Source of the DNA: Strix aluco
Taxonomy: Eukaryota; Chordata; Aves; Strigiformes; Strigidae
Assembly (NCBI RefSeq): GCF_031877795.1
Contig: NC_133971.1
Location: 63,920,463-63,984,462 of the forward strand
Direction of reading: 5' to 3'
Length of the DNA stretch: 64,000 nt
The position numbers and the translations under genes were made by a program. The notes under the pieces were generated by a model. That model saw nothing but the letters and a program-made list of their open reading frames with translations. It was not told the DNA's origin and ran no database searches. The first letter of the stretch is position 1. Each line of letters opens with the position of its first letter. Below, in pieces: positions 1 to 64,000 of this stretch.

Positions 1-959
1 TGTCCTCACTCAGTTGGTCCATACTTCGGACATTCACATGTCCTGAGAGAAGAGTGGGTGTTCCATGAAGCAAAGGGGTTGATAGTGGCACCCTCACTCA
101 TTTGCTCACTTTCATCATATTGCGACACCTTGCAGTTTGTGTGCCTGCTTAAGTGGATTTATGGATTGTTGTGTAGTTTTAACTATACTATCACAAAATG
201 GACAAGTGACTTAAGAAAGATTCCTGCAAAGAGACCACAGATTGAAAATACTGCTAATAATGCAACCATAAGCAAATAACAAGAAAATGGAAGAGCTGAC
301 ACTTCTCTGACTCCTCAAACAAGCTCTTTGCCATTGTTTTTAACTCATAATATGGCTGCCAATCTAATCAGATCTGACAAAGTTGGCCAAAAAAAATACA
401 GAATTTTCAAGAGGACTATTTGAAATATAAATTTACATCTGCCATTGTTGATGAACCTCACCCTAAGTGTATGTTGTGCCTTGAGACATTAGCTAAGGAT
501 AGTATGAAGTTACTGTGATTAGCAAGACACCTAAAACTAAGCAGGACATGAAAACAAACCTCTACAATTTTTTTGGTAATGTTTCAAGTCATACAGTACT
601 CAATCCAGTACTTAAAAAATTCCAGTAACCTTAATGATAAATCTTTAGAAGCCTCTTTGGAGATTTCTTACCTAATAGTGAAGACAAAAAGCTGTGTATA
701 TTGAGGAAACACTCGTTCTTCCTGACACGGTAAAAATGTTTGAAATAATACATGGAAAACAATATGGTGGGAAAGTAAAATGCATTCGTCAGCAAATACT
801 GTTGGAAGACATGTAGAAGACATTGCTGAAGATTTGAAGAAACAAGTATTAGAAGAAACAGCATGGGAGGTTTCCTGTACAGTTGCCTGAAAGTACAGAT
901 GTTCCTAAAATGTCTCTGCTTATATTTTTTTGCTAAATTCTGTTTCAGTAATAAAATAC

Positions 960-2000
960 TGTTGTGGTGTGAGCCCAGAGGGCAACTGAGCACCACACAG
1001 CTGCTCCCTCACTCCTTACCTCTCAGGGGTGGGGAGGAGAAGATTAAAAAAAAAAAAAAGGCTCAGGAATGGAGATGAAGTGGAGGGGACAGGGAGGATG
1101 ACTTGCCCATTATGGTCACAGGCAAAAGACAGACTAATTAGGGGAAGAAAAAGAACATCAATTAATTTAAAACACCTCAACCACCACTTAATTTAACAAT
1201 CAAACAGAGTAGGACAGTGAGAAGTATAACCACATCTTAAAAACACCTCCCCCCCGCCAGCTCCCTTCTTCCCAGGCTTAGCTTTGCTCCTGAATTCTCT
1301 CCCTCCTCCCCGCCAGTGGCGCAGGGGGCAGGGGATGGGATCTGCAGTCGGTTCCTCACCCATTGTCTCTGCTGCTCCTTCCTCTTCAGGGGGAGGACTC
1401 CTCACACTCTTCCCCTGCTCCAGCGTGGGATCTCTCTCACAGGAGGTAGTCCTCCATGAACTTTCTCAGATGTGCATCCTTCCCACAGGCTGCAGCTTTT
1501 CCTGAACTGCTCTGTCATGGGTCCCTCCTGTGTGTTCCAATCCTTGCAGTGATGAATTGTTCCAGTGTGGGCTTCCCTCAGAGTCCCGGCCTCCTTTGGG
1601 TGTACCCAGCTGCTTTTGCATGGGGTTCTCCATGGGCTGCAGGTGGGCATCTGCTCCACTGGTGACTTCCATGGGTGACAGGGGGACAGCCTGCCCTCTC
1701 ACCACGGGCTGCAGGGGAGTCTCTGCCCCAGCACACCTCACTGCCTCTTCCTCCTTTCTTCCACTGACCTTGGTGTTCGAGTAGGTGCCTCCTTCCCAAC
1801 TCCCACTCCTCCTCCCATGTTCCCCTTTCTTAAATACGTTATCACAGAGGTGCGGCCACCATCGCCAGTTGGCTCAGCCTTGGCCAGAGGCAGGTCTGAC
1901 TTGAAGCCAGTGGGAGCTTCTCATGAGCCACCTCTGTAGCCCCCTCCCCTGCTACCAAACACACCCCCCCACCCCCCGCCACACACAAAAATCCAACACA
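960..2000 (-). repeat. Avian ERV long terminal repeat
   Basis: The 1,041-bp unit has TG...CA ends on the minus strand (starting TGTGTTGGATTT at 2000 and ending CACACCACAACA at 960). The plus-strand text has phrases I know from a widespread avian LTR, such as GGCTGCAGGGGAGTCTCTGC near 1708-1727 and TATCACAGAGG near 1840-1850. On the minus strand TATTTAAG at 1829-1836 could serve as a TATA box. The region from 1250 to 1980 is markedly C-rich on the plus strand, unlike the AT-rich surroundings. Long reading frames on both strands here are shadows of base composition. The exact family name needs a repeat library. Confidence 0.7.
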
Positions 2001-2017
2001 TTCCACCCCTCACCTCT
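2001..2017 (-). other. Polypurine tract next to the LTR
   Basis: Read on the minus strand, this is AGAGGTGAGGGGTGGAA, almost all purine, and it directly abuts the TG start of the LTR at 2000. Retroviruses use such a tract to prime plus-strand DNA synthesis just upstream of the 3' LTR. Its position therefore identifies 960-2000 as a 3' LTR and 2001-2368 as internal sequence. Confidence 0.5.
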
Positions 2018-2149
2018 ATGAATCACATATTTAAGAATTATTCAAATCCTCATTCATCACAGAATATTCACAGACTTCACTCACATCAACAAAATGCTTC
2101 CCCACACAAAAATAAAAATAACATTATCACAATATCAAATGGAAGTACA

Positions 2150-2216
2150 TGTTGCCCCATGTGAGGAATGAACTCATGACCTTCAGATTGAGACTGGTTA
2201 TACACAACTGCAATCC
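2150..2216 (-). pseudogene. tRNA-Met (elongator) like pseudogene
   Basis: The minus-strand sequence ends TTCCTCACATGGGGCA followed by ACA. It contains CAGTCTC then AATCTGAAGGTCATGAGTTC, closely matching the anticodon arm, variable loop and T arm of vertebrate elongator tRNA-Met. The anticodon loop has lost two bases, so CAT is not intact. The 5' acceptor and D-arm part (about 2200-2216) is badly eroded. The terminal ACA sits where a mature tRNA carries its added CCA, which hints at an origin from a processed tRNA. It lies inside the LTR insertion. It is too damaged to fold into a working tRNA. Confidence 0.6.
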
Positions 2217-3891
2217 ACCCCTCTTCCCTCCACCACAATTACACCACCTACAATTCCCATCATTATTCCACTAACAGGGTTCAGTCTGTGTTTTGCCCAT
2301 TACCTCTCCCAATTACTGTCTTATCTTGCATTCCTCCTGCCCTACATTAGGTCCCAAAAAGGACTGTCATGGTTTAAACTAGGCTGGCAGGCAAACACAT
2401 GATGACATCCTGTAGCACTTTGTTGTCAAATGCTAAAGTAGGGGTGTGCTGGAGAAGATACACCCTCAACAGTAAATGACTTCTTTATTAAAAGCAATGT
2501 TTTTATTACAACTATGTGAGTGTATCCACTGATGGAGCAGTTGCCTTGACTAGGATAAGAATGGATTCCAGAGTAAGGTTACAGAGATAGCACCACACAT
2601 GAAATTTATTCACTGCCTTATTCATAGCCGAGCTATTGCAGCAGAGAAACAAGCCAGAAGTGCACAAAGTGCTACAAGATGTCACCAATGTGGTTAATTT
2701 TATAAAAATGGTCTTTAAATAGTACATTTTTTAACAATGTTTTGTAGTGAGATAGGGAGTGACCATGAAATTTTTCTGTATTGCACAGAGGTTTGCTGGT
2801 TGTCATGTGGCAAGGTGTTTAAAAGTGTTGTTGAACTTAAATGTGACATGAACATTTTTATTCTACAAAAAGACAGGTCTCCCAGATTCTGTGATATTTT
2901 CTGTGATGACAACTGGCTGTCAGTGTGCTACCTAGTAGATATTTTTTTAAAAAATATGCACTCATAATTTATACCCTTCAAGGTAAAGGTGGTGTTTTAA
3001 CAAGGAGGGATACAGTAACTACTTTTTGTAAGAAAGTCATGCTTTTGAGAGAGCATTTTGAAAATTGATATTTGGAAATGTTTCCATTGTTATGCTATCC
3101 TGTTGCCAAAAACAAGGCGAGTATCACATATAAAAACTGTCAGATCTGTACACATAAACTTGCAATTTCCTGACCTCTGTAAAAATCTTCCAGCAAAAAG
3201 TTTCAGTAGATTTTGAACCCACTTGTTAAAAATACCAAAGTGCAACACTGATTAGTTTGCAAGAACAATTGATTAACATCAGGGAAGATGGAAATCTGCC
3301 AGCTGAATTTCAAGAAAAACCTTTGCATAATTGGTGGGCGGGAATGGGAGACAAATAGCATGATTTAGTAAGCACAGCCAACAATACACTTCTTGCATTC
3401 GGATCCATGTATCTTTGTAAGGTATCTTTTTCAGCTATGAAGCTATTAAAGCCAAGTATCGAAATAATCTGAATATAGAACCAGACCTTCATATTGCTGT
3501 ATCATGAGATGTTAAACCAAGATTTAAAAAATAATAAGGCTTTTTCAATCACACTGCTCACACTAAAAAAATTATTCCTAAATGTATTATATAGTACGTT
3601 AACCATTATTAACATACTGTATTACTGTATTAATACTATATTAATAAAACAATTGTCAGTGGGACCATAAAAGTTTTTGTAGTGTTAATAAAAAATTATT
3701 TAAATGTTTTTATATTAATCTTTGTCTCATACTTTTAAAATTTCTATTATGTACGTTATATAATATACATAATATACTAGTACAGTAGTACATGTATATA
3801 ATTTATAAATAATTTTACATATGTTGGGAGGTTGTGTGCTCAAAAATTTTTTACTGTTAGGTGTGTATGTGATAAAGTTTGAAGACCAGTG

Positions 3892-23726
<19,835 letters not shown>

Positions 23727-25065
23727 AAGAAGGCTGATCCATGACGCTAAGGAATGCTGGTTTTGATTCTATAATTGAAGTGAAAGCTACATACTCTAAT
23801 TCCTGGTGAATCCAACACAGATTTGTAATCTAACTCTAAACTGTATTTTACCTTTTAAGAAGTGAAGGTAAATTCGAGTGGTGGAAATGAGCAATTACAA
23901 TTTTTAACTACTATATGATTTCCAGTATGAGTCACAAAACAGGAAATCAGAACAAACATATTTATAACTGGGAAAAATAGCATTACAGTTTGCAAAGTGG
24001 AATGTGCTATTATTTGACACCTTACTAGGCATTTGCTGAGATATTTTTGTTAATATACTTTTTTTAAAGAAGGGGTTCATTGTTTAGCTATTTCTATGAC
24101 ATTAATAATATAAACATGTTTACAGCATAACATGTATGTTACATACGCATTTCAATCCAGAGAGACTACCTTCTGTATTAGGTGTTTTCGTGGGGCCTGT
24201 GCTTAGGTGGTACTTAATGCCTCATAGGTTTGGTGTCTGTATGTAAGTTCTCGGGAGTGATGCTGAGTAGTTTTTACAACACGTAACAGTGAGCTGCTGA
24301 AGAAGACCACAAATCCATGCCCTATTAGTTGAAGTTGTTGCTAAATAATTTTGAAATCTCACTTTCCATGCTGCATCTTTTTTCTTTGCATGTAACAGTA
24401 ATGAAATTCATGTCCAGTTAAAACACTAGACAAATTTCAAGTTGCTTTACTGGGTTTTAGATCAGGTACCACATACGCATGAAATTATCTCGGCAGTTTC
24501 AACAACATAATTTACTCTAGTGCTTCCAAACTTTATATTTTGTATGGAATTATGTAATTTCTTCTATCAAGTATGGTTGTCAGCAATTTGATGTGGAAAA
24601 TGGCGAGATGTGTATCACTTGCTTTGCTATCCTGGGTTTTCTAAACATTTTTAAGTCTTAAATGCCTTCTTGATGTCATGAGCTCACTGTTTCTCATATA
24701 AATATTCAGTGGTATCTGATTTTTTTTCATGGGTATAAATGCCCTCTATCCATGCTCACGCATTCTTAAATCTGTATTTAGAAATATGGAAGTAATGCTG
24801 AAGAAAATATTTTGGTAATACTCCTTTTTTTAAGAAACAAAGAATAAACAAATACTTTTTGTTTGCCTTAAGCAGTTTTTCAGCTTATATTGCTCTGCCT
24901 TTACCTTTCTTAGATGCTTTCAAAGGACATTTTTATATACAATGTACTGTTAAGCCAGCTCATGTTTGAACCCGGTGAAAGCCTGTCTATTTCCAAGTAA
25001 TATATTTTGCCTTAATTGGCTTATTCAGTAAACTAGATGAATAAATGTTTGTATTTTAAAGATTT
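23727..25065 (+). other. PRRC1: Probable PRRC1 3' UTR
   Basis: The AT-rich sequence follows the stop without a further recognisable exon. Candidate polyadenylation signals AATAAA occur at 24843-24848 and 25040-25045; the second is followed by a T-rich stretch with several GTTTG/TTTTT elements. Which is used cannot be told from DNA alone, so the end given is an estimate. Confidence 0.5.
25040..25045 (+). terminator. Candidate PRRC1 polyadenylation signal
   Basis: This is an AATAAA hexamer about 1.3 kb after the PRRC1 stop, followed within 30 bp by U-rich sequence. The alternative hexamer is at 24843-24848. Confidence 0.4.
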
Positions 25066-25069
25066 ATTT

Positions 25070-28000
25070 TTTAATATAGCTGATGAACATCTCTTTATTG
25101 AAATTATGCTTGCACAGTCAAGTTACAGATTTGGCACATACTTAAACACGTATCTTGTCTGAAAGAAAACCAAAACAGAACCTGACTCTTGCAGTCTTGA
25201 GGTCACTTGTTGGGACCACTTCTTAGTATCATAAACTGGAAGGATGATACAGGAACTTCTGTTTGTCATTAAGTAGTTTGGCATTGTTAAGTCATCTTTG
25301 CTTTTAGTGTAATTTTGGTTTGAACTGTATAATATGTTGAATGCTGCCCTTTTATCCCCTGCTTACAGCATCCTCCATGATGCAAAGGAAGAGGATACGA
25401 AATCATCAGCAGGTTTATGTGCCCTGGCATGAGTTAAAATTAAAACTGAAGAAGAATTTACATTTTCTTTCTCCCTTTCCTAGCCCTGGCCTTCTCTGTT
25501 TTTCAGAGGTGGTAAGAGGGGAGGCAGAAGGCAGCTTCTCATTTTGCAGCACTTGGTTCATTGTGGTGATGTTGGCACTATCTTATGAGGCTGCCAGTGT
25601 GGCATACTCTACGACTGCCCTGGCGTGCCTTAAGAGAGTTTTTAGGTCTCTATTCTCCTGTAAAAATTTGCTTTCTTTATGCTAAAATGAGAGTGGCTGC
25701 CCGCTTTTCTCTCTGTGTACTTTCTCCTTGTGGCTGGGTGCTGGGATATGGTGTGGTCAAGTGAAATGGTCTTTCTCCGTTCAAAATCTTGGCTTGATGA
25801 AGATCTTTTGATGTAGTTTTGACTGCTCACCCGAGAATTAAAGTGGCTCAACTTGGTAACTTTCTATTAGTTCCCTCCCTTTACAGGGCATTGCTTGTTT
25901 ATGTATGAAAAATAACATCCTTCTATAAAAGCCAGGAGCTGAACTTCTTCCCTGAGAGGCCAAGGAAAGGAAAAATGTCTGCAGTATGCTCTGGAAAGCT
26001 AATAAAATTTGAAATTACTTCCTCTCTGAGTGAAGGCCCTTTTCAGAGTCTGAGTTGCAGTTGACATGAATGAATTCTGGAGCAAGTTAAGATAACATTC
26101 AGCTTTTTATGATCTGCTGGGTCACGTTATGGGTAATAATAGGAGAGGAAGCTCAACAGGTAGGACACTGACATCCTGTGTTAAATTTATATTGAAATCA
26201 ACTTAGAAAAGCAGATACCAAAGCACATTTCAACATGTAAAGACAGTTCTCAACTGCTAGTCGTCACTGTAGGTACAGCTGCAGAAGCCACTTCTGCTGC
26301 GTTGTGAATGGGTAAGTTTGCTCAGAGTGTCATAACCAAAAGATCAGGAAAGCTCCCACATTTGAAGGTGGAGGATATCAAGGATTGCTGAAAATGGTCT
26401 GAGGGATACATCCAGAAGAAAGGGAGACCAGCTACATTGGTTGCTGCGATTTATTTCTGCATTTGGAATTGCTGTTGTAATTGCTTTGTTTACTGTATCT
26501 TTTGTAGCAAGCAGTATTGAAAGCAATTTTTCCAAGACCATGGGCTTGTTCAGTGCTTTCATGATGTTTTGGAAGTACTTACCTCAGCAAGGAAATACAC
26601 GTTGATAAATAACATTGTAAAAAGAACATAATTTGGCCTGACCCCCTTCTATTGTAGCTCCTGTCTCGCAGCAATCAAATGTAAAAGCACCGTAATCAGC
26701 AGGGAACACAAGGCCAGGCTGTGAGAGGTGATCTGCATCTGTAGATAAGCCAAAATGTAGTAATAACTGCATGCTCTGCTGTGGTGTTGGTGGCACTGAT
26801 TGTTTTTGCTGCACATCTTTATAATGATACTATGATTTAATTCACTGCCAGCATGTGGTCAGTTCAGTTCCTTGGGGCTGGAATGTGGCAGATGATTGCA
26901 CCAGTCTTCTCAGCACTGATTGCTGTTTCATGACTCTGACAAAGATGGCCTGATTAAAAACCTTTACATGCCTGCGTGCTTGCCAAAATACATATTTGTC
27001 CATTATACTACCATTTTTTAAAGTGTTTCAGATAGATGCAGCCAAATTCTTCCAGTCTGCATTAAAATGAAGCAGATCTACATGATCTTTAAACTGAGGC
27101 AGAGTCTTTAAAATGTTGGAGATAGCTAATTAGCTCTGCTATTGCCTGGTACCCTAAGCAGCAACACTTGCTGCTTTTGTGCAGCCCCTCTTATGCTAAG
27201 TGTTTAAATGTACTGTTTGTACACATTAAGGTAGTGACTCTTGAAAAGTCACTTGTGCATTGCAGAATGACAGGATTTTAGTTGTTATTGAAAGTAGTAT
27301 TTAGCAGAGCTGTGATACATTCAGTTTGAATTTAAGAAGATCTGTATAGGCTAATAGGAGATAGGTCAGTCTTCAGAAAAATCAGCACAAGGATTTTATA
27401 TATAGGAAGAATAATTGGAGGCTGAAAAATAGTTTCAGGACTTAACGAAGTTTAAAGAAATGAGAGCTAGCACCTGCTGGCAAGTGTAGAAGCCTTTGAA
27501 ATTCCTTTATTGTGTGTATGTGATATCAGCTCTAAGAGTCAGTTACAGAATTTTTGTTTGTTTCTGCAAGTGAGATTTTAGTAGATCAGATGGAAACTGA
27601 AGATATTTTTCCAGCTTTTTTATTCTAATTGGTTTTCTTGAAGGGGAAAAAACCTGCTATGTCCTGTTAAAAAGACATTCTGTGTCACATATACTTTCTG
27701 TGACAACTTACTCCTCATGGCCACTTGTGTTAGGAGTTTTGGATAGTTTTTATCATCAATGAGCTTAGGAAATTCTGATTTTTTTTTTTTAAATAAATGT
27801 ACTCTACCCATTTGGTCCAACTTCACAACAAGCAACCCCTTACAAGAGGATAATGTTTAAAGAATCTAATCAGAAAATGTAAAAGGATGGCTCGGCTAAG
27901 GAATATCCCCACAAATACTCCCATGCAATGATGAGGCTGAAAACTTTAATGGGCTGGGATGTTCCCAGGAGCAGAATGAATGAATTGTGAAAATTGGACC

Positions 28001-30741
28001 CAACCACGTGATGGGAAAGCTGCAAGGCCAGAGAAAGGAAGATTCTCTGAGGCTTGATGCAAGCACTCAGTTTGCCTGCCTGTCTGGTTCAAAAATGGGT
28101 GTTTAGGAGAGAGTGAAATATTTAGACTTAGTTTTATCTATTTTTCCCGATATTCTGGTCCCATAGTTAGTATCCATTCTGTACAAAAAAGGATACTCCA
28201 TATTTTTGGAAGTACCTGTAGCCTGCTTAAAAGTTATCTAACAGAGCTCCAAGCTGAAAGCTTTGCAAAAAGAAGCCAGATACTTGCCATAGTACTAGCA
28301 TCCTCAAAAAGAGGAACAAATGCCTACCAGTTACAGGTGTACTTGTGAAACAAAGTGTACATGGGTGGCAGCAGAGATGAGCTTACATGTGCTAATTTTA
28401 TTCTAGGTAGTGCAGATAACAGAAGGAAAAACACAGGGATGTATTTGAGCTCTGGATGCTTTTGGACTGGTTGATACCCTTGGCACTGCTTTTTCAAAAC
28501 ACTTGCTAGTTGTGTCAAGGTACAGGTAGCAAAAGTGTGGCTATGTGTGCTGCATTTCCACCTCTACCTTGTTATGGTGCCCTGCCCTAAGAATATACAA
28601 TACAGAATAGCAAAGGTTAAAATGAGATGTATGCCAGGGACAAGTTCGGTCCTGTTGCAGTTGATTTGATTTCACTAAAGATGCAGCAGCCAGAAATTAG
28701 AGCAGATAACAATGACTTATTTTTTTCAACTCCTTAATGTGTATAAGTACTTTCTATAACAAATACACTGGCATGCCCTCTTAGATGAATTTTAGGCATG
28801 ATGTCACAAACGAGGATTTTGAAGGAGAATGTGACTGGGTTACCATTAGAGAAGGGCTGGAAATTTAAGTGTGCAAAAACTGCTTTTCTTGGACAAAACT
28901 TTTTTTCTGGACTTCATTTGCACAGTAAGTAGTCTGAACAGCTTTTTGACTTAGAAAGTATATAGTTATCCCAGTTCTTGTGCTGTGGCCTTAGTCAGAC
29001 ATTGACTTTACAAGCAGCTGTAGTGGCTTAAGGTGTTATAGCCCTGTTGGTGGAATTTTCTGCCCCTGAAGATTTCCTAGCAGAATAAGCTCTACTCATA
29101 ATCAGATGAAGTTACTTGGGGCTGCTTTCACTCTCTGTTTTGACTGCAGCTAGGCTGAGCTGAAAACTTACTGCTCTGGGCCTGGCCTCAGTTTTTTCAT
29201 CACAGCACCGTTCAGAGCAGCATGGCTCTGTTAGAAAAATCTTGGTTGTAAAATTCCCCACACATTCTTGAAACTAATCTGCCAACTTTCAGCCAGCTGC
29301 CCCTCTCACGTTTTGCCATAGACAGCTGTGAAGAAAGTGTGGGGCATGTGGGTCCTGCTGAAACAGCAAATATAGTTTGATAGAATATCTTGATCCAAAA
29401 TCAGAAGAAAAACAGCCTCTGACTGCTCATATACTTTCCAAAATGTTCTCTGTTAACAAAAGGTTTTTAGAAATGCCTTCCAATACCAACCTTCTTTTTT
29501 AGACACCTGCTCAATTTGGGCAAGATAGTGAGCAATGACAGAAGACAATAAAGAAAAGAATGAAGTACGAAAGGATGTGAAAACTATCAGGAGATTACCA
29601 GAGAAGTAGGAATGTCTAGTGAGGAGTGGAGGAGAAGGTACAGCAACTTAATTGTCTTTTATTGAATGCCCCGGATGCAGGAGATAGTAGAGGGTAGTTG
29701 AGAAATCAGATGGGAGCATAGATTAACTTGGTTGTCTCTGCTACTGCTGATTTTAGCCAGCTTTAGAAGAGCACCAACACATACCTGCAAGTCTTGCAGT
29801 AGAGACATTTAGCATAATTGTCATTTGGTGTCTGTGTTTAATGAAGTTTACAGGTTGCCTTTGATGTTTACGCTTGCAGCATAGGGTAGGTTTTTCAGTG
29901 AGTCTTTTTCAAGCGGGAGGTTTTTGAAGAACTTCTGTAAGTATAAACCTGTGAAAAAGAATTTTAGTAAAAATTCTTAAGGATATTTGTCAAAGCAGCC
30001 ATTTTTTTTTCATAATAGTATGATGTGATGTAAACTTTGCAGATGGAAAGTAAGAGTTTATCACTGAACAGTATCACTGAAAGAGAGAACTCTGTGGGTC
30101 TAGTTTACAATTACATTTAATGATTTTTAACCAAACCAATTTTTAAAACACCTTTCTTTGTTTCCTACTGTTAGCGGTCACTGGAACGAGTAGCAAGTAA
30201 GGACATCCTGTATCCCATTAAAAATTGTTAACAGACTTGAAAACCAGAATAAAATAGCTTCAAACTTGATTAATTTTCTGATGTGAATTTAAACTTCAAC
30301 AATTAAGTCTTGTCTGTAATCTATCAAGAACTCACATTTTGACATCCTGAATCTCAGAGCCATTTGACTTTGACTTTATGGCTCTGTTCCGTCCATAGTT
30401 ACACAATTCAGGAAAAATTATTAGCATAAAAGTAATGGTGTATATAGCTACAGTTCTTAAGATGAAAAAATGCCAATTGGTTGGATTTATCATGTCATTG
30501 TGCAGAATTCTGCCAAAGCTTTAGATATTCCAGCCAGTTGACTTTGTAAAGCAGCCAGACTATGACCTGGCAATTAAATTGTGAATACACAGTGCTGCAG
30601 AGGTATAACAGATCCAAAACCACTCAACTGCTGCTTCTGAGCTAATGCAGTGATTTTTCATATACTGGAATCAAAGTAGTAGATGTAGCTTTAAAAACTT
30701 TACAGGCAAATTTAAAATATTTTGTGTTCAGAAAGTGATTT
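25070..30741. other. Intergenic, nothing recognised
   Basis: The stretch is AT-rich and carries scattered short open frames without any family resemblance. The longest plus-strand one (114 codons at 25341-25685) is compositionally ordinary. I see no transposon boundary, RNA gene or promoter. Confidence 0.5.
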
Positions 30742-30903
30742 TCAACTGTACTGGGTCTGGCTGAGCCAGAATTGGTTTTCCCCTGTAGCAGCCCTCCTGC
30801 TGCTGTGTTTTATGCTGGGAGCTGGCAGGGTGTTGATAGCACACTGGTGTTGTGGCTACTGCTGAGTGGTGCTTACACAGCACCAAGGCTCTTTCTGACA
30901 TTT

Positions 30904-30920
30904 CCCCCCCCCCCCCCCCC
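30904..30920 (+). repeat. Poly-C run of 17
   Basis: Seventeen consecutive C residues sit in the U3 part of the solo LTR. Such a run is prone to slippage and sequencing error, so its true length is uncertain. On the minus strand it is a G tract. Confidence 0.9.
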
Positions 30921-31019
30921 AGTGGGACGGGGTGGGCAAGATCTTGGGAGGGGACACCACCAGGACAGCTGACCCGAACTGACCAAAGGGATATTCCAGA
31001 CCATATGACGTCTGCTCAG

Positions 31020-31025
31020 TATAAA
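31020..31025 (+). promoter_or_regulatory. LTR TATA box with upstream CRE-like site
   Basis: TATAAA lies within CAGTATAAAGCTGGG. About 15 bp upstream is TGACGTCT, which resembles a CREB/ATF site. This is the normal U3 promoter layout; a transcript would start about 30 bp downstream and run rightward into intergenic DNA. Confidence 0.6.
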
Positions 31026-31142
31026 GCTGGGAGAAAGGAGGAAGGGGGTGGGGTCACCCTTGGTCCTCCGAGGCAACCACTACATGTATCGGAGCCCTGC
31101 TTCCTGAGAAGGCCCGACATCGCCTGTTCATGGGAAGTAGAG

Positions 31143-31148
31143 AATAAA
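31143..31148 (+). terminator. LTR polyadenylation signal
   Basis: AATAAA in AGAGAATAAATCTGG lies about 120 bp after the TATA box and is followed by T-rich sequence. It fits the R region of the LTR. Confidence 0.6.
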
Positions 31149-31364
31149 TCTGGTTTCTTTTTTTTGCTTCCACGTGCGGACCTTTGCTTCGCTTTGCTTA
31201 TATTAAAACTGCTGTTGTTTTACCCACAACGTTTGATTTTTTCTTTCCTATCTTATTTTCTTTCCCCTCTTTGTCCTGTTGAGAAAAAAAGGGGAAGGGG
31301 GGGAAGTGATAGAGCGACTTGGTGGGTACCTGGCATTTAGCCAAGGTCAAACCACCACATCAAC

Positions 31365-34300
31365 TATCTGCGTTCTACAAGTGTGTGTGACTATAGCCGT
31401 GGACTACGTATAGTGGAAGAGAGAGCAGACGAGTTGGTTTTCCAAGGTTATGTTGACTTTCTTTAATACAAAATTACATAGAATTCTGTGTTGTGTCTGG
31501 GGTTTTTTTTGTATTAATCACAAAAACATGCTTCTTGTAAAACTGTGGCAAGAGTGAATGTGAATTTTTAAATTTTTTTTAAGATCTGGTGCTGGAAATT
31601 ATGCATCAATACTTTCACACTTCTAGTCTATTTTTGTCAGATCAATGCAAACAGCATGTATTTGATACAGATCAAACTTAAAATACTATGCAGTAGCTTT
31701 GTTGTGAACAATGTATTGACCCACTGTGTCAAATTCTCTTCTATTCCATCAAGAATTCTCTGAGTTTTAAGTGTTCATGTGAAAAGGCTTAGTTTGAGTA
31801 TCTGTAGGTTCATGCCTTACATCTTGTGCAGTTGAGACAATTTTATAGGACGGTCTCCTAATGGAAGAAAGCACTTTTCTCATCTAACAGGATACTAGAG
31901 GAAACATGTTTCTTTTCAGCTTGGCAACAAAAAAAAGTATAGCTGTTGCCCTTTTGTATGCTAAAAATGGATTAAAATTATGTTTTCTGGTGAGAAAATT
32001 AGTAGATAAGAGATACCTGCTTAATTAAACTCTCTTGACTGACTACAGTTACCAAACTGGGGCAGGCTGTGAAAAGAATGGCATTTAACCACAGTGAGAA
32101 GCACCCTAATTTATTTTTTCCTCAAGTATCAAACAGAGAGCTGTTCTGCTTGCTTTTACAATAGACCACACGTGAATGCATAGTACTTAGGGATCAGTTT
32201 CATGATCTAATTCTTACAGTTGCAGGAACAACTGTTGAAAATAAGTGGTGATTGTTCCATGAGTTCTTGGAAAAGTGCAGGAAGTTGTATTTTGTGTAAG
32301 GAAGAGTATCTTGACCAGTAGTGGGATTCTGAAATAGCTATGCCATCCAACAACAGGTAGAAAACAGTATCTTGCAGAGCAACAGGTTTAGAAAGTCTTC
32401 CCAGACAGGCAAACAGTTATCCTGCAATCAATGGTGTAGTTGAGATGTTGCTATGGGATTAGTATCATTATGCATGTACAAGGCAGATACTGCAATTTGG
32501 TTTTTGACAAAATCTATTAAAAACAAAAGTGAAGAGGAAAGGACAGGGGAATATTTGTTTTTAATGTACTAGGAGCTACCGTAATCAATAATCGCACTGT
32601 TACATGATTCTTTTCATCTGTGGATCTCATAGTATTTATAAAATGCACATCCCAATACTTAGAAGGTTGTAAGTATTGTAATGTAAGCATTATAAGCTCT
32701 GTCTGTCCTATGTAGATATAATCCTTTGAATCTGCAGAGCTTATTTTCTTGGACATTGCAGCTTAGTAATACCGGACATAAAAAATTTCTTCTTAAATTG
32801 ATAAAACTAAGAAATTAAAGTTATCACTGGGGATAAGGTGGTTTGGTTTTGGTTTTTTGAAGTGCTGCAAATCCTATGAATCTGTAAGGGCAGGTTCTCT
32901 TACCATCAGTGACAGCAAAATTACTAAGTGAGTAACTTTGAACTTTGGGACTGAGCTCCCAATTTCTTCTTGCTTTCTGGGTTCTTAGGTGCAAACAAGA
33001 AACAAAAGCTGTTGCCTGCAGATGCCATGGCTGACTTCAGGTGCATTTTGGAGCTTGTTTCTGGTTCTGATTAGCTGTATAGGAATCCATCCATGGTGGG
33101 AACAGTAGTTTTGCAGTAGGAAGCTGTGGAAGACCTATCTGATGGTGAAGTATGTAGCACAAAGCTGAGGAGGGAGGGAGAGTTATAAGCCTAATTTAAG
33201 ATGGTATAGAGTAAAATTATAAGGTTGAGGAGTTGAATCTGTATTTTGGGGACTAAGAGTGTGAAGTAAAGGGGGTTGGAAACGTGTGGGTCGGAGCTGG
33301 TGCAAAATCCAGCCACTCTTGATGATGGTATGTGTTGGCATATTTTCCCTTGCCTCTGTAACTGTCCGAAATAACTTTGAAAGTCACTGCATTAGCGACT
33401 TTGCTTTTCTTACTTGTTCTCGGAGGGCTGTCTGATACTGAGTGGGAAATGGTTGAACATATGCTTTTGCAGATTAGATTGGTACACTAAAACAGAATAA
33501 AGACTAGCTGTTATCTGATGCACATGAAGCAGTACTAGCAAAGTCCGTAGAATACTTGAATAAGGTCATGTGTGTGAATGCACACAGTTTCAGACAAAAG
33601 AAACAAAAACAGTGCTAAATTTTCTTAGGTCTATTTCTAGTTGTAAAGTTTCTCCTAGTACGAGAGGGAAAGTTTTGTCATTTTGCCTGCAAAAGGCCTT
33701 TGTAACATTTTTGAATGATCTATTTAATTTGCTTTGCTAATCTTAGTTATCTCTCACTGCATCCTGTTTATATTACCTGTTTGCTCTCTGTTTTGGTGAT
33801 GTGGAAGCCCACCTCTACATTTCTGTTGAATGGAACAAGACTGGTTTTAGTCAAGCTCTCAATTCTTTGGTAGTTTAAATCAGTGTTGTTTCACTAACAT
33901 AAGTGGAAACACAGCCGTTCATGCAGACTGATGAGGTAGACCCATGTTTTCATGATTTTGATTTGGTTTCATTTAAAGACAGCAGGTCACAAGATACTTT
34001 TCAGAGTTCTGCAGAACTGGATAATACCAAACCGTTGCTCCCATACAATTAATTGAATAGGAAAAAATGTTTTCTTTGCAGTTTGTTTTGACTTTTGAGT
34101 TAAGGCGAAACCAAAACAAACTGGGTTTGAATCCACAGATAAAAAAGTGGAATGAAACCCACAGAAATCTAAGCTTGCAAATGTCTCATAGTTTTGGGAA
34201 CTGAAAGAGACTTCATATGCTGCCCAGTATTTTACAGCTTCAGAAATTAATCTGGATACTCATTGGCTGTGATCAAAACCACCTTTCTAGTTAGTGCTAG

Positions 34301-37300
34301 CTGAACACTTTTGTGAGAGCAGATCTCTCCAGTCAGTGTTGACACATGTTTTCAGGATGAAGTTGAGCAGAACATCCTGCCTCTGCCAATATAACATCCT
34401 TCTAACTGTGAAGTTGCCTAATTACCTTTAAATTTAGTTTTTAAAAGACAGACATATTTCTGCTGAATTTTTTGAAGCCATTCAAAGCACCTACTCAGAA
34501 AATCGCTACTTATAGAGGAAATTCCAGTAAATTCCTAGTAGACTGGTATGAATAAAACAGTTACAATAATATAGTTTCAGTGTATATCTTTTTATTTACA
34601 TATGTTTGTATAGGGAGGGGGAAGCGTTTCTCGGTAAAGAATGTAATTCTGCACATCTTCAATGCATTAGGCACTGTAGGAAAACAGCTCAGAGGCAGGA
34701 AACATACCAGTTGTCTAAGCAATCGTAAATGCCATAAGGTTTTGTACTCTCTACCGAGGTATCTACATACAAGTGCGTGTTGCTTGCAAAAGTATCAGAA
34801 CAAGAAGAAGCAGTATCTGTCCATGTATTTATTTATAGTCATCCCATTGTGTTTGAGTACCCTCACACATTAAAGACTTTATTTCTTTATCTCTTACTTT
34901 ACTCAATGAAGATGTAATATTAATGAGAAGTTATAATTGAAAGAATCCAAATGTTTGACATTTCTCTAATGGGATGTGGGGCTGTTTGCTGAGCAAGCTA
35001 GAGAACTGTATATGCAACAGCAACCCCTTTCAATCTGACTATGCCAGTGTTTTGGTGATGGCAAGTTCCCATGGAGCAAATGCTTGTGTTTGCTTCATTC
35101 CTTCTTTACATGCATTTAGCTCTATTCATATGACAGCCTTAGTGCTGTACTTCTATATGAATTTTTTGGGTTGCACATGCGACATACTGGGCTGAAAGCA
35201 TTTAAATTTTGGATGTGTAATCCCTCACTGTGTAATTTCTTCTGTGTACTCCTCTAAAAGGGAGATGAGCTAGTCTGAAAGCAGTCCTGTAATCATCCAC
35301 TCCAGGGATACCAATGCCAAGAAAGCAAGGGAGAACACAAGAGGTGCCAGACCTCTGTGTCAGAGGTCGCAGCTGGTGCAGCTGTATGTGTACCTGGTGT
35401 GCTGAACATGAATGCTTGCATAAATCTGCTGTGTTCTGCTCCAGCCAAAGCTAAGGGCAGAAGGTTTTACATCGGCTTTTGTGTGGATGTTGGTGTTATT
35501 TCACAAGCACAGCTGATGAAAACTTCAAAATGAAGATAACGTAAGGCATGATGAATTTTAATTCTCTTCGCCTAGTTTCATTGGCTTTCTTCCATTTTAG
35601 GGAAGTCCTACTGCTGTGGTAGGCCTGTCATCCTCTCCCTGGATGCTGTTGGGGACCTCTTGATTCCTCCAGCCTTTGACAGTGTTTCACTCTACCCTTA
35701 CTCTTTGAAGAACAACTCGACACCTCTGTCAAAGCTGCATGCTCTTTTGGTCCTCTGCCTTTGCCTTCAGCATCTAACATCAGTGAGGAGGGCTGATCTG
35801 ACAGTCACAGATAGAGGCGTACTGCTTCAGGTTGCCCTGATGTTGTGTTTCTGTGTGATTTTTATTTTCATGTAGTTGAGGAGGTCTTCATATACAGCAA
35901 GGAACCAGCACTGGTTGGTAAGAGTAAGAGCAGGACATGCAGCTGAGTGGTGATTTCATATGGAGGAGGACAGTGTTCATGCAGTAACCACCACAGTAGA
36001 GTATGCACAAGAGACAGTGTGATGCTCTAGTCTAAGATATGTTTGATTTCAAAACCTCATTTTTGGAAAGTTTTTTCACGCATTTTCTGCTGGTGTTTGG
36101 CTCCCATGCTTCAAACCTTCCAAGTGAGCAAGTAGATAAAACCTGAGGATTTCCAGAGCTGATGCATTTAGATCTGTAGATAGTTTTTGCACCATATTCT
36201 TTATTTCAATTATCAAAAATATAAGCAGAAAAACTGATTTTTTGGTGTTTTTTGCATGATTCTTGTATCATTCTTGAAAAATAGAGGTGGAAGAAAGGGT
36301 CAAATTGTGGTTTTGTTTTGTTGTTGAGTTACAGCTCAACTAGATCGCCAGCAGAACTAACAACTATACATACTGCAGGTCATATCAGCTGCAGAGTCAA
36401 AGCACTCTTTTGTGAACTAAATCCTGGTAAATCCGAAAGTATAAATGGGTTCAAACAGAGACTAATGGAGAAGTATGAAATGCCATTAATCATAAAGATG
36501 CAGATACAACTGTATCTTTAATCTACATCTGCTAGAAAATGGAAAGCTTTAGCACAAGAAGCATCATTGTGTGCTGAGTGGTTCTTGTGTTATTTTGTTA
36601 AGAGTCTGCTGCTGACCAGTGTCAGAAATAGGATGTGTAGCTGGGACAGCATGGTTGTTGTGGTCTTGCATGTTGCAAGAGATCTGCTGACAAAATCCTC
36701 TAAGACCCTCTAGAGAGGTTGACTAAGAAAATGGGTTTTCAAGTATTTCTCCATAATTTTCTTAAAAACTAGAAATCAAATATTCATCCAGCCTATATTC
36801 TGGTTGTTATTCATGAGTGACTAAGAAACTAATAGGTATTTGTTTTCTTCAACTCTACCACACTCTACTGAGCAATATCTGTATCTGCATGACCACATAC
36901 TCTGGTGTACTCTCATTTATTTCTCTCCTTTCTTCTGAAAACAAATGCCTCCTGGCGTCCTCCTTATGTTGGCGTCCTCCCTTTTGCCTGCTACTATCAA
37001 GTTCCCCACACCTGAAATACTTGAGTTTTACTGCTGTGTACCAAATAGCCTGATGCTTTCCATTCATTCCTTTTCTTGCTTGTCTGACAAGATAGTGAGA
37101 AAGCAACTAAGTAAAAGAAGAAATCGGCACCCCAAAATCTGCATCCTAGGTTGTGTCGGATTCCCCCTGGATCCCAGATTCCTGCAGCGTTGCACTGTGG
37201 GTGGAGATTCAGTGGTGGACTGGAAAGCAGCCTTATTACCAGAGGATCAGGTAAAGAAATGTTTCTTATTTTCAGTGAGATTTTGGAGGATGAACTCCAG

Positions 37301-37773
37301 GAGGCAATCCTGCTCTACTCATTTTATTGTGGAGGGGAATATTTTGAGCACATCTGCTGTACAACAAATCCAGATCTCAATTTTCAGCAGTGCCAGTTCC
37401 CTAAACTGGCCTAAATTGCAATCATTACAGACTTGTCTTGTGGTGTCTGTTACTGGCTCAGTAAGCAGAGAAAAAAATTGTCCAGGCCTAGTAAACTATC
37501 ACTAAAATAAATGTTTATGGACCTATGTCCATTGGATAGGACTGCTAAAAGAAAAAGTATCAGCATGCATTCAGCAAGTATCAGAATAAGTAAAGCATGG
37601 TATAAAATAAAATTAGGATATATGAAGGGCTGGTAAGAAGCACAGGTAAGCAGTCTGAGTTTGGTAACTTGACAAGAGGCTTTGTGGTGGAAGAAAGAAA
37701 TGTGGAAGAGCTGAGGGAGGGCATGAAAAAGGGTCAAGTGACTTTGGATGTAAGAAATCAGGTCAGGGGTAGT
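31365..37773. other. Intergenic, nothing recognised
   Basis: I find no gene, repeat family or RNA gene. A 186-codon open stretch at 36945-37505 (+) has no recognisable domain, and its length is within what chance gives in a window of this size. A decanucleotide GGCGTCCTCC occurs twice, 17 bp apart, near 36,953-36,979. Confidence 0.45.
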
Positions 37774-38199
37774 CTAGGTGTGAGAGATGAGAAACCAGGC
37801 CTAAGAAAAACAGCCTGAGAAAGCAAAAGTTGAGGCTGATCGAAGGAAAGCCTTAAACACTCGCAAGAAAAAACTGAGTCACAGGGTGGATAGTGTGGAG
37901 GTTGAAGCTGGTAAGGCTGCCCAAATAACACAAGATGCAGCTGGAAGAGGGAGCCCTGTGGAGACAGGACGGCTCTGCTCTGGTGCACCTGACCAAAACT
38001 TCAAGGGCCATTTGTCCGGTGAATGACCTTTGCTTCATTATCCACAAAATGCATATTAAAGTTAACACCCCTCAATATGCTAATGAAGGCTAACATGATC
38101 ATGCTAATTACATCATCCCATGACACACCTTACCCCTCCCCATACATGGAATATGTAGGTATGTGTGTCGACCTAGGGGATGGACCCAACGAAAGTGTG

Positions 38200-38206
38200 T
38201 ATAAAT
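38200..38206 (+). promoter_or_regulatory. TATA box in the second solo LTR
   Basis: TATAAAT lies in GTGTGTATAAATCAAGGCGGG, about 270 bp before the LTR polyadenylation signal. Confidence 0.5.
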
Positions 38207-38471
38207 CAAGGCGGGGGAAAGAAAGGGGGGGGCCTGGAGAGTACAGTGAAGCAAAGAAGACGGATGCAAGTGAAAAAGACAGATGCCTTCTGGAACCCTC
38301 GCTGACAGGATCAACACGGAAACGCAGATGGTGATCTGTATTTCCCCATTCCCTCTATCTCCCTCTTTTCCCTTTCCCATTAAGAAATGCAAGGCATATT
38401 GTATTGCTTGCCACAACTTGCTCTATACTTAGCCAATTATCATGTGTTCAATTAGTACATTGTGGGTAGTT

Positions 38472-38477
38472 AATAAA
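38472..38477 (+). terminator. Polyadenylation signal in the second solo LTR
   Basis: AATAAA lies in GTTAATAAATGTTTGG and is followed by GT/T-rich sequence (GAGACTTGTTGTCTGCTCCG) that can act as the downstream element. Confidence 0.5.
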
Positions 38478-39306
38478 TGTTTGGACTTTGAGACTTGTTG
38501 TCTGCTCCGTTGGGGATTTGCGAATCTGAGTCACTTGTCTCCCTCGTCTGAGTGGGATGTGACACTAGGCTGACACTAGGTGAAGCAGAGGAAAAGTGTG
38601 TATTGCCTAATCTCACTGAAGTTTGGTAACACCACCTCCCCTTTGCATGTGCAGACTCAAACCCACAGAATAGCTGTTGGAAAGGGGGAGGCAGGGGGAG
38701 AAGGACAGACAGCAGGAGAACTAGTCAGGGATCCCTGTCTGGGAAGCTGGTGTGATGAACACTGCCATTGTTCTGTTGGAACATAGGACCATATAGCCTG
38801 AGGGTGGCATTGCAGCTGTACATCCCTTCCTCCATGGTCATGCTGCACAAGTCTGTTCATTTGTCAAGCTCAGCCCTAAAATAACATTTCAAGGCCTTTG
38901 CCAGCCACAGAGTGGTCACATCCAAAACACCTCTTTGTTTTGGCCCTCATGCTAGACTTAAACTGTGCCAGGCGTCATGATGCAGAGCACACTATGGCAT
39001 AAGCCAGTGATGCCTATGAGTGTGCTAAGGGTTAAACACACGGCAGGGCGGTGCTTGAGCCGCTTCCTCGATTCTAATTATTTACTGACATAAATGTTGC
39101 CTAAAGACCAGTTTACTGTGATTCTTTAACAAAGAATCCTCCTAATCTATTCATCACTGACGCAACCCTGGGTACCTGGTAGTTACGAGCCTGATTTAAA
39201 CTGGCCCACCAAATGAAGATATTGTAGTTGCCCAATGTATACAAGCTTGGGCAAAACACAGCAGAAATTGTATTCTCATCAAGTAGTCTGGCTGTTTCTA
39301 TTACTT

Positions 39307-39350
39307 TGATCATATACATACACATACATACATATATGATCATGTATATG
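39307..39350. repeat. ATAC/TATG simple repeat with palindromic ends
   Basis: A (CATA)n-like run is bounded by TGATCATATA (39307-39316) and its exact reverse complement TATATGATCA (39333-39342). Confidence 0.7.
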
Positions 39351-40551
39351 CATAATAATTATTATTTTTTAGATGTTTATAGTATATAAAACTATGTATG
39401 TATAAGCAGGGCAAATCAACCTTCTCATCTGAATGCTTTGCCTTTTTTTTCCTCCTAGACTATAAGAGCTGAGTAGAAGGGATTGTACTGCATGCAGAGT
39501 TTTAAACTATAAGACACAACGTTTCATGGCACCTTGGGCTACAAGAGAAGGTAAGTTTCTGCAGGTAGGAAGGACAGCTGGCTTTGCCGTGCTTTTCTTC
39601 TGTTAAACCAGACTAGCTCAGACATACTAACTGTGTTTTGGCACAGCAAGAAAGACTAGTCCTCAAAGTGTCATGCTGGTTTGAATAAGGTGCTGCTAAA
39701 TGGGATGATAACCTGTTTACATGATTACTTCTGACATGAGAAATAGTTAGTGCTTTCATATCTGAGGAGAGAGAGAGTAAGATAAATGTAGAATTACTGC
39801 TTTTCTGCTTGTTTTGGTGCATGTTCTGCATAGTGGCTGTATGTGTTCAGAGGAGCAGAAAGCATTGCAGCAGGTATTTCAGATTTCATTTTTCCCAACA
39901 TATAAACTTGGCCATAATTCATTCTCCAGTTAATTAAAAGAACTCTTGCCAAAGTCATGTGGCAAATTACGGTTACTTTCTGGACATTTGACACTTGATG
40001 AAATGTAACCACTCATTTTCTTTGGTTTATATCCTCAAATTGAATGTTTGAGCCATAGTAATGAGGCAGGCTATCGGCTTGAATAGAGTTATGTGCTGTT
40101 GCTGTTCTCAGTAACGTGTTCTGACAAGAAAACCCATCATGGATCTGCTTTAAAGAAATACTGGTATCTTGCTTGTTTGAAGGTCATTTTGACCTCCCTA
40201 GAAGACACTCTATGCAAAAGCCAAATATGTGTGTTATCTGCCAGGAAACGCATGGGCCAAAAAGAGTCAGTCCGTAGCAGTATCTGACATTTGCTAATAG
40301 AACACTCAACTGTCACCTGTATTTTCTAGCCCTTCCCCTGACCATTCAAAACTTACAACTTCTCACAATTTGGAAGTGTGCACAAACTCTTTTACTCTTT
40401 CATTTCTGCTTCTTCATGTGGATGTGTCTTTAGGCCACCATTCACTTTGGAACCCACACAGGCTGAAATCCTAGCTCAGGAAAGTTGGAATGGCTGGTGA
40501 TCACAAGAAGACCAGCATCTGCCACAAATTCTGTCTCAAGGTTAAACATTT

Positions 40552-40608
40552 TGTGTGTGTGTGTGTTTATGTATGTGTGTATATGTATATATGTGTGTAT
40601 ATTTATAC
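40552..40608. repeat. TG/TA microsatellite
   Basis: An imperfect (TG)n run passes into (TATG)n and (TA)n. On the opposite strand it creates an open frame rich in His, Ile and Thr that is not a gene. Confidence 0.85.
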
Positions 40609-43600
40609 ATGAATGAAAGATAAAACCGATTTTTTTCTTCTTCTTGAGGAAAGAATCTGTAGCTTTGTCCTTGAGGAAAGCCACTGAAAAGCATAGTACC
40701 CAGTAAACTCCAGAGGATGATGCTTTCACACCATTTTAGACAATTAGACCAAAAAGAGGCTCTATCTTTGCTTATGAAACAGTTGTTGTAGTTTAACCTG
40801 GGGAAAGATGCTAGCTGAACAGATCTCTAGTATTAAGGATGATCTTAATAGCCAAGGAAAATCTTAATTGCCAAACATCTTACTAATGTGAACTTTTTTA
40901 TTTTTTTTCAAAGTTTGTTTCATTATTGCAAATACAAGTTTTTAAGTGAATGTACTACTTTGTCCCTAGCTTTTGGCTAGTGATAAAGATACATGTGGGA
41001 GATCTGTCATACACAAATATCCTTCCTAAGGATCTGTGTGTCTACAGAACCAAAGCACTGGGCCTTTGGGCAAGCACTCCTCAATGCTGTCAGCATTCAG
41101 ACAGTTACAGTTCATGTCTCCACATGAGGGCACTGGATGTCAGGTGACTGCAGGGTCTAGCCCTGAGAGAAATAAATTACTTTCATTAACCAGCAGTAGG
41201 GAGATAAGCTGTTTGCCATGTGACAAATAAATGCTAACCATGCTTTAAAAATCTGAGATCTCCTGGTCAGTCATTAAACCAAAGAGATCAGTAATGCTAA
41301 TGAATAAATACATTTAGCTTCTTTTAATGTTAGCTGTGCAGTAACTTCTGCCTAAGATTTCAAAAATTGTCTCCCACTGGAAGTGTTGCCCCTGAAATAA
41401 CACCTTGAAGATAACTGTGGTATATGTGCCCTCTCCTGTAGCTTGGAACCAGGGTTGACTACTTACAAAAGTACTCTTGCAGTTTGAGGAGAATGTAGTA
41501 AAGTCCTATTGAATGTTTCTCTTAATCTGTTTGGAAATACTCAGTATGTTGTCGTCAAAAGAGACATGAAAATACTGAAAGTATTTGGGCAGATAATTTT
41601 AATCCAGCCACGGAGGTCTTATAAGTAAAATTGGCTTTTTAGTCAGTTTTGCTTTATAGCTAAACAAACCAGAAAACTCTCATTAAAAAATCAAAAACAT
41701 CGTTCCCCCAAGATGATACAACTTCCCATCTGCAGGACATGTCCCAATCTCTTATCCTTCCTTCCATGAGGGAATCTTTTTCTGTAGGTGTTTCATTAAT
41801 TAAAATGTTCAACCCTTTTCAAGGCCTCAGAAATGTTTTTGCTTCTTTTTTTCTTCTTGGATTTATTTTATTTCGGGGGGGATTTTTTAGCATGTGGTTC
41901 CAAAGAAATCAAAACACACTGGATCAACAGTGATAGACAGGTATTTTTAGATTAAAGAAATTAATTAAAACAAGCTGGTTTTAATAGTTCTCTGTATTTC
42001 AGATTTAACCCACTCCAAAGTACCATCTCATAGATCCTTAGTTTAAATGCATATAAAATCAGGGAAGCATAACGAATCTACAGCTGAGTATTTAGCCCAT
42101 TGCTTCAGGCTTCTGTAGAAAATAATAGAAATAGTGCTTATGTACTGGAAGGTCTCAAACAGAGGCTGTAGCAGATAAAATTCATGCCCATTACTTCCAC
42201 TAGCTGTATTTATCAGTATCGCTTCTCTCTTTTCTGACTCTGACTCCAAACTGCTATGACAATGTCAGCCTCACTATGTTGGAAGCTTCTCCTGTAAGTC
42301 AAATAATATGCAAAAATCTGCAAACCCCTTCTCTCTTATACAACAGAGACTTTATTTTCTTAGATTTTGAACTAGATGGAAAAGAATACATCAGATTTCA
42401 GTATTTTGAAGCAATAGGGGAAAAGACAAGTCTATTTAGGTTGTGGCTGTTTGCAAAGACATTTAGATAGATAGTACGCATTTAGCTTACAGATAGCCTA
42501 TTCATTTCACTTGACTTTCATTAACCTAGGCTAATTATTTCTCTGTTAATCAAACAGTAAATGTTGGGGTTTTTTCTGTTCCTACTAACACCATGCCTAT
42601 TCCTGCTCAGGAATGTACACTTTGATACAAAACTTCCACTTCCTTCAGTGTGGACCGGGACTCTTGGGAAACAACACAAAAATGAGCATTTCAGACGCTA
42701 TCTGTGGCGTTTACTCCCATCCTGTCACTGCCATGGAAATGAAAGTTATGGTTAACAAACAGTCATAATACAGTCATTGAACAAGAGGAAACACCTGGAT
42801 CTAAGCACAGCCTGCAAGGAAACACGCAGCTCTTGTCCATTCCAGACAAATGCTGAGAGGCTACCTGATCTGAGTGCTTGTGAGGAAACCCCATTCCTAA
42901 CACACCATCCTTTTGGGGAAAAATGCCAGTGATCATACACTTGAGAATGGATCTCAGAATAGATCTCTCCAGGTACCCAAGCCCAACACACACAATTTAA
43001 TTACATACAAATTGCAGCTTTTTTTAAAAAAATCCATTCATGTGTCCTTGGTGGCATGCAAAGGAGGGGAACTGCAGGGAGGATGGGAGTCACATCCTAC
43101 CCCAGTGCATTTTTTCAAGTATCAAAATTTTATGTCTTGAATAGGCATGAAAACCAAAAAGTCTACAATTCTCCACAGGGAGTCACAGCAGTCTTCCAAA
43201 ATCAAAGTAAGCAAAATACATGAAGACTGATGAATTTTGCTATAGATTTTCTATTCTGACAGAATTTTGTGCCATGAGTTAAGTGATTCACTCTACTGCT
43301 GGTTAAGTATCTATATTAACAAACCTGTATATGCCCTGTCATGCACAGTTTCAGACCAGAAACAATTTTACAAATAAGTCATCCTACTCCCTTTTGGATA
43401 TTTCTTCACAGTTTTTCATTAGAAATTGAGTGTCATGGCTTCATAGAAGTAAGAAACACTAAATAAGGGAATAGTAGTATTCCAATACTTTGAAATAAGG
43501 AAATATGAAGATGAAATAGTGTTAACAGAATTTTAAACGAAAAGGAACCAATATGCAACCCCAAAATATCTATAGCTTTTTCACATTGCAGAATTTTTGA

Positions 43601-45087
43601 TCTTTCATTTATTGATTACAATAATGAGTATAAAATTAGAATGCTCTAAACTGCATCTCATCTTAAATTTTATGTTAGCTTACTTTTAACATATTAAGAT
43701 TACAACAACCTGAGTTTCAACCAATTTTATACGTAAAACTGGATAAATCAGACTAATTAATTTATTAATCAGAGGCACCTAGGATAGACTTTGGGAACTA
43801 GAGAGGATGGCTCTCTCCTAATGCTAAAGTTCTGCTTACATTTCTATATTAAATTATAACCATGTGTTCTTCCAGAGCTACACGGGCTTTCTGAGGAAGT
43901 AGCAAATAATGAAAAAACAGTGTAGCAACTGACAAGACTTATTGCACAGCATTTTCTGGTTGCTTGTTTAACATTTTGTTAAGTGCTCTAAGTCATTATC
44001 TGGAGTACGTGTACTCATCCTGTGATCAGATACATACTTCCAAGTCTTTCCTTTCACTTGGTAGTCAATTCTCATCTTAAAACAGAATTTTTTTTATTTG
44101 TCCCTGTGTGCGTAACAGAGGTCTCTATTCTAAAATTGAATCCCTTTTCAGTTACTTGTGTCCTCAAGTTTTCTCACTTCTTCCATGGCATCTTGTTCTC
44201 TCTTCACAAATATCTTCGTGATCTGCCTCTCCTGTTAGTTTTATTTTATAAGTGTATTCCAGATTTTTGTGTCCTTACTATCTCTCATATACAGACTGGA
44301 GAAGACATGCTAAGGACTTGCATGCTCAGTTATAGGGCTAATATCCAGTTTTATTCTTCATCAAACATTACGCCAGCAAAAGGCCATTGTGTTTATACTT
44401 GCCTTTGGTAAGGGCACAAGCTGAAAACAGGAAATAACTTTAGATTGTTTGTTAGTTCTTCTAGATCTAACAGCTTAGTTTAAGTGACTTAAGGTCTCAG
44501 GTAGAGTTCATCCATTGAGAAGATAAAGCTTGCCACAAAGCATCTCTCAAGGATCCAAACATAGAGCAACCTATTGACTTTTGTTCTGTTATCCTAGTTT
44601 TGTTGTTTTCCCCCAAGGAGAGAATGATTTCTCTTGGAGATAACCTGAATCTTCTCTTCTTTGTCCCGTCCACAACACACACTTAACACATTCTTCACTA
44701 GCACAGGAGCCTTAACGAAGTCATTTGTCAGAAGGCCATTCTGTGTTGCAGTCTCTCTTGAGCCTTTGCCTGCCCATTTCCTCTTTTCTTGAGCCCTAAT
44801 ATGTTTTGTCAAGTTTTGCTTCCTTTCTTTTTTCTTTTGATACATAGTTTTCTGTCAGTTGCTGCTCCCTTCTTAGGGAAGCAGCAAACCTGTTTCCCTG
44901 CTTTGCTTGTTCTTTTATTTCACTTTGACTTTGTGATCAGTTTTCTCTTGAAAGATAGTCTCTGTTTATTGATGTGTACTGAATCAGCAGTTGCCTGCAG
45001 ATGAGAGGATGCCTGTGTAGTTAAGTTTCACCATTTTCTCCATCACATCTTCAAGCCCATATCTAGTTTAGTATTGTCTTCAATTAC

Positions 45088-45119
45088 ATTTGTGGTCACA
45101 CTATATTTGTGGTCACACT
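45088..45119. repeat. 15-bp tandem direct repeat
   Basis: ATTTGTGGTCACACT is present twice (45088-45102 and 45105-45119), separated by AT. It is a simple local duplication. Confidence 0.85.
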
Positions 45120-48100
45120 TGAGCCTATGAGTTTCAATCTGCTTGTGTGGAGAAGCAATTTTATCAGGTACTTACTTAAGGTTGACATACATCCTGCAGA
45201 CTCTGCATCCAGTTAACCTCTTTGTCTTGTGCTGCCTTAGCAGTCCTTACTGTTTTATTTTGTCCCTAACTCCCAAGCAACTGTCATTTTCTTTAAAGAA
45301 AGTATGCTTCTGGAAGTACATTTTCAAAATCATACTGAATGAGTTCAAAAGTTATTTTCTTTTATGTTGTTACTTTTAGTCATAAGGACACTGGGAAAAC
45401 AGATAACCTATCCAGAGATGTCCAATGGATATCTTAGCAGAAAAAAAAAATAGCCTTTTTCATCAGAGCATTACAACTGCACCTTAAAGACAGTCACAGA
45501 TTCAGTGATTCATTGTAAGTAGTACACAGGTCTTGTTTAAACATTTGTGTGAAGCTTGCATGTGTTCTACAAAGGACTTCTAATGTGGAGTTCAAAGCAC
45601 TTCTAAACTTATACCTGAAGAAGCGCTGTGAGACAGTTTCAGAATACAGTGTCTGTGTTTCTTGGTGGATAAGGACAGCAATGACAGTGATTTATGATAC
45701 TGCTCTTCTGAAAACCAACTGAGCCCCAGGACTGCCTTATTAGATTAAGGTGCAAAGAGACACTCCCAAAATAAGGTCGTGTGGTTTCCCTTTGTGTGAG
45801 TCAGAACACCACTTGAGAGCCTTCAGCTACTCAAAACCTCACTTGCTTTCCTGCTGAGACAGTGCTGCCAACTCCAGCAATTTAATTATGGCTATTTGAT
45901 GTTTTACTTAAGCCCAGTTCCTACTGACAATGTGACCATGTGAGAAATTCAGCTTCCACTTATAGAAAAATGAAGATTCTAGCCATCAAAATGCAGAAAT
46001 TGGCAGGCAAGCAGGATCCAAATGCACACAAATGGCTCACAAAATGAAGAAGGATGAGAAGAAGCATTCTTTGTTGAATGTTTAACATCTGCCAGAATAA
46101 TTCTGGTGTAATTGGTTTTGCCTTAGGAAAATCTCATGTTGGATTCAAATAATGGGACTGAAAAGACATCAGTTTCAAGGTTTGTTTGTAATTACAGGAA
46201 TAGGCTGTGAATGGGACAATGAGATTTTCATCCCCATTTTTATGTTTTAAAGAAGACATCATTTTGGTATTTTTAGTGAAAAAAATGTGAAAGCTTTTTT
46301 GAGAATTTTCAGAGAAATGCATTTCACTGGAAAATGCAGTTTCTACAGGATCAAAATTATCTGCAGGAAACCAAATTCTCCTGAAATAAAAGTAAATTCA
46401 GAGACATTTGATTTATTTTTTTACACAGTTTTGGAGTTTCTCATTATAAATATTTGTCAAAATAAAGTCTCCTTTGCTTTTTCCTGAGGAGACTTTCTCT
46501 CTGTAACATTTTGCTAAGATCATGTGCAGAAAAATGAAATAGTTTGAGTCTACCAAGAAACCTGCACAGCAGGTTTTTCTGAACTGGAACTGAAAAACAA
46601 TCAAAGAGAATGTAATAATATGCCCTCTCAATTGTGATAAAGAATTGGGTGAAACATAAAGATATTAAATTTAAGGCAAAGAGAAAATATTTATGTGAGC
46701 AGTTAGAATTCACTGAAATGAAAGACATTTAGACAAGCAAAATGGCAGGATAAACAAGAGATAGATGGTTTTGCAGCTGTTTGTAATATCTACAGTTATT
46801 GCAGTCGTGGCAAATCAAGGTTGTATTTCATGGTGTAAGGGCACTGCCTTGCTAAAAAGCACAAAATCTTAGTTCAGGTGAAGTGCAACCAGTGCAGTAG
46901 CTGTACTAGCTCCCTGAGAAAGCTCAGGTACCACTGCAAGTGAACTGCAGTGCTGCTGTGAAGGTCCCCTCATTGCCTCACAGATGTGAGTGCAGCACTG
47001 ATGAGCAAATGGTGGATTGATTGCTTTACAGGATGGCTGCTCTCTATTTAACTAGGGTAACTTGAAGAATATTACTCAAGTGCAGCTATTTTGCACAGAT
47101 TCTCTGCTAGAGGTATAGATTAAGAGGATGCTAAGGTGTCTCTGTTGACTAGAAGTAGATGCAATTGTGAGTGGTAGAATCCTGCAGAGGATGACAGCTT
47201 CAGACTTCCGAGATGGCAGGAGACATGGGATAGCAGGGTGAGACAGGAAGGTCTATGCTTGCAGATTTTCAGAATGACTGGGCATAGGGAGAAAATGGAA
47301 AGCAAGATTAATAGGTTTGTTGTTTTGAATGAGTAGTTGCAAAACCCTTGGAGGGATGATTGCAGAACATGTAGACTGCTCAGAGGAGGGGAGAAGCACT
47401 GCCTCTTGATGTGCTTTGAGTCTAGGAGAAGAAGCTATGATATGTGACCAGGCACAGCTAAGTTATGACTTGTTCTTGCTCACTCCTTCAAAAAGAAGTG
47501 TTTAAAATAATTTGTTAGTAGAAAAAAGACTAAATTATCCAAATAAACTGGCTGACTAACATTAACAGCAATATTGGCTTCTGAGAGTTTCATGCTATTA
47601 GCTATGCAGCCCAATGAACATTTTGTTTTAAATAAAAAACAGAGGTCTCTGTTTGAAGTCACATGAGGATTTTGCACAATATCTCATTTTGTCTTGCTGT
47701 TTGCTGGCAACAAAGGAGTAAATTAGAGTTAATGAATCAATGTTAACTTTTTTCATCCCCATTGGATGTCCCACCAAACCAGAGCAAAGTTACCTTGATA
47801 GGCAGCATGAGAGGAATACTGTCATACCGTTGCAGAGCCCGAGAGACAGAAGCTTGCAGTCTCCAGCTCCGTTAAGCCAGCTCATAAGCTTCACAATCAT
47901 TTTGATACTATTTTATATCTTAGTTTTAAATACAATTCATGTTAAATGTGGTTTTATCATCTGGAAAGCCTTAAGGGCTACAAAGGTCTAATGTCATCAG
48001 AAAGCTTTATTGATAAATGCTTGTGCTTATGAAGGCTATGCGCATGAAGGCAATGGAACACTCTTTTGGTAGCATTTTCAGTGTTCATTGCTGCAAGCTG

Positions 48101-48386
48101 CAGTTAGAATTTGCACCAGTACCTTTCCTGTGCCTGTCTTTAGTGAGATTGCAGTCCGCCTTTTACGAGGCTATATGCCTTTTAAAGGTCAAGATGTTGG
48201 TCAAAATACTCTATCATACAGTGGTTGAATTTAATCAGAACAATTTAAGAGTATTGAAAAGTTTTTAAAAATATTGTGGACATTTTTGCAGCTTTATGAT
48301 GTGTAGTGAAATTTCCCAGAACAGGCTTGTTGTCCCTCTCTTTTTTTCCTTTGTTTTTAATCTTTGACATATCAGATGTATCAGAT

Positions 48387-48640
48387 GAATCATAGAATTA
48401 CAGAATAGCCCAGATTGGAGGGGACCTGGAAGGCTCATCTGGTCCAACCTTTTGTGGGAAAGGGAGAATTGACGAGATTATCCAGCACCCTGTCCATTTG
48501 CATCTTGAAAACCTCCAGTGATGAGAACACCACCATGTCCCTGGGGAGGTTGTTCCAGTGATTGATTGTTCTCACTACAAAAAAATTATTTCTTATTTCA
48601 AGATGAACTGTTTTCCATTTCTTGTGAAAGTGATTTAAGG
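48387..48640 (-). repeat. CR1 LINE fragment
   Basis: The plus strand reads AATCATAGAATTACAGAATAG and later GATTGGAGGGGACCT, then TCTGGTCCAACC and GGGGAGGTTGTTCCAGTG. This is the antisense form of a CR1 3' end. The similarity fades after about 48,610. It is an old, 5'-truncated copy. Confidence 0.82.
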
Positions 48641-51600
48641 ATAGAGAACATGAGGAAGACCTTTGGATATTAATTTTATTTTCTGTTTAAATGGATAAAG
48701 TAACCCTCTGGGGCTTTAGATTTATCATATCATATTAAATTTAAAAGCACCACAATCCCACTTTGCACTCTGCAAATGTGTGATAGAGAAGCTGCCTCTC
48801 AAAACTGGCACTGGAGTTTTCCCCTCAGTTTTGTACTTGTGACCTTCCAGTGAGAATATAAGAAAAATGAGACCTCTAGGAAAAGGTGAGCTTCCATCTT
48901 CTTATTCTCCTGCATGGTAGCAGATCTACAGACAGCTCCACCAGGACTAGGGCACTTCACAGTTGGCTATGTGACTGCTGGTGCTGAAAGGTCTTATACA
49001 AATACTGCAGAGAAGAGTGGGTATGGAAGGCTGGGAGTCTTGCAGTTTGCCATAATAATTCTGCTCCTTTATCAGAAATGTTAATGGCATGATTACATCT
49101 GGAATACTTTAATATATATTTGTGTTTGCATGTATGCATACAACCTGTTAGCTGGCATTTTCTTGTGGCCTCTTCCCCAGTATTTTGATAGACAGAAGAC
49201 TGCTGTCCCTTCCTTTAAGTCATTAGACTCTTCTCTTGCTCTCATGTGCACTTAACTGAAACCATGGTTTTGCAATCAGCCATCTTTCAAATCTCCCTCT
49301 TCGGCCTTCTTTCCTACTGCTTCTCCCTATCTCCTCCTACAGCTGCTTTTCACCTTGCTCCCTGCATGCAGCCTAACTGTGAACTGCTGAAATCACCCTG
49401 GTCCATCTGTAACCAGCTCCCTTGATCTATTACAGTCCTACTGCATATCTGCTCCTCAAGGTAACCACAGCTGTGGCATACCCATGGATCCTCCTATCTG
49501 TTTTAATGTCTTTCTTCATCCATCTCTAAGGAGAGGTGACTGCATAGTCATTTTTCTCCACAGCTTTGCAGGAAGGCTTAGGATGCAGTTTCAAGATCTG
49601 ACTACGCTAATCTAATAATAAGCTGCTGCTGAAAAAGTCAGTCCTGCTCCTCTGTCTTCAGGCTCTCCCCTCTGTACCCATCTTTCTTGGGATGCTAAAT
49701 GATCTGATGAGAACTTTTTTTGTTTTGTTTCATTTTTTATTCCCCGGGTGGATTTTCCATACCTGATATATGCTGTAGTTGAACAACAGCTGTGTCTGAT
49801 GCAAACGAAGTGGTGGCAACCTTCGGGGCTTAAAGGTGGGGTGGGAACAAGTTTGCCCCTTTTTTGGCAGTAGCTAACACACTGACTTTGCTGCAGTGTG
49901 AAAAGTCTGTCTGGAAGCAAGAAGTAGGGAGATAAACAGCTGGCTACAGATATTCCCAGGAGATCATCAGTTTCTTGTGCCTGGTGGCTTTGGTGGAAAG
50001 AAAGTACCAAGTGATATGGGCAACCTGGACGAGATTATAGGAGGAAGTGGAAAGGAGCCTCCTTCTTTCGCTGCTGCCTGTCCAAAAGCAGTCTACAGTA
50101 ACTTAGATTCTGTTTGTGATTTTGGTAATTTTTCATTACTCCTTCAAAACAAAGGAAAAAGGCTGAAAAAATAGTGTCATCTGAGTTCATCACTGATTTT
50201 TGAAATATCAGCCTAAACAAAGTGAAGGCTATATCCAACTGCTTTTCAAAATAGGAATGTAGGTCGGGTTTATTGATATATTAGCAGTTATAATATGATT
50301 CAAGTTAAAGGTTATACATTTTTAGGTGTATTTCTATTAGTAAATGACAAATTTGTTGGCATGAAAAAAATGTAGTAGTACATAGGGAAGCTTTCATGCT
50401 TTTGAAATATCTTTTTCAATGTACATTTGAGGACCTGACATATTTTTCCCTTACCACAGTTCAAGAGCATGCAGAATCCTTCAGATTAATTTTAATTAAT
50501 GTGTTAAGGGCCTTTCAAAGGAAGCCCATTACATTTGTTACCACCTTTTAAAATAGAATTAAATCAGTTTCCCCAGTCATGAAAAATGTGAACATATCTT
50601 GAATGTAAATTAACTGCAGTGTTAAATAGCTGTATTGACTGTCTATGTGTCTCTTTATGTGGGCTCACATACTTTTAGCTTTAATTAAGGAGACTAATTT
50701 TATTTTTGAAGAATTATAAATTCCACAAGACAGCACAGTGAGAGGTAACATTATGATATGCTAGTTACGATGCTGTTTGAAAAAGACAATTGCATAACTC
50801 GTCTTTTGTTGCCTGAAACCATTATGTTCACATTTGAAATGCAGTTTGCAGCCTTTGTGAAAGTAGTATTCTCTTACATTAAATAACTGCTTTTATGAAC
50901 ATTTACTTAAATTTCCTAATATTATATTGTTGTTTTCTGATGCAAATACATAGCATTTGTGTATAATTCTAGATCAATGACAGCTTTTAGCTGTGGGGAT
51001 AAAAGTCCCATTTTGGCTGTGTCAGTGTGACCTGTTATACTGCTGGGTGTGTAAAACATTCATTATGGAACTTCTGTGTTTTTTACTGAAAAACACTGTC
51101 ACCTTTGGCATTTCTGAGTTAGCCAGCAAGATGACTTTCATTCCTTTAAGGCCCTAATTTAACCAAAACAGGGGATAAGAATCACTTGGGCGTTACCAGC
51201 TTCCTTGGCTGGAAATCTGTAGCACATTGTATAGAAATTTTAACTGTATGGGTTTATTTAAGGGATCTAACTCTTCCTTTCATGACACACTCTAAAAGGA
51301 TGACATCACTGTGAAAAGGGGCAGCTTTTGTAAAGGAAGCAGGATTCTTGAAAGGGAAAAACATACTCATCATCCCAAATTGCTCTAAAGATCAGCAGTT
51401 ATATTGCTGGTATATTCAACCTCTCTGCTGAGACAATCTTGTCTCACTTCTCAGCAGTAACTGTCAGTTCTGCAAAATTATTGAAAATCAGGACAAAATC
51501 AAACAGTGAAAAAGCCAGCATCCTGCTCGTTAAGCTCTCACACATCTATTCATACTCATTATTCCAAAGTTTTTTATGTTATTTTGAGATGACTTTTAAG

Positions 51601-54600
51601 GCAAGCTAGCTAAATGTGGGAATAGGAATGTTATGTTTATAATTTCTTAAACAATAAAATCCGTTCAGTGATATTACTCTTGGTTTTGTTTTTTTTTTTT
51701 TAATGAGACTTAGGCATAAAGTGTACCTTGACTGACATTACTGAACTGCATTACACCAAATCACAATTCTATACAATACAGTGACGTCTTTTGGAAGGCA
51801 TCCTAATTCAATCTCTTAATCTTCAGCATTATAGTAGTAAAATTGTACATTGCTGTTTAATCACTAGTAAACCTATGGATTAAAGATAGAACTCTGTACA
51901 CTTTTATGATGCTGTGTCCATACAAGGTATAAGTTTAAATCAGTATTTTTCTGGAGCTGCCAGTCACAAGACACCTAGTACATTCTTATATGCAGACACC
52001 ATTTGAGTTTTACACAGCTGCCTGCATAAATCAGCTATAAGAAGAGAAACAGAAATTTTTACAAAGCTTTATGTTTTTGCAGCAGCAGTGTTGTCATGTT
52101 ATGTTAGGTATCACATCTAGGCTGCATTAAGACAAAATTGGGAAGTAGAGAAAAATGCAAAGAAAGTAAATTAACTTTGAAATCTTGGCTCTTATGATGA
52201 CTTACGTAAATGATGTTAAGGATTTTGCTTTTTTGGTATTGCTACAATGCACACTAAAGAATACAAATGAAGGAAAAATAAATCAATATTAGTGTGATAT
52301 AATTTGCAAACACAGCTTCTGAGGTACTAGGGGACAATGAGTTTGTGCATTGAATGCCACCTCTGGTTTAAGATGACAGCATATGGCACTTTACAGGTAT
52401 TACACTGCACTCTGTGGTGGCTGATCCCCATTCCTGCCTGCCTTCAATGTCAGTCAGAGGTAAGTGACTCAATTTGCACTTCCAAGTAGTTTGAACCAGG
52501 ACGGCGTTTGTCAGCTGTTGTGGCAAAGCCATAATGGAGATGCTTAGGAGGAGTCTGAAATGGGACCAGCTGCATAAATGTAAAACACACAAATAGGAAT
52601 GTGAGAGCTTGATTTAAAGCTATCTATATCATACTGACGCTTTTGATACCTCCAGAGAAGGTGCTGTGAGCCCACAACTTATTCTTGTTCCCTTTTTCCC
52701 CTCCCTTCTCCAGATACAACAGCCCTCCCTGCCCCAACATTTGTTATTTTCACCTTGTTCTTAGACAGATTTTAGAAGTCTCTGTAGATTAGGATCATAT
52801 AAACATATGTCAACATTGACTATCAGATGATAGTTACACTGAATGCAAAATAAAATTTCTCATGGCTTTCTCTGGCCAAGATGGGATTGCAGGCTCTCTG
52901 GTTTGTGCACCAGTTGGTGCTAAAGATTACAGCAGTTGATGGAAATGTGAGATAACCACTTATGTTAGGACAGGAGAGCAGGGAAGCTACACAGTCTCCA
53001 AAGTAAATCTCAGTTATAATATGACTTTTCCTTCAGATATCTGAATATTTTACCCTCTGCAACATTTTATCCTTCCTGCTTTGCCCTGGCAATGGTAGAT
53101 ACTTGCTGTCCAGGCTGAGGCACACTTTAGAAATGCTCCAGGTTTTTATTGTTTTCAGTTTTACTTGGTCCCACAAAAACAGTTTTAATGTGCCAAACTG
53201 AACATATATGGGAGAGCTCAATCAATTGCCGTGGAAAATGCTGGCTAATATGTGGATCACAGAAATGAAATTCCAGTCTAGAAGTGTGCTAAATAGACAA
53301 GGCAGGGAACAGGTCATGCTATGTCAAAGTTTTCTTCTGAGGTTACCATAGGGAAGCCACGTGTGCTCCAGATAGTTTTACTAATAATAAGTTAGGAGTC
53401 ACATTTTTTGCCTACTACCCTCAGAAAATGTCTAAACTACATTGTTATTTTGAATGATGTACATTAAGGAGGATATTCATGCACCTTTACAAGCCTGCCA
53501 AAGAAAACTTCCCCATGCATGCACAAAACAAGAAATGCAGTGGAGTTGCCCTGAAAAGACTCAGTTGACTCAGATGGGGCATGAATATAGCAATTGGGTT
53601 TATTCTGCAAAATGTCTTGTGGTGGAGGTGAGGAGGTGCCAGTGCAGGGCCTGGAGGGGAGAGCAGGGATGGGAGCCTCCATATTCTCCGAGGGATTCCT
53701 GATCTGACTCTATGCCTGCAGTTCACAGCACCTGCCAGAATTGGCTTGTGCTTCCAGCCAAATGCACGTCACAGGGAGGGATGCCTCCAGATGTTAGCGG
53801 CAACTGAAGCCATCCACAAGGGAAGAAAAGATTCAGTGTGTTAAGCAACTGGTGACCCATGGGCCAAGCACACCTGGCCTACCCTGCTTTCCCAGGAGAG
53901 AAGAGGAAGGCTGTGCTGTGCTGCAAATGCTGCTGAATCAGCCGAAATCTTTCTCCCTTGCTTTATCTCTACCAGCCTAACACAGAAAGACAGGTCTTGG
54001 CATTGACTATGAGTGTTAAGGAAGCTCAGTAAAAACATCTGGGAGAGAAACCTCTGCAGGAAAAGGAAAGTTTGCACAGTCCTTTCCCCCTGTAGATGTA
54101 GTGGCAGAGGACCTGCAAATGGGACGTCAGCTACTGTTTATGTGGCATGCCACTGCTTGTACAGTGGGTGGGAAGCAGCACTTCAGGGCTCTCACCTCCA
54201 CCTTCCAAAAGTAAGTAACAGATCTGTGAGCAGACAAAAATAGAAGCACACTAAAAAGTTGGCAGGAGGGTCTTAAGGTGCAGTGAATGTCTCAGGATTG
54301 CATTTATGGCTTTTAATCAGAATTTGTTTGTTTACTGAAAGGCTGCCTTTATTTACACTTTTTGAAATGGGTTTAGATTTTGGAACTGAAGCCCATCTAA
54401 ACATTAAATGTAATTATCTTAAAGCTTCCTTTTTCAAAAAGTTTTTCAGAGTAAAACACAACTTTATAGCAAAGCAAGTCAAGGCTCTGGAAAATATTTT
54501 AATGATATTAGCTGATTAAAAACTTTCTTTGAAGAGCACTAAAGGAACTTTCCTATTAAATTGCTGGAGATGCAGATTCATCCCATTACTAGCACTGTAG

Positions 54601-56402
54601 GAAATTACCAGAAATACCGATATATTTCTGATATTTATTTCAGAATTTTACATTCATTTCATTCAAAGACATATGTGAAGCATACTGTTTTCAAATCAAA
54701 TAAGAATCTAGGAGTCTGCAGTCTCTGGGGTTGGATGCATTCATTGCAAGCCCTACAAGAGCTGACCCTATAGCATCTGTTAAACCTGAAAGTCACAAGC
54801 AAAAAAATTAGCTGCATAAAGCACCATTAAGGGGACTGTAGGAACCTAACTCTGAAACCGAGATCCAAAACACTCCCTGGCTAATAACTACTTGAACTCA
54901 TTAGGCTGTTGTCCTGTTTTCCCTTGCTGACTGACCGTCTAGGTCAGAGACACTCCTGGGATTTTCCACTTAATTCCTGGCACCTGCTTTAACCTTACTG
55001 GGAGCAGATCCTAGCAAAAGCACTGCATACACCTTCTCTGGGGTCCAACCTACACAGTGTCGCAGCAGTGTCCATCTCTTATATGTTAACCAGATGGCTC
55101 CCAGGATTATTTCTGTTTTGTTTGTTTTGTTGTTTTTTTTTTTTCCTTTTTCAATCCAATGGCTAATTAATATAAAATGCATACACAGTGATAGGAGCAA
55201 ACCTCTACTTCATTGCTGGATTATAGATTCACACTCTTATGATCTGTCTTCCTGTAATAAATGAATCATTCCTTCTTTTCTTGCAGGCTTGCTCAGTTTC
55301 TTGGAGCTGAGTGGATGACAACTTGTATCACAATGAGAATTGTTTAAAGGGAAGTATGTGATGAAGAGTTTCTTCATGACAAAAAGGTGCACCCCAGAAG
55401 GCACAGCAGCTTGCTGGATCACAGAGCAATGGTGCTGCGGTAATGTGCTACTGAGTCTGCAAGACTGTGTGATTTGACAATACTTAAATGCAAAATATAA
55501 AGCTTCTGTAATGTTACAAAATCCCTATGATAGAAATGTTCTGGGAATGTAATCCAGCCTCTTTTGTCAAGTCTTGTCATGAATCTTCCAGACAAGGAGG
55601 GGTTACTAAACCTTGACAATTATCCTTCCAGAAATTGCTTGCTATAGCAATGGAGTGGATCAAACCTAGCTGTGCAGAGTTCAGGTTCAGAAAGTGGAAA
55701 ATCCCCCAAAGGAAAATTAGAAGTTAGCTCATTAAAGTCACAGAATGAGATGCTGATTGTGCTAAGGGAAGTGTAGGAAGGAGCCCTAGGACATCATTTT
55801 TGAAGCTCGTCAAGAGGAACAGATCCTGAGGGATTCAGAGGGTGCAGAACAGTGTCAGACTGACCTATGCCCATGTGTGACGAGGAGAACAAGGCATGGA
55901 ACAATCCTTCCTGAAATGTTTTCCTGAAGAGACAGAAGTATACCCCGATGTGAGCATAACGCATTTGTATGGCAGACTGCCTCATGGTTTATAGTGAGCT
56001 GTATACTTCTGTAACTACTCTGCAAAGTAACATGCTGGCAATTGAGATAGTCACACTCGCATGGAACATTTGTGTGTGGTAAGCCTAGGTCTCTGGATAG
56101 CCCTTCTTACCTGCTTACCCTGCAAAGGGCAAGGTGCTGAGGGAGCCCTTCATGAAAGTTTTTATGTGATGGCAAGAGCAGGTGCTTTCTTCTTTGTTTT
56201 TAGTTGTATAAAGCTTGGAAAGCCAGACTGAATGGCTTTAAGACAGAGCACACCCAGGGTGCATGGATGTGTCTGGTTGTCTGCATGGCTGTCCACAAAA
56301 TTACCATCTCTGCATTGTGGTAATCTGGCCAGCAGCTTTGCATCATGTCTGCAAGCATATTTTTTCCTATTACATGCACAAAACCTTGGTCTCATGCTCC
56401 AC
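48641..56402. other. Intergenic, nothing recognised
   Basis: There is no supported gene. A 132-codon minus-strand open stretch at 49612-50010 lacks any recognisable motif. Poly-T runs occur at about 51,689-51,702 and 55,129-55,144. Confidence 0.45.
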
Positions 56403-56447
56403 AACATTGACCCTGCCAACCACAATGCAGTTGGCAGGGTCAATGTT
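56403..56447. repeat. Perfect inverted repeat: 18-bp arms, 9-base loop
   Basis: AACATTGACCCTGCCAAC (56403-56420) is followed by the loop CACAATGCA and then the exact reverse complement GTTGGCAGGGTCAATGTT (56430-56447). The stem does not extend, since flanking C56402 and T56448 do not pair. It is too short for an ordinary microRNA precursor. A local template-switch event would produce just such a structure. Confidence 0.95.
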
Positions 56448-56878
56448 TTAAAGTAAAGGATGCTTCCATGGGAAAATTCTCAAGGGGGAGAAAAAGTAAT
56501 ATAGTTCTTGTGAGCTTCAAATCTATTGTCCATACCAGAAGCCTGAAGGAAATATGAGAGGGGAATAATATCCCATATTCTTTTTCTGGTCTATGAAAAT
56601 ATGGGATATCTAAAGGCTGAAGCTCCCTGTAAGAGATCAAAACAAATGACATTCTGTCACAGTAAAATGGTTTGGGATCTGTGTGCATGTGTGTGTGTAT
56701 CTCTTTGCTTTTAAGTAGAAACTCTCAGAAAAAAAAAAAAAAAGCTTACATTTTTTTAATCAGCCTATCTGAATGATATTCTAAAACTGACTTCTTTTTT
56801 CTCATGGCAAAGGAAAACAGGAACTTTCTCACTTTAGTTAGATATTTTCCATCAAAATAAAATATCAAAGGCAGTTTT

Positions 56879-56904
56879 GTTGTACTTGTGGAAACAAGTA
56901 CAAC
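56879..56904. repeat. Perfect inverted repeat: 11-bp arms, 4-base loop
   Basis: GTTGTACTTGT is followed by GGAA and then ACAAGTACAAC. The short loop would let it extrude as a compact hairpin. Confidence 0.9.
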
Positions 56905-59900
56905 TTCCAGGGCAAAAATCCCTAGATATAAATTCAGAAGTTAAGCAGTAGGTGTTATTGACTATATTCTCTCCCCCTGCAAGGTCAGTTTATCTTCTAA
57001 AGTACACGACTGGCGTTCATATAATCCACTAAATTTTAAGAAGTGTAAGGGATTAAGGTGTTTGTCTGAGGATAAATTGTAATCAATATTCAGATTGACT
57101 GATAAAAGAAGTGTTAATTGGTGTTAAAAAGATAGATTACTGACAACAATCAATAAAGAAAAGAGAAGCACTAACAGATTATGGGTCTGATTTTGCAGAG
57201 GTGTGGGAATACCCTGTGGGTTTTTATGATTGGGTTTTTTTGTTACAACTTTCTAATGTTAATGTTCTGCTGAAGATGGTTTCAGACAGGTGACTGCTGT
57301 GCTCAGCCTAGCAGAATCCTTTGAAGAGTTGCTAAGGCAGAACTGAAATTATAGCCTTACTTTAAAATAAAGTATTGTCAGGTAATTACTTCTAGCATAC
57401 AAGTACAATTCTCATTGATTTTGTGGGGGCTTTTTGTGTAAAATTCTAAGCCTTCAAAAGGTAGCTTTTGAACTTGGGTATTCACGGATTCCTTGGCAGT
57501 CACTGATACAAGAAGGGTGCAGAAGAAAGGAAACTAAAGATACTTGTAACTACCTGTAAGTGCTGCAGTGGGAAATGGGTCAACTCCCCTACTGACTAGA
57601 TGAAGGTATTTATTTTGCAGAAATTAATTGTCTAATTTTCTTCATTTATTTAATAAAGTTATGACATTTATATTGCATATACCTGGCTAGTATTGTCTGT
57701 TATGTCTGACATTAGACTTAAAAGTAGCAATAATTAAATTAATGTATACTGATTATATTGTTGTGTATTCCCTGTTTACTTTCTGGGAAGTATATTACAG
57801 TTCAACTTTTACTGATGCCAGAAATGGTAGTTTAAAATCCATTTATTGTAATTTTGAGCTGCAAATATTTTTTGGTAAGGATTTATGACTGTTAAGACAA
57901 TAAATCTTCAACTTGCTGATGGATGTAGGATCCAGTCTATAAGGATATTAGCCATGTATTGCAATACTGATGCCTGTGTATCTGTACACCCTCTTTTTAA
58001 AAGAAGAGTGTACATAGCGAAAGGCAAATGGTCTGTTTGGTGCATGTTTCAAACCATTGCACAGATTCCTGGATGGTGTAAATATATTGATGTTTCACAG
58101 ATCCGTACCTTTAGATCTTCCCAAGTACTATCTCATAAAGCTAGCAATTACTTTAGCAAAAGCAGTGAGTAATTCAAGCTTTTAGAATAACTTTGACCTT
58201 TTTTGTGTATAAATCATTCTCACACAGTTTATATAGAGGAATTAAAAATATTGTGTGCACATTAACACATTAAGAGTGAGCTTGCATTTTAAACATTCCA
58301 CAGTGCATTAAGTAAAAGTGAGGTGCATGGTATTGGAGAGGGTCTACAGAAGAAAGAACAGATCCCTTTCTAGCATTGTTTTATTGCTAAAATTAACCCC
58401 ATCAACTTGCTTTCACAATGTCAACAGCTGCATGGTGCACCAAGGGGCTCTTTTTGCACACAAAGATCTGTCCATAAAAGCCGTTGAGAGATGATAAGGC
58501 TATGTGCCTGCAGGGGAAAGGCAATGTCAACTTGATATCAAATTTGTGAGAAGGAAAGATGAAGTACAGGTGAAAAGGGCATTGTTAATATATCCATTTA
58601 GACTATGCAGCAAACAACAGTACAGGATACAGTATGAAGGAACATAAGACACATTTGGGTACAAGAGAAGGGCATGTGTTTTTGTTAGCCTGGTACTTTT
58701 TGTAATCAAGTTTTGTTTATTTAAGATAGGTTTAAAATGTCAATCAATCACAGCAACTGAGCTGTGAGTGCATGGGAATATCTTTGCTGAAATAGTTTGT
58801 GTACAGATGTTTGAGCATGAAGAAACTTGCCATGTGTTTTTGTAGCTAAGGAAGTGAGTCATCAGTGAAACTAGTATGGGTGGTATAGGAAAATCATGCA
58901 CATGGTCTTGGCACAGCTGTGTGCTTGTTACATTCCATGAGATATTTCATAATGGAAAACCCATTGCTCCACTAATATAGCATACCTGCATATCAGGTAT
59001 AAGTTGTGAAGCACCCAGTGAAGTCACAGGACCTTACAGATTTACAGTAAATTTTCAGTGAAGAAGAAGGGCAAAAGAAAGTCCCCAGTGTTGACTTAAA
59101 AGAGAGAGGAAAATATCCTGTTTAATGTGTTTACATGTCTTGATGCTTAATGTCTTGATGTGTTTATTGCTTAACTGCAATTTTTATCAATCAAATTTTA
59201 CAGAGCCAAAAGTGTAAGTGGGCAAGATAGTAATTAAGTCAGCAGAACTGTACAGCTAGCTGCAGTAGCAGGAAATTTGGCCTTGTGTCTAGTTAGCAAG
59301 GCTGCAAGCCCCTGTGACTCAAATGGTTTTCTGCTGGTCATATTCCTCCTTTGAACTTGCCTGTTTTCTATTTGGTTTATGTGATTTACATGGAACATTG
59401 TTCAGTAAATGATCTGTCAAAAAATAGCAATAAACAGATGTTGCCACTCTATGGTGTTTCATTGTTAATGTTCTTAATTAAAATATTTGCTTTAAATGCA
59501 TGCACACATAGATTATGTATGTCACAGTTCAGTCTGGATGTCTTCAATAGTTTCTTGAGCTACCCATTCCTCACCATTTTGAAAGATGAAGGGCCAGCCA
59601 GTGCTAATCTGTGTGTACCTCCGACTGTATTGGAACAATTTATGGCCACTGAAAGGTCAGCTCCAGAGCTTCTGTATCTCAGAGGATTTGTGCCATATTG
59701 CAGCTACATGGATGGAATGATATGCAAGTTTATGAACAGGTAGGATACAGAAATTGGCAAAATGGGTATAAGTAAGATTCTACTCAGCAAACTGAGTTGC
59801 AATTTCCTACAGTCTGTTTGGCTGCAACTACTCACCAACAGACAAGTCTTTCACAGTAAGAACATAAATGTATGGGTGTTGATACACAATGCAATTTATG

Positions 59901-60525
59901 TTTACATGGTAATAAAGGGGGGGCAGTTTAAACAATGGAACAAAGCCAAATGTAATTGTAAATATGTTGTTCCTAGAGGTGCAGATCTTAAAGCCATTCT
60001 TTCCGTTAGCCCTATTGTTCTCAAAGTAAGAAGCTTTAAACTGTTATCCCTAAGGAAATCATTTTAACATACAGCAGTTTTCAGTTAAAGTGAACTTTGA
60101 AGCAAATGAAATGCTGAAAGCACAGAAAGACCAATCAAAGGTGCTTTGAACAAGTTTAACTCATCAGAGTCCTGAGAATTTGTATCTTTCATACAAATGT
60201 GTAGATAGCTCTATCAACTAATTAATCCAATGACATTTTAACTTCAAAAATCTTAGGGGCTTGACCAGAAAAATTATCTTTTGGTGACATTTGACCAGGC
60301 CCTATGCTCATAGTTCAGCTACTGGTTTGTGGGTGGGCACCTGAAACTATATGAAGACTATTAAGGCTTAGGATGTGCCAAGGACTAACCTGTCCATTCA
60401 ATGCCACTAACGATATGCAAGTTTTACTCTGTTTCTTTATTTCTTTAAAAATGTAGTATCTTAGACTGTAAGCACCTCAGGGAGAGCTATAATTGAATGA
60501 CCTAATGGATGTGTGCACACTGACA

Positions 60526-60547
60526 TATCCATATCCTGATATGGATA
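60526..60547. repeat. Near-continuous palindrome: 10-bp arms, 2-base centre
   Basis: TATCCATATC is followed by CT and then GATATGGATA. Confidence 0.9.
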
Positions 60548-60638
60548 GAGTGATGTGCAACTGTGTACTTATTAAAGGATTAGACACATGTGCAAAGAAC
60601 CCATTACAGAAAGTAATAGAAGTGGGCACTTCTACATT

Positions 60639-60657
60639 AAAAAAAAAAAAAAAAAAA
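60639..60657 (+). repeat. Poly-A run of 19
   Basis: This is an A-homopolymer. The sequence before it does not resemble a known processed gene or retroposon, so a retroposition tail is not supported. Confidence 0.8.
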
Positions 60658-62791
60658 TCAGGGCTAGTCATTTAAGTGAAGGATAATCTGTTTGTTCTGT
60701 CAGTTATGATTTAATCTGAGATGTGAGGGGAAAAAAAAAGAAGCATTTCTGCACCTAGAGGAATCTTGGTTACATCAACAAACTTTTAAACAACCTTGAA
60801 GATTTTCCACCCATGCTATAACCTGGCTTAACATTTAGTGATTGGAACAAGCTGAAAAGGATCACATTCAGGTTGTGTTGTTATTATTACTATTATCTGG
60901 TTTCTACCACTTCCCTTGTTATGATATGTATGTTTTATTTCTTTTTGCTGCATAGATACCTTTGTGCTGAAATGGGGATACCAATAGTGTGCACCACACT
61001 CATGCTTTCATCTCTTGCCTCTTGGGATCTGCATTAGAGGTGGATCATTGAGCAGAAATCTCTCTCATGCCATGGGGAATGCCTCTCATTGCAGCTCCTC
61101 AGCACCCTCTTCCAGGCTCCTGTCCTCCCTGTCAGGCTTTGATCAGTACCACCAAGGTGGGATGGAGTTCAAGCACACTGGCGGAACTTTTGCGAGGAGT
61201 GTAGAGGTTCTCATGCTAGAAAATACAGCTTAAGGTATGTTGCCACGTACGCTCTGTAGAGTCTCCTAGATAGGGAATGTTTCCAGTTGAAAAGAGTCTG
61301 TGGTGCCCAATGACAGTAGAGCTCTGCTGACACAACAGGAAGTGATGGGCAGGGAGGAAGATGTGGGGCTTATAACTCCCTTACACCAGTTGCTCCAGGT
61401 GAATGACCAGAGGCCAGGAGTGTGGAAGCTCACATTGCCGTGCCAAGGTGCTTCCAAGCCTAATGACTTATGCGTATAGATACATCCAATTAATATCTTT
61501 ATCTAATTAACTTCTCCTTTCAAGTACCCATGTGCTTGTATAAGTGGGGATAGTTAAACAGCATTTTGTCACAAAGAAAATGGTTAATGATCTCATTTAA
61601 GTTTTAGCTTGCAAAAGAAGTGGTATAAAGAGGTCAAAGGATGCCAGGTATTGTGCCTTTTTCTGGAGACAAATTGCCTGCCCCCCAAAGCTTGCAATTA
61701 TTCAGTGTAATGAGCACACACAGAAGGCTGTCTGGAAGCCGAAGGCTCAGAAATACATTCCATTCAGCTTCGCAATGTAGTCTTAGTATTTTACTGCATA
61801 TAATCTATAGCATAAAATCTCTTTTCCTGAGGACACTTTACAGGTAATTTCAGAGGTGCAGATGACTAGGCCTAAACTGTGGCATCCAGCAATGCTTCCC
61901 TCTTGCTGGAAGTAAAGTCCTGTGTGCAGGTGAGGAGGAAGTAATAGCAGGCAGACACCCAGACAGACAGTCAAGGGAGCAGATGTGCCAGGCAGGCGGT
62001 AGCACAGCATATGCTCTGCTGTCTAGAAACAGCCAAGTTCAGTCCTAAATCCTGGTGATGCTCTTGATGTGGCAGAGCTGGTGACATAAAAAACATTTTC
62101 TTGCTGACTGTGTTTGTAAACCTGATTCTGATTTTAAGTAAGAATAGGAAACATTTGACCTTGAGCTAAATTACCACTTGACTTACTTCAGGCTGCTTTC
62201 CTAAATCTTCTTTCATTCAAATGCAAATTATTTATGCCTTTTCTTCATGCAGTGTTACAGGCACTGAATGGTTTCTGCCTTCCATCATGGGGACACATGC
62301 ATTTTATTGGCCTGCAGTGGATAGTGGTCCATCCCACCTCAAAACATTTTTGATGTATAAAACCGTAACTACATTTGGTTTTCAAACCCCTCTCCGCTAA
62401 CTTAGAGTAGCATCAACTGCAGCTCATCTGTCCTGCAACAAGGCATGCAATTTACCATTTCTGTGGGCTACCCACTGGAGCAGTGTGATTAAACCCCTCA
62501 TTTTTCCCCTTGCAGGAAACAAATGTTCTGCTCCAGTCCCAATGATGTAGTAGGTAGGGAGAAATTACTGCCAGTTTAGGGTGTAATGATATTTAATATC
62601 AGTGGCTGGATTCTGCACTGCCACAAAACAGTACAGGACTTCTAAAAGGTCTCTTATATATGATGCAGGGACAAGCAGACCTGCTGTCAAGTTCTTTTCC
62701 ATCTCATTTTTTCTGCATTAGGAGAAAGTTGCATTGAAATAAACAAACCAAAGACCTACTCACAGTTAACATTGCTTCCCCCTTACCCTAC

Positions 62792-62793
62792 AG
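62792..62793 (+). promoter_or_regulatory. CTXN3: Probable splice acceptor of the CTXN3 coding exon
   Basis: CTTCCCCCTTACCCTACAG is a strong pyrimidine tract with a CAG acceptor, 98 bp before the CTXN3 start codon. Cortexin genes usually carry the whole coding sequence in one exon preceded by non-coding exons, so this would join a 5' UTR exon. Confidence 0.55.
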
Positions 62794-62891
62794 ATAGCAA
62801 AGTGCATCTAAATGGCTTCTGTTCTGACCTCAGCATACTGATGTTGAAAGGAAGGCAGCTGTGGGATTACTTGTTTCACCTTCCCTGTATG

Positions 62892-63122
62892 ATGGATGGA
62901 GAGATATTCACTGCCACTTTGGTGCCATCTGGGAACATGACACCAAATCCCATCATGACCATAGAACAAAAAACATTTGCCTTTGTGATTTTATTATTTA
63001 TTTTCCTGGTTATCCTCATTGTTCACTGCTTCTGAATTCTTCTCGACCCCTACCAGAGTATGCCAGCCTCAACCGGGGCTGATGGACTGAAGAAAGGCCA
63101 GTTTTACTATGCTCTTGCTTAG
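62892..63122 (+). pseudogene. CTXN3: CTXN3 (cortexin 3) coding exon with an in-frame stop at 63033-63035
   Basis: Cortexins are small single-pass membrane proteins of neurons (and kidney for CTXN3); the human protein has 81 residues. Here the exon gives 47 residues: an N-terminus starting MDGE, an N-glycosylation site (N-M-T), the conserved EQK before the membrane, and the membrane span FAFVILLFIFLVILIVHCF. A TGA follows. Past the TGA the same frame continues ILLDPYQSMPAST and then ADGLKKGQFYYALA to a TAG at 63120-63122, the family's normal end. Relative to human, one codon is missing before the span, three are missing after ADGL, and the conserved Trp before ADG is Gly. The ATG at 62892 has a good context (A at -3, G at +4); an adjacent ATG lies at 62889. 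The gene is either lost or truncated. A polymorphism or assembly error is the other explanation. Confidence 0.85.
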
Positions 63123-64000
63123 AGACTGAGAATTATGGAGGGTTATTTAGCACTCTGATAAAGAAAAATCCTGGAATGTCTCTTAACTTTGTTTGTGGTT
63201 TACATTTTGTCAAATATTGTAGGAATTGCAACATACAAATATGCACACAATGAATCTGATTTTAATTAAATACCAAAGCAAGTTAAACTTTTGATCATAG
63301 CTTAATGAATCTCCTTGTTGGGAAAAAGATAAAGGTTGTATTAGCAGAAATTTTCTTCCAAACGCATTGGAACAATATGTAGTGTATGTTGTCTCTTATA
63401 GCCAGCTGTGAGACACTAGAGCATGTCTTCTCTTGTCTTACAAATGAGGTAAGAATGTGTTTTTATGATCTGTATGTAGTAAATTAGCTTTTCAAGCTCC
63501 ACAAGACTCTTCTTACTGTATCTCCCATGCTCTGAAGACAAGTGAGGAATCTTCCCATACTGTAAGATAAGATTGAAAGAGCTAGAAAACTTCAGGAGAA
63601 AAAAATTCCTCCATATTTTCCCAGATATTCAATAAAATGCTCTTTCTTAGCATTAAGCAATGATTAAGCTACTTACCACTAACAAATCACTGACTGCAAT
63701 CTTTTTCTGAATAAGGTATGTAACGATTTTGGCCTATCTTTGTGTTTTTGTGCCCAAACTGATTTCTATTAAGGTAGGTTTCTGCACTGGTCTTACAACA
63801 ACTTATGCAAACAAATTTCAGTCTTGCATGTATTTCAAACTCGGCATTTCCAGCATTCACTCAGTCTGTTTATTTGGTGTGTAGGTCACACTGCACTGTT
63901 TTTGTTTCCCAATTGGATGACTGAAACATTAGTGCTAAGAATCAATAAATAATCACCACCCTCTTTGCCTATAAATGTCTTTGAATGTATTTATACAATG
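63123..64000. other. CTXN3 downstream region
   Basis: The region would hold the CTXN3 3' UTR. AATAAA hexamers occur at 63631-63636 and 63944-63949. Nothing else is recognised. Confidence 0.4.

Follow-up and report, generated by a model that had tools for sequence, protein, structure and literature searches.

Does the CTXN3 gene of Strix aluco, whose main coding exon is interrupted by an in-frame TGA, still encode a working cortexin-3 (a small membrane protein, also known as KABE)? We consider it likely that the function of this gene has been lost in the sequenced genome, where it would represent either a unitary pseudogene or a null allele of a single-copy, probably Z-linked orthologue. The exon lies in a window of 64,000 nucleotides, the whole stretch of DNA that was analysed, and its reading frame is organised as follows (positions are those of the window):

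62892..63032, plus strand: CTXN3 coding frame 5' of the stop, 47 codons that comprise the N-terminal part and the transmembrane segment
63033..63035, plus strand: in-frame TGA replacing the second conserved Arg of RCFRILLDPY, putatively a CGA to TGA change at a CpG
63036..63122, plus strand: frame homologous to the missing cytoplasmic tail, with 28 codons and a TAG, three codons short in comparison with other birds

Translation of 62892-63122 yields 47 residues, the TGA at 63033-63035, a further 28 residues and the terminal TAG. When read through the TGA this frame scores 96.2 bits against the Pfam Cortexin family (PF11057, cut-off 25), and since each half also matches the family separately (46.9 and 37.6 bits), the TGA interrupts what is one homologous frame. 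The one other Pfam family to match, DUF3923, remains below its own cut-off. The best 19-residue hydropathy window spans residues 29-47, which places the TGA where the membrane segment ends, and the base following the stop is A (TGA ATT). The original prediction is thus upheld with regard to an in-frame TGA between two open halves, its position directly past the transmembrane segment and the base that follows it. It had also proposed that the stop replaces the arginine of CFRILLDPY and removes the cytoplasmic tail, in agreement with the presence of Arg at this position in all 66 non-bird rows listed in our alignment (described below). A single open frame that runs from the membrane segment into R-CF-R-ILLDPY and the cytoplasmic tail is absent, as the second Arg is the TGA and the first has become His.

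The exon had been regarded as otherwise whole, and on this point the earlier view has to be revised, because one Thr codon and three further codons are missing and conserved residues have been lost. The additional lesions of the main exon are located as follows:

62973..62978, plus strand: junction of the missing Thr, at which the QKTTFAF of other birds has become QKTFAF and ACA TTT remains
63024..63026, plus strand: CAC (His) replacing the first conserved Arg of RCFR, three codons 5' of the TGA
63081..63089, plus strand: GATGGACTG (Asp-Gly-Leu) in a single copy where other birds have DGLDGL, with three codons missing nearby

Both conserved Arg residues of RCFR are consequently lost from the frame. 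Other conserved residues that are changed in comparison with other birds include a Gly in the membrane segment (G to V), as well as E to K and D to Y replacements in addition to the R to H change already listed, and the conserved Trp of the tail is either replaced by Gly or deleted, depending on where the three-codon gap is placed. The leftover letters (ACA and the single GATGGACTG unit) suggest, from comparison with the proteins of other birds, slippage or contraction of short tandem repeats. A representative of Guaruba (P0062) also lacks the same Thr codon (QKTFAF), apparently through an independent event, and Porphyrio and Grus (P0105 and P0014) lack three codons close to the three-codon deletion of Strix aluco; the recurrence of deletions in these birds suggests that the sites are repeat-prone. 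It counts against loss that both missing stretches can be explained by short-repeat slippage, which is in frame by itself, and that the main frame is free of frameshifts and has kept its splice sites. In contrast, the adjacent stretch of intron contains frame breaks and a stop. The lack of a frameshift in the main frame indicates that decay of CTXN3 is either recent or partial.

Sequences that correspond to alternative N-termini of the protein are found upstream of the main exon start:

49748..49834, plus strand: exon-like match to the N-terminus of Pluvialis isoform 1 (VDFPYLIYAVV...), 21 of 29 residues, opening with GTG where Pluvialis has Met
57575..57605, plus strand: first coding exon of the long isoform, reading MGQLPY*LDE, with donor G/GTATTT in phase with the main exon
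57593..57595, plus strand: another in-frame TGA, occupying the Arg position of SRL in the first exon of the long isoform
62792..62793, plus strand: acceptor AG of the main coding exon, which begins at 62794
62841..62891, plus strand: N-terminal extension MLKGRQLWDYLFHLPCM, 17 residues before the usual start, the counterpart of the MMKRRRLWDYSFQLPWM-like sequence in other birds, turtles and Alligator

Splicing of the donor at 57605 to position 62794 joins GAAG to AT AGC AAA and encodes E-D-S-K, matching the ibis and bustard rows. The long-isoform start, MGQV.SRL[DN]E, is present in five rows (Alligator, ostrich, ibis, bustard and godwit), and the protein starts of gar, sturgeon, frog and caecilian (MDPVFSQ, MDQVFYRL, MDQVSSHL) resemble this exon, homology being judged by eye. 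In Alligator and the birds this exon opens with Met-Gly, which resembles an N-myristoylation signal, and in fish, frog and caecilian with Met-Asp or Met-Glu where seen. Sequences similar to the MMKRRRLWDYSFQLPWM-like extension occur in rows from fish and frogs, and a mere remnant (e.g. MLQLPWTMDGG) is left in mammal-like rows. This 17-residue extension may be a genuine N-terminus that is missing from the shorter annotation. Every bird isoform that we have seen carries a disabling TGA in Strix aluco, as the stop at 63033 lies in the shared exon and that at 57593 in the long-isoform exon.

The gene itself is identified by sequence comparison as the orthologue of CTXN3, on the basis of the Pfam Cortexin match, its nearest matches among bird CTXN3 proteins and an SLC12A2-like neighbour. 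A protein search with the frame returned 18 matches, all to bird proteins; 17 of these carry the name CTXN3 or cortexin-3, and the remaining one is annotated as hypothetical. SLC12A2-like exons are located ~190 kb downstream on the same strand (C41, ~64.176-64.204 Mb), as judged from 14 tblastn matches to an SLC12A2 query segment, which may not separate SLC12A2 from other SLC12 members. SLC12A2 is known as the neighbour of CTXN3 from human and mouse papers, and the two genes are paired in the human literature (PMC3433332). No Pfam domains were found in the first 30 kb of the window (the three plus-strand frames, E up to 0.01), and two EGF/fibrillin patterns gave no match in the 220 kb downstream.

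A six-frame search of the assembly (1.41 Gb, 202 contigs) for Pfam Cortexin, with E up to 10, identified 15 places, five of them above the family cut-off and one of them CTXN3-like; the latter is on C41 (97 Mb), scored 1.7e-24 and contains one TGA. The same search over 14 control genomes gave a single match, below the cut-off. No second CTXN3-like copy was detected by this search in the whole assembly, contig C40 included. The paralogues on C12 and C29, which are presumably CTXN2 and CTXN1 respectively, belong to the same Cortexin family and share the tail block, but are clearly distinct from CTXN3 and differ from it in having open frames and intact tails. From their size and order, C41 and C40 (49 Mb) are probably the Z and W chromosomes, so that the sequenced bird was probably a female with one Z copy and no mixing of alleles.

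The original prediction was to be checked in many birds and crocodilians, and a protein alignment that includes birds and Alligator shows apparent decay of the same protein in a number of other Neoaves rows. It contains 122 proteins, comprising the Strix aluco frame, the best 120 of 359 matches and P0019. The rows are cluster representatives in which some species are repeated (Pluvialis, Strigops, ostrich and probably a crane), and twelve rows without a species name were placed by similarity. Large clusters compress intact birds (P0002 has 85 members), and decayed non-bird proteins may sit below the best 120. Among the rows listed, the arginine at the TGA position is present in all five palaeognaths, six of seven Galloanserae and 27 of 43 Neoaves, the 16 remaining Neoaves rows having Gln (nine), a gap (two), Leu (two), Gly (two) or Phe (one). 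By the genetic code, a transition at the CpG of CGA gives either Gln or a stop. Of the 43 Neoaves rows listed, 18 have lost the first Arg of RCFR, versus none of the 66 non-bird rows. The cortexin-3 tail, which varies hardly at all from sharks to mammals among the rows examined, decays in Neoaves rows.

We defined 39 conserved sites, each conserved in at least 98% of non-bird rows, and the Strix aluco frame differs at eight of these if the stop and gaps are counted. The mean number of differences in the rows listed is 0 for palaeognaths, 0.71 for Galloanserae and 4.37 for Neoaves; the mean of 0.11 in non-birds is low partly by construction, since the sites were chosen in this group. Ten of the 43 Neoaves rows listed show no difference at any of the 39 sites, and many Neoaves therefore keep the protein. 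No passerines are named among the best 120 of 359 matches, in which clusters hide members.

Seven of the bird rows listed bear a LOW QUALITY label, and two of these are the rows with gaps at the TGA position, Morus bassanus (P0012) and Leptosomus discolor (P0069). As in Strix aluco, these cortexin-3 records have no residue at this position (CF-ILL) and are changed at other conserved sites too, but they do not have its two deletions. We infer from the protein records that the two gaps represent stops at the same codon, because missing Trp residues in two other LOW QUALITY rows, Chlamydotis and Rhynochetos, fit stops that were dropped by the database.

These comparisons also bear on whether the lesions stem from mistakes in sequencing or assembly, or from a rare allele carried by a single bird. 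The bird lineage in which loss had been proposed is represented by one assembly only, which would be in keeping with either possibility. However, two stops in separate exons, together with two in-frame deletions and several residue losses, exceed a single base error, other Neoaves rows lose the same residue, and the probable presence of one Z copy, as suggested by the W-like and Z-like contigs, leaves no alleles to be mixed. We regard error or a rare allele as rather unlikely.

For a local yardstick of constraint, we used bird records whose predicted proteins run through the intron preceding the main exon, in those birds in which this intron is open, which biases these birds towards lower change counts. 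Columns required at least four other rows in the CDS and at least three in the intron, and gap columns were excluded, so that deletions are uncounted and stops are counted. Changes unique to Strix aluco occur in 8 of 70 CDS columns versus 14 of 72 columns of the adjacent intron (p = 0.25); in this small test its CDS rate is not distinguishable from its intron rate. The intron figure is frame-corrected, the uncorrected count of 31/66 being inflated by a compensated frame change. The CDS rate amounts to ~0.59 of the intron rate, and from this ratio and the small test it is possible that residual or recent constraint acts on the CDS. In three birds chosen post hoc for an intact-looking CDS (P0021, P0028 and P0030), changes number 4/221 in the CDS and 28/215 in the intron (p = 4e-6). 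Compared with this post hoc set, the CDS of Strix aluco differs with p = 0.0017 and its intron with p = 0.18. When six birds are pooled the values are 21/440 for the CDS and 47/353 for the intron (p = 3e-5), and the excess in the Strix aluco CDS has p = 0.045. Taken alone, constraint is not visible in P0031 (CDS 4/74, intron 3/58) or P0038 (6/73 and 4/36) and is visible in P0053 (7/72 and 12/44, p = 0.019). The intron is somewhat faster in Strix aluco, and a faster lineage may therefore explain part of the CDS excess.

A CDS rate below that of the intron would also be in line with a truncated protein of 47 residues (or an N-extended form) that is still made and useful, its C-terminal helix being inserted in a tail-anchored-like manner, perhaps in the other orientation. 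The frame 5' of the TGA is open and retains the sequon NMT, the hydropathy of the helix is kept, and the TGA is apparently in the last exon. Nevertheless, conserved residues are gone from the part 5' of the TGA as well (G to V, R to H and one Thr), and this part shows no visibly better preservation than the tail, which makes a useful truncated product improbable. It is far less probable that the TGA is read through, or decoded as selenocysteine, and full CTXN3 still made. The frame past the stop does still match Cortexin, with the 37.6 bits given above, but this tail has lost the Trp and further conserved residues along with three codons, the base after the TGA is A, and the same would have to happen at the second TGA, which lies in a different exon. 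Moreover, no Rfam family reaches its gathering score in the window, which covers ~0.9 kb past the gene, although a distant SECIS is possible. A working copy elsewhere, with the one described here being a W gametolog or some other duplicate, is very improbable in view of the single CTXN3-like match in the six-frame search, with none on C40, the kept synteny with the SLC12A2-like gene and the Z-like size of C41.

Loss of CTXN3, as the original prediction had read the TGA, is supported by the second TGA, the two in-frame deletions, the lack of a second copy in the six-frame Pfam search, the intact paralogues and the decay in other Neoaves rows. In this process constraint on CTXN3 would have been relaxed first, as a condition shared by many Neoaves, with losses added subsequently. 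Deamination at CpG, converting CGA to TGA, is likely to be the simplest route to the stops at both conserved arginine positions, and would have hit the first exon of the long isoform and the spot right past the membrane segment that is common to the bird isoforms seen. At most a short protein would result, ending inside or right after the membrane helix and devoid of the two arginines and the tail. The TGA apparently lies in the final coding exon, and the transcript may therefore be spared nonsense-mediated decay. A protein of this kind, with a helix at its extreme C-terminus, would not be expected to keep the normal orientation and would be handled as tail-anchored or degraded; truncated CTXN3, with its helix at the C-terminal end and without the conserved arginines, may thus be either tail-anchored-like or degraded. 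We lean towards the view that CTXN3, which is nearly invariant among jawed vertebrates, became dispensable early in Neoaves and was lost repeatedly in separate lineages, several times via the same CpG arginine codon, a reading that draws on protein records, the two putative stops and the erosion of amino acids.

The Strix aluco gene shares the frame, membrane segment, tail motif, N-terminal extension and long-isoform exon with CTXN3 of other birds, and differs in its two in-frame TGAs, the 1-codon and 3-codon deletions and the loss of both RCFR arginines. Unitary pseudogenes are single-copy genes with disabling mutations and no intact copy; this locus, at which the disabled state may be fixed, resembles them in being a disabled single-copy gene with no intact copy found by the six-frame Pfam search. 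No report of CTXN3 loss in birds was found in the surveyed literature on CTXN3 and cortexin.

Pseudogenisation is an ordinary kind of event, and what is unusual here is the conservation of the target protein. A mouse study reports that deafness and vestibular dysfunction accompany a 303-kb deletion on chromosome 18 that spans Ctxn3, Ccdc192 and six noncoding genes. It describes expression of Ctxn3 in strial basal cells and fibrocytes, and in the view of its authors further study is needed to establish the responsible gene within the deletion (PMC8928630). Another paper describes proposed roles of CTXN3 in schizophrenia and in amyloid precursor processing (PMC4367835). If the loss is real, hearing in birds that lack CTXN3 would inform the question of the deafness gene as well as these schizophrenia and amyloid precursor proposals. 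If repeated loss is also true, Neoaves would constitute a natural knockout set for a poorly understood membrane protein of brain, kidney and inner ear.
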